A stretch of 64,000 bases of DNA from the NCBI GenBank assembly GCA_963556145.1, contig OY744465.1, positions 2,294,001 through 2,358,000 on the forward strand. Direction: 5' to 3'. Shown one piece after another: positions 1 to 64,000 of the stretch. Source of the stretch: Hygrocybe punicea (taxonomy: Eukaryota > Basidiomycota > Agaricomycetes > Agaricales > Hygrophoraceae). Positions within the stretch are counted from its first letter, which is position 1. Each line of letters opens with the position of its first letter. The position numbers and the translations under genes were made by a program. The notes beneath the pieces are model-generated. The model was given only the letters and a program-made list of their open reading frames with translations, searched no databases and was not told the origin of the DNA.

Positions 1-376
1 CACACAGCATCTTGCATCGTGTGTGTTCCTGTGCAGACTTGGAATCAATGAGAAAAAATGCTGGCTTACTTTGTTCCTTTGGTACAAAGCTACTCCTGCT
101 AAGCTTTTTCAGGATCGGCGGATTTCGGGATTTCCCTAGCCTGAAAACGGATATTCAAATTACACTTGCCTGGGATCTCCCTCAACAAAGCTTGGCAGGA
201 GCCTGGCCGCGACTGTAAGCAAGTAGTAAACTTTGTACGAGTGGCCGCCATGGAAACAGGCTAAGTAGTGGCCCCCCCGGAAGTTGGAACGCCTTTATTA
301 TCCTATCGCTTCCGAAGAATCCGAACCTCTCAAATCTTACCGTAAGTCTTACCCCGGGTTTACCCTACACCGTTCT
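1..376. other. Upstream region, no gene seen
   Basis: No coding region is supported here. Short open frames carry no recognisable motif. The segment probably holds the promoter and 5' leader of the P450 gene that starts at 377. Confidence 0.5.
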
Positions 377-2448
377 ATGAACAACTATCTACTAGCTTAT
401 GGCGCAGGCCTCGCACTCCTTTATTTGGCTGCAAGACTAGTATGGACAACTCGTTCGCCGAATGTAGGTCATTCAGGAAATTGTTTTCACAACACAAGGT
501 TTGACTACCTGCTCAGCTAGATCACATCCCAACTATCGGTCCATCTGGACTCTTGACATCCTACCTAGGAGCATTGCAATTTCTTTATAACAGTGATGGT
601 ATGACAGAAGAAGGCTACAAAAAGGTATTCGTCGTCAATTCTATGCATTACGGCAATTGACATCTGTCATCGGTCAGTATCCAAATAGCGCATTCAAAAT
701 CGCAAAGATTGACAAATGGCTTGTCTTTTGCTGTGGCCACCAATTTATTGAAGACTTTCGCAAAGCCAGCGACAAGGAGTTGAGCAACAATGCGGCACTA
801 AGCGAGGTATACCTACGAGAATATTGTCATGGTGCGTTCACTGATCATTCATGTCCGTTAGGAACTCCATGTTAAATATACTATGGGAGAGGAAATCTTC
901 CAAGACCTGTACCATGTCGCAGTCATCCGGAACACATTGACCCGTCACTTGGGTATTTGCTTTCCTGCTATCCACGACGAGATCGTGCGGTCATTCGAAG
1001 ATGTTCTTTCCCTTGAGGGAAATGGTAATTTCAATTGTCCTACATCTTCACAGGACTCGCAATATCTTTAAATAGAATGGAAAGCAGTTCCCGCGAAGAA
1101 CGCCGTGTTTGATATCGTATGTCGGACAAGCAACAGGCTTTTTTTGGGCCTTCCGATCTGTGAGACGTTTTCTAATGTACCGTTCACTCGAACACCGATG
1201 TAACAACCTACAGGTCGAGACCCCGATTATATAGGGCTTATTAAGCGATTTACGGCCGACACAATAATAATTTCAGCCTTTCTTAACCTCTTTCCTGCTT
1301 CGTTGAGGCCGTGAGCGTCCATTTCCTGGACAGAGACGAGCCTTTTGACCAATTATATCAATAGCATTGTAGGCAGGTGTGTTACAAGACTTCCTGCACA
1401 CATCAAGCGAGCAGCGAAACATCTTAGCCCAATTATTGAAGAGCGCATGAAGAAGGAGGAAGCCTACGGCAGAGATTGGCCCGACAAACCTGTAACGAGG
1501 ATGAGATAACGACCATTATCATAACCGCTGATGCATCGCTTGTCCAGAATGATGCCCTCACATGGCTGCTGAACCAAGCACATGGCAGCAGCCGAACACA
1601 CCGCAACCTGATCCTGCGTGTTCTGATGATGAATGCCGCCGCCACCCATACATCACGTATTGTGAGAGACACTTAAATTAGAGCTAGTTCCAAGTTTTTC
1701 CTGGTAACGTTTTTCTCAGACCTTTTCACATGCATTGCATCACCTAGCAGCCAATCCCGACTACGCAGCGTCTTTGCGAGAGGAGGTCGAATCTGTCGTC
1801 AAGGAGGATGGTTGGACAAAGTCGGCAATGGACCGGATGTTCAAAGTTGACAGCTTCCTTAAAGAATCTCAAAGGTTGAACGGAGTAGGAAGTGGTGCGA
1901 AATCCTTGTCTGACTGAGGTCGCTGGTTATCTTAATACTTTTGCATTTTTGATCTATAGCCGTGATGATGCGCAAAGTCCTCAAAGACTTCACCTGTTCG
2001 AACGGCACCTTTCTCCCAGCTGGGGCCTTCGTTGCCATTCCTTTGACTGCTTGGCATCGCGACGAAGCAAACTACAGCAAAGCCAAGATATTCGACCCAT
2101 TTCGGTTTTCGCATTTGAAGGATTCCAACCCTGAAGACGTCAAGTTGCAAATGATCACCCCAAGTCCTGATTTTCTTCCGTGGGGATTAGGAAAACATGC
2201 CTGGTATGTGACTCATCGGATTCCCCTCGGATGGGTTTTTCTTTTCTTTTCTTTTCTTTTTCTTTGCCTTCTTATCCCAAGCTCATATGATTAACAACGA
2301 CAGCCCTGGACGGTTCTTTGCAACCCTGGAGCTGAAGACGATGCTGGCGCATATCGTAGTCTCGTACGATGTAAAGATGAAAAATGAAGGGGTCCGACCA
2401 CCCATTAGGAATGCCGAGGTGCTGTTCAGGAGACGATCTGCATCGTAA
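377..2448 (+). CDS. Cytochrome P450 monooxygenase
   Basis: Haem-thiolate monooxygenase, probably anchored in the ER. The ATG at 377 opens a hydrophobic N-terminal anchor (MNNYLLAYGAGLALLYLAAR) followed by the IPTIGPSG proline hinge. The first intron is 464-516, and about ten small introns follow. The K-helix ExxR is in KESQR near 1860-1880. The haem loop reads FLPWGLGKHA before an intron near 2200 and CPGRFF after it, so the Cys ligand sits just downstream of a splice junction. Trp takes the place of the usual first Phe of the loop, as I recall from other mushroom P450s. The I-helix region (LMMNAAATHTS) lacks the classical AGxDT but has the usual fungal variant. The TAA ends at 2446-2448. All exons join in frame, so it appears intact. 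The substrate cannot be told from sequence, and no biosynthetic cluster is evident beside it. Confidence 0.85.
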
Positions 2449-2845
2449 TTGGCAACAAGAAGCTCTATTTATATTCACAATCTGTAGCAGAACCAAAGGA
2501 CATCAAAAATGCCATAAATATGTCTACTCTAACGACAATTTATGAATGCAGGGTTTCGGCGGTGGAAGCCCGAGAGCCCTTGTTATATAAATCACTGGAG
2601 TCGTTTGCCAAAGAGAGCGTGCACACAAAGCGGGGTATATAATAAATACCATTCATTTGTCAGGTGAAGTATCAAACAAAATTATACACAGCTAATCTAT
2701 ACAATAACTTACAACCAGGGCGAAGGAGTATATACTTACTAGAAATGTAACAATGTATTGGTCCGCCTTTGTTTTTCTTTTCTTCTTTTTCTGTTTCATT
2801 GTGACCCCCCCCCCTTCTCTCAGCTGTTCTCCCTCTCCTACCGTT
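2449..2845. other. Convergent 3' regions of P450 and GDH2
   Basis: Tail-to-tail spacer holding the 3' UTRs of both flanking genes. Pyrimidine-rich tracts (around 2760-2840) are present. No coding evidence. Confidence 0.6.
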
Positions 2846-5800
2846 TCAATTTGCCAAATCCCGTGCAAAATGGAAAAAGTCGACACTGGAGCTATTAACG
2901 CCATACTTGTAAATCTGCACAACGGTATAAGCCTTGTGAAGAAAAAGGAGAAGGGAATAATAAAAAAACATCAAAAACTCACGAAATGAGATGCGGTCCA
3001 ACTCGAGAACAACGCCCGCTGGTACGGCTCCGGAAGCCTCTCCATCAACGTCTCCAGCCCCACTTGCTCCACGAGCGTCTTCGGAATAGCACGCCGCATC
3101 ACTCCTCTTCTGCTAGCCAAGTCCTCAAACAAATCAGAGCTCTCCAGCTCAGCTTGCAGGTTATTGAGTACAGTCGACAGCTCATCCGAGATATTGGAGC
3201 GGGGCTTGGCGCCCTGGAGCCGCGCGTGCTCCCGCCAGATGCACTGGAACTCGGCCGCAGCATTGTCGCTGATTATGTCTTGAACATCGCGCACGTAGCT
3301 CTTGTAGAATTCAGACGGCTTGCCGTCCTTGAAGATCATCAAGTCGAGGTATTCCTGAGTGGAGAGCGCTAGACCCGCAAGGACCTCCAGAGACGAGCTT
3401 GTTACGCCACCTGTGAATATGATACACATGTTCCGTTTAGGTTCAAGGAAGAGAAAAAATGTGTGTGCTGGGACGATAACCTTTGTTGGCGCTAGAATCC
3501 TTGAACAAGATCACCTTGCGTTTCTCCAAGTGCAAACGCGCCTGCTGGGTGAAGAACAGATTTGCTCCTTCCACAATGTATTTGAAGTGCGGCTTGCCCT
3601 CCGCGTCGATTAGCGCAGCCATATTCGAGATATTGACGGCTTCAGGTCTGCATTAGGAACGGGGGTGAAGGGTTGGGGGTGTCATCCATCATCTGCACAA
3701 CCAAGAAAATAAACAAATAAAAATCTACGAACCGTCCACCACAGGGAACGAACAAGTCGGCCCTGAACCGCAAATGTGCACCGTTCCGGAAATCCGTGCC
3801 ATCTAGAATCACTTCACCAGCTGAGAAGAAAAAACAAAAACATCATTACGAGGGGCTGTTAATTGGGGGGGGGGAAGGGAGACTCACAAGGCAACTTGAC
3901 ATCTTGGTCTTCGATCTTGACAAGATACCCATCTGCGCTAAGCTTGGACTTGTCGAACTGGGAGACGGGAGCGCGGAGTTTGGCCAGCCGTATAAGCTCT
4001 TCCCTATTGATTCCGGCGGGATCGGCCAGGACACCGCTTCCGTCAATGACTGCAATAGTCTTGTCCGAGCTCAACAAAATCTCATCTAACCAAAACGTAA
4101 AAAAAAAACCAGGGTCGGTCAGTCAGTCACCCAAACGCAAAAAACAGGCTCACTTGACCCCAAGTCGCCATCTACCAAGCACACACACAACAACAACAAC
4201 AACAAAAATCAGCTCAAGATGTCACGGAACTCCGATGCCAAAGGGGAGGAAGGGGGCGGGGGTTGGAGGGAAATAAACGAACCTGGGCCACCCGTCTGCA
4301 CCTTCGTGATATCCTTCTCGCGCAGTCCAAGCTGCTTGTATATCCCCAGGACGAATTGCCGCACAGAAATTGACGTCATGCCATATCGATCATGCGGTAC
4401 CCCACCGAGCATCTCTGCGCTCTTCCCGGTCGTGAAGGACTTCCACCACGTCTCGGCACCGCGGCCACGTGCGTGCACTGTGTTGGTTATGATTATCAAT
4501 AATAAAACCCAAAAACCAAAAAACTTACATGCCGCCCAATCCATCATGTCCGCGGTTCCCTCTATTGAATAATAAAAACATTTTGTCAAATAACCGGAAT
4601 CACATAGGAGAAAAGGGATTCCTCACCATCGGGACCAAAGAACAGGAGCTCCGGCTTTCCGTACAAGTCCACGAGTTGTTCCTTGATACCCGGACTCCGA
4701 CCGGGAATCAGGAGATCGATGATCGCCTGTAAGGATGGGGGAGGTAAAACTATGATCCACCAACTGAGCAAACGACTCACATCGACGTATTTTTCGAAGC
4801 ACAACCTGGGGCTCGCCCCAATCCTGGGAAAGAGACCGCATCCCGATTAGTTTGCAAATGCAAGATGCAAGAAAAAGAAAAACAGGATATAGCGAGACGA
4901 TGCTTACGAAGGCAATATCGTGCCTTTCGCCCCGTTTTCAGGGATGTCCTTATTTTTCAAGGACTGCGTGAAAGCCAATCCGTAGTTCTCGTCAAACCTG
5001 GCATCTTCACATCAGCAAACCACAAGTTCTTCCCCAAACATAAAAAGAAAAGGGCATGACGGACAACATCCTTTGATTGATGGAATAATTCCTACACGCC
5101 AAAAAAAAAAAATTGAGAAAACACATTCACAAGAACGAAAGGAAGGAATAAGAATGGCTCACTCCTTGTTCCCCGACATGACGATCCGAATGCCGCCGCG
5201 CGCCACATCGCGGAACCGTATGTGAAACCCTCTAAACTCGTTGCCTGTTTGTGTTTTTGTTTTCACAATTTCATGATCAGAAAAACAGCCTGGCGCAGGA
5301 GCACAACCGGAAAGAGACTCTCACCAATGATGATAAACATCCCAAAAGGCTTCTGCGGATACTCCACCTCCGGGAGGAATCCAGGCGTGAGCCGGAACGA
5401 CAACGCCACTTTGGTCGGTTGATAAAAGTTGGTCTTGAGAACGTGTCTGCATGGTGGGTGTTCCCGATCAACTTCTCCCCCAAAAAACAAACTAAAAGGA
5501 AGGAAGAAGAAGAAAAGACAAATACTTGTTAAAAATCAAAAAACTCTCGAGAACCTGCAGCTCGTGCTTGTTCGGAACGGAGCGTCGGATCTTGTCATGC
5601 AGCTCCGCGTCTGTAAGGGGCTGCGCGGAATGTAGACGTTGGTACGACAACGTGGGTCTGTAGGCTTCTGTTCAACTGAGAAGAAGTATCAGTGATGTAG
5701 AAGAACACACGATATCTCTGACGATTCGTCCGGCGTCGGGTAGTGCACCATGGCAAAGTTGACATAGAGAAGGCGGATCTATAATGTGAACACCGAGGCG

Positions 5801-7477
5801 TCAGGACGATAGTCACATGTGTGTATTCGGGACGTACCAGCTCCGGGTGAGCGTGAATTACTTGTGCGATGCTCTCGCGGGTAAATGTCTCTTCTCGGAA
5901 ACGGCGCTTGATGTCGTTCAGGACTTCTGCGTGTGCAGGGTTACTCTCGTCCAGTATGTTCTTCAGCTGCAGATACGCCGAGCCAAGGCGGTTGCAGAAG
6001 TGCTGCGCAAATATCCATCCGCAGTCTGAGGATATTATAAAAAATCAGGTTTAAGAGTATCTGCTGAGGAGATGAAAGTTGTGATAGATACGAACAAGCG
6101 TAGGTGGCTTCCTGCACAGCGTGCCCCACGGTACCAGGGGCAGCGAAGAAGAAAGGATTGTCTGGGAGACAGAACAGCAGGGACGCCTCCTTCATGACCT
6201 GATGGATGGAGTACTCGATTGGGGGGGCGTTGGAATGTGGTAGTGGGTTCAAATACAGGGAGATGATGGTGATTCCGTTTGAAAATTGTTCTGCGATAAA
6301 CGTCGATGAGTGAGTGAAGGAAGGAAACGGGAGGCAGAAAGACGGACCAACATATTTTCGTGCAGAGTAAAGCGAATAGTAATGATACAAGTTGGACAGA
6401 GCGCTGTGATGCCGATCTGATGGTCAATAGAAAGACGAGGAAGCATGACGGCAAACCAACCTGAAAAACCTGGAAGTTCCTCCCATCTTGTATCCAATGA
6501 CGAGCCTCTTCTCCCTAGTCCCTTCTACTTCAAAGAGGTTAATCACCGGCCCGAACCTGTCCTCGACGTTCCACATGATGCGCTGGTAAATATCGAGCGT
6601 GTTGATGCTGGCCTTTTCTAGGAAGGCATGATCCGAAACGGAACGAATGTCGGTCCTGCCATCGATTGTCTTGGGTGGAGCATCGGGGAAAGTACATTTT
6701 GTGACGAAGTAACAACGAAGTTGTTGCACTGAGAGAGCGGATATGGCGCCAGAGGAACGATAAGTTTCAAGGCGATATGCTCGTTCGGGTGTAGAGTTGT
6801 CCAAGTAATCGGCATCGATCCTAAGAGAAAGATGAATGAATGGGAGAGATATGAAAAGGAGAGAGAGGCGATTTTCACCTAGATTCACATCTAGCGCCCG
6901 GACCTTCAGTGCTGTTGAGACCTGGAGCGCTGGTGTGAATGAAGGTTGCGCCGTTCCCGTTCTCGTCTATCTTCTCGAGATCGATTACGAGTTTTGTGGG
7001 ATCATGCTTTGTGTAGGCGAGGACCTTTGCGCCGAAAAGGGCAATAACGTGATCGGAAATGACCTCGCGAGATTCATTCCTGAAGTAGGTGTCGTCGATT
7101 CCGAGATGAGAGTAGAACCAGTTGACCTCGTTGGACACTAGCTCGCGAGGTACGAATCCCTTGTGTGAAGACGGTTAGCTGTTGCTGCTGCAACGGAATT
7201 CGATAGACGAAACCTTTGCTGCAACTTGGGCTTCGACAAGGGCGCGCTGTTCAGCCTTTCCCTTGAACTCTGGGGTGTGGTAGCCGGGGAGGTTCTTTAT
7301 GCGATGGAGGGAAGTCTCGCTTGAGTTCTGCAGGGAAACGAGGACGGGTTTATGTGATTGTGGACCGGGATGGGCTGTGGAGTGGCCGTTTATGTGGGGG
7401 GCGTCGTGCACGGGCATGGGCTGGGGAACGGGCATGTATGATATGGTAGATGGGTCAGCACTGCAGTTGAGTATCAT
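2846..7477 (-). CDS. GDH2: NAD-specific glutamate dehydrogenase (large fungal type)
   Basis: Catalyses NAD-dependent oxidative deamination of glutamate to 2-oxoglutarate and ammonium, linking nitrogen and carbon catabolism. Starts at ATG 7477 and is split by many short introns. Family blocks in order: NLPGYHTPEFKGK, SNEVNWFYSHLGID, VEGTREKRLVIGYK, LYSARKYV, RDVARGGIRIVMSG, DIPENGAKGTI (active-site Gly/Lys region, near 4920-4960), GASPRLCFEKYVDAIIDLL, GTADMMDWA, GGVPHDRYGMTS, VIDGSGVLADPAGI and KYIVEGANLFFTQ. A short last exon (about 2846-2910) encodes IYKYGVNSSSVDFFHFARD and is easy to miss, because the penultimate exon reads on to a nearby stop. The set of blocks matches the roughly 1000-residue fungal enzyme. 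It is convergent with the P450 and followed upstream by a long promoter region. Confidence 0.93.
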
Positions 7478-8131
7478 CAGAGGGAAGAAGAGAAGTTGGT
7501 TTTTAAGTGGGGACGGCGACCAAGGCTTTATATGAGGATCGGGCTAAAGGGGGGGCCCAAATATATAATTGTGGGGAACAGATATTACCCAATGGAGTAC
7601 CGGTATTACTAAATATAGTAATTATCATTTATTATTTGATGATGTAATAAACAGAACACGGACGGGTCTCCGCCGGCAGATTCTCGGGCTTTGTTCCCCA
7701 CTAACGTCCACAACTTGGATCCATGCCGACTGGCATGTACGGTCGGCGCTCGGCTTTCGCGCCAATCCCACACAGCTTTCACGCTTGACAATGCCCCCCC
7801 CTCCCTCTCTCCCCTCCCCCCATTGTTGCCCATGTTTCTGACGAACGTTGCTTTTGCAAAAGGGATGCCGTGGTACCCGTGCGCTTCCCCGCATCCCTCG
7901 CACGTCTGGATTGCCCCCACCTGGAGACGACTGACAACACCCGGTCTTCCCAGCGCGGGCGTCAATAGGGGCTCACGGTGTATAAAAAGGTTCCATCATA
8001 TACCTGATATACACTCAGGCTCTCAAACGTAACCCGTAACATCCCACATGTCCTCTACGGCTGTCATTCAATGAAATCCCTGGAGCATTTCAATTATTAA
8101 ATAATTGCATATGTCTAATTCCTCCGTCGCC

Positions 8132-8155
8132 CAGCTGTTTTTCTGAAAACAGCTG
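8132..8155. repeat. Perfect inverted repeat, 10-bp stem, 4-nt loop
   Basis: cagctgtttt and its exact complement aaaacagctg flank the loop tctg. The site includes two CAGCTG E-box cores. It lies about 0.65 kb upstream of the GDH2 start and 0.43 kb beyond the dehydrogenase stop. Function is unknown. Confidence 0.6.
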
Positions 8156-8160
8156 ACCAC

Positions 8161-8277
8161 CGTCATGTCAGTGACCTCCACACCTGACGGTCACGGAGCT
8201 CAGCCGTGCACGTCATAACTTGACGCGCACAGTTATTTTAGCGTGGCGACAGTTGGTTATTACGTAACATTATTGCC
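8161..8277. promoter_or_regulatory. Cluster of bZIP-type TGACG/CGTCA sites
   Basis: CGTCA at 8161, TGACG at 8185, CGTCA at 8211, TGACG at 8221 and the palindrome TTACGTAA at 8270-8277 fall within 117 bp. Such half-sites are bound by CREB/ATF and Gcn4-like bZIP factors. The location upstream of a nitrogen catabolic gene suggests, but does not show, bZIP control of GDH2. Confidence 0.35.
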
Positions 8278-8580
8278 CCACATTAACCCGAAGTCTTCAT
8301 TTCACACGATCTCAGGCTTATGCCAAAAGAATTCACAAGATGATGCATCGATGATGACGGGCACCACCATTTAGCTCAATCCCGCGATGGAACAGCAAGT
8401 TCCGTCTATTACAGGACAACTAGCAAACTCGACCCTCCAACAAACAAACAAACGAACAAATAAACAAACAAACAAACATATCCTGTCGATCTCGATCTAG
8501 CCTGAAATTGAATTGCAAGCGGTCAACATACCGTTTTTCTTCTTCCGTCTGCTTCCCTTCCCCTTCCCCACCCCCGTTGC

Positions 8581-10267
8581 TTAATCCAGTTGTGCCAGCC
8601 CCTCTTTAACATACTCTTCAAATAACGCCTGAAAAAAATAAAACGAGATTTCATATGCAAAACCAACACCCACCGAAAAAAGAAAATGCAAAAGAAAAAA
8701 GGAAACAACAAAAAGAAAAACACATTACAGACCTTGTAGTTTGGATGCCATCTGCTCAGCGCTGGTCGGCCCTCCGCAATGTCCGCCGCCGCCCACATAA
8801 TCCGGAAATGATCCACCTCTTTGCGTGTCTGCCCATCCGGAACGAGGATATAGAACACCCCTTGCCGCACAGCATCCAGCATGAACAGAACTGTCTCTGC
8901 TGGACTCCACGATCCCTCCGTAGAACTTGACGGCGGCTCGAGCTTGCCCTCCTTCACCGTTGGGGCATTCGTCCATCCCGGCCTTTATTGTACAAAAACA
9001 CCAACATCCGTCAGCATGTTACAAGCAACACAGCGCGTGTGTGTGCACATACAAGAAGAGGTGAGCAGTGACGTTCGTATGGGGACGCTCGCGGAGCTCG
9101 TGCGCCAGACTCTCCGTGAGGCTCTGAACCGCCGCCTTGGACGCGTTGTACGCCCCATACCCGCTGTATTCGCGTGTCGTTTCAGCACACATGCCCACTT
9201 TTTTTTTTTTTCCAGCAGCGACGAAAGACGTACGGGACATTCGTGATCCCACGCTTCGAACCCGAGTTGATAATCGCAGCCTGGTTTTCCTGGTGGAGCA
9301 AAGACTGCAGTGCAACACCCGAGGTGAGCGCACAGCAAGAAAAAAATCAATTTAAAAAACCAGGCACGCTTAGCACTCACCGGGACAAACGTCTGCTGCA
9401 CATTCACAACCCTAGCACAAAGTGTCCGGGGGTGTGGTATCAGCCATACAAAAAGCCTCAATATATCGAAATAAAAAAAGGAAGTCCTTACCCAAACAGA
9501 TTGGTATCAAACGCCTTCCTCCAGCTATCGATCCCATCCCATGACGTACCCTCGGCACCAACGCCCGCATGGTTCATGACCACCGCAACCTAACAGTGGA
9601 AAGAAGAACAAACATTTCAGCAAACCCCCGGAGGTAACGCGATACGCAGATAGCAAAAAGGAGGACCAGCACCACCAAACGAAAAGAAAAAAAAACCCCC
9701 GCAATAGTATCCTCACCTCGCCCCACGCCTCGTACACCTTATCACGCAGCCGCACCACCTCATCCAACTTGGACACATCCGTCGGCACCACCAACACATT
9801 ACCCTCCCCAACAACACCCACCAACGCCTTCCCAAGTTCCTCCAACGGCTCCACCGCAATGTCCGCAATCGCTACCTTCATCCCGAGTCTGCAAAAAAAG
9901 AAAATGTAAGATAATTAAATTAGATTAAAAGACGACGGCAACAGCGAAACGAAGGACGATCACAACACAACCAATAACGCCAAACGTCCAACATGTTTGG
10001 AAGGGAGGGGAGGGCAGGGGCAGGGCGGGGCGGGGGGAAGGGGCAAAGTAACAACAATAATAAGTTTTTTTTGTTTTCTTACCTTGCAAACTCTTCAGCA
10101 GCAGCTTTGCCGATACCATTCGCAGCGCCAGTGATAACAGCGACGCGCCCAGCCTGGATCACCGGATGCAGCCCAGTATCGACGGACATGGACTCTGGTC
10201 GGTACGATACAGAACCACTGAAAGCAGGCGGCCTCAGCGGTGACGGACCACGACCTGACAAGATCAT
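8581..10267 (-). CDS. Short-chain dehydrogenase/reductase (SDR family)
   Basis: Classical Rossmann-fold NAD(P)-dependent oxidoreductase. ATG at 10267 (an alternative Met lies about 26 codons downstream). The cofactor loop is TGAANGIG. The fold-stabilising NAG motif reads NHAG in VMNHAGVG. The catalytic site is YNASK, preceded by IINSGSK, which supplies the Ser. The C terminus ends FEEYVKEGLAQLD at the stop 8581-8583. Several introns fall between motifs; the first follows EEFAR and the next exon starts LGMKVAIAD. The frame is continuous after splicing. Substrate is unknown. It lies in the same orientation as GDH2 and VTS1, with 0.56-1.1 kb spacers. Confidence 0.85.
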
Positions 10268-10829
10268 AGTTTATACAGAACAGCCCTGAGCGAGTAAAAA
10301 CAAAAAAAGAAAAGGTATATGAGAAGAATGAAGAGAGAGCAGGAATCTCGGAGACGAAGAAACCCAACGGAAAGATCCAGGGGTAATATATAGAGACGTG
10401 TATATGATAGACGCTCGCGGAAGCACTTGTAGACTCTTCGCAGCTGCACGTCTGGTCACGCCCCTAGTCGCCCACGCTTTTTCTCCACTAATCTTCCGTA
10501 AAAAATAAAGTTGTTACTCCCATTACCAACTTGTACATTATGATCATCATAGAGGAAGAATAGGAGGATAAAAAAAAAGGGTGGTTGTTTTCCTTTATAT
10601 ATATAATACGTAGCCCGGGTATCCAATAGGGCAAAAGAGGTGGGAAAAAAAAATAAACAAAATAAGAGAATTTGAAGAGATGATGATGATGAAAATAATA
10701 AGGGCATAGTTGTTTCCAGTCGTGAACGTGCGCGTGTGTTGTCGAAAGAGAGAGAGAGTTGAACAGAGAAACGAACAGTCGCCATTCGTGATTTAGATCA
10801 GATACTTCCCTTCTTCCCCCTCCCACTCT
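10268..10829. other. Spacer: SDR promoter and VTS1 3' region
   Basis: Same-strand spacer of 562 bp, purine-rich with short GA and AT tracts. No coding support. Confidence 0.5.
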
Positions 10830-12902
10830 TCAGATAGTCGCACTCATCGGCGGTCCGCCCTCAATGCCCATCTTTTTCCTCACAGTCTCGAACGTTTTCA
10901 ACATCTTCCTCCTCGCCCCAAGCGCAGCGACACCTTGGGCCTCTAACGCCGCCTCATCCAGCACCACCATATCCTGCCACCTCATCCCCTCAAAGTTCGG
11001 CGTGTACTTGTGCAGCCTCAGACTCCTCAGCCATCCCGGCACGTCGTTCAAAAGCGCAGGGTCGACGTCCTCTTCCTTGCCACTATCCGGGCCCCGGCTC
11101 CCCACGCTACTCGCACTCTTCAGCCCGCTCGTAACCGACCGCGCACTCGGCGGCCCACGTCGGTTGTTCACGACCCCAGCATTGTGCTGCTGCTGCAGCC
11201 CCATCCACCCAGGTTGCCCGAATCCGCTCGCAGCCATCTGCGCAGCAAGCAGCTGCACCTCGGGCGATACTCCCATCGCTAGCATGTTCATGTTGAACGG
11301 ACTCGTCGGTGCCATCCCCGCAACTCCGATTCCAGGCATGCCCATGCCGAGGGCCGGGCTGCCCATGAACCCTCCTGCACCCATACCCATGCCCATGCCC
11401 ATGCCGAGTCCATTGATATTCATCCCGTTATCTTCGTTGCCGCCAAACCTGTTCGTATTGGGGAGCGCCGGGCTCCGCGAGCCACCCCAGGCCCCATTGC
11501 CGCCCCTTAAGCTGCGTCCCTGTTGATTCTGAGAAATCGGGTTGCCGTCGTCTCCATACACTTGACTGCCGTTTACGTTCGTGTTCCCGTTGTCAGGAGA
11601 TACGTTATTCTTTGACGGACGACGGTGGATCTTGGGGTCACCCATGCGTGGGACACCAGGTGCTGCGGTGCCTGCAGGCCACTCGTTCAAGTTCGCAGCG
11701 GCATTTTCCATAGTTTGCGCGGCCATCCTGTTGTCCTTTGGAAATATCGGGATTAGGGGCGTGTTGACCATGTTGGCCCAGCTTTCGCCTACAGGAGGCG
11801 ACATGTTATTGTCGCCCGTCACGGGGATCTCGGTGCTCTTGGGGCGGTTCACGACTACCTCTTGGACAGCAGCGTTCTGCTCGACGACTTGACCCAGTTG
11901 GGATCCGGGTCCCCAAGGGCCTCTGTTGTCGGCCCCGGCCATGGAAAGAACGGGTGCAGAGATGCGGTGCGCGGCGTTGCTAGCCTTGAGCTTGGCGCGC
12001 TGCTGTGCAAGAGTAGCGGCAGCGTCCTGGTTTGCAGAGTCCGGAGAGAGGAAGTTGGACGAGGACGGCTCGAGCGCGAGTGATTGGCGGGCTAGATTTG
12101 GGGAAGTAAAGTTGCGCGTGGTCGGAGAGCTGGGGATGTTTGATTTGAGGCTAGGGGATTTAAGGTTCAAGCTTGCAAGTTTAGCTTCCATTTGGCTTTG
12201 CATGGAGCCTGGATGAGGAAGATCAGGTAGTTATCAGGGAGATGAAGGGGAAACGTACCACCCATGGCGGGGCTAAGGAGAGCGGTCATTGGATCTGACC
12301 GAGCCATTTGCTGCAGGACGGTGATGAAGAACCGAATTTGAACTTGAGTTGAATGTTGGAGAAGACTGTAAAGAGCGGCTGTGCGCTCGGCTTCCGAGAG
12401 AACTTTGAACCCTGCAGCAAATGAGTGACCCTGATACCCGTCGGAAAAAAAAGGGACTTACATTGTTCGATGGCGCTAAGTTCTTCTTTGAAATTGACGT
12501 CAAGCGACGCTGCAGCCATTTCTTCCTACAAATGACAGATGTGTCAGGACAACAGCAGGGATGAGGCAATTTGTCAAAACTGACTAGGGTAGTCTCGTAG
12601 TTTTGAAGATTTTCGAACCACTGGTCGAGGGCCTCGGCTGGAGAGGGGAATGTGAATGTTGAAAGGGACAAGAGGGTAGGGTGATTGACCGCACCTTCAG
12701 GAGTCTGGAACATGCCAGCGCCACCCAAGAGTTCGCTAGTCGGCCTCGCGTTGGGAGTCCCACCGGGACGTGGAGAGCCGGGTGCGAGGGTTGTGCCTCT
12801 CGCGGCGGGACCCATAGACTGACGGGCATTTACGTTTTTCGAGTGCTCGTTAGGGCCAGGGGAAGGACTAGGACTGATGGAAGGCGGACGAAGACTCGCC
12901 AT
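10830..12902 (-). CDS. VTS1: Vts1-type SAM-domain RNA-binding protein
   Basis: Post-transcriptional regulator of the Smaug/Vts1 family, which binds hairpin elements in mRNAs and promotes decay. ATG at 12902. Near the N terminus is the conserved helical block [34 protein letters not shown] and [20 protein letters not shown], shared by fungal Vts1 proteins. A long low-complexity middle is rich in Ser, Pro, Asn and Gly and contains a Met-Gly dipeptide run near 11380-11410. The C-terminal SAM domain spans roughly [15 protein letters not shown] to [11 protein letters not shown]. The basic GARRK segment matches the RNA-contacting helix of this SAM class. Ends at 10830. Three or four introns, all in the N-terminal third. 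Head-to-head with FZO1 across an 0.84-kb gap. Confidence 0.92.
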
Positions 12903-13745
12903 TGCGTAGGTTCAAAAAAAAAAAGAAAAAGAGGAAGCACTTTAAGCAGGGCAAGAGGATAGGATTGTCCTGACGTCGAGTCGTTGGACGAAGCTAGAAG
13001 CAAAGAGCACACTGGGGAGGTGCAGCGTTTTGTCTAGACGAGACCAGCGGAGCCTGCCGGTCCAGCGAAGTATGTGGTCAACGCAAGAAAAGATGGAGGG
13101 GCGAACAAGAAATGCAGCCAACGGAGGACGTCGTGGATGCTTGGGGGAGAGTTCTGGGTTATGGCCCGGCCAAAACCATAAAAGGGACACGCGGACTTTG
13201 CCGCCATCAGGCAATCTCATCAGTGGGCCATCATCATCATTGAAACTTGGATTGCTTTCAGGGTGGTACAATAAGTCCTCGCCCAAGCATGGACAGCCAG
13301 TAAATCAAAAACAGCCCCTGAGGCCTGAGGCTGTCAGAGGCCTGTTTCAACAATTTGTCTCGTCACGATTTTATTGTTATCTTCCAAAAGTCACCCATAT
13401 ATTGGGCCAAATATGGGACAAATACGGAAATAATTGTTACCAAAATACCAAATTGTTATGGTCACGGGTCACGGTCAATTGTTATAATTCGGGGGCTTAC
13501 AGTACCCTGTGTCATTGGTTCAGACCAAACTCAGAGGCGGGTCAGGAGACATTGCGCTATCAAGTTCAGGCTCTCAGATCTCAGCTGCGACCGTGCAAGT
13601 TTGTTGAATTAAACGTGACGTGACGAATTGAAAATCCCACGCCACCACTCAACGCGGGGGAAGTCGGGCCCCGAACTTGTCCAACCTACCGTCAGAGGCT
13701 GGACGCCATTCACGACGGTCTGAAACGCTTTCGACGATCTGGAAT
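12903..13745. promoter_or_regulatory. Shared divergent promoter region VTS1/FZO1
   Basis: 843 bp between two divergent starts. An open frame on the plus strand (13030-13623) has no family signature and is probably chance. No clear TATA box. Confidence 0.5.
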
Positions 13746-16457
13746 ATGGCGCAGTCGTACCATCACCCGTCAAGATCAGCATTGACGTCGCCCGTCAAGG
13801 ATTCTGCTCTCACAATACTCAATCGTGACAAACACCTCAAGGTCGACGACGTACAGGATGCATATGTCGACCAGAAGGACCGGTGCGTCGACTCCATCCC
13901 CTCTCTCGTTGCCCGTTGACCAATGCACCCGTAACTTAGCCTAGTGAAAGCTATCGACACCACAAAATCTATCCTTTCTGACCTCCATGACTTCAGCAAA
14001 GACGAGTGGGTCATTCGGTATCCCCAACTACGCCAGGATACCGAGACCCAAGAAGATACAACAATCCATAAACCCCCCACCGCTGGACTGAAACGATCAC
14101 TCTCCTTTGCAGATGATCCTACTTCAGAAAGAGAGGTCATCTTAACCGCCGCCAGGCGGGGACTCACACGTTCCGTAACCCTCGCATCGATACCTGATGT
14201 CCAGAATACTCAAACGGAGGAACAGGACAAACCCGACTCCGAACTCTCTCATGTCACCCTCCGTCCTACCGCGGGCTTCCATGTTCTCCGTCTCGACCTG
14301 AAACTTGGCGCACATGGTTCGTCCACCTCGTCCACTTCCCTAGTCTCTCAGCTCGAAAAGTCTTCTATCGCCAACTTGCTCGGTGAACGGATCGTGTCTT
14401 CAATCAACCACATCGAAAAGCTCCGCCTACGCGTGGAAGATACATCTTCCAAAGTTCTCGTCACTGGCGACTTGAACGCTGGCAAATCGACTTTCGTCAA
14501 CGCATTGCTTCGGAGAGAGGTAATGCCTGTTGACCAGCAGCCATGCACGACAGTCTTCTGCGAGGTCCACGATGCAACAGAGAACGCTGGCAAGGAGGAG
14601 GTGCATGTGTTGATGGACTCCGTGTCGTATGACATCATGGATGAATCGACCTTTACCAGAAAAAACATTGCAGATTTGGAACACATTGTAGCGGACACCG
14701 AGAGTTCGCAGCAGAAGCTCAGACTATACCTCGCAGACACCCGCTCCCCGTCCGAATCGCTCCTCAACAACGGCGTTGTCGATATTTCACTCATCGATGC
14801 CCCCGGTCTCAACCGGGACAGCCTCAAAACCACCGCCGTCTTCGCCCGCCAGGAAGAAATCGATGTTGTCGTCTTCGTCGTTTCTGCCGAGAATCACTTC
14901 ACCCTTTCAGCCAAGGAATTCCTCGCCAACGCCAGCAACGAAAAAGCATACCTTTTCATCGTCGTCAACAAGTTCGACCAGATCAAAAACAAAGATAAGT
15001 GCAGGCGACTCGTATTGGAGCAGATCAAGGAACTGAGCCCGGCGACGTACGAGGACGCAGCTGATTTGGTCCACTTTGTGGACTCGGCCTCCGCTCTGCA
15101 GCCATTCACTCCAAACCCCTCCTTTGACGACCTCGAGTCGTCGTTGCGCTCGTTCGTGCTTGTCAAGCGCTCGAAATCGAAACTGCAACCTGTTTCGACT
15201 TACTTGTCCAACCTGCTCGCCGATGTTGACTTCCTTGCCAGTGCGAACGCGCTTATGGCTGATTCGGAGCTGGAATGTGCCGTAGAGGATCTGAAGCGGG
15301 CACGCCCGGTTCTGGAGAAGATGAAAAGCGAGCGGGAGGCCTTGGATGAACGGTTGGAGGCTGTTGAGGAGGAGGGTGCTTGCATAGCTAGCACTAAAAC
15401 CAAAACCACCTTGAATGACGCCCTCGATCGTGTTGGCCAAGGCAAGCTTGGAATCGACACTGGCAATGTTAGCATGCCGACTTATCCAGGGCTTCTCGGC
15501 ATATGGGACTACGTCCGGCAGGTCAGGAAAGCCTTACTCCTCAGCTTAGATCTGGCTGTCAACTTGGCGGAGGACGAGAGCCGAGTGGTTACCAGTGATG
15601 GAGTGGCCAAGATCGCGCGGCTCGGCGACGAGTTCTTGCCAGAGGGGGTTGAGAGAAGTAAGAGAGTATTCATGCCGGAGGCGATGTTCTCCGCAAGGGC
15701 GTGGAAGAAGGGAGGCAAATCGAAGAACCGACGATTGTCGAATGTGTCTTCGGTAATGGGCGGGGCGATTGTAGCGGGAGGTGTACACGGGCTTGGCATC
15801 GGGTTGGCGCAGAGGCCAGATATGCTGGAGACGACCTTCTTTGACTTGTTTGACCTGCACCACCAGTTTTGGGTGCATTTCGGCGAGGGGAAGCGTGAGG
15901 GCAAAGACGACAGTCTCGAAGACGAGGATTCGACCCCGAGTGCGTTGAGCCTCATCAGCGTCGGAGTGGGCGCCTTGTCGATGGTAGGTGGGCAGGCCAT
16001 TGGCGCTCGCGCGCTGATCGAGGGAATCATCCGGGTGACGGATTTCTTCAGCAATGAGACGGCGAGGAAGTGGGCTGCGCCAGTTATCGGGGCGATCACC
16101 ATCGGGCTCACTGCTTACCTGGTTTTGGAACTCCCGAGTACGATCCCGCGGACGGTTGGCCGGAGGATTCGTGGTTCGTTGGTGAAGCATCGTGGTCATG
16201 GTCGTGGTCGTGAGGACGGGGACGAGCTGTTGTATGTGAATGTGCATGCGGGGAGGATTAGCAGGGAGACGCGGAAGGTGTTGAGATTGGCGTCGTGGGA
16301 TTTGAGGGAGCGGTTTAAGGGGGCGATGGAAGAGAGGGGGAAGGAGGTGAAGGGTGCGGAGGAGATGGAGAGACGGGCGAGACGGGCGAAGGAGCGATTT
16401 GAGGAGGTTGGGAGGCGGAGTGTGGCTGTACGTGCCGATGCTGAGTTGGGGCCGTGA
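13746..16457 (+). CDS. FZO1: Mitofusin, outer-membrane dynamin-like GTPase
   Basis: Drives mitochondrial outer-membrane fusion. ATG at 13746 (MAQSYHHPSR). One intron at 13883-13939 (57 nt) joins DQKDR to LVKAIDTTKS in frame, giving 884 residues. GTPase motifs: G1 GDLNAGKS, G2 Thr in QQPCTTVFCEV, G3 DAPG in IDAPGLNRDS, G4 NKFD. A central coiled-coil region follows (LEKMKSEREALDERLEAVEE). Two hydrophobic stretches near the C terminus (ALSLISVGVGALSMVGG and VIGAITIGLTAYLVLELP) form the paired membrane anchor typical of Fzo1. A second heptad region ends the protein. Length and domain order agree with fungal Fzo1. Confidence 0.94.
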
Positions 16458-16558
16458 AAGAAGAAGGGCAGGGGTATTTGTTCTTTCGTGGTTATACTTG
16501 GTCTTTATACTTGTGTAGCAAGCAGCGCTTTCCTGATCACATAGATGCTTATTCTCTA

Positions 16559-16598
16559 CTTATGACTTGACTTATGACTTGCTTATGACTTGACTTAT
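16559..16598. repeat. Short tandem repeat of cttatgacttg(a)
   Basis: Three and a half copies of an 11-12 bp unit lie between FZO1 and the Aurora kinase gene, just ahead of an atatatatag TATA-like element at 16611-16620. May be part of the Aurora promoter. Confidence 0.5.
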
Positions 16599-16707
16599 CC
16601 GACTTCGTGGATATATATAGCAATTTGACAATACCACGTGATCCGACGCGTCCTTGAAGTTGAACCACTTACATACTTTTCAGTACTCGGCAACAGGTCT
16701 GCAACGG

Positions 16708-18042
16708 ATGGCCGCAGTAGGTACCGTCACTCGCCAACTTGCCGCGATGGAGCTTTCCTCCAAAAAACAGCCGGTATCGAAACTACTGACGAAATTTGCG
16801 GCCCCTCACCCATTTGCGAGTTCCAAGCCTGCGCAACCTTCCTCCTTGCGCAACCCCGCCCACCAAGGTCGCTCCGCACCATCCGACCGACCACCTCCAT
16901 CCGGAAAGGGCACACCAAAACCCGGGATCGATATCGGAAGATACGATGGTGGATTCGAAATCGATAACGAGAAGAGGGGTGAGCAGGTGTATGGCGAAGC
17001 TGCTGAAGATCTCGCTTTGGATTCCAGCGTCTTTGGGTACGCTTGTCTCCTTACCGTTCCGCAGTCCTTATTTTACTCTCTTCCACCACAGGAAATGCCC
17101 CACGCGCGAGTGGAACCTCACTTCGTTCGACATTGGGCGGCCGCTTGGTAAAGGGAAATTCGGACGCGTTTACATGGTTCGCACGAAATCCGAACCAAAG
17201 TACATCCTTGCGCTTAAATGCCTGTACAAGTCCGAGATCGTCCAGGCTAAAGTCGAGAAGCAGATTCGTCGCGAAATCGAGATCCAGCAGAACTTGCGCC
17301 ATCCAAATGTTCTACGACTATATGGCTTCTTCCACGACAAGAAGCGCATCTTCCTCATGCTCGAATTCGCTGGTAAGGGTGAGCTGTACAAGCAGCTCTC
17401 AAAGCAAGGAAGCTTTTCGGAGAGGAGAAGCGCCAGGTATATCGACCAAATGGCTGACGCCCTCAGCTATCTCCACTCAAAGCACGTCATCCATCGTGAC
17501 ATCAAGCCGGAAAATCTTCTGTTGGGAATTAACGGGGAGTTGAAGATTGGAGACTTTGGGTGGAGCGTGCATGCGCCCGGCAATAGGAGGATGACACTGT
17601 GCGGGACATTGGACTACTTGCCACCGGAGATGGTGGAGAACAAAGAGCACAATGAAAAGGTGGATCATTGGGCGCTGGGAGTGTTGACGTATGAGTTCCT
17701 AGTTGGGACACCTCCATTCGAGGATCGGAAGAGCGTCAACAGTATGTCCTGCGTTTATTGCAACTGATGGGTTATTATGCTCACTGTGCTTTTACAGACA
17801 CATATCGTCGTATTGCAAAGGTGGACCTCAGGTTCCCCTCATCTGTGTCGTTGGAGGTGCGGGATCTCGTTTCAAGGGTAGGTCCTCGTTTCTCAATACC
17901 GCGGCGACACTTGCTCACTGTCTCGCTGAAGCTCTTGCAGCATGACCCAGAACGAAGATTATCCCTACAAGGGGTGATGGAGCACCCCTGGATTGTCAAG
18001 CATAGACCCAAAAGTTTGGTCAGAAATGCGAGCGTTGAGTAA
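16708..18042 (+). CDS. IPL1: Aurora-family mitotic serine/threonine kinase
   Basis: Catalytic subunit of the chromosomal passenger complex (Ipl1 of yeast, Ark1 of fission yeast), correcting kinetochore attachment. ATG at 16708. Introns are 17037-17091, 17742-17797 and 17878-17931, and all join in frame. A short basic Pro/Ser-rich N-terminal extension precedes the kinase. Glycine loop GKGKFGRV, catalytic lysine in LALKCL, catalytic loop [19 protein letters not shown] (the Trp after DFG is an Aurora hallmark), activation segment [16 protein letters not shown] with the activating Thr, then VDHWALGVL. Ends [15 protein letters not shown]. Only one Aurora is seen here, as usual in fungi. Confidence 0.95.
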
Positions 18043-18322
18043 ACTATATGACTTGGTGTAATTCATTTTGTTTGCGGTGGCCACGCAGGTCTGTTGTTTA
18101 TGTTTCATGGTTAGTTCTATTTATGTGCGCGGCGTAGCGGTTTTAATAAATCGAGACGTTCATATAAGTGGATTTGTCTGGCAAATCTCCTCGTACATTC
18201 AAGACTTCACGAAGAAAGCAAATTGTACACTTTACAAACAGGGAATCTGGTCGATTCGAGCACGAAAGATACTTTGGGGACAAGTCGATCCAAAGGCTAA
18301 CAACACCACGCCGTACAACCCA

Positions 18323-21300
18323 TCAAGAATGAATGGAAAGGCATGGATGATTTGAGTCATTTGACTGGGCTAGGTTTCTAACATGCCAGTATATATTAGC
18401 CAGTAATATCGACCATAAGAATAGAATTACACTTGTAATAAGTTCCAAACAAATTTGGAGAAGGTCTTTCCCGATATATTCCTCGTTTGCTTGTCTTGAT
18501 CTAGTTTCCACACCAGAACGGTGTGAAAATGCTGAAACCACTTTATTGGTGACAGATGCAAGCCTGTCACTGTGTTGAAACCGGTTGCAAGCTGTCTGAA
18601 CCGCTTGAACAGTGCCTTCTTGTTTGACTAGATGAAATGAATCATGGGCCACAATAACCACAGCTAAAACAAGATTAGACAGAAGATATACACAGTGATC
18701 ACAAAACTACACCATACTTGCAATATAGGCCAATATATCCAGTCCACGGACTATGTTTGACTGAAAAGTGTTTATCAAGTTGAGACATTGGGATAAATGA
18801 TGAAAACTCACTGAAGGCCACAACTTTGTTAAGATAGGACAGATCTGTAGTATTAGTGGAATGGGAGGGAAGGTTGGAAAAATAAACATTTAAAGCAATT
18901 GAACTTACAAGCTATACCAAAATAGGGTCAGAGTAAATGATCAACAGAGCTAAAGCAGTTGTGCTTACAAGCTGTACCAAAAATTTCAGTGAGGAAAGGT
19001 AGTTATAGCCATGATTTACTGACATCCTAGCATGACATCCAAATCCCATATCAATCAGAAGAGACATGGAATGCCATTGACATGCAATACCCACAACCTA
19101 CAGGCAATCACAGTGCTGTCACAAATGCTAATTCAAATGATATTAGGAAATGGACTCACTTTCTATAGTTTTCAGTTAGAATAATGTGAATCAGCCAGGA
19201 AACACCAAGTTCAAAGACATACATCCTGTTTTAATACAAATTTTGATTAGGAAAAATAGTTTCAGAACTAGGAACAGATGCATACAAACTTTAGTCACAA
19301 CCATGTCAATATCAGTCAATAATAATGAAATGAAATTCAGTGCTTACATTCTACAATTGGTCACAGTCAGGTCAAACACCCATCTAAGCAAATCACATAC
19401 GTACATCCTAGATTTATCAGATGGAGGAATATATATGAGTGAAAATCCAAATACTCTGAAACTCACTCTCTGCAATCATTCATCAGAGAATGAGTAGGAT
19501 TTAATTAAGTATGCACATCCAAGAAGAGCAACTCACATGCTATAGGCATTCACACCAGCATTAATAAGACAAATGCTAAGGAAGCAGAGACTCACTAGCT
19601 GAAATCATTTATTGGAACAATATTAATAAGCCAAGAATGTTGAGAGTTGGTATACATACAGTCTACAGATATTTGGGGCCAAATAAATAAAATATAATTG
19701 AAAGAAGTAAAACTCTTACTGGCTATAATTGTGCACCACAAACACAACATGCATTATTAAGAGGAAGGAGCTATTCTGTTAGAAAGTCATGTACTCACGT
19801 TCTATGGTCACAGTCAAGTGAAATCAATCAGAAGAGTAGAAAATCTTGAGTAGGAAATAATATACTTACAATCTATTGTCATTTATCAGCCAAACAAATT
19901 AGTGAGAAGAAATCACAGAAGAAAAATCACAGACTTGTTGCTATGAGTGTAGAACATTGGAATTAGCAAGAAACTGGCACATTAAAAGTCATAATACTTA
20001 CATGCTGCAGTTAATACAGCAATTCACCAGCTTCAGTCAGAAACAACACAGAGTAGCAGTGGAGATACTTACATTCATATACTATAATGAGACAGTCAGA
20101 GTAGGTTATTGTTGGGAAGACAACACAAGAATGAATATCCTCACTCGCTACAACAAATCAATAAGAAGCCACACATTTACCAATTAAGATACTCACATAC
20201 TACGAGCATTTAAAACTAGATGAATTGTATTTTGATATTGAAGAAGTCAGACACTCACTCGCTGCCATCATTGGATCAGCTAGTGGCATGAACATTCATA
20301 TGTTAAAATCCTCACATGCTATTATCAACCCCAAACCCAACATTAGTAGGCTTGTCAAGTCATGCACTTGAGAAGCTTACATACTAAAAAAAATCCAAAA
20401 AAAAAATCAGATTAAATCACTTTGAATGCCAAGCTCTGGTACTTACTTTCTATATTCAACATAAAATGGAAAGATAAATAAAACACTTTGTAAACTCAGA
20501 AATCAAATGCCTCACATCCTATAGTCCACAAAAAATGTTGGTTCAAACATTTATCAAAGTCAGATGACCAGTAAACACACTCACATACTGTTGAGGTTCA
20601 TGTGCAGTCAGAAATATTGTGGTGAAATGAATGAGTTTCCAACACCCAGTTGAAACACTCACATACTACATTCATTCAATCAGAAATGTGTCAGAATGAA
20701 GGTGCTGGTAACCCATGAATTAAAACGCTCACATCCTATTGCCAACCATGTCCAGAAGAAAATCAGCTAGAATAAATAAACTGATATACACACAAAGATA
20801 CTGACATTCTATAGTCATTACCACAACTGTCAGTTAGGGGGAATGCAGTTCCTAGAAACAGTATCCACAAACCTGCTATAATAACCAATAACCAATACAT
20901 TCAGCTGAAATCTGTTGGCAAAGTGTCAATATACTTACATTCTATAGGGGTAGGATCACCATGTAAGAAAGCTGCAAACACATGGATAAAACCCTTACCT
21001 TCTACAATCATTTATCACCATACATCAGTTTAAAACAGTTTTTAAATGTAAAATCTCACATACTGTACCAGTGAATCAGTGAGTCCAAGAAATATAACAA
21101 TGATGAATATAAAATACCCACTCGCTACAAATGTTCACCTCCTTAAATCAATCTGAAGCAATGAAGGCTTCCCAATACTCACATACTGTGGAGATCAATC
21201 AGAAGACATGCATTACAATACCAGTCATTGAATACTCACAAGCTGCATTGATTCAACCAAATGCATACTGGTCAGAAGAAATCCTTGTCATATTCATAAA

Positions 21301-23570
21301 CAACCATATTCACTTCCTACAAGCAGGAAAACAAGACCATTTAGAATGAAAACAAATCCAAAGAGCAAAGTACTCACATACTATGGCAGGTTCAAAGCCA
21401 AATCAAACTTCAGTTGCAAGCAAACACTCTAAAGACTCACAGCCTATTGTTAGTCACAAAAGATTAATCAGCTGAAACAGTTCAATATGCTAAAACATGA
21501 ACTAATCACATTCTAAGCGAGGAAAATATCAGTTGCAACCTCCAACCATAAGCAAGAAAGACATTTACCTCCTGCATCACGTTAAAACAAATTTTTAGAT
21601 CAGAAAAAGTAAATGGGTCCAATAACAAAGAAATTTACAAACTACAAACAGATAAATCATTAGTTGAAAGAATCTCAGCATTGTTTTGCTTACTTTCTAC
21701 AATCAACCAAATTATCAGCCAAGTTGAAGTGGTTTACACATGCAGAAGTTGCCCACCTCCTGTGGTCATTCACAGCCAGAATGTTAATCAGCAGTAGTTG
21801 ATATGTTATGGGGGTTTATATCCTCACATCCTATCAATGTCACAAATGTTAATTGAGATAGACCTACTGTTTAACAAACTCACTTTCTGCAGTTGTCATA
21901 GCCATATAAGCATTAGTCAATGGAAAGGATTATCACAAGCTCAGGAGCTTACCTCCTATGATGATTTATTACAAGAATTGAGGAGCAGCTGGAATACCTG
22001 GAAGGTGAAAATACTCACATCCTTTGAACATTTTTTGCGAACATGTCAACTAGAAATTTGTTTACCGAAAAGTTGAAAAACTCACAAACTATAGATGGTT
22101 GCAATACATCTTGTGAGCAAACACAAACACAACACCTTGAACTCACAAACTAATGTGATATACACGTCACCATGATTGTTAGTAATCCGATGGAGTCATA
22201 TTGCTCACCAGCTGCCATCATTATGTCAGATTTACATCATGAATTCACGGTTGAACACTTACCCTGAGATGGGCAAACCACGATGAAATATTGGTTGCAA
22301 CTCTGAAAGTAACAGCAGGTACATTTGAATAGAAGTCTACCAAGAATATCAGCATCGTTGATAATTGTTCAAGTACCTTTATCAATTACACCTACGTCTT
22401 GATATTGCGTCTCTATGGTTCAATATCAGTGAAAATCTTACAATATAACACGATTGTTCCTCACATGATTGCGAATTCCATACAGAGCTGGATATGGTTC
22501 GTTTGTGCCGAAATGAACAGTTTTCGGAGCACATCATTATTTAATGCATCCACCGTCTTCTTGATCAATAAGCTGCACTCAGCCTCAGGCGTATGCATGT
22601 CTACATCCAAGTCACAATAAATTGTCAATTGATGCATAGGAGACTTGCCTTCGAGAAAGAGATAGTCTGCTGGAGGATGAGGAGCCTTCTTGATCATAGG
22701 GAGGTAATGTTGCCCAAAGCTTTCCGCCGCGTATCCAGGAGCCTCTTGACGTGCTTCTGGTATATTCTTTCCCTGACGTCGGAGCATTCCGTAGGCCTTG
22801 ACAATTTGGCCGTCCCATTTGGTAAAGAGACCAATGACAGGAACTGCGTATGAATCAATCTAGTGATACCACGGAAGACAAACCAACAGTCACTCACCAT
22901 TACCGGTTCCACGTTCAAAAAACTTGAGCTCTTCAGGAGATAATACTCTGTCGTCGCCAGCAGGAAGGCAATACCTTGAATAAAATTAATTCAAATATCT
23001 CCCTGTCAACAGTACAACATACCAAATCGCATGTAACTGCTGCTCCAAATGCTGTTCGCTTGACCGAATATCAATGAAAGCGCGTACTTTCCCAATCTCA
23101 CTGGCGGATCCGGCTTCAAACCCCATCGAGTCATGAAACACAAAATCGGGGCTGTCGGGAAATGTGATCTCATGCTCGATTTCGTGCCTGCCCCGCTGTA
23201 TCACGAATGCAAATGTTTTAAATAAGAATAAATTGATTCTTATGCGCATACCATGTTGCTGGGAGCGTCTAGGATAGCGGAATCGATCTGACCAAAATCG
23301 GCCGATGTCATTAGTGAAGTTAGTTTCTAGCACGCACGTTTGGGAAAAGGGACATACCTCTGTGCCGTGTTGACGGACAATAATGGGTTTATCCGTTGTT
23401 CTGCACATTTTCTGGAGAATGGTAGTCTTGCCGGAATTCGCTTTGCCCATGATAAGAACCCGGAAGCGAGGGCAAACCTTTCGAATTCTGATGACCTCGA
23501 GATCGTCCCAGACGTGTTGGGAGCTCTCAGCGGCGCTCCCGATTTCTGAAACATCTGAAGTTTCGGGCAT
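18323..23570 (-). CDS. P-loop GTPase with 63 exons, 52 of them micro-exons
   Basis: Fungal small-GTPase-like protein with a C-terminal membrane region; biological role unknown. ATG at 23570. Exons: 23358-23570, 23252-23287, 23023-23195, 22898-22974, 22649-22843, 22465-22600, 22396-22412, 22263-22336, then 52 micro-exons (22211 down to 18909), 18812-18844, 18718-18760 and 18323-18663. They sum to 1500 nt: 499 residues plus stop. G1 is GKANSGKT, G3 is in FVFHDSMGFEAG, and the G4-like motif TKWD is in VIGLFTKWDG. The intron at 22601-22648 is GC-AG, and removing it restores FLEDMHTPEAE. The C-terminal exon holds a likely membrane helix (LELITSVILFLWSILLANIY). The frame is continuous through every junction, which argues for a functional gene. 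I infer the family from its match to the P-loop GTPases common in mushrooms; the array itself I do not know from any family. Confidence 0.85.
18845..22262 (-). repeat. One-codon-per-exon array: 52 micro-exons, 53 introns
   Basis: On the minus strand the motif AG-NNN-GT recurs at even spacing, with introns of 49-76 nt. Lowest plus-strand base of each 3-nt exon and its residue: 22209 L; 22147 F; 22086 F; 22019 D; 21953 E; 21884 K; 21828 D; 21757 E; 21694 K; 21639 F; 21569 E; 21510 N; 21441 A; 21378 Y; 21314 E; 21240 L; 21183 Y; 21122 R; 21060 Y; 20999 K; 20939 N; 20873 Q; 20806 N; 20733 D; 20663 Y; 20585 Y; 20516 D; 20447 K; 20381 Y; 20316 H; 20259 R; 20197 Y; 20145 R; 20073 (9 nt, Y-M-N); 20002 H; 19931 S; 19870 I; 19799 N; 19720 P; 19660 T; 19596 L; 19537 H; 19467 R; 19405 D; 19348 N; 19286 F; 19223 D; 19160 K; 19095 V; 19024 D; 18969 L; 18909 L. 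Donors are mostly GTGAGT, GTAAGT or GTATGT. Branch-like TTCTGAY or CTAAY lies 10-30 nt before the acceptor in those inspected. Weakest calls: 20873 (donor GTTTGT), 20806 and 19024 (GTCAGT), 19931 (acceptor AAG). Confidence 0.85.
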
Positions 23571-23788
23571 CGTCGATGTAATGAGTTATCGATAAATCAC
23601 TGTTGACAGTTGGGTTGACAGAGTTTGGGCGCCAAATTTATTGCACCACTTTTGGAAACGCTCACGCCAAATAACTAGATCACGATGAAATAGCATAAAC
23701 GTCAACGTCTAACATTAAACATCTCATGTTACAGGCGCGGAATGCGCATATGTGGCCTCCAGACGAGACTTAACATACTCCCCCGCCG

Positions 23789-25309
23789 TCACCACGTCAA
23801 ATTTTGCTGGGCGGTCAACGGTAACGCATCCGGGAAGGGGCTGTTCGACGCGACATTTAGTTCCCACAACTCAAATTTAACGAAGAGTGCTTTGGAGCAT
23901 TCTCGTACCTCGAGCAGAACGTTATAGTCTGTGCCGAAAAACAATGGGATGGAATACCGTTCTTTGCCAGAACGGTTGATGACGCGGTGGGGAGTGGATT
24001 TGAATATGTCATCTATGTGACGGTTAGTCCACCTGTTATTCAGATATGCACGTTCCAAGGTGAAGGGAAAGAATCCTACTTGTCCAGCGTGCAAATTGAT
24101 CTCCTAGACTGTATACCTACAATTAGCGACACTGCATTACGCTTGTGAAAAAGGAACTCAGGCGTACTTGAGCACCAGAGTCCCAGGGATCGGTGAAGCA
24201 TCAATCCACGTTCCGTCTGTGTTCTGCACTTGCAGAGCCTGGACAGCATCTTGCCATAGTATTGTGAAACACTGTCAAAAAAGGGTCACGAGTGCACTAA
24301 GCGAAAGAATTTATCTATTTTGACCTCGTAGCTGGGAACTGATAATGAGTATTTGAAACGAAGGGGAATAAAAAATATTTACTCTGTGTGGGCGCCGATG
24401 CCAATGACGCGGTCATCTACATCCACAGATATGGGGTTTTGTGGCGGATAATGAAGGAGTCGCATGATCGCTGCTGGTTTAGTTGTCTGGAATAGACATA
24501 GGGATAGCAGAGCTATTGTAAAACATAGAAAGAAGGAAATACCTTGTCGTCAAAATAATTCTCCGGCAGATCTAAAGCCAATGCGAAGAGAGGGAAGAGA
24601 GATTGGCCTAGGCGAACAGCTGCGTGGCTGCTCAATGTTTCAAGATGTCAAAAAACGTCCGTCAGCGTCGTTTGTGTGAAATTACCAAGAGAAGGTAAAC
24701 AAACTAGTATTCCATCACAGATTCCCTAAAACCTGGTAAAAGTGACCGATCGGGCCACACGTTTCCGCCGGACATCGCTCCATCGTCCCTCGCTTGTCCT
24801 CCATCGTCAGAAGCCGAAAGTGGAGACTCCCAGCCTAAATCGAATCCTTCATGGAGGTCACCCTGATTATCTGAGTCAGTGTTCTCGCCGAGGAGAGCAG
24901 TGTAGCCTTTGAAGTTCGGTGTGTTGTGGATGTCAAGCTGGAAGCAAAGATGTCACTTGCTTGATACATAGTGAGATTCTATAGTTCGACTGACTGACCT
25001 TCATCTTGGCAGCAGTGGGTAACGAGAAGAACATCTTAGCAGCCTCTAAAGTTTTCGCTGTCGTGTCTTCCGGAATACCATGATTCTTGACTGGGGACTA
25101 ATTCGTCAGCCTAATCACTACCAAAGGCGAAAAACTGACCGTAGAAAAATCCAACGTTGATACAAGCATCTCTGATCAGATGAGTCAACTCACGTCGGAT
25201 AACAGGATCGGTGCTGCCTGCGTGTGCAAGGTCTCTAGCAACGTGAATCGTTCAAGCCTGATAAAAGTACAAATCATAATAGCTCACATTATCGGAATGC
25301 GATCCATTT
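23789..25309 (-). CDS. 2-oxoglutarate/Fe(II) oxygenase, isopenicillin-N-synthase-like
   Basis: Non-haem iron oxygenase of the fungal family related to isopenicillin N synthase and plant 2OG dioxygenases; substrate unknown. ATG at 25309; the first exon is only 20 nt (25290-25309, MDRIPI). N-terminal DIOX_N block: STDPVIRRELTHLIRDACIN then VGFFYVKNHG. The middle has NFKGYTALLGENTD. The iron ligands are the HxD of GIGAHTDYECFTIL and the His of KSTPHRV, and the 2OG-binding Arg is in RYSIPLFF. A 7-nt exon (24325-24331) carries part of the HTDYE motif. The intron before NDIFKSTP contains decoy acceptors; only the one giving FARWTNDIFKSTPHRV keeps frame. Ends at 23789. The gene lies just upstream of the GTPase in the same orientation, with about 218 bp between them. 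Confidence 0.85.
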
Positions 25310-25674
25310 GTGACGCGCCGCTCCGTTCGTATTTTGAACTTATGATAAATAATATGATGATAAAGTGTAATCGTCCCCAAATCCAATCTGGATTCAAGAG
25401 GCTAAATACGGAGTAGTCACAGAAGACTTGACGTATGTGGAGGAGATGTGATAGGAGAAAACAGGGGCTCATGGAGGTTAGAACGTACAATGAGTGCAGA
25501 GAATGGATGTGGGTCGGTCCAGCAGAAGGAGTGGAATGAAAAATGACATGGGAGGACGAAAGGATATAGTGCAAGGCAGTAGCACCTGCCTTGCCTGACG
25601 AGATGACCTTGGCAAGACCTAGCTGACACGAGAGGGGGAAAACTAGAAACAATCTTCCAAAGTCCCTGAAGAAA
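25310..25674. other. Spacer with no gene seen
   Basis: Promoter of the oxygenase and 3' region of the next minus-strand gene. Open frames on the minus strand show no family signature. Confidence 0.5.
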
Positions 25675-27893
25675 TCACATAATAATGCATTTACAACACC
25701 CCACATGATCCTTATCTTCCGCTGGTCGTCGATTCTCCAAGGGCGCCCGTCGAACCTCAGATTTGACCCCGGGAGATGACAACACATGTGACGATGGTGA
25801 TGGGGCCGTGCGCATGGTCGACGACCTTTGTTGGTTCAGCTCAGTTTGTTCTTGTTCTTCATCTCCTTCCACAATGGGATCAGCGTGGCGACCAAACTCA
25901 TCCATTGGGATAGATTCGCCAGCCGGTGGCCGGTACTTTGAATAGTCGTAACGGAATGTGCCAGGAGCCTTGTAAAGCGTATTAGGAAGAGAATTGTTAC
26001 TGAAGAGAGGTGTGATTACGCACAGGTTCTATCACTTTGTTTGGTTTTGGAGGTCGAACGTAGCCTCCTGCTTGCTCGTAATGCCCATCGAGACCTCTTT
26101 TCCGTGCCACAACAGGAAGTACCACCTTCCAACCATGTCGGGGTGCATAACTGTTAGTATGATTGTAACTGTGTTTTTGAAAAGCCCACCTCGTCCCAGT
26201 TTCCCGAAGCAGGGATAGGTTGCGTCCATGAAGGTATTGCATCAACCATATCCACCCCATCAGCCGGAGTAGGATAATATGCAACAGACCGCCGATTCTT
26301 CTCTTCCGCTGCCCGCTTGGACGCGATTGACATTGCTGTCGCCTTCGACCTCTTGGAAGCGGGTGTCGATGTGGCAGGGCTTTTCGCTCGCCGCTTCGGC
26401 GTCTGGGATTGCGTCTGTGGCTGGGATGCCGACCGCGGTAACGTGGGCTGTGGAGGTAAAGACGTCGAGGGTAAAGACGGAGGTTCAGATTCACCACGTT
26501 GAGTCAGCGTCGGTGTTCGCATCCTTGGTGGTTCTGAGGATTGGCGGCGTGGTACGGGTGCTGGTATGCGGGTTGGCTGGATGCTCTCTTGCCGCGAGGG
26601 TAGAAGATGGTTTGTGTGTATTTCACCGCCCGACACGTCTCCAAACAGCGAAGGCGAGGCTGCAGCGTGGTGTTGTATTGAAAGTGAATAATCCGAGTCC
26701 CCATCGGGATCCAAATCTGTTGGCGGACCTTCGTCTAGAACCCTGGTCACTTCAGCCGCCCGCTCTTCGTCCAGATAGAGGCTTTCCCGGTCAACTATCT
26801 CAGTCACACTGTCAGCGCGCTTTTTCCGCCGTGAAGTGTCATCTGGAGGAGGAAATACTCGAGAATGTGTGCGGGGGCTAGCTTTCCGAAGGGTATGCCC
26901 ATAATTGGCGATATCCAGCATCTCCATACGCTTGCCCACACGGAGCTCACCGACCCCGCCATTTCTTGACACCTCACCACGATACCAGTGCTCGAATGGT
27001 CGCTCTTCAGAGTCATTGGAACGTCGCCCTACCACCATCGTGTCGTCGTCTTGCGAATGGTCAAACGAGTGATCGATAGATGACCCCGAACCGGAGAGAA
27101 AAGGAGGCGGCTCGTGCAATAGTCGAGAGTGTTGCTGACCAGCGGTGAAAATATTGGCACGTAATTGATTTGAATGAGTGGAATCTTCCACGGTCCAAGT
27201 GCTCTCCGGTGTAGGTGGAGAATATGGACCATATCCATTTATGTTATCACTAATGACGGTGTTGATACTTGATGGCTGGTGTTGCCCGCGGCTGGACGAG
27301 CTCGAGGTGCGCCCGAGGGCAACCACTGGTATGCGAGTTGGTTTGGGATCAGATGCGCGGCCGACATAGAGAGGTGAGGTGGAACGAGAAGATTCTGGCG
27401 TTGGCAATGCTGAGCCGTTTGCGACTGAATTTGCGGGCGCGGTCCCGTTTCCGTTACGCGAAGACGATGGGTCGAAAGCCCTTGGTTGAGAGTAGGTACG
27501 TGATCGAGGCTTTTGAGACACCCCGTTGACGCGCGGCGATCCGTTTACTACCTCTGGGGTAGCGTCAGATGAAGTTCTGGATTGTTGTAAGCTGGGTCGT
27601 GGTATCGCAGTCATTTTCGAAGAGGTAGGACTGGCCGTTCGTTTTCGTGCAAAGGAGTCCATGGCAGAGTCAAGGTGCAGAGAGGGTGCTTCCTCAACAG
27701 AGGTGACCGAGATTGCTGATATTCGCCTGGACAATGTGCGGCTCTCGCTTTCGAGGCCTAGAACTAAGAGTTGGACAAGAACTGGAGCGATCTCGACTGT
27801 GAACTTACGTTTTCGTAAGGCTGGCACGATAGTCTCGTCCCAAGATGGTCCGACAGGGCGAAATGTGGTTTGATTAGTCGCCATTAGAGCCAT
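25675..27893 (-). CDS. Hypothetical fungal protein with CaaX prenylation tail
   Basis: Long, mostly disordered protein (Ser/Pro/Arg/Thr-rich) that I do not recognise. ATG at 27893. The first intron joins PALRK to RLESESRTLSR. The ordered-looking parts are an N-terminal block GPSWDETIVPALRKRLESE and a C-terminal block GNWDEVVLPVVARKRGLDG, GYVRPPKPNKVIEP and GTFRYDYSKYRPP. The two WDE blocks resemble each other. Basic stretches in between (PKRRAKSPATS, SKRAAEEKNRRSV) suggest nuclear or membrane-surface contacts. The protein ends GCCKCIIM: the CIIM box predicts farnesylation, with upstream Cys residues possible palmitoylation sites, so membrane tethering is likely. Frame is intact through four exons. 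Role unknown; a polarity or signalling scaffold is one possibility. Confidence 0.75.
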
Positions 27894-28058
27894 TTACCAA
27901 AGAAAATAATTAAGGCACGACAAGCTTCAGAGGGCCAACGTCCCAGCTGTCGCGCAGAGCCCACAGCAGGATTGCGAGAAAATAATGGAATGAACGAAAT
28001 GACTGATTCACAAATACGGTGAAGAACGGCGTTCGGTAAACATTTCATTTCTCTTCTC

Positions 28059-28154
28059 AAACCCTAACCCTAACATATCTGCGCTTCCATGGAAACTTTG
28101 CACTTTTGCATCAAAAGATATGCAGCTCTGATTATATAATAAATAAACCCTAAC
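28059..28154. promoter_or_regulatory. Telo-box motifs upstream of MRPL7
   Basis: aaaccctaaccctaac at 28059-28074 and aaaccctaac at 28145-28154 lie 75-170 bp ahead of the ribosomal protein start. AAACCCTAA telo-boxes occur in promoters of ribosome-biogenesis genes in plants and some fungi. Two units are too few to be a telomere. Confidence 0.45.
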
Positions 28155-28227
28155 TCAAGGTTCTTCGTGTTTGGCAAGACCGTCTGTTCCAAACAATCAG
28201 TCTCTCTTTGCGCAAACGTTGTCCTGG

Positions 28228-29121
28228 ATGAGCCTTGCACCTGCCCAGGTCGCGCAAACAACGCGCTCTACGTTGGGGGCATTCCGCAGACCACCAAAGA
28301 TTCGCAAATATCTTCGAAAAGACGCAAACGGCCTCCCTATACCCCACGTCAAGATCCTCGTCCGCGATACTCACCCTTGTCGTCTCTCAGACCACTACTA
28401 CAACACCCTCCGCGACGACCTATTATATCTAACCTACAAACACGAGTCGGATCCCCGTCCTCCACCCCGACAAATTCGCCTCACGTATGACCCTAATGAC
28501 CCATACACCAAAAACCGCTTCAACCCCCCCATCGGTGGGTCTCAGCTGGGAAAAACTCCAGCCCCACCCACCACCGCGGATAACGTAATCCGCTTAGAAA
28601 AAATATCCATTCACACCATGGTCAAAGAAGCCATTCAGAGCCGGAGTAATCTCCTCGGCGCAATCATGGCTTTTCGAGCTCTGACGGGGGAGACAGAAGG
28701 TGGAGGAGGGCGGCATTCCGCGAAAGGTGTCCAAATCGTTAAAGGCATCAAGACCATCGGTGGTTGGGTTAGACCCGGTATACCCCTCGGTGTCAAAGTG
28801 GATCTTAAAGGTCCAAAGATGTATGATTTCCTCGGAACGCTCGTAGAGTTCGTCCTGCCGCGCTGGCGGGATTTCCACGGCATTGTCATGCCCCCAGCTT
28901 CCGCTTCGCCTAATTCTCCTAGCGCAGTCTCTGGAGTAGTTTCATTTGGTCTACCTCCAGAAGCAATGGCGCTCTTCCCTCAGATAGAAGTCAACCTGGA
29001 TTCTTATCCCAAATTATACGGCATGCACATTCATATCGTTACAAACGCTCGTGGACTCGGTGCCCAAAACCGAGCCAGAGCACTGGTCTCTGCTTTTCAA
29101 GTTCCTTTCACGCGAAAATAG
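28228..29121 (+). CDS. MRPL7: Mitochondrial large-subunit ribosomal protein uL5m
   Basis: Component of the mitochondrial 54S subunit. Intronless, 297 residues from ATG 28228 (MSLAPAQVAQTTRSTLG); the N terminus is basic and Ala/Thr-rich, as a mitochondrial presequence would be. Ribosomal L5 blocks: RLEKISIHTMVKEAI, NLLGAIMAFRALTGE, GVQIVKGIKTIGGWVRPGI (beta-hairpin core), GPKMYDFLGTLVEFVLPRWRDF and FPQIEVNLDSYPKLYGMHIH. An open frame extends upstream of 28228 but has no ATG. Telo-boxes sit in the promoter. Convergent with the kinase gene at 29338. Confidence 0.92.
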   Translation: MSLAPAQVAQTTRSTLGAFRRPPKIRKYLRKDANGLPIPHVKILVRDTHPCRLSDHYYNTLRDDLLYLTYKHESDPRPPPRQIRLTYDPNDPYTKNRFNPPIGGSQLGKTPAPPTTADNVIRLEKISIHTMVKEAIQSRSNLLGAIMAFRALTGETEGGGGRHSAKGVQIVKGIKTIGGWVRPGIPLGVKVDLKGPKMYDFLGTLVEFVLPRWRDFHGIVMPPASASPNSPSAVSGVVSFGLPPEAMALFPQIEVNLDSYPKLYGMHIHIVTNARGLGAQNRARALVSAFQVPFTRK

Positions 29122-29337
29122 ATAGGTGCGCGCTTTCTCTCACATCCAATGTTCCCGAGTCTGATTATGCCCATCTATAAATAACCGAAGCATTTTACTA
29201 TGCGAGATGGATGAATACAGCGTGGATATTTAAAAGAGGGAAAATGCCAATGATTGTTGCGATGCTGATGCTACGATGAAGGACTGGAAACAGTGAGCGA
29301 AAAAAATAAATACACAACACCGAACAATACAATTCCA

Positions 29338-32300
29338 TCACCGCCGACTCGCCTGCCATGGAATATCACCCAACTTCAATCTTGAGCTTTTCGACTGGAT
29401 TCCCGTGATGGCATTACCGCCAGTCGACTGGGTTGTTGCAGACGTTTCCGATGCAGTTCTCCTCGCCCTTTTCGGGGCGAGACCGCTACTCTTCGAATCC
29501 GTCCCCTTCACGCCATATTTTGAAGGAGGCTTCAAAGCCGGTACCAGCGCCGGCACAATCTCCCTCGCCAGCTCACGAACAAGAACCGCACCATCATTCT
29601 TGCTCAATTTCAGGACAATCTCGTGAAGTCCATATCGCTCCACCAGAATTGCGCGATTCGGGTGGACATCGCAGACTGTACGCAATATACGGAGTAGGTT
29701 GAGTCGAACTACAGCTTTGTTGTGCCCCAGCCTATCGATGATTCGCTTGAAAAATTGTGATTTCGCGATGGCGATGGTAATACTCGTTGAGATTCGACAG
29801 ATTTTCAGGAGGGGATCAAGTAAGTTCTCGAATGAGTTGGCTTTTGCCGAAACGAAACACTTGAGAAGCAGTTCGAGAGCTTTCGGTTTCATCAATTCGT
29901 CTTCCACTCTTGCTGTCTCGTCCTGCAACCTATTGGGGGGGCTTAAACCCTAAGCAATGGGGAAGAAATGTCATAAACATACCAGGAAAGGATGGCTTCA
30001 AGAGCGCTGACTTGGAAGTAGGGGTCCTCGAGCAATGTCAGATACAGCTCGAGGCCATCGTGCTGCCACAACATGGTACGGCAGCTCTTTCCGGCACTTG
30101 CAAGATCGCAGAGAATAGGTAGGGCAAACTGCTTCAATGGCGACTTCGTTTGGATCACACGTTTGAGACATGGAATGATACCAGCTTGCGCAGCTTCCTC
30201 CTGACGAGACTTGTTCAAACGGCAAAGATTGTAGCACGTTTGAAATATGTGGTTGGACATTTCCTATTAATTAATAATTAACGTAATGCCGAGCCAAAAC
30301 GCTTCGGTGACGTACAGTACTATGGGACCCCGTACTCTGCTCATCGAGAATCTTGGTCAGAATTTCAATTGCGTTGGCATTTTGGAGTACATCAAGTAAT
30401 GTGGGGTTCATCGACAGATGCTTCAAGGCCTTCAACATCTGGACCAAGCATTCCGGTTCTAACAGCTCGCAAGCACGCAATAGACCTTGAATTGGATTTG
30501 TGATTCGCTTCTTTTTCGTCACCACATTCACAGGAAATGACTCACGCCTGACAACCTTCCGAGTCCCAAGCGCATTCCGTACATGTATATCGGATTGCGA
30601 TACTTGTGAGAATACAAGGAGAATTTGAATGGTCTTCATCTTCATCTCAACCGAGTGTGATCCGCGATTGGCCATGACATTAAGGAGGGCGGCGGAAAGA
30701 GGGTCAAGCAAGCCTTCTCGAATGAACATTCGACAAAAGTCATTCTTCGTCGTCGGACTCTGCAGTTCAAAAACGCTCCCAATGCCATTCAGGGCGTGTA
30801 CGACGAGTTCGGCCTGCTCTGTATAGTCTTCGTCGAGAAGATCAACGAGCACTTTCAAACCACGGCAACTTAACAATATTATATATTAAAAAGCATATCA
30901 TATGGATTGGAAGAATGGAACGCACGCAATAAACATTTGCAAGGTCAGAACCGATGTGTGACACAGCAATCGAATAAAATTTGACGCTTCTAATCGACAT
31001 TCTGAAGGATACTTTTTAGAAGTAAAGCCTAGGAAAAGTCAGACTATGCAATAATGACGGCAGAGCGTTAAACGAACCCATCATTACGGGAATTCCACTG
31101 AGGGGAGTAACAGTTAACGATGGTCACGAGGAAGATGAGGGCATATTTACCCAATCAGACAGAAACTTTCCAAAAAACCAAGGTCGGCGGTAACCAGCTA
31201 ACACGATCGCACAATGAGTCACAGCACCTTACAACGATACAGTGGATTACTCACTAGATTGATGATCTGGAGAAGCTTAATGATCACGTCCCGAGAACAC
31301 TTGCCTTCTAGAACTTCTAGAATAGCCAGCATCCCATGCGCCGAGACCAATTGCACTTGCATTTCGGAAGTATCAGCCATGATATTAAGCTTGGACGGAG
31401 TTGCCAATCAACTCTGTGATTCATAGTTCACATCAAGACATAGCTCACAAGCTGGTCACACGCATCTCGTAACTGGAAGTCAGGAGCAGAAGGGGTTAGT
31501 TCGTCGATGAGTTGGTTGACAGTGTTGCATAACCGAGCATTCTTGTCACGCTGCAAATTAGCCTCAAGATCATCCTCCGCGAACCCCTCGTCGATCTATA
31601 CGAGATGGTTCAATGACTGCCATCTTCTCCCATGCAAGAGTTTCATACCTCGGCAAATGGGTCTTCCTCGTCTGAATTCTCGTCACCAAGCTAGAATGTA
31701 CGCAGTGAGGGTTAGATAACGGGCATGACGTCTTCGACCTACCCAGGACTTGTTCGACAACCGAGTGTTCAATTGCAAGGTCTGCATAGTATGCTCCGCA
31801 GCTACCGAAAATTACTCCGGATAATGTTTTCAATCAGCAAACCCACATACCTGTGCTATTGGGCTTCCCAAAGACATCTTCATAATCCTCCTCATCCCCC
31901 TCTGCATACTTCCCAAATTCTGTCTGACTTTGAAAACGCCGGGTCTCCGAACGTCCGACAGACCCGCCACCACTCTTTAAGCCGGCAACGGACGAGGAGC
32001 GAGAATGTGAATGGGGACGAGCATTATTGGATTTTGGAGGAAATGGTAAGCCTCCCGTGACGACTGAGCTATGGGGTTGCTTCCTGGAAAGACCTGGAAG
32101 CGGGGCGGATTGTGGTCCTGGCGATGCAGAAGCAAGACCAAAAGTTTTGATATCGTCTGGGTGAAAAAGACCCCGCCGGATTGAATTTTTCGACTAACCA
32201 ACATTGCTCAGCAGGACAAGAAAAAAAAGGAAAAGAAGATTACCTTGAAATCGGCCACCTTGTCTTGAAGCGACTCCTCATCTTCGCCAGCTACCAAGTC

Positions 32301-34214
32301 TGAATAATCTTCTACGACGGGGACGATATCTGGTGAAGAAGGCGCTTCCAAAGGAAGATTATTCTGGAATGAAGGGCTTCTATTGGGGCGTATTGTTTGC
32401 GCGTTATCTTCGACCTCTGGTTTCTCCTCCTCCAAAGAAGTTTTCTCCAGGGCTATGATAAACAGTACATTAGTAAAGGTTGCACCATGTCTGACAGTGG
32501 GCAACCTTGTATTTTCGTAAAGGAGATCTCTTCTTCGAAGTCATCATCCCAGTTATCCGTCTGTATCTCTGGTGGCTGGAGCACAAACGCCAGTGGTTCA
32601 CGGATTTTCTCGACGAGATTGATGCCGGAAGCTTTACCGTTAGGTACAGAACCGATTTTCCAAGCTGACGAACCCGATGAAGAGGATTGCGAGCCCGCAG
32701 ATGTCGACGTAGAGAGTAACAATGGACCAGAAAAATAGTCTTGAGAAGGGACAGGAGAGGGTGGACGGTCAGGGATAGAACTTCGGTGTTTCGATGGCCG
32801 TGAAGGAGCTAAAATTCAAATTTTAGTGTACGTTTGGCTTTACGGAAAGTAAACAAAGCACATTTTAGAGCCTCATTCCATTCCTGCACTTTCAAAACTG
32901 CCTCGTCGTAGTTGTAATTACTCGAAGGTTTCCTCGTACCATCGGCTTCGGTCGCCTTTCCCCGGCTGTTAATTTTCCCATCATTCATCTGCTTCCTTGC
33001 GGATACCATCCATGGGTGTTTTAGCAATTTCCTGGCGGATATCCGAAGATTGCAATCCTTCTGGAAACAATGATACAGAAAGTCTTTGACGATAGGAGAT
33101 GCCCCTTCGGGGATAGGTGGACAATCGTCTTGAACGATGCGAAACATTGCTGGCATGGGGTCGAGATTGTGATACGGGGGCCTTCCCTCGAGCAGTTCGA
33201 TGACGACGCAACCTACACTCCTAATATAAATCCACGTGAATGTAAGAATAACGATCGAGATATGAGACACAAACCAAATGTCTGAAGCTGTAGTTGCGCC
33301 AGACTGCTCAATCACCTCAGGAGCCACTGTGAACCACGTTATTAGAAGTACAACCAGTGCATAAATACACGTACTCCAATAAGGACTCCCTACGACAGCG
33401 TCGTCACTGACAGCGCCTGTTGTTGCACTGCTCGCGACGCCAAAATCGGCGAGCTTGACGCAGCCATCCTTGTTGGTCAGAATATTAGCACCTTTAATGT
33501 CTCGGTGGATGACACCCTGGTCATGCAAGTACACCAGTCCTTCTAAAACCTGAGAGATATAGACGGCCACAAGATTCTCCGGAAATTTCCCGAAGCGCTT
33601 GCAAATATTATGCAACGAGCCATTCTCGCAGAACCTTGGCGAAGGGGTCAGATTTTGTAGCTGATATGACCTGACCGACATACTCGAGGATGATATAGAG
33701 ATACTCGCGCTCTTTCACGAATCCTTTGTACTTGACAATGTTCGGATGCTGTGGATAAGAAAAATGGTCTAGTCAACTGCATATATCAGATCAGTCGCAA
33801 TAAAAACAAACATTCAGATTTTTGAGCAGGTCGATCTCGGACTAAAAACGCGGTACAATCTTCCAAGACCGCGCACAGCAGGACTGCCAAATACGCTTAC
33901 CATGATCTCGCCGAGTTCACCTTTGGGGATGTTGCTCAACTGTATCTCCTTGACCGCCACAGTTTCTCCTGTGGCCCAATTGAGAGCACCTGCGCCATTT
34001 CATGTAGCTAGGCTATAGATCATGGAGACCACTACACGCACGATAAACCTGACCAAAAGCGCCTTTCCCGAGGGAATCACCAAGTTGCTACAACACCACT
34101 CAGCATTGTGGCTTTTGTCATCATGAAAAAAAATTCAACACGAACATAATCATTAAGAGTCTTGGAGCTGCTATAGCGAGCGTCAAAGCTGGCTGGCCGT
34201 GAAGATGTCGACAT
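29338..34214 (-). CDS. SEPH: SepH/Cdc7/Cdc15-type kinase of the septation (SIN/MEN) network
   Basis: STE-family kinase that triggers septum formation and mitotic exit. ATG at 34214 ([14 protein letters not shown]). Glycine loop [32 protein letters not shown], catalytic loop [26 protein letters not shown] (across an intron) and [10 protein letters not shown]. The domain ends [10 protein letters not shown]. After the kinase comes a disordered linker with acidic patches, then a long C-terminal HEAT/armadillo-like region ([53 protein letters not shown] and [20 protein letters not shown]). This kinase-plus-helical-repeat architecture is that of SepH and fission yeast Cdc7. More than fifteen introns. 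Ends at 29338 with [12 protein letters not shown]. Confidence 0.88.
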
Positions 34215-34570
34215 GATGTGGGGAAGATGGAAGAGTGAAGGAGTGTGGATGACTGTGCGGGCGTTCGGGTACGCGAAAGCAAGAGACCTAAAATGGAAGG
34301 AAGAAGCAAATCGAGGCTTTCCAGGCGATGCAGGCGCGCTTCGCAGTCGCGTCCGGCGCGGACGAGCAAGCTCAAAAGGGTGCGTCTCCCGCGCCAACCC
34401 TTCGGCTTCTGCCGACCGCAGTGATCCACCAAACAACCGTCAACAACGGGCGGGAAATTCATAATTATTATGAATTCTGTTATGCATTTTTTGAACGGCC
34501 TTGGCTTGAATTTTGTTACACCCTCCTGCTTGTCGTTCGTCTGACCGGCTGCGATAGCGTCACCAAGCCC
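34215..34570. promoter_or_regulatory. Shared divergent promoter: kinase / L1-domain protein
   Basis: 356 bp between two divergent starts. Contains an AT-rich stretch with ataattattatg near 34461. No coding evidence. Confidence 0.5.
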
Positions 34571-36149
34571 ATGCCCAAAGGCGAACTTATCGACTCCCGT
34601 GTCTCTTTACACCAATGCCAACTTGCGGTGGATGCTCTCCATAGCCATGAGCTCAAAAAGGAACGAGAACAGCAGGAGAATGAGTTGTTGCCTCCGAAAG
34701 AACAGTTCATTTGGCTGGTGGTGGGGGTCAAAAAAATGCATCCCGAACGGAAAATAAAGCCATTCCGCATGTGTGTGTTCTGTGCTACTTCTTCAACTGC
34801 TGAATTCAATTTCATATTTATTGTGTGGCCGTAAACTAGTCCTATCGCGCATCCCATAATTGATCCGCGTACTACGGCCGTTTGTCTTATTAGCAAAGAT
34901 CCACAGCGAGAGTACAAAGACCTCCTTGAGACTCACGGGATCAAATTCATTGCGAGAGTGGTTGGGATCACGAAGTTGAAGGGAAAATTCAAAGCTTACG
35001 AAGCCCGGCGATTATTGCTCAAGGACCATGGGATGTTCCTTGCAGATGAGCGAGTTGTGCCATTGTTGCCAGCTTTGCTTGGGAAGAAATGGTTCGAAGC
35101 AAAAAAGTGAGCTCTCAAAAAATCTTTTGTTGTCCTAAATCATGACATACTGCCAGACAACCCATTCCTGTATGCTTAACTCGAAAAGATCTAAAGGGGG
35201 AGCTCGAGAGAGCTATTTCCTCGACTTATATGCATCAAAATCGTGGAACGTGCACGTGCGTAATATCTACTCGATAGTTTCCCCCTTGTTTCATATACCT
35301 CACCATTCTAGAGCACTCAAAGTGGGTGCCCTCTCCCATACGCCATCCCAAATTCTCGCGAACATCAAAACTGCATTGCCCGCTGTCGTCAAGACTATCA
35401 AAGGAGGGTGGGAAAACATCCAGAGCTTTCACATTAAGACCCATTCGAGCGTCAGCTTACCGATCTGGACGTGCAGCCTTGATGAAACTGAAGAGGGTAG
35501 ATGGAACGGCTTGATAGCAGACGAGAAGGAAACTGTGTCAGATGAAAAGATGGAGAAGATCACCAACGTAGATTCGGCGCCCAAAGAACAGATGACTGAT
35601 GATCACGCCAAAGGAAACAGAAAGAGAAGGTTGTCCGAGGTGGGCGTCACCGATCCCAAGATGAAGAAGATGAAGAAGAAACCTGCTGGAGACAACGCGA
35701 TCGTCAATGATGACAACGAGGTTTCTATGTTCCCGGCGACACCAAACATCCCTGTCTCGAATCTCGAAGACGTTTCATTGAGCACCCACAAGAAAAGAAA
35801 TTTTACCAAGATCCAAGGGGGTAAGCTGACACCTGTCGACGTCGTGACTCAAGTCGCCTGCGCATCCTCTCCACCGGCCCCCGGAACGGCTTCTGGCGAA
35901 CCACACCCGGACAAAAAGATCAAAGCAAAGCGATCGAAAACATCACCTGATGGCAGACCCATCGAATATGCCCCCGTCAAAACCAGGGAGACCCCTGATT
36001 GCAACACTAATCCTGTCCATGACGCGAAGGAACTCAAGGCGAAGCGAAAAGGCAGTGCTGTTGAGAGAAAGAAGGTGAAGGTGTTCAAGAGGAAACTGGG
36101 GAAGAGCGCAAAGAATATTGTCATTGGAAGGAAAGTGGCGCAAACATGA
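34571..36149 (+). CDS. Ribosomal-L1-domain nucleolar protein (Utp30/Cic1/RSL1D1-like)
   Basis: Probable ribosome-biogenesis factor. ATG at 34571 (MPKGELIDSRVSLHQCQLAV). L1-fold blocks: QFIWLVVGVKKMHPERKIKP, then after an intron IPIAHPIIDPRTTAVCLI, KDPQREYKDLLE, KGKFKAYEARRLLLKDHGMF, LADERVVPLLPALLGKKWF, and ALSHTPSQILANIKTALPAV. A long Lys-rich disordered tail (KKMKKKPAG, KVFKRKLGKSAKN) fits nucleolar location. Three introns, with 34768ff and 35107ff the clearest. Paralogues Utp30 and Cic1 cannot be told apart from sequence alone. Only 113 bp separate its stop from the next start. Confidence 0.85.
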
Positions 36150-36262
36150 ATATCTGTGCCTAGGTAGCTTTGTCCGGAATTGGCAAAAATCATTCCGCTC
36201 CAATTGTTCTAAGATGACGTTAGATTGCCGGTCCAAAGCTTGCCGAAACCCTGGCCGTGAAT

Positions 36263-37503
36263 ATGTCCATCGGGGACAGGATATCTACAAAACTCTATAT
36301 TCCTCACAAGACAGAAGAAAACTGCTCCATAGTAGGTATATTGGAACAAATCGCACCAGGACAACCGACCAGAGGCAGAAAAATCGCCCTGGTGAGTGGT
36401 CCACGCATATCATTTCCTGTAACATTCGCCTGAGCTGTCATCACGCCCTGCCACTTCAAGATCTTGCATGGCATCATGGGGTGAGAGCGGTTTTAGGGCA
36501 TACATTTGGAGTAAAAGTCAATGAAGCAGGCACAAGGATTATCTCTTCCTGAAACGGCTGGCGGTCCGATTGCCAGTTGACTCGTTCCGATTTGACTTTC
36601 GGTCAGCATCCGTGTTTTTTTTTCTTTCTTCACACACAGAAAATGATAGTTATTGTGCCAACGTCTTCCCCAATAGCGGTAACCACGAAAGTGGCGGGAC
36701 GTGGCGACATGGCAGTCCTGAGGGTGAAATCGTTGACCTTTCGGTCGTCGTTGATTACCTCAAAGGGAACTATGGATACGAAGTTGATCTCCTGGTTGCA
36801 CATTCCCGCGGTGCACTGGTTGCTTTTAACTGGCTTTGCACATCCGAATACGGCAAGAATGTTGGCGGTTTTGTGAATGTTTCGGGTCGTTACAGGATGC
36901 GCGTGAGTTGGAAAGAAAAACCACCTTCACCCGCTCTGATTTTTCACACGTTATGTATGATCCAGAACTATTGCGGTAAATTACACGGCTGGACCTACAG
37001 ACCAATCCTTTCTGAATTATATTTTGCACATTCCCAGATGGTCCACTTGTCAGAACTTGGAAGTCCGCCATCGATTCCCAAGGTTACTACGAATGGAAGG
37101 TCGTCGTCGCTCGAAAACAAGTCGTCGGGCGGGTATACGCCCAGGACCTTGAGGGACTGGCTAACTGGGACACTTCCATTGTCTGGGAGCAGTTCCCACA
37201 GGCAACCGACGTCTTGACCATCCACGGCATGGCTGACAAAACCATACCACCGTGAGCGCCGCTGAATATTTATTTTTACCGAGAGTGCTTCACTATTTCA
37301 GGTACGACGCTCTCATTTATGCGCAGGCACTTGGGATCCGATCGCCGGGTACACATAACCTGCACATGATGGAGGAAGCCGACCACAACTTTACTGGACA
37401 ACAAGACGACGTTGTGGACACCATTTTGCGTTGGTGGAACGCGCGGCACATGGGGGGCCTCAAAACAGGTGTCTGGAACACGGGTATCAAGGGCAGACTG
37501 TGA
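36263..37503 (+). CDS. Alpha/beta hydrolase
   Basis: Serine hydrolase of the fungal group related to yeast Ydl057w-type proteins; substrate unknown. The start is the first in-frame ATG, 36263 (MSIGDRISTKLYIPHKT). Blocks: GRKIALILHGIMGHKDYLFL (oxyanion HG), LPVDSFRFDFRGNHESGGTW, and VDLLVAHSRGALVAFNWL with nucleophile Ser in AHSRG. Later, VLTIHGMADKTIPP supplies the Asp and EEADHNFTG the His, so the catalytic triad is complete. Several small introns; the one after GIMG begins at GTGAGA and ends ..AAGCAG. Ends TGA 37503. Confidence 0.85.
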
Positions 37504-38087
37504 TGAAGTGATCTACAAGTTGTATTCTTGAATCGTTCGTGACGGTTCGTCAATAAATCGTGGGAGAAATCATCTAGATGGGACAAACGAGCGGGATTGT
37601 TTCAGTGAGGTCACCAACCCTCGCACATGCGGCTCCCCCCCCTCCCCCCCAAATCTAGAATTCCGATTATATGTATCGGGACGGTTTGGTCCTTGAAGCT
37701 TGAATCAATCAATCAACGCCGATCTTTCCAATCCGGTCCACCATTGAGATCGAGGAATATTAATTGGTGATAATTATTATGTTCCCAATTATTAAATAAG
37801 AATCTAGGGTTGATTAATGGAGATAATTAAAACGGTGACGCCAGGAGCATTGGCATGAGACCTGATGATACAGTGCAGTAACGACGCTGGTAGTGAGCAC
37901 AAATAAATAAAGCGTCTAAGCGTCCTTGTCCGACATTCAATGGTCTTTCAATACAGAAGATTATCTCCACGTTCGAGACGAGATGCCTGCATCGCGATAG
38001 TCGAAGTGAAAGGATGGAATATGGTATGTGGTAATGCGGTTGCGGCGAATAATTAAGACGTGTTGATAATTTCGAAAGGTTGGTCGA
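37504..38087. other. Convergent spacer, no gene seen
   Basis: 3' flanks of the hydrolase and the small secreted protein gene. AT-rich around 37750-37850. No coding support. Confidence 0.5.
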
Positions 38088-38373
38088 TTAGAAAAAGACG
38101 GGACCTGTTGTGCTTGCGGCAGAGCGAATGTTCGATTGCGACGAAGATGACGAGGAGGAGGTGGATGGTTTAGAGGTGGAATTGCTTGACTGACCTGATA
38201 AAGATAGTTGTCAGTGACTGCGGAACAGTTAATTGAGGAAGGGACTGACTCATGATGTGAAGAGTTGGGAAAAGAGGTGATCGAGACTGAGAATTAGATA
38301 GAGGAAGCGGTGTGCACACAATGAGGAGAGTGAGAAGATATGGGCAGATAATGGTAGGAGTGGAAGAGTTCAT
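38088..38373 (-). CDS. Small secreted Ser/Thr-rich protein (putative)
   Basis: About 76 residues. ATG at 38373 is followed by a signal-like stretch (PYLLTLLIVCTPLPL). One intron joins LHIM to SQSSNSTSKPSTSSSSSSQS. The mature part is Ser/Thr-rich without cysteines and ends TTGPVFF. No family recognised. A spurious ORF is possible, but the leader, the intron signals and the low-complexity tail agree with a small cell-surface protein. Confidence 0.45.
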
Positions 38374-40049
38374 TGGATAAGCCTTTATACTACGCGAACA
38401 AAGTTTGCTGGCCCCGGTTTCAGCATTCCAGAAAAAAACCCAACAAATGACTGTGGTGACTCGATTAGGATTGCGTTGACGGGGCCGTCGTGAGTTTCAC
38501 CAGAATGGACTGATGATGTGGACAGCAACGGGTCGGCGCTCGCAATACTGGCAAATATCCAGGCCATCGGTAAACTTTCTGGAAGGAGAGAAGTTCTCCG
38601 AGACCGTATTACCACGTAGCACTAGGACCAGTTGAGGCACTGCGCAGCAAGTAGCACCGCCATTGTTGGGTTTGGAGAGTGAGGTTGCCAGGACCGTTCG
38701 TTGCGGAATGTGACTCGAGCTGGTCCCATTGAATCTGCCCAATCCAAGTTTGATTACTAATTCACTTATTTTATTTATTATCCAGACGCTCGCTCGCACT
38801 CCGTGTCGGCGCATCCCTACCACCGCACTCTCCCTCAGAAAACGGGCTGACTCTCCTGCCGGTCTTACCCGTTTCATCTTTGCCGTTTACTACCCGTAAT
38901 TTCTTCTCCAATCGTCAAGGTGGGGGCAAGTTTGGAGCTGGTGATCATGCCGTTCGGAATGCGAGACCTTGGAGGAGGAGCAATCAATTCTTCGGTCGTG
39001 CGTTTCCTTACTACCCCTTGGATTGGCTTGGCAACGACGGATACAACGGGATGACGAATTGACACAACATCGGACAGCCCTCAAGGTTTGCTCTTCTTGC
39101 GATCCGCTTGGATATGCTGTGGTGAGATTCCATGTCGCCAACCCCACTGGGATCAACGCTGCAATATCAAGCTTCCACCGAGCACTCCGAACGCGACAGA
39201 GCTTGCGAGCATTTGCTTGAAACAGCAGCCCCGCTGCTGTAGAATGTTTCGCTGTGCTCATCAGGCACTGGTGAAATGCTGCTTATTGTGTTACGAGGCA
39301 GCAAGGTTTTGCCATGAAGTTGTCATGTTGGGAGGTCTACCGCCATTTGTTTATCGCCTTCACTACCCAGGGCATGAAACGTCGCTGTCAACTTTTTTTT
39401 TATTACCATTTGACTGGCATCGATAGTCTGTGGCCTGAGACGCGTTGACATTCAACATTCCTACAATGTGACAACGCAACTCGTGAGTCAATGTCGTCTT
39501 TCCTCTTGGACGAGGTTACAGCTTTCTAGTTGGCAAAGATCGAGATCCCGGTTTAGAATTTTGACGACTTCAAACCGGCTGCCGAATAATGTACAGCCTA
39601 AATCTCCCTTGGTCTATTCCTCACGGAGACTCGGCACTTGATTCATCAACTCTATTTTTTGCAAAAAAGTCTATCTTGGGGGGAGGTGACGCCATCACCT
39701 GTTCAACCTAGTCTGTTATCAGTAACAAATGAGCCTTTCGGCGATGCGCCACCAAGAGACCGGGGCGTCAGTTCCTATACCAATCTAGGGACAAGCGCCT
39801 GTGCTCTTAAGTATATTGCCCAGGACAAGCCATTATTTACCTTGACGTTTCACGATGGCGAATATTGGAACTGCCGATGTGTATATGGCATTACAAATCT
39901 ACCGCACGCTTCTTTGTGTTGTATATTTATGGAAAAATACGGCATAGCCATAGAGCACTAGTACTATTCATGCCGTCGGATTATCTAGAATGTTGCACTG
40001 CCAATAATACAGCCTCACCTGTTTTTGTCTTGAGCGCACCATATCGTAT
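38374..40049. other. 1.7-kb gene-poor region
   Basis: No confident gene. A short plus-strand frame at about 38880-39062 encodes RQGGGKFGAG then GRAFPYYPLDWLGNDGY, a Gly-rich to aromatic pattern seen in some secreted fungal proteins, but I cannot find a convincing start or upstream exon. Frames at 39638-40128 have no family signature. It may hold a decayed gene. Confidence 0.4.
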
Positions 40050-41584
40050 CTATACCACTTCCGCAATGATCTTCCCACTGATCATGATCAATGATGGATT
40101 AGAACAAAAGGTCGAACGAAACGAGTAGACAACGGGCTTCTCTCACCTGGTTTTGTTCTCCTCCATCTCACGGTGAGCGTCTTGAATCTCGGTCCAAGGG
40201 TAAACCTGCAGGGCAAACAAAATTCGTGGCAAAAACAAACAAAAAAAATTAGTTTTGGAATCTTCAATGGAACGCAACTTGACCTTGTGTATGTACGTCC
40301 GGATCGGTCCGTCGCCACTGCTACCCGTGATCCTTTCTAGCACGTCTTGGTGAAACCTATGACGATATAGTCAAAGGGCGCTGTTGCGCGAACACTGTGT
40401 AACTGACCTTGTAATGAGGTCGGCTTGGTAACCAAGAGACCTCGAGCGAAGGGTAGACCCCTGGATCCGAAGGCGTTTCATCAAAACCGGCAAGAGACTG
40501 ACTGAGGGAACTAATTGGCCTATGTAGATAGTAACGGGAGTTATTTATATTCCAGCCCAATGAAAAAAGTAGCTGATCCAACCAGACTCACCGCTCAAGA
40601 ATGACAAAATCGTCATCCTACCGTCGACGGCGAGAGAATCAATATTCTGATGCCAATGGCTTTGGCCAACGAAGTCGATGATCACGTCAACGCCCTTGCC
40701 CTCTGTAATTTTTTTTACTTCCTCGGCAAAGTCCTGCGTCTTGTAATTTACGACATGAGTCGCTCCATTGGGGATTGAGAGAAGCCAGTCAAGCTTTTCC
40801 TTCGTGGACGCGGTGGCGGTCACGGTTTTTCTGCGAAGGATACACTCAATTCCTCAGAGATAGTGAAATTAGGGAGGGGGGGGACGGTAAATGCGAAGCC
40901 TCACGCTCCATTCACACGGGCTAACTGGATAGCCGCAACTCCGACACCAGATGCGCCTGCATGGATAAGAACATTTTCGTTCGGCTTTAATTCACTGCAA
41001 AGGACAAGCGCCTGGAAAGCTACGTAGACCAAATTATTATTATTAAATGGTCAAAATTCTGATTGTTCCGACTCAGTTACCGGTAAAAAAGTTTTCGGGA
41101 ATGCTGGCAGCATCCACCCATGATAACTTGGTAGGTTTCTTGACAATGTTCTTGTGAGGCACCGAAATGTATTCCGCGTAAGCACCCTGTTCCGTTGTGA
41201 ATTTCAAGTTATGTTGAGTGCAGAATCTACAGAGGAGACACGGAGAAGTAATTACTCCTCCGGCAAGTCCCATGACTTCATCGTCCTTTTCCCAACCGGA
41301 CACATCGTGCCCGACTTCGGCGATATGTCCAGAAAACTCAACGCCCAGGATCGTGGAGCATCCTGGAGGAGGCGGATAATTGCCCTCGCGTTGAGATATG
41401 TCCATACGATTAAGGCCGAACGCCTTTATCTGAGCAATCCGTGAGTACGGCGGAACCATACCATCAAAAGAGATTGTTTTGCCTTGACGAGGACTTCCCC
41501 GGGACCAGGAACTGGCTTGGGGGTTTCTCCAAGATACAGATTTTCGAGAGGACCTTTCTCGTCTTTAATCAGCACGGCGCGCAT
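40050..41584 (-). CDS. NAD(P)H:quinone oxidoreductase (zeta-crystallin/TP53I3-like MDR)
   Basis: Zinc-free medium-chain dehydrogenase/reductase that reduces quinones or enones with NADPH. ATG at 41584 (MRAVLIKDEKGPLENLYLGE). The 53-nt GC-AG intron at 41430-41482 joins GEVLVK to IKAFGLNRMDISQREG, the family's substrate-site segment. Further blocks: ILGVEFSGHIAEVG, GAYAEYISVP, NVLIHAGASGVGVAAIQLA (nucleotide-binding AxxGVG), KGVDVIIDFVGQ and VDGRMTILSFLSG. A last small exon (40050-40077) encodes GKIIAEVV; without it the protein would seem to stop at ENKTR. Structural-zinc cysteines are absent, as expected for this branch. Confidence 0.88.
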
Positions 41585-43557
41585 ATGAATATTAATTGTT
41601 GAGATATTGAGATATTGAGTGTGGATGACAGAGTCTAATTATAATCTGTCAGTTCTATTTTACGGTCCAGTGCAGGGATAAATATAAACCATGAACGCAC
41701 AACACTGTCAATGGATGCAAGAAGCGCCGATGACTGATAGCAGTTTTTGAATTTTGAATTTTCGGACCGAAGTCCCACTGCCAAATGGGGTGACAGAAGC
41801 GGACGAGGCAATCGCAATCACAATAGCAGTGCCAATTGTCAAAGATTCCAAACCATTCGCGGTTCAATTTGCAGTAATCAGTTGGCGGCAAACCTCAGTT
41901 CACCGATCATGTTTACAGAGGTTGCAATTGGTGCCATTTTGCAGGATAATGCGCCAAATTCTGTTACATCGCAAACTCGCGTACAAAAGATACGCCTCCC
42001 AACGAGGATCGTGGGTAACTGCCGTACGTACATGACAGCATGCTGGTGCACCATTACCGGAGCACGAGGCCGATGATAGTCGGAAATGTGGTCATCTGGA
42101 ATCCTGGAATCCAGTACTCAGTCGAACAAAGTTGCAAGCAGCATCGCAAGTCGACTGGGTAAATATTTGCGAGACAAAGATGGGATCAGTATCTTGGTTA
42201 CGTCTCTCAGCGATTTTGCAGGACCTCAAACCGAATCGTCACGTTCAGACCAGTCTCCTTACTCGCCTCCTGCAAAAGAAAGGTACACGGTAACCGGCAA
42301 CCATCCTTCCGGGGAACTAGGGAGGCATAATTCCAGCTTTGTCGGGATTCGTCCCATCCTCTTACAGGGACCGCTTATGAGCTCGGATAATGACATGGAA
42401 ACTTCAAGGTATACTCGCCCCTGGATTAGAAGGCGAGATGTCGGAGAGTGAAGGCGCGGCCAGAGATTACGGTGAAATGGTTCGTCAGTTGCTTAGACGC
42501 GATGATGTGAGCATGCGTAGCACATGTGCAAAATACAAAGCACACCTACGTATGACTCAGGCAATCGTCAGGCACCATCCGTTCAAAACGCTTCAGGAAG
42601 GCTCCAACGGTTGGCAACATGCTCTACGTGGCTGCGTCGGGTTTCAAATAGACCAGAGGAATCAAAGTCGTTGGAATACACACGAATACGCAGGTCACAT
42701 CAAAGCGATCTGACAACTAGCTGAGGAATAATTAATCGTGCACAAGTCCACTGACGAATTAAATATTGTCATGCCGGAGCGTCGGGAAGTCGTCGTCTCG
42801 TACAGCGTTTCACTCACATTACTAGTCAGCCGAAAAGTTCCCATGGGTTCAAGCGATAAGTTTGCAATCGTCCATACAGCCGGTGCATCGGTGAAACAAG
42901 GGACGATATAAGCAAAAGACGGTCGGAATGGATCCAATGGATTCCTCAAGCTCCGTCAAATTCGTCAACTTCGACTGAGTAATCGCAATTTCCAGTGTTC
43001 GAGCAGCCGTCTCGTGATATTAATAAAGCCATCTGACCCGAAAAAGACAGAATGCTGGTATCAGTGTGGGTATTGTTGTAGAGTTGTTGGCAGTGATAGT
43101 ATGATAGTATCCAGGAGGTCGAGATGAGCCACCTCCACGAGACGGTAGCAAGAGCAGTGCAATTCCTTGCTACCATGTATATATAATCCTCAACGAGAAG
43201 GTAAACCTGTTGCTCGTAGCTACAGTAAAAATTCAGTTTTGGAAAACAAGGTTAATCGCCTAATACCTGTTATTTGACACAATAGAGCCATAAAAGACGA
43301 AACCTATGAATAGCCCACGCAGTGATCTTGCCAATAGAAGGTTTATGGTACGTACAGTTCACCGCCACTGCATTGGCGACCACGGGGAGACCGTGATAAT
43401 CGATTTAGTATCAGTGGCAGATGGCATGGTTCAATCAGGCGACCACCACATAAAACTCAGTTTTCGCATTCTATCGTGGTATCAATCACTGAGGTTGCCA
43501 TTATGGGGTGTCTTTTCCTTGGGCTATCAATATGTCAAATAAGCATGGAAGGGGCGA
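41585..43557. other. 2.0-kb region without a confident gene
   Basis: Open frames on both strands (plus 42086-42713; minus 42695-43176) have no recognisable domain. The minus frames contain Asn-X-Ser/Thr sites and Cys residues (SRDGCSNTGNCDYS), so a small secreted protein with introns is possible, but I could not build a consistent model. Confidence 0.4.
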
Positions 43558-44810
43558 GATGGGGGTAGAAAAACACAGAGAGGTTGTCCACATCAGAGGT
43601 CCTGCAGGTGTTCCCGTCATTTCATAGCTCCCCAGCGTAACTTTTCCCCGAGGACGCGGGACAGTTGTCGAAGGAAAACCTAGGTCCCAGGTACTGGGAG
43701 AAATTGCGCAACTAACCCCTGGTCCCACTGCTTGTGAAGGACCACCTAAAGACAACGAGGCCGTCTTCAGCTCAGTCGAGCTAAATTGGACATTTGAGTG
43801 GCCATGGTCATCTGCAACCAACGTTCATGTTTACGCGACATGTTGTGGTCACGTGTGCCTGTAGATCGGACAAATGGACGACAACCTACTTATTCTGGTG
43901 CTCTTGGCCAACAGTTTTCGGCTGCTTTGCATCGTTGGTCGCTTCGCCAACTGCAGCCGGGACCTTACCGCTGATCACTTAGGGGTGTCCGGCACCACTG
44001 TCTCGCCGACCTGGTATCGGTGCTAATAATCCTGGCGTTTGTGAACCCTTCAGACGCTTGTGTTACTGGATGAATGGTTAACGCTGACAAGAGGTCCATC
44101 AGACAGCTGCGCCACTGACTATGGTTCATCGTCTGGACCCGCCAGTGGGAAGGTCAGTTTTTGAGCTACTCCAGATTTCGTTTCTTAGAGCAGCACACAA
44201 GTTCCATTGTTCCGCTATGTCGACAGCAAGTGTCAGCTCTAATGCTTCTTTATTCTTGAGCTGACCAAGTACCCGCAAAGGACCTTGGTATATTTTACGC
44301 ATACGCAAAGAATGTACGTTCAGTGCCCACAAATTATTAATTATTGTTACTGACCGACATACTGATACTATACCGCTCTCTAGATCTCAGATGACTGGAG
44401 TTGGCGTTATGTGATCACCTTTGCCAGTCGGGATGTCGCCTATGGATGGTGGCGCGCCGTCGCATCTTCGCCTGCCTCCACGCAGTACCCTGCCAGCGTT
44501 AATCGCGTCACGCCTCAGTTTTTTACGCACAATCCCGCTATAGCCAACATTGCATACTCAATCACCAACCCGCAGGTTGCGCCCCAATACCTTGGGCTAG
44601 TGTTCTTCACGTTGCTACATTTCTCTTGCTTCTTCTCCCGACCAGTATGTCGCAACCGACCAGAATGGGACTGTGGTCATTGGTGCCAACCCGCAGGTGT
44701 TCAGGTTTGGAGACCTTCGCAATCTCTTTGTAGCCAAAGGGTCAGTTTCTGCGAATGGAATGGAGATTTTTGAGACGCCGGGCGACGGAGAGGATTGGGA
44801 GCTTGCCTAA
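43558..44810 (+). CDS. Orphan protein gene, several exons (model partly uncertain)
   Basis: Unrecognised. Clear coding pieces: an exon around 43638-43840 (TFPRGRGTVVEGKPRSQVLG, then SSVELNWTFEWPWSSATNVH), a piece near 44053-44147 (TLVLLDEWLTLTRGPSDSCA), an exon near 44391-44577 (ISDDWSWRYVITFASRDVAY, ending AYSITNPQ) and the last exon to 44810 (YVATDQNGTVVIGANPQVFR, then ETPGDGEDWELA). The last junction, NPQ to YVATD, is a clean GT-AG intron. The intron before ISDDW would be about 240 nt, several times the local norm. An in-frame TAG upstream of TFPRG at 43624 means the 5' end is either another exon or damaged. Trp-rich acidic protein; no signal peptide located. Start is a guess. Confidence 0.45.
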
Positions 44811-45057
44811 TGTTCTCGGTCGGTGAAGATGCAGAATCGAGACTGCCTGTATTACCAAATCACCTTTGTTACGAGTACTAACCATGCCTGCTTGTGTTTT
44901 CGTTTCATATGCACTCGTCTTAGCGGTTACTCTTTGAATGAATGTTATTGTCGAATTCTTAGAACCGTCAGCAACGAATAAAGAATGTGATTCATTTGGT
45001 ACTGAGGCAGCCTTGGTAGGTATATTAACTTTCAGTCTGTTTGGATTGCACAGATTA

Positions 45058-46754
45058 CTACCCTATCATGCTTGTCCAGTCAAATTTATCATACTTTGAC
45101 TTGAATTGCAACACTCGACCCTTATTATTCTGGATACCGAGTTGCCTCGGTCGACGCCATCTTCTAGGTTCAATTTCAAGCAGTTTGCCTATAATTTCTG
45201 CAGCAAAATATCTAGCAATGAAAAGAGATATATTCAGCGATCAAATCTTTCTGACCCAACAAGGATCACCTCCAACCTTGGAAATTTCTCAACATCATTT
45301 ACATCTTCCCCCTCACCAGGCAAGTCATCATCTCCGCCTTCAATAACGTGACCGTATCCTTTCTCTCCTTTGTGATCAAACTGGACCATAAAATACGGCA
45401 AATTGGGCACCATGATTCGTCGGAACCCGCCAGGTTTGGCTGAAAAATCAATCAATTTTTTGTGTTGCGACCACTCCCCCTCCGATTGCAGAATGGATTC
45501 CTATGAAGAGTATATTGTAAATAATGTCTATCGGCTGGCATGAAGATATAAATGTTTTTGCCTTGAAGTAAATGGGAATCTCCTCGTATTGCGTCCAGGG
45601 CAATGGGAGGCATTCGATAAAAGTATGATTCTGGTGTTTGAAGCTGATCACTGTTTCATAGAAAATTACACCCTTATCCTCTTCGGCGTACATATGAATG
45701 AGGCATTTCATGAAGTTCTGCACTCGATCTGAGAAACAGGTTCATGGCTGGATGATCATAGTCGACGTACCCGAACTTCGTCCCATACATCAGTATCCCC
45801 TTCCAGCATATTTAAATAATGTTCAATAGGTACAATGAGGCAATGTCCCGGGACGAGTTCTTCACGTAGGGTGCAAGAAAGGTAGACGCGGGTTCCCATC
45901 GCTACAACAGGAGCTTTGGGTGGTGAATCATTTTCGCCAAAGCAAAATTGGCAGGTAGCCATTGCCCTTTGTGTTCGCTTGTAATCTCCAAGAAACCCGC
46001 AAGTTGAGAACGAAGAGCAGTTGATTTTAGAGCGGCGTACCGTGGAGAGCGAACTGCCGCTTCATGGCATCAGACTTCATCTTTTGGCGACCGACTTTCT
46101 CAGCGTTGTCATCTTCGTATTCCAACTCGTACTGCTCTGGCAATACAATGGAGTCATCATCTTTCCCGTGGCCCACACCGAATAGTCGGCCTCTGGCATC
46201 CACGGAGGGCAATGGTCCTGCTTTTGTCGGTTGACCACTTGATTGACCGATCTCTGACGACAGGGAAGGCGTTGAAGGGCCAGCGCCGCCGGGACGACGA
46301 TAAGATAAATTACGGAAGGAGGAACCACTACCAAATTCCGAAGCAGGAAGATCGGATTCCAATGGTGGCGGAAGCATCCAGTCTTCGCGTTTCAACGTTT
46401 CCTTCTTTGTTGTTGTAGCTGATGCCGGATGGCAATCGGAGGAGGGTGTCGGAATGGCGGTTAACCCCAAGTCTGCTGTTGAAGTTATCGGAGCGCGCTG
46501 CTGGATTAATGGTAAAGACAATTCTTAATGCAAAGGATCACGCAGAGAGGGCTTACTGCGCTTTCAGCTTCACCATCTAAATCGATGTTTCTCTCGACCC
46601 AGTAGTAGTCGGAATTATCATCCTGCCTTCGTCTATGTTTGCGTTTTCTGCCATCGTGTTCTTGATCTCTGTGTCTCTTGTGCCTCTTTTCTCGGTCCTT
46701 CCGATGTGAGGAATGTTCTGCACGTTCACGTTCAGGCTTCAAGGAATCGGCCAT
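45058..46754 (-). CDS. CWF19: Cwf19-like pre-mRNA splicing factor
   Basis: Spliceosome-associated protein with the CwfJ C-terminal domains. ATG at 46754. The N terminus is Arg/Lys/His-rich (HRKDREKRHKRHRDQEHDG), then DYYWVERNID and EDWMLPPPLESD. The intron joining KRQFALH to DYKRTQRAMATCQFCFGEN uses a distal acceptor (..TTGGAG). Zinc-type CQFC, GHCLIVPIEH, MLEGDTDVWDEVRNFMKCL, EDKGVIFYETVISF, EWSQHKKLIDF, PGGFRRIMVPNLPYFMVQF and GYGHVIEGG follow. A last exon (45058-45180) gives YFAAEIIGKLLEIEPRRWRR and ends DKFDWTSMIG. The middle linker seems shorter than I expect for fungal Cwf19. Its start is 49 bp from that of the divergent G-patch gene. Confidence 0.92.
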
Positions 46755-46803
46755 GGTAGTAGCTGGAAGGCGTTGGGATTACATAATATAATAATCAACG
46801 TTC
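46755..46803. promoter_or_regulatory. 49-bp bidirectional intergenic gap
   Basis: Separates the CWF19 start codon (minus) from the G-patch gene start codon (plus). It must hold both 5' leaders or overlapping leaders. It contains ataatataataatcaa, AT-rich and TATA-like on either strand. Confidence 0.6.
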
Positions 46804-47575
46804 ATGCCCATTGACAGTCACTCTTACTTGGTATCTCATGGCTGGTCCGGAAGAGGAACGGGTTTGCGTCAAGGGGCTATCAGCAGACCACTTGCTCTCC
46901 CTCAGAAACAAAACCTGGCTGGCTTAGGTCTGAACCGTGATGAGGCTTTTCCGTTCTGGGATCAGTGAGCCAGCTTTTTTATTTCACTTTGGTCGAGGAT
47001 GGTGAATTGTCAAACAAGTATCTTCTCCACCGTGGCTAAATCCATTCATATCAATATTTCAGATGAGGAAGTAAGCGTAAGGATTCATCAATTTGAAAAA
47101 AAAAAATACAACCTCTCACTTCAAATATTCAGGCTAACGAGGAACCAAAATTTATTCACAACCCTAAGCGTACCGGTACCGGTGCTTTCCCTATTCCTCG
47201 GCGTGGCAGCGATGCGCATGCTCCTTCGGAACAATCGATACCAGAAAGGTCCTTCTGTTCGACATCACCTACATTCAGCTTACAGGTCACTGCCAAACGA
47301 GACGTGGCAAAGAGAGCCTTGTACGCCAAGTTCTCTCCTGGTCCAGTGATGAGGCGTCATACTTTATCTGGTGGGGTCTTTGATTCTTTGGGACCGGAGT
47401 GTGTCCGGGTGTTCATGCGTTAATAGGGTCGAAAGTCGACACATCGGAAGAAGTTGAAGTACCAAGCGGAAAGGGGAAAAAAGCAGAGCTAAACGCAGTG
47501 AAGAGACCATCGAGGATTGGGCGGAATATGCCGGAAGGGATACGCTTGCGGAATAGGAGGGAGAAAAGGCGTTAA
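46804..47575 (+). CDS. G-patch domain protein
   Basis: G-patch proteins activate DEAH-box RNA helicases in splicing and ribosome assembly. ATG at 46804 (MPIDSHSYLVSHGWSGRG). The G-patch runs GWSGRGTGLRQGAISRPLAL, PQKQNLAGLGL, then RDEAFPFWDH. An intron whose acceptor is ..CAAACAAG joins FWDH to IFSTVAKSIHINI. A second joins SDEE to ANEEPKFIHNPKRTGTG, and a third joins HTLSG to SKVDTSEEVEV. The tail is basic (GIRLRNRREKRR). Each splice is required for frame, and the result is uninterrupted. Another frame crossing the first intron is a decoy. Sharing a promoter gap with a splicing factor supports an RNA-processing role. Confidence 0.85.
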
Positions 47576-47710
47576 AATAATACTTACAATGACTAGACAG
47601 TGGTGATTACCACGTGACACAGCTCGCAGTCACCTTAAGCGACGAACGTCGAACGTCGAACGCCTGTTATTACGACCTTCACATCCAAGCCTTAACCTAT
47701 ACCCCTCCGC

Positions 47711-48832
47711 ATGAGTTTCCAGGATATCGAACCCGGCCTTGGCCACCCTTCTCGTGCTCCGTCATCATCACTTCCTCAGTCACGCGAAGACTCAGCTTTC
47801 CTCGGTCTCCAGTCATCCCTGTCTCTCCAAGTCTTCAAGATCAATTCCAATGTTCAGGGCATATTCAAGCTGGTCGATCAGTTGGGTACCCCGAAGGACT
47901 CCCCCAGCCTGAGGAAGAGCTTGTGAGCAACATGTTCATCAATCTGGACCATTAAATAGCAACTGTTGGCGTTCGGTCAAATTCTGTAGGCATGACCTCA
48001 CAGAGACAACTCGAGCTATGGCGAAGCGAGGGTCTGACGACTTGAAGAAGCTTTCGGCACTACAGGCGACGCTGGTAAATATCTTGGTCTCCGAGCCGTC
48101 AAAATCAGGATTGATCGCCTTGCACATCCTACCAGCCGCATCAGAAAACATCTCTTCAAAAGACTTCACACGACTTTCAGCTCTCACTGCTCGCATGTCA
48201 GCGTGCTCAACAGGTCAGCGCGGAACGCCAACGCACAGTGGTTGAAACGGTAAAGCTTGCCGTCGATGAAGACCGAACATCGTCAGTGTCTTGTCTTCGT
48301 GTCTTCGTCAATCTTTCCAGCAACGTTCATGGTGTGCTGCAGACAACCAAGTGAACCCGATCGCTCACCAGAACAACGTCAAGCCCAAATACTCCAATCG
48401 CAACTCTCACCTCACGAGCTCGCATACCAGGAATCGTTAATCCAAGAACGTGAACTGGAAATTCGCGAAATCGAGACCGGAATACACGAGCTTGCAGAGA
48501 TATTCCAGGATTTGGGTACTCTGGTCAATCAGCAAGGTGGAATGTTAGGTAGGTATAATCCTGGTTGTTTCAGCGTTTCCCATTCAACTGAGTATTCGTT
48601 CCTCTCAAGACAACATAGAGTCCAATTTACATGGAATCGCTACGGACGCATCCGGAGCAGCGGAGGAGCTCAGGACAGCTTCTAATTCTCAACGAAAAGC
48701 TGGCAGAAGAGCGGCTTGTCTAATGATCATTGTTGTCGTGGTGGTTGCTGTGGTTTTGTTAGCGGTATGTATATAGCTTCCTCATCTTTGCTACACGTCG
48801 GTTGCTCATGACTGGTATAGATCCTATCCTAA
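47711..48832 (+). CDS. PEP12: Endosomal/vacuolar Qa-SNARE (syntaxin Pep12-like)
   Basis: t-SNARE for traffic to the prevacuolar endosome. ATG at 47711 (MSFQDIEPGLGH, matching the Pep12 start MSFQDIE). Habc helices: LQVFKINSNVQGIFKLVDQL, LTETTRAMAKRGSDDLKKLS, and FQLSLLACQRAQQVSAERQR. The SNARE helix is QERELEIREIETGIHELAEI then FQDLGTLVNQQGGML, and after an intron DNIESNLHGIATDA. The tail anchor is LMIIVVVVVAVVLLAILS, with the final three residues in a separate 12-nt coding exon (48821-48832). About five introns, all frame-consistent. Confidence 0.9.
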
Positions 48833-49144
48833 ACTCTTGTATCTTCTCCCTTTATCCTGATTTTCGTCCACGTGTGGACAAGGACTCTTTGCATATAGTT
48901 CTATTTCTGTTTAATCGTGGTACATCAACGCGTGCTCCACAACTATGTTTATCATATACCTATGGATAGTGCGGGACCACCGTTTCCTACGTACTTTGGC
49001 GGAGCACCGCTTACACCTTCAATATTTGAACGCTCTCGCACAACATAGGTTAACACTTTCTAAGATATCAGTGTCAAGGCAGCGAAGGTTCCAACAACCG
49101 CTGCAATTGTACAACGACGAAAGAATGTGAGATGTCTTATTCCC
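48833..49144. other. Convergent spacer PEP12/MAS1
   Basis: 312 bp with the 3' flanks of both genes. No coding evidence beyond short chance frames. Confidence 0.5.
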
Positions 49145-50744
49145 TTAGTGAATCAGGGACGACATGTCCGCGCGAATGCGGTTGTAATCTAGAAGGCCTT
49201 CGATACTACCCAGCCCAGTGAGAGCAATCTGAAATATATTGTAAGACGAACGGTCGAGTTTTATTTTGCGAGTTTTGGCTCACATCTTTATCCCATAGAT
49301 ACTTTTGTGCGACTCGTTGAATGTCCGCACTAGAGACGGCATCAACGGCATTCTCAATCTGCTTTGGGGTGAATCTACGTCCACTCGTCACGAGCTGCCT
49401 CCCGATATCTTCCGCTACCGCTGTGGTGCCGTCTAAACTGAGGAGCAACCCCGCTTTGAGCTGGCTCTTGGCTCTCTCGACTTCGATGTCTGTGGGCGCA
49501 ATGGACATCCTGGTCCATTCCTTCAACGTAAAGTGGACCAAGTCGTCGAGGTTCATGAGGTTTTCCGAGGTCAGATAGATACCCCAGAGGCCAGTGTCGG
49601 AATATGAAGTGGAGAATGACATGAAGCTGTTGGCGAGATTGTTTGAAGAGATGATGTGGGAAAGATGCGACGAGAGCAAAGGCGAAGAACCCAGGGAGCG
49701 ATCCCAGTTGCCAATGATAGATTGCATCACCATCATAGGGAAGTAGTCCGGTGAACTCCAGCTGACACCCTCCACAGCGATGGCAATGTGCGCCATGGGC
49801 ATGTCGTCGTCGCGTATGCGAACTTCGGACCCCACAAAAGTAGTTTTTGGATGAGCTAAGCGGCCGAGAGGGATGGGTTTGGGAGAGACTGGAAGTGTGG
49901 CGAAGTGTTTTGTGGCAAGCTGGACGAGCTCTTGGTGGTCAACACCACCAGTTCCGACAAGAACCATGCGGTCAGCTGTATAATTCGTCTGGATATATGA
50001 AGTCAGGTGTTCTCGTTTGATCGATAGAATATTATCCTTGGGTCCAAGGATGGTCCTGCCCAGCGGTTGGCCTGTATGATGATGATGATGATTACTGAGA
50101 TAGAGCAGACATCACATATGGAACGTAGAGCTAACCTTGAAATGCAACAGCATGCAAATGATCAAAAACGACCTCTTCGAGCTGCTTATCAACCTCCTGC
50201 TGTTCTCTCAATATCACATCACGTTCCCTCTCTATTGCAGTGGGTTCAAGCTTCGAATTTTGCAGTATGTCGCTAATGATGTCCACGGCGGTGGGAACGT
50301 CCTTGCGGAAACTTTTGGCATAGTACACTGTCTGTTCGCGAGAGGTGTACGCATTCAAGTGTGCTCCGAGATTCTCAACCTCGAGTTCCAATGAATGCTG
50401 GCTCCTCCGGCCAGTCCCCTTGAATGCCATGTGTTCCAAGAAATGAGCTGTGCCGTTGGTCGCGTCCGTTTCCGCTCGCGAGCCAGCGTCTATCCATACC
50501 CCAACGGTGGCGGTTTGTGCATGCGGCTGGACCTCCGTTGCAATTGTAAGGCCGTTGGAAAGTGTAGAAATCTCGGTGGCTGGACCGGGGACGTTGACAG
50601 CGGTTGCGAATGATCGCAAGGGCCGCTACGTGGTTGACCTGTAATTATTTCGGTGCAGCAATGAAGTAGATAAATGCTCACTGAATTGCCCGCTGCACTC
50701 CTGAGAGCACGCCGAAGCGACGCGGTCACCGCTCGATGAACCAT
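49145..50744 (-). CDS. MAS1: Mitochondrial processing peptidase, beta subunit
   Basis: Zinc metalloprotease that removes presequences in the matrix. ATG at 50744; [20 protein letters not shown] is an Arg-rich presequence, followed across an intron by [12 protein letters not shown]. The inverted zinc site HFLEH is in [15 protein letters not shown], and the distal Glu ligand is in [15 protein letters not shown]. Peptidase M16 blocks: [70 protein letters not shown] and [11 protein letters not shown]. It keeps the catalytic residues that the alpha subunit lacks, so it is beta. Ends MSSLIH at 49145. Divergent from the CoA-transferase gene. Confidence 0.94.
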
Positions 50745-50882
50745 TGGAGGCTTGTCTATGTACAAAAAAACTTGGTCGGAAAATAACGGCCAGGCCAAGG
50801 AGAGCGGAGTTGAAACTTGCCAAATTGAGCCAAGTGCTCGAGTTTTGTAGACCACTGATTCTGATTGGTATTCTTGTCAACC

Positions 50883-52844
50883 ATGAAGCTGCTGTCATGT
50901 CGACTGACAAACTTGTCAGTAGAAAATTCTCTTGGGCCCGCTTCCAAGCTATTGCAACCAGGTAAAGAACCGGGGCGGTTTCGACTCGGAAGGGACATAT
51001 CCACCGCCATCGATGACCCCATCGCGCCTGCCGCAGCTCTTTGGGTTGCGAATGGATTGCCTGTGACAACATTATCACGGTTGAAATTGAGCGAGGAGCC
51101 TGATCCCGTCGTAAACTCTTCATTTAAGCTCGGAACTGCTGCTCAGGCAAGCATTGCATAGCGTCTGTGGCTTTCTGTTCTGATTGGCATTCGCAAACAA
51201 CTTGAAGACGGCGATTGGGCTTTCTGGACTCTCTGCCGCTCATTTTCACGCGCTCAAGACTGGAGTTCACCAAGATGTCACTGTGGATGCTCGCCATGCT
51301 GTTCTAGATTTCAGTCGGCATAGCTTCAGACTTCTGCTTTTTTGTGAATTTATGTGACAAATCGATTGTATTTTAGAAAGCGAAATGTGGTACACTGTGG
51401 ACGGCAGGCTCACCGGATCTGCAACTCAATTTATATGGGACGAGCTTGCTGGGATATATCGCACCAAAGACCACAGTTTCGTGCGGATTCATACCAACTT
51501 TCCTCAGTACGCGTGCTTTCGTTTATTGGGATATTTTACTCGGCCTTGATACTCCCCCTTGTGACAGTCATAGGCAGGGCATTTTAGATATTCTGAAATG
51601 CGAGCCCAACCGGGATTCTGTGGCGAAAGCCCTCCTCAAATGGGATGCTGTAGAATTTGAGACAGAGGCTGCGTCTCGACATATGTGTGCTACTGCACTC
51701 AGATCATTCGACGAATGGGACGCACACCCTCAGGGACTAGCCGTAGCTAACACGCCCCCTGTTACCCTTGTCAAGATTGGTGAAGCTCCTAAAAGGGTGG
51801 TGGGGCCTCATCAGAGCCTCCCTTTAGGAGGCGTTCGTGTTCTGGATTTGAGCAGAGTTCTTGCTGGTCCCATTTGCGGCAGAACTCTTGCTGGTCAATA
51901 CCAGTTCTCCATGGCATGCAACCTGTATTAACTATACCAACGACAGGGTTTGGCGCCGACGTCCTCTTGGTAACCTCGCCAAACCTCCCGGGAATACCTC
52001 TCCTAGATGTCGAGACTTCTCGTGGAAAACGCACCACGCAACTCGATCTCAACCTTGCTTCAGACCGCCAAATGTTAACCCCACTGGTCAAGGAAAGCGA
52101 TGTCTTTTTACAAACGTATAGACCTGGGGGTCTAGCTGACAAAGGGTTTGGCCCTGAAACTCTGGCTAAGGCACGGCCTGGAATTGTGTATGCTAGCTTG
52201 AGCGCGTATGGCTGGGAGGGCCCTTGGAAGGACCGTCGAGGAGTTGAGTGTTTCCCACTTCCGAGACGCTGTAAATATTTACTGTCCCCGTATAGTTCGA
52301 TTCTCTGGTTCAGACGGCTATGGGGTTAAACGTTGCTGAGTCTCAGGCTTACGCTGCTTATACGGGCGGGACATCACATTTGCCAAAAGTTCTGCCTATG
52401 CAGGCTCTTGACCATTCTGCGGCGTATATGCTTGCCTTTGGCATCCTCACTGCTCTTAGCAGAACAATCACGGTGCATCTTCATCTCCAAATTCTTCCAA
52501 ACCGAATCTGATTCATGGAACAGGAGGGTGGTTCGTGGGAAGTTCTGGTCTCCCTTGCTGCAGTGGGTCACTGGATGCGTTCTCTGGGCCGCGTGAGCCC
52601 AAGAATTGCATTCGGAAAAGGCAGGCCATTACCTCCTCGTGTGATACCGCAGCACCCAGAAATCGCTGCACTGGCCACGACATACCATAAATCTCAAGGC
52701 AAATATGTCCAGGGCGAGGAGTGGGTTTCGTCGAGAATGTCGGCAATTAGACATGCTGCAGTTTTGTCTACCACACCTGTTAGGGTGGGTGAAGCACCGA
52801 TGGTTTTGGATGCGCATGCACCTTCCTGGTTGCCCCGTCCCTAG
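50883..52844 (+). CDS. Class III CoA-transferase (CaiB/BaiF family)
   Basis: Transfers CoA between carboxylic acids. The start is uncertain: 50883 is the first plausible in-frame ATG, but a later start or an extra 5' exon is possible. Good coding begins at DDPIAPAAALWVANGLP. A 61-nt GC-AG intron (51147-51207) joins SSFKLGTAAQ to TAIGLSGLSAAHFHALKTGV. Then SVAKALLKWDAVEFETEAAS, LGGVRVLDLSRVLAGPICGR (a family block), DVETSRGKRTTQLDLN, VFLQTYRPGGLADKGFGPE, RPGIVYASLSAYGWEGPW, FDSLVQTAMGLNVAES and EGGSWEVLVSLAAVGHWM. Ends PSWLPRP. The 92-bp tandem arrangement with ETF-beta hints at a shared role in mitochondrial acyl-CoA catabolism, which is inference. Confidence 0.85.
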
Positions 52845-52936
52845 GATCCTACGGATGGCCTGCTTTTTTTGGAGGGCAATGTAAATTATGCCTAGTGTAC
52901 ATATTTTTTAAACTACTTCCTAATGGGACAGTACTA

Positions 52937-54146
52937 ATGTCCCGCTCCGTAATCACGTGCTCCTTTAAGCCCTGGTCCCGGAGTCTTCCAAAAGTAATGA
53001 GACCATCTTCTGCGCGTTTGCTGAATATTCTTGTCCCCGTCAAGCGGTGCCTCGTCTACTATTTCCTTTGCATATTATTGTTAACAAGTCCTTGCAGGGC
53101 GGTGGACTTTGCCGTCAAGATTCGCGTGAACCCGGAGCAGACTGGTATCGACCTCAATGTCAAACACTCCATGGTACGCAATGGTCTGGGCACATGCTGC
53201 TCTGTTCAATACTTTAATTTTTTTGAGTAGAACCCCTTTGATGAAATTGGTTTGACTTTCCCCGATTCACGCTGGTCGTAACATTATTCATCAATCCGAT
53301 CCATAACTAGCCGTGGAAGAAGCCGTGCGCTTACGGGAACGACTAAAGGATGCTGTCAAATCCATAAAAGTTGTCACGATTGGACCACCAAAGTCGGCTG
53401 AGACCCTTCGTACGGCACTCGCGATGGGTGCAGATTCCGCTATTCACGTTGAAATGCCGGACACTGCACTGTCGCCAGAGCCTCTCGGTGTAGCGAAAGC
53501 CTTGCGAGCCGTCATCGAGCGCCAGAAGGAAGGAGTAGATTTGGTCATTATGGGGAAGCAGGCCATCGACGACGATGCGGGACAGACCGGGCAGATGTTG
53601 GCTGGGTTATTGGGATGGTCCCAAGCGACATTCGCGAGCAAACTGGTTGTCGACACCGAAAAAAAGGTGGCAAACGTGACAACGGAGATTGATGGTGGAC
53701 TGCAGGAGTTATGCTGCCGGCTACCTCTAGTCGTGACTGCAGATTTGCGGTACGTGCAACCAAGACAAGTCGCGATATCAACTTTTACTGAGCAATTTGT
53801 CTATTCGCCGTAGATTGAACGGTAAATTTGTTTCCTTGTCAATGGAATCGGCACTCATCGTGTCCCATCCCCTCGTGTAGAACCACGCTACGCCTCACTG
53901 CCCAATATTATGAAAGCCAAGAAAAAGCCTTTCGAGAAACTTACGGCGGAGGAACTGGGCGTAGACCTTACACCACGACTAGAAATCCTCAAGGTAACTG
54001 AACCTCCGAAACGTGTAGGAGGCCAGAAGGTGACGTACCACATAATTGTTTTTAGTCAATGAGCCTTACGCATCGGCATCGGACAGGTCGAAAGTGTAGA
54101 CGAACTAGTGGCAAAACTCAAGGAGGCTGGAATTACCGCTGTCTAG
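52937..54146 (+). CDS. CIR1: Electron transfer flavoprotein beta subunit
   Basis: Beta subunit of the matrix flavoprotein that accepts electrons from acyl-CoA dehydrogenases (ETFB; yeast Cir1). ATG at 52937; the basic N terminus ([18 protein letters not shown]) could be a presequence, though ETFB often lacks a cleaved one. Blocks: [20 protein letters not shown] across an intron, [87 protein letters not shown] (ETF-beta signature) and a C-terminal [18 protein letters not shown]. Seven or so exons, frame-consistent to TAG 54146. Confidence 0.93.
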
Positions 54147-54560
54147 ATATATGCAAGTATACGTTCTATCACAAACTCGATACCTTGTCAACGCAGTTCT
54201 TGTGAGACGCTATAAACGGGTATTATTTCTACTGCGATCATGAGCACTTAGTCTCCCAAGGTCAGGCTATATCTGCAGAGCGAATACGCGTTAACCTCAC
54301 CGAGGAATTTCACCATAAATGAAAAAGTCCGTTCTATTCGTCAGATTACTGTTACAGAGTAACAAATAGAATGGAGAAAGAAAAACAATGGCGCGTTGAA
54401 ATATATCTCAAGGGCTACATGTAAAGCTGGGGAATAGCTCGTGAACATACCAATTACTGAAGTTGCGGGAAAGGAACGGCGAGGACGTAAACAAGAAAGA
54501 AAAACAAGCATGATGGAACAAGAAACTGATGACGGTTCATCTTTTTGGAACATCGATATT
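54147..54560. other. Convergent spacer
   Basis: 3' flanks of the ETF-beta and RING genes, 414 bp. No gene seen. Confidence 0.5.
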
Positions 54561-57500
54561 TTACGCCGGGGCTGAAGTGTGAATGCCTGGGCCATCTTCA
54601 GTAGACACTCCCTGAAGAAAGTACAAAATTATGAATACACCAGAAATGCCCATCTCAAGACAATGACTGACCTTTGAGCGGCACGCAGGACAATTATTCC
54701 GACCCGTCTGAAGCCATTTGTCAACACAGTTTTTGTGAAACGCATGCCTGCAAGCCAACAACCGAACGTCTTCCTCCGGCGCATAATCATCGAGACAGAT
54801 GAGACACTTCAAAAGTATGTGTTAATGCCCATCGCACCGGAATCTATGCCGGGGACAATAAACACACCTTATCCGTACAATTGGACGCAACTTTGCCCTC
54901 CTTTTCGTAGTCCGCTAACACTATGGGCTTCACCACCTCGAGACCGGACCTTTCAATTTCCTCTTTAGTAGCGGTCGGCGGCTTAACCTGGCCAAGGAGC
55001 TCGGCGAGATCCCTATTGCTTCGTCAGAATCTGCTTCTAGGAAATTGCGAAACATAAATCTTTACCACAAGGCTTCAAATGAGTCAAGAGTATTGGCTCC
55101 GGTGACGATATGGTGATCCGGTGGATAGTAACCTGAAAAATCCCAAACATTGAATGATCAACGAAAAGTGGACTATCCAGAGACTTACCTCCAATCACAT
55201 ATATCAAGAAAGTCCTTGATCCAGGACCTTCGCCCGGCTGAGTCCTGCTTGATGCGCCTCTCCGACCAGGTCTCAAGTTCCTGATCACATCTGCAGCACG
55301 CGAATGCCACCTCCTTCCACGCGGCGTCTCCCCTACCCCATTCTCATTCTCATTCTCAGGTCCGTTGGGGAAACCGTCAAAGTCCATATCATCGTCGAGA
55401 CCATCGTTCACGTTGGGTCTGACGTCTTCATTCACCCCGGTCGGTGGCTCCCGCGGACGGTGCATGTTAACAGATTGTAAACCGACAACGATGACGGGAA
55501 TGACGGCGTTATTGGGTCTGCCTTCAGTTGCAGGTGGTGTCTGTGGCGTGTTTTCAACCGTTGATGCTGAAGTTGAACCTTGAGGAGTGTCAGAGGCAGG
55601 TGCCGCGAAAGGTGCTGAACCCAAGGGACTGAGTGATGCAGGAATGCCTTGCGGATACGGCGAGGTAATCGGCGGGAAGCGATACAGCCGCCACCAATTG
55701 ATGCCTCCTCCAGGTCTATGTTCGGTTCGAGTTGCCGAGTTCGATACCAATGCTTGGGGAGTCCTCCCTGTTGCATCGGTATCAGGGGCGATGTGTTGAG
55801 GGATAAAAGGTGTAGGGTGTGTAGACGGTAGGACCGCATTGGATGACGTATTGGAAACGAGCATGGGCATATCATTATCGGGAGTCGCTGTAACCAAATC
55901 TTCTTCATCTTCGGCATCCTCGTCTTCGTCCTCATCTTCAGTATCGGACACGTCTTCAACGGCGGGCAGATGGTTTTCATCGATTTCAACGGGCACAGAG
56001 GTTGACATAATAGAAGCTGATGGTGCAGTAGTTGACGATGGGGTGATTGAGTTGCTATCTGCAGCGGGAGGTTGGCTAGTCGAATTGTGTGGAGTAGCAT
56101 CCTCTCCGCTTGTATTGGGCTGCGACAAAACCACTCGAAGCTCGGACTGCAAGTCCATCAGGAATCGCTCGAAGCTATCTTCGGGAGGCAACTGGCGCCC
56201 AGACCCACTACCCAACTGTGACCCGTCCCCACTTTCCCCATTTGCGCCATCTCCTATCTCATTCTCCCGCCGCGGAGGCCCAGCATCCCCATTAGCATCG
56301 CCTCCGATGCCCAATCCAAGATTAAACGCCCGAGCCATTTCAGCGAGCATCACCTCCCTTGCATCCATCGGCGTCCCATCAGGCCTCATCCTGTTGGGCA
56401 CCTGGGTTTCATTGACGGCACCGGTTGGCGGTGGGTTGGCGGTACGAAGCCCCAAACGTTCCCGCAAACTTCCCCACGCATGCCTCACTCGATCCCGGCC
56501 TCTTGCTCCCTGCCCGTGTGCCATATCAGAATCTGGGGCTCCTAGTCCGAATGGAAGACCACCCAAGCCTGCGGTTGGCGTCGGGGATGTTGGGCGTGTG
56601 GGCGATGCTTGGGTTATGGAACTGTCGGCAGGGCGGTGAGGTAAGCCGGAGGTGAAGATGGGTTCCGATGACCCTGTAAGAAGCGACGCAGCAGTAGCAG
56701 CAGCAGCCACACTATTTAGAATATACCGACAACAATCAGGTCAACAGGTACGATGACGAAAAAGAAACGATTACATACCTGAGAAGGGTGCCAAGAACAT
56801 CGATGCTGCTTGACGATATTGGACCGTTAGGTGTTGTACCTCGTTCATTTTCAGACGTCCTAGTAATCGAACCGGGACCAAAATTCACTCCGCCAGCAGT
56901 CGGGTGATCGGAGTCAGGCGTGAAAGTAGACCGAGAGCTGTTGATTTGCGAGCCAGAGGTATCGACGTCGGAAGACGGCGGTGATAGCATGCTTGCAGGT
57001 CGCGAACGTGGAATGAGAGCGGAAAGTCGGTTCCTGGTGCTATTGCCAGACCTGTCCGGAAACACTGGGGTGGATGGTCGCGGAGTGGACGAAGCACGAC
57101 GTCGCATGCCCAATTGATGCAACGAAAGGTTTGAACGGGATGGAGGAATGTCGTAGGCAGGTGCCGGTGGTTGAGAAGGTTGTGGAACATCTGTGGTGTG
57201 TACTACCCCTTGCACAACAACGAGAGTGCCGGGAGGAGGGAATTGTCGTGCTGGAATGGAAGGACTGGGATTAGGTTCGGCTGAGTCTGGTGGTGTAGAT
57301 TGCACCATCGAAACCGGAGATGGACTGGGAGCCAGGATATCACGGCTAGGTGTAGCGACTGATTCAAAGACATGACCAGGATTTTCGAAAGTACTTGGTC
57401 TGACGACATCTTCCGCAACATCAGTCCTAGATGGTCCCAATCTGTCGGAAAAAGACGTAGAGCCTTCTCCCTCCGCTGGGCTACCGGGCCATGGCCTCAT

Positions 57501-58199
57501 ATTACGACCAACATCGAGTATTTCCCCGGTATTACTGTGACCACCAGCACCGTCAGATGTTGAATCCGACGATGGAGGAACAGACTGTAGACCCGCGTCT
57601 AAGGTGGGGTTCGTAGAGGAGTGGGGGAAAGGTGTGGATGGACGATCCGGTGTGTTTTGAGAGGATGTTGATCCCGGAGGCGCTGCCGCCGAGTCGACGT
57701 ACGGAGGTAGAGAGGCTGAATCACCTTCGTCTTCCCTGGCTTTGCCCTTCCCAGTACTTTCGGGAGGAGGAGTTGATGGGTTAACAACCTCAGGGGTAGT
57801 GTTCTCTGCTTCAGATTGGACTGGATCAATAAGCGCACGAGCTTTGGACCAGCGCCTCGAGGTACACCAGCGCCTCCGCGAAGAACGCCTAGAAGTAGCA
57901 GGAATGGAAGACACCGAGTCGTTGACGGTGCTGCGGGCAGTATCATTGTCAGAAGTAGTCGTGCGTCGTTTGACGAGGTTTAAGATACTCTGGCGAACGG
58001 TTGATCGTGGGGAACGTTTGATAACGGGCTCAGGTGTTAGGGTAGCGCTTGAAGGAGGCAGGGACGACGAAGAGACATCGGGAAAATGGTTTGCAGTGGA
58101 AATGGGTTCGGCGGCGGCGATGGTGGTAGAATCAGATGGTGTGGATGGCGTCGAGTGAGGAAAATGTTCTGGAGACTTTCGAGAATTATTTTGACCCAT
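54561..58199 (-). CDS. RING-H2 E3 ubiquitin ligase with N-myristoylation motif
   Basis: Large, mostly disordered protein ending in a RING-H2 finger. ATG at 58199; MGQNNSRKS fits an N-myristoylation signal (Gly2, Asn5, Ser6, then basic residues). A long Ser/Pro/Thr region follows. An intron joins IDVLGTLL to SVAAAATAASLLTGS. Acidic run DTEDEDEDEDAEDEEDL. Conserved-looking blocks: GGGINWWRLYRFPPI, VIPVIVVGLQSVN, RTFLIYVIGGYYPPDHH and LDSFEALWDLAELLGQ. The RING is CLICLDDYAPEEDVRLLACR, HAFHKNCVDKWL then CPACRSK, with C3H2C3 ligands complete. I expect a membrane-tethered E3; targets are unknown. Ends TSAPA at 54561. Confidence 0.85.
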
Positions 58200-59732
58200 G
58201 TTCGGCGGTGTGTATATACCGTAGGGGACGCGCAGCGACTTGAAGACTAGTAGTGGATATAAACAAGGAGGAACGAAGGATTGACGTGGAGAGGTTGCGA
58301 CTGGTACAATTGGCGGGACAATTGGAGCCAGTCAAAAAAGATTAGACAGAGAAGATCAGAGGAAAGAAAGAGAAAAATATGGAGCTGGGCCGTCAACTAT
58401 GAACAGTGTTGGCTATTTGTTGGAGAAGATTGCCGAGAACGATGTCGCTGACGACGACAAGGAGCTCTCGCAAGTTTGGGCGTAGCTCAGCCTGAGTAAT
58501 ACTGTCGCCACAGCCACGGCTGTGACACATGTGGCGGTTACCGCCCCCAAACAGACCCGGTTTCGACCTCACTCACTCGATTTACAGTGACCCTCGCAGA
58601 GACTTCATCCGCCGTGTCACTGCAGTCAAAAAGGCCTTATTTTCAACATTTGTCCACTACATGATCTTGGTCACGGAGCCACAGTTCTTCCTCCTGGAGG
58701 TCGATACTTAATATCACGACAAGTTGGTTGGGTCCGAGCACGTCTTCATCAGCTCATTTCTATGTATCCGAAATGCAGATCTACCGGGGTCTGTCACGGA
58801 ACCGAAAGTGTAGTGGAATACTTGGACATCGCCAAGAAGCTTCTGTTAACGCGCAACCTGCAACTCGTGAGTTGGAACACAATTGCAACGTCAGGATCGC
58901 ATAAATGCTTTTTTGGGCTCCCCATCTTCGCCGTCGCAATCTTGACATAGATTTCCCCTTTTAACTGATGGTTTTGAATATGGCGTGGATTCTGCCTCGT
59001 CTCTTCAAACACACTTCAGCAGAACAGGCTCCCTCAGCAGTCAGGACATTGTTCTTTCTAAACGAACCCGTGACGCCTTTGCGACCATTGACGTCGCAGT
59101 CATCCGCACAGGGTGTCTTTCAGAGAGCGTAGCCGACATAGTTCTGTTCTGTTGAAGTGAGTCTGGTTGTCGTATTTAAGCATGGATCAGCCCATAATCT
59201 TCTGACATCTCCGACTAAAAGGTGCTCAGTCGCAAAGCGCGACTAATGATCAACCTCCTTGACAGTGAATGGCATTATGCAGCTCGGGTATGATCAGCCA
59301 TGTACTAGGAAAACATGATTCTAATGATACAGTACTGTTTAGGTTGCGTGTCATATTTTGAATCTACATTTCGCACGAGTTCCGCGCAAACTCTAGGGCA
59401 CATGAACGTAGCTCCTGATGACTTTATCAAAGCAGCTGTCAACATGCAAGAGCTGTAATTTGGAGCGTATTCGATGTCTCGACCTGGTGGCATTTAAAAT
59501 ATGCTTCATAAATCGGTATAGGATCCGTCATATTTACGGCAATCGGAAGGTTCGACTGCACCGAAATCTCTGTGTGGAACTAGATTTTCTGAGCCAATTA
59601 TAAGTTTGGAATCAGATTTGACAATGTCTAAAAAAACATAAGATATTGCAATGAATTGCCTTTTTTGTCGGTTCCTGAGCGGAGTGATAAGTCTTATCAT
59701 GATGTCACCCACCTCTCTTCCAACCCATCACC
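58200..59732. other. 1.5-kb region without a confident gene
   Basis: Upstream part is the promoter of the RING gene. Contains an inverted repeat cacagcc-ac-ggctgtg near 58509. Plus-strand frames at 58529-58711 (KKALFSTFVHYMILVTEP) and 58762-58950 look weakly protein-like but have no family signature or consistent splicing. Possibly gene remnants. Confidence 0.4.
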
Positions 59733-60934
59733 ATGGCCACACATACAGTACATGTACGTTCTGGCCTTGATACCCGTCGATGTCCTGACAGTCTACAAAG
59801 GTTACGGGCTTCGCGCCATCCACTAACGAGACTCATCTGCAAGACTTCTTCAGGTAGGCGATCATATGCGTACCGGTTGAATCAACTACTCAATTATCGA
59901 AACCATCAAGCTTTTGTGGAACGTGAGCTCATTTATCGATTCATCACTTGTCTTAATTTACAATAATCGCTACACAGGATCAAATCTGTCGACTTCCATG
60001 ACAAGGCCGACCCCAGATTTGCGGTGATCCATTTTGTAAAGCCCTCGGCAGCGAAAACTGCTCTCATGGTGAACGAAAAGCCTCTCTATTTTCATGACGC
60101 ATCGAGTTGATCAGGTGGATGTTCCCCAGTTGAACGGCGGCACTCTTGATCATGCACCCTTGTCAGTCACCTCCGAGGTCGCCCATCAGGATGAAGAGAC
60201 TTCCGAAGAGAGCGCACCGATTGACCAGACCGATAAGCCCAGGGCTGGGAGCAAGTTGGATTCCTTCAATACATCTGCCATCATGCTAATCTTCGACGGT
60301 ATCGCGATTCAGTTGCGGCTGAATACCTAGCAAAGGGATACAAGCTTCAAGACCACATCCTCCAACGCGCCATTGACATTGACAGTAAGTGTCCCGTTTA
60401 CACTTTTTTACAGTTTGGGCGCTCGCCTATCCGTGTTGCCTAGATAAACAAGGGATCTCGAAACGTTTCCTCAAATATCTCAAAGACCTTGACACCCATC
60501 TTGGCGCCCGTGCACTCGGACCAGACCAGACCATCTCCGGCAAGATCCAATCCCACATCAGTGCCGCCACGGAACAAGCCAGGAGTATAGATCATCAGAA
60601 GGGTTATTCCAAAACTGCGCACGACGTACCTGTTATTGTTTCCTCTTTCGCTGGGTGTAGAGATTTGACACATTTTTTGCAGTACTATATCAAGGCTTTA
60701 TCCTCTCCGTTTGGCCAAAAAGTGCTCAATTTCTACACGTCCACGACTAAACAAGTTCAGGACATTCACGATGAAGCACGTCGTATCGTCGCCACGCACA
60801 AGCCTCAGAACCCCACTGCCTCTCATCCCGTTGCTGCTGCTGCTGCTACTGCTACTGCTGCACCTAAGGCTGCTGAGGTGCCCACCGCTACTGGATCGGA
60901 GAAGGCACCAGACACTTCTGGCAAAGATGCTTAA
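59733..60934 (+). CDS. VIP1: Vip1-like RRM RNA-binding protein
   Basis: Single-RRM protein of the fission-yeast Vip1 type; cytoplasmic role poorly known. ATG at 59733 (MATHTVH), then an intron, STKVTGFAPSTNETHLQDFF (RNP2 in KVTGFA), FCGTIKSVDFHD and RFAVIHF (RNP1). LNGGTLDHAPLSVTSEV follows after an intron. A 62-nt GC-AG intron at 60251-60312 joins KPRAG to IAAEYLAKGYKLQDHILQRA, a Vip1-specific block. Then GISKRFLKYLKDLDTHLG, ISAATEQARSIDHQKGYS, and YYIKALSSPFGQKVLNFYTS. The C terminus is an Ala/Thr/Lys-rich tail ending TSGKDA. All eight or so exons join in frame. Confidence 0.9.
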
Positions 60935-61349
60935 ATGTGAAGAAAGTTTATTACGGTTATGGGTACAGTTATTCCGAATCAAAAGATTGTAAGATATTTT
61001 GCACGCTATGCAATGTAATGTAGGACCTTTGGGCTTCAAATATTTTTCATGAGTGTGTTTAGTCATGTTGAGAACATGTACTTTGTTGATCTTCGTTCCT
61101 CCTTTAACTTATCCTGGCCACCCCGGTCAATCATTTTCTGCCAGCGGTCGTCTTTGCTCAAGCGGCATCCCAGCACAGTTCATAGACAGGAATCTACTCG
61201 TACAATGTCAAAGACGTCCAGGACATGTCCCTATAGAGCGTTAATCAAAACCGAACACGCTGCTATCATCACTGTCTGGAAAAAAAATGGAGGCATGCAC
61301 GACATAACAGGAACTAGCCAATTCAATCATCTTCGGCCTTGTCACATCG
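60935..61349. other. Convergent spacer
   Basis: 3' flanks of VIP1 and the four-helix membrane protein gene. No gene seen. Confidence 0.5.
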
Positions 61350-62169
61350 TCATTCGACGCTGTATCCCACGACAAGCGGAGGTGGGATACTAGGGGATGG
61401 TATTGTAGAAACGGGATTGACCGACGTGCGAGCCTCCTTGGGGGTATGAGTAGGCAGCATGCTTGTCGGCCGAACCCGACGGTAGCTTCCCAGGAGGGCG
61501 AAGGTCACCAAGATATAGCCGACCCAGGCAGGTATTCCAAGCTGTGCGGCAGCTTCAGCGTAATTGTGGGAACATATAGTTCTTGAATCATCGCAACCAG
61601 ACGGATCTCGCCCATCTACGTCATTTGCAGAGATCCACAGGCTCTGTAGTCAGCAAAAAATAAAGATCCATGCATCGGAGTCGAGATTCTCAAAATTGAC
61701 ACGAACAGTTGCCCGCCCTGCTATTCCTCCCCACGCGAACCAGAATACCACAAGGAACCAGAAAGCCATAATAGTGTGTTTGTCACGATCCATCGAACTG
61801 CATTTTTATTTTTCCAGATTATTATAATAATGCAAGTTATGGATGATGTATCCGACTTACATCCATAATCCGAGGGATACGATGAAGCTAACAGACGATA
61901 AGACGACGAGTCCGACTGCCAATCCACCGATGTGGCCTGCTGAATGGAAACTCAGCGGGGGGAGGGATTGAGCCATATAAAATGGGAACCTACCTTTTAG
62001 TATGAAGTCGGAGTGTACCGAGTTACTAGCGAAGATTATCGTCGAGAGAGAGGTAACGCACTTGGTTGATCTCAAGCATGAGTGTGATAATCGTCAGAGA
62101 ATGTGGAAACGAAGGCCTCACAAATAGTATTATACACCACTTTTGAAAATCATTCAACTTTGAAGCCAT
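61350..62169 (-). CDS. Small multi-span membrane protein, MARVEL-like (putative)
   Basis: Four predicted helices: SLTIITLMLEI, IGGLAVGLVVLSSVSFIVSL, MAFWFLVVFWFAWGGIA and AWVGYILVTFALLGSY. A Cys-containing loop (RDPSGCDDSRTICSHN) lies between helices 3 and 4, then a Pro/Ser/Thr cytosolic tail ends LVVGYSVE. ATG at 62169 (MASKLNDFQKW) is my best start. The join between LMLEINQ and the GHIGG exon is unsettled: a candidate intermediate exon (SLSTIIFASNSVHSDFILK) is in another frame. The topology resembles fungal MARVEL-domain proteins of the plasma membrane, but this is a topology match only. Confidence 0.55.
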
Positions 62170-62733
62170 CGTCGGAATGAGATAAAGAGTGCACACCAGA
62201 TAAGATCAGTGCGGTACCAATCATGTTTATATCATGATGGACATTCTCACGATGACTGAAAACGACCGTGTATGTTTTCTAGAATCAACGGAGGCTAAAA
62301 TAGTCAAAGACCTGGTCAGCTGAGGGAAACAACAGGATTAGGAAGTTAAAGCAAGAGGAGCATTTGTTGATCTCTCTTCCGAGTGGATTGATTATAAGAC
62401 ATACCTGGATGGTGATAAATTCAGAGGTTTGACATGGATGACGAAAAACATGTTGCACCACACCAAGTCCAGTGCTCCGGAGATCCTGAATTTCAGCTCA
62501 GGATACAGCTTTATTTCCCGGTGTGGATGAACAACTTTGGAAGTTTGAACTGCCACGGATGATGGATGCGCCACAGTACTAGTGCCGCTGATTTCGGAAT
62601 TTTCCGATACAAAAGGCGCTTGGAGCTGCCCACTAAGCCTTTGTATACCACAGCACCTGCCCTGGCGGTTCGGACGCTACCCACCCGATTATCCTAACAC
62701 AACCCCCTCAAACGCCTATTTTCACGACCACCA
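62170..62733. other. Divergent spacer, no gene seen
   Basis: 564 bp between divergent starts. Contains short minus-strand frames with no signature. Probably promoters of both neighbours. Confidence 0.45.
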
Positions 62734-63140
62734 ATGACAATGACAGTTTACGACACTCTAATCGTCCTCTTCAACACCCAACTTGTCGAACCGTTGCCAA
62801 GCAAATTGGTAGATATTCCCATGAAGGTCTTGCCACCACCTCTGCCCCCACGTAGGAGACCAGCCAATAGATATTCATCGGATTCGTCAAGTTCGTCAGA
62901 GTCGGTATGTAATATTATCCTACCTCCCAGCAAGATTTGGGCTTATCGCATCATCTCAGAGACCTTCCATCGACACAGTCGATAGCAGCCATGACACAAA
63001 CACGATGGTGTACGGCGATTCCGAACACAAAGTTTGTTTGTCCTCATTGCCACCCAACAGGAATACTAAAGTGATGTTTGGTTTCCTAGGCCCACCGTGT
63101 TTCGTACCCTCCGAAGGCCTACATAACCCGCCTTAAATGA
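62734..63140 (+). CDS. Small Pro/Ser-rich hypothetical protein
   Basis: About 96 residues. ATG at 62734 (MTMTVYDTLIVLFN). A PPPLPPRRRP proline stretch of the kind bound by SH3 domains is followed by a Ser run (YSSDSSSSSES). Two introns keep frame: one begins GTATGT after SES and rejoins at RPSIDTVDSSHD, and one begins GTTTGT after EHK and rejoins at AHRVSYPPKAY. Ends ITRLK. No family recognised. The matching splice signals and phases make it more than a chance frame. Confidence 0.5.
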
Positions 63141-63500
63141 AGCTCGACTTGAATATACTTTATGATAACACTTCATCCCCTGGCCTTGTAAACAGATCTG
63201 TATTTCTACCGCACTCGGCAGCTCGCTGAAATGATTTATCCACCTGGTTCTGGATCATATCAGAGGCACCGTCACAATTCTTTTCAGACATTGATGGTGG
63301 TAAAGCCTTGCGTCCGTTTGATTCGAGCTGTAATGTAACCGTAGCATTTGCGATCATGAGCAATATTCGCTAAGCAGTTGTTTCACATGTCACGTGATTG
63401 AGAAGTGCTTGGCGTCGCAATCAATGACCTGTTATATGTAACGTTTTTCCCCTGCTTTTCACTTACGTCCTCTATTTCCTGCAATACAAACGTCTAAATA
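63141..63500. other. Spacer, promoter of the transporter gene
   Basis: 360 bp. A minus-strand frame at 63160-63363 has no signature. No gene seen. Confidence 0.45.
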
Positions 63501-64000
63501 ATGCTCAAGAGAAAAATATTACACCAGTCGGGGACGACGAACAACTTCCTAAAAGTAACTGATGGGCATACTAGTACGAGGCATGATTCGCGAAAGATCG
63601 ATCCCGGGATCGAGGCTGCTCAGGCGGCACCAGCTTTGCTTGACTACTACGGCGGAGTGTCCATGGTATTGGGAGGTTGTTGTGCGTAAGTCTTCGTCAT
63701 ATTATCGGCAGAGGGCGATCCAAGCTTGATGTGCCACAGAAATGTCTGGGCGTATGAGCAACTGCTCAAAATAAACCCACAGATCGGTCAGAGAACTGGT
63801 TCTTGGTATTGAACCCTGCGAAAAAAAAAATTAGCTGAAGGATTCTACTTTTTTTTTTTTGGACAGGTTCTGCGCTCACATTCTCTCAAATGTTATTCAT
63901 CACTGTCCAGTCATTACCCGGCTTCCTCTTATTTCCAACACCTTTCGGGCTTCCTCGCCTGAAACCACGAGTAATTCCGCTCAGCGAATGGTGCTTTCAG
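63501..64000 (+). CDS. Nucleotide-sugar transporter, SLC35B4/Yea4-like (5' part)
   Basis: UAA-family transporter, probably carrying UDP-GlcNAc into the ER or Golgi. Runs off the window end. ATG at 63501; a later Met before VLGGCC (near 63663) is an alternative. After the first intron: NVWAYEQLLKINPQIG. After a second intron that carries A and T tracts: SALTFSQMLFITVQSLPGFL, then GLPRLKPRVIPLSEWCFQ. These blocks (GGCC-NVWxYEQLL, GSxLTFSQMLFI, PRLKPR-xPLxEW) are those of SLC35B4-type transporters. Confidence 0.8.

Follow-up and report, generated by a model that had tools for sequence, protein, structure and literature searches.

The window, that is, the whole stretch of 64,000 nucleotides that was analysed, carries on its minus strand a P-loop GTPase gene that is best read as containing a run of predicted one-codon exons, because splice signals and reading frame agree on both sides of the run. 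Considering this gene together with related arrays in the same genome, we judge it probable that the 52 exons of the array are spliced in phase 0 into a loop between a GTPase core and a helical C-terminal part, that the array grows by duplication of units of one codon and one intron, and that the product is a diversified immune loop. A wider proposal, intron-framed codon dealing, under which basidiomycete immune-type GTPases and NLRs would duplicate or exchange codon-plus-intron units that each contribute one selected residue to a hypervariable loop, seems to us evenly balanced between right and wrong.

Gene Model and Genomic Coordinates

The gene model was derived from splice sites and the open phase and comprises 1500 nt and 499 amino acids in phase 0 (all features given here lie on the minus strand). 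The GTPase part (22263..23570), delineated by the gene model and homologs, consists of eight ordinary exons (23570-23358, 23287-23252, 23195-23023, 22974-22898, 22843-22649, 22600-22465, 22412-22396, and 22336-22263), ends in ...SSWFAHLR, and includes a GC-AG intron (GCAAGT) with its first base at 22648. The array (18909..22211) contains 51 micro-exons of 3 nt and a single one of 9 nt (TATATGAAT, YMN; 20073..20081), and its 162 nt form 54 sense codons encoding LFFDEKDEKFENAYELYRYKNQNDYYDKYHRYRYMNHSINPTLHRDNFDKVDLL. At 19931..19940 two in-frame parses are available, TCT (19933-19931), which precedes GTGATT, or CAACAA (19940-19935) followed by GTCTGT; use of the latter would raise the array to 55 codons. 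The first ordinary exon past the array (18812..18844) encodes ICPILTKLWPS, and both flanking exons (22336-22263 and 18844-18812) are in phase 0 at the border. The gene model continues with an exon encoding SNIVRGLDILAYIA plus one base (18718..18760), the hydrophobic helix of which aligns at low identity with GATIVIVAGGTFW of the homolog P0030 and its relatives, and closes with the last exon (18323..18663), which encodes the C-terminal part ...VVIVAHDSFHLV...CLSIHS and includes the stop codon.

The first-pass annotation had listed 51 AG-NNN-GT units and one 9-nt unit, which were recounted at 22211-18909, and 53 introns of 49-76 nt with a mean of about 61 nt; the introns separating the array exons from each other and from the flanks (n = 53) indeed have this range, with a mean of 61.4 nt recomputed from the coordinates. 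The phase-0 flanking exons and the total of 1500 nt were reproduced by the gene model, and the stated absence of stops in phase 0 held (0/54, with 1/53 and 15/53 at the two other offsets). The reading it gave, one-codon exons in succession within a P-loop GTPase gene, is supported by the splice signals, the frame, the absence of stops, and the variable linker of the homologs.

Only weak GTPase models matched the window protein in Pfam, and NACHT and ANK models were absent; the GTPase part matched MMR_HSR1 with an E-value of 9.4e-4 and 19.7 bits, which is below the cut-off of 21.9. The search of the window against Rfam returned nothing at the gathering score.

Statistical Support for the Array

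Chains of AG-NNN-GT units separated by introns of 44-85 nt were sought on the minus strand of positions 18820-22300 and in 300 dinucleotide-preserving shuffles. The longest observed chain had 33 units, the maximum among the shuffles was 4 (reached 5 times in 300), and the longest chain on the plus strand of the window was 2. The window array is not a product of chance. Branch points of the form CTRAY were present in 33 of 51 array introns, compared to a mean of 7.1 and a maximum of 14 in 200 shuffles.

Stop codons were counted over five arrays, those of the window and of four further loci of the same genome, and none was found among 186 triplets, where about 9.6-9.95 were expected. No permutation of the five arrays was stop-free (0/20000), while 512/20000 were for the window array alone and 212/20000 when only distinct codon types were permuted. 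After TA the third base was T in 16/16 triplets, and after [ACG]A it was a purine in 24/68 (Fisher p 0.004). Stops are likewise scarce in one of the offset frames (1/53 in the window array, 1/49 in C34, 0/25 in C36), so the weight of the evidence lies on the permutation test and not on the comparison of frames. For these counts TCT was used in place of CAACAA in the window array, GCTGATCAT was removed at the 3' edge of C36, and TGA together with GTTCTTGAG was removed at the 5' edge of C6, where keeping TGA gives one stop; an ordinary exon border (TCGAAA/GTGAGT) lies at this edge and the TGA is linked solely via a penalised gap of 104 nt. An unscored first parse of C36 offered TAATTG as well, and the scored parse takes TAT.

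Related Arrays in the Genome

A pattern search gave 62 matches (18 in the reversed control), and the chain matches at L003-L006 were discarded as simple repeats of GTGAGT. At least four further arrays were identified, with 49, 38, 26, and 18 exons compared to 52 in the window. They are located in a GTPase paralog (C34), in two NACHT/NLR genes (C6, with a NACHT domain at an E-value of 7.6e-13, and C36), and immediately upstream of a third NACHT frame (C35), where the array may be part of another gene than the frame that follows it. The count of arrays is a minimum, since the loci fetched, with flanks of 1.5 kb, covered 30 of 90 NACHT matches; three of these 30 loci carry or adjoin arrays. One GTPase paralog (C7:2386445) is without an array, and a search of the same genome for GTPases of the P0057 type yielded no new gene. 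The chain of C6 is interrupted by gaps of 124 and 110 nt, possibly due to a missing exon. Long open frames are also present on the strand opposite the C6 array and were attributed to its 71-bp periodicity.

Codon and Intron Diversity in Young Units

Diversity was compared among units with introns of exactly 68 nt inside similar stretches of C34 (20 units), C6 (18 units), and C36 (9 units). Nucleotide diversity at the three codon positions was.57/.69/.52 in C34,.78/.74/.29 in C6, and.56/.72/.22 in C36, whereas the mean over the 68 intron sites was.029,.061, and.088, respectively. Codon sites of young units are thus about 6- to 20-fold more different than their introns. Pairs with identical introns carried different codons in 18/23 cases in C34, 3/3 in C6, and 0/1 in C36. 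The third codon position is conserved in C6, where 16/21 young units end in A compared to 4/17 in the rest of the array (p 0.003), but not in C34 (.52) and not significantly in C36 (p 0.39). Manual parsimony reconstruction of the codon sets yielded too few third-position changes for a decision and was left out of the argument. When the young introns of C34 and C6 were searched against the 92-Mb genome, with very common words skipped by the search, they matched their own locus only, and no intron sequence common to different loci was found.

Adjacent introns of the window array are 31-68% similar and homogenised units are absent, so the account of diversification rests on C34, C6, and C36. The window array is the old, diverged form, and these three represent the young, active one.

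Homologs and Product-Like Proteins

Four proteins from JGI contigs (P0041, P0057, P0059, and P0208) probably derive from cDNA, because they read through the places of introns. P0041 is identical to the C34 model at 65 of 84 positions just before the array and reads FPHML-PSFD, where C34 has FPHML followed by the exons CCC, AGC, TTT, and GAT (PSFD). Beyond these four array residues it diverges from C34, which we read as a putative retained intron. The PSFD of P0041 would thus provide indirect, transcript-type support for one-codon exons joined in array order. P0057, P0059, and P0208 have array-like tails after FLPFWN with 56-62% Y/H/Q/N/K/D/E. Four of the seven Russula gene models with FLPFWN read VSC or VSY at this place, as from a GT.AG donor, and these residues are absent there in the other three (P0053, P0054, P0214). 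P0209 has two extra codons only, followed by intron-like sequence.

The linker between the W-F-P-H border and the alignable hydrophobic helix varies in length (62 aa in P0030, 32 in P0056, 15 in P0016). In the AlphaFold model of P0024, a homolog of the window protein, the border is at 299-303 and residues 306-327 are the only listed segment with pLDDT < 50. The best-ranked PDB matches of this model in Foldseek were the immunity-related GTPases Irga6, Irgb6, and Irgb10 (query TM 0.32-0.43, rmsd > 9 Å, about 10% identity), and a bacterial dynamin-like protein ranked second; the predicted structure thus weakly suggests a GTPase fold nearest to immunity-related GTPases.

Proposed Function and Alternative Explanations

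In the mRNA, all array exons would likely be joined in phase 0, giving a loop of 54 aa between the GTP-binding core and the helical C-terminal part. The unit of one codon and one intron would duplicate in tandem, with introns serving as recombination frames between units and staying alike because the copies are recent, and the single codon between them would change under diversifying selection. The encoded loop or tail may form the surface with which an innate-immune protein recognises non-self, and this surface would be the variable one. As every exon consists of whole codons and is in phase 0, the frame survives the skipping of any exon, and alternative splicing could therefore add variants.

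That real exons exist for combinatorial skipping, with codon differences being incidental, is somewhat unlikely: phase-0 exons in multiples of three and a truffle precedent described as alternative splicing fit this explanation, but incidental drift would not produce the roughly 6- to 20-fold excess of codon over intron differences. The same excess speaks against recursive splicing, in which the array would be one intron of 3.4 kb removed in steps of about 61 nt and the triplets would never stay in the mRNA. A donor, an acceptor, and mostly a branch signal are available at each step, and C6 might allow a zero-length AG/GT step (L009, about 6203); however, the triplets avoid stops, PSFD occurs in array order within P0041, and the exact spacing of three bases is given no reason, and we regard recursive splicing as very improbable.

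Different codons flanked by identical introns could also result from one intron copied between codons of a coding stretch that was already there, by an introner or by reverse splicing. Insertion in phase 0 every three bases is unexpected under such proliferation, and the third base shared by the young C6 units points to common descent of codon and intron. Transposition was set aside because the searches with the young C34 and C6 introns each matched one locus and gave no sequence common to different loci, and intron proliferation is on the whole quite improbable. A tandem repeat in decay or a pseudogene, its splice-like repeats yielding no product, is hardly credible; the tandem arrangement and the ending of some gene models elsewhere at the border would conform to it, but all five arrays consist of sense codons, the GTPase and C-terminal exons of the window gene are intact, and splice signals are kept in strongly diverged introns.

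Comparison With Known Systems

Arrays of 3-bp microexons are reported in the nank (NACHT-ANK) genes of Tuber melanosporum (PMC4986451, PMC10197012, PMC9815663, PMC3689799). The first-pass annotation knew of no gene with so long a run of one-codon exons, but arrays of this kind are already known from these truffle reports, as described in citing papers. What those accounts describe resembles the window array in its dozens of codon-sized exons in a row, C6 and C36 in the position of the array near the C-terminal end of a NACHT gene, and the arrays here in general in a putative diversification of the recognition region. The truffle is an ascomycete with NACHT-ANK genes, whereas the host here is probably an agaricomycete and the window gene encodes a GTPase that matches no NACHT or ANK models. 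The best match with a species name for the mitofusin FZO1 encoded in the window is that of Collybia nuda, at 71%, among the 120 listed of 2885, with others at 74 and 81%, so the host probably belongs to Agaricales. The diversification of codons between near-identical introns in the DNA is, compared to the same accounts, a feature of the arrays studied here. What is new is that arrays occur in GTPase genes, that the host is probably a basidiomycete, and that single codons have diversified while the introns around them are homogenised. Iotti et al. reportedly described truffle nank genes with 3-bp microexons in 2012.

Fungal NLRs also have repeats with high internal conservation (WD40 of the HET-D/HET-R type, TPR, ANK; PMC4986451, PMC9815663). 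These share near-identical units with few hypervariable positions with parts of C34, C6, and C36, and not with the diverged window array; their unit is a protein repeat, whereas the conserved frame here is an intron and each unit contributes one codon to the protein. Introner elements are dispersed intron copies, in contrast to the young C34 and C6 units, which match their own locus only. Micro-exon genes (MEG) of Schistosoma, the proteins of which are secreted and carry a signal peptide, have many symmetrical tiny exons (6-36 nt) that keep the frame on skipping, as do the arrays here; their exons are longer than the 3 nt of 51/52 window exons, which lie in a GTPase gene, with sister arrays in GTPase or NLR genes. 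Immunity-related GTPases may share with the P0024 model a G domain plus helices, the structural match being weak, and are not known to have codon arrays.

If true, the ordered splicing of fifty consecutive one-codon exons would be a strong test of how the spliceosome handles exons below its own footprint, and a hypervariable receptor could have introns as its conserved frame. With codons that differ between introns that are nearly identical, immune-type proteins would be able to change one residue at a time. Gene finders may miss such arrays: among the homologous models picked by the border pattern, 17/22 stop within 20 residues (<=20) of V[RSC], which as read-through of a donor suggests that databases may lack the variable portion of certain immune-type proteins of fungi.

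The window array and its codons

Recounting and modeling of the minus strand bore out the exon counts and lengths reported in the first-pass annotation. The window array (minus strand, 22211-18909; contig C7) contains 51 three-base micro-exons and a single nine-base one, all bounded by acceptor and donor, and the P-loop GTPase gene model in phase 0 (1500 nt, 499 aa) consists of eight ordinary exons, the array and three ordinary exons. The longest chain has 33 units, against a maximum of 4 in shuffled sequence, and a second chain of 18 units is split off from it by the nine-base unit. A CTRAY branch point was present in 33 of the 51 array introns (shuffle mean 7.1). There is an alternative in-frame parse at 19940-19931, and the GTPase part contains one GC-AG intron. 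Neighboring array introns are only 31-68% similar, which argues that the array is old. The mitofusin gene FZO1 lies on the plus strand at 13944-16457 as an uninterrupted 837-aa frame.

The array triplets behave as codons. No stop occurred in the 186 triplets of the five arrays of this genome, although base composition at each codon position predicts 9.6, and stop-free permutations numbered 0/20000 for the five arrays, 512/20000 for the window array alone and 212/20000 for distinct codon types. Triplets beginning with TA carried T at the third base in 16/16 cases, and those beginning with [ACG]A carried a purine in 24/68. One offset frame was rich in stops (15/53 in C7, 12/49 in C34), but the other was poor in them too (1/53 and 1/49), so that the permutation test carries the codon argument.

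Further arrays in the genome

A pattern search of the Hygrocybe punicea genome (92.2 Mb) gave 62 matches versus 18 for the reversed control and located one array each on contigs C6 and C34. Searching with a NACHT protein brought up 90 matches, which indicates a large NLR set; 30 loci were cut out and inspected, and three had arrays in or adjoining them (C6 again, C36, and C35). With edge units of C6 and C36 trimmed and TCT preferred to CAACAA in C7, the scored parse yielded 52 exons in C7, 49 in C34, 38 in C6, 26 in C36, and 18 in C35. The C34 gene and the window gene are GTPase paralogs, with 52% in a one-exon comparison; no array was found at a further GTPase paralog at C7:2386445. The C35 array (locus L055, 189-1450) is upstream of the NACHT frame, directly before it and in the same direction, and could be N-terminal to the NACHT protein or part of another gene. 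The C6 array (locus L009) shows a possible zero-length exon near 6203, AG being followed by GT without a gap, and a 110-nt break in the exon chain (6320-6433), perhaps reflecting a missed or recursive step.

Arrays of one-codon exons are already known as a kind: passages in papers that cite the truffle work describe alternatively spliced codon-sized or 3-bp microexons in NACHT-ANK genes of T. melanosporum (PMC4986451, PMC10197012, PMC9815663, PMC3689799). The portions available of the literature searched on microexons and one-codon exons did not mention such arrays for any basidiomycete or any GTPase gene; to that extent these occurrences are new, as a variation on a known kind of array.

Origin of the repeated units

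In the young units, stretches with near-identical 68-nt introns, introns were nearly constant and codons variable. The difference per intron site across 20 C34 units was 0.029, versus 0.57, 0.69, and 0.52 at the codon sites; the corresponding intron differences and codon means were 0.061 versus 0.60 (C6, 18 units) and 0.088 versus 0.50 (C36, 9 units). Pairs with identical introns had unlike codons in 18/23 (C34), 3/3 (C6), and 0/1 (C36) cases. The third codon base was A in 16/21 young C6 units versus 4/17 elsewhere in that array (p 0.003); such retention was clear only in C6, C36 falling short of significance and C34 varying at all three positions. Young introns of C34 and C6 matched only their own locus in this genome. 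Taken together, these patterns speak against intron transposition and fit a process in which units of one codon and one intron are duplicated in tandem while selection favors changes in the codon.

The 5' ends of the C7 and C34 arrays are alike in their first codons (FFDEK versus SFDK), and GAT-TGG is likewise common to C6 and C36; array edges may be older than array centers. Near the C34 array gene, on the opposite strand, a second GTPase match contains a TGA (C34:6458866-6459051, minus), and a long inverted repeat, seen by eye downstream of the gene (locus L010, 8400-8760), is perhaps a small transposon.

Position and putative function

The window-protein search gave 87 matches among 7999 candidates scored, with Tulasnella sp. 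419 closest and Jaapia next; the named homologs belong to the Agaricomycetes. In continuous relatives the W-F-P-H border just before the array is followed by a linker (P0030, 62 aa; P0056, 32 aa; P0016, 15 aa) and a hydrophobic helix that aligns with the post-array window protein at 17-25% identity. The predicted model of the homolog P0024 has a mean pLDDT of 82.7; its border occupies residues 299-303, and residues 306-327 are the sole listed segment with pLDDT <50. Given these linkers and this segment, the array likely encodes a loop. Among the solved structures ranked at the top for the P0024 model were immunity-related GTPases, a weak match (query TM 0.32-0.43). NACHT proteins are the NLRs of fungi (PMC4986451). 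On these two grounds, a variable recognition loop or tail would be the likeliest use of the array.

Evidence from homologous proteins

The border was followed by V[RSC] in 22/196 homologs examined, a motif for which the border pattern itself selects; 17 of these 22, counted by eye, stop within 20 residues, as splice-donor read-through would give. P0041, encoded on a JGI contig of 1051 bases, shares 65/84 residues with the C34 model before the array and then reads PSFD, which is what one-codon exons 1 to 4 of C34 spell. Shuffled C34 array orders started with PSFD in 3/200000 cases, and 0/56 other border matches examined had at least three of these residues; the remainder of the P0041 tail had no match to the C34 array. 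P0057, P0059, and P0208 have tails with a high content of Y, H, Q, N, K, D, and E, and 4/7 Russula models read VSC or VSY at that place. The three proteins agree at 249/298, 246/286, and 240/287 residues in the body versus 13/33, 7/17, and 5/22 in the tail. We infer that P0041, P0057, P0059, and P0208 are cDNA products. In P0209, a JGI protein, two added residues (Y, D) past FWNLI precede intron-like sequence, as if array splicing had halted after two one-codon exons.
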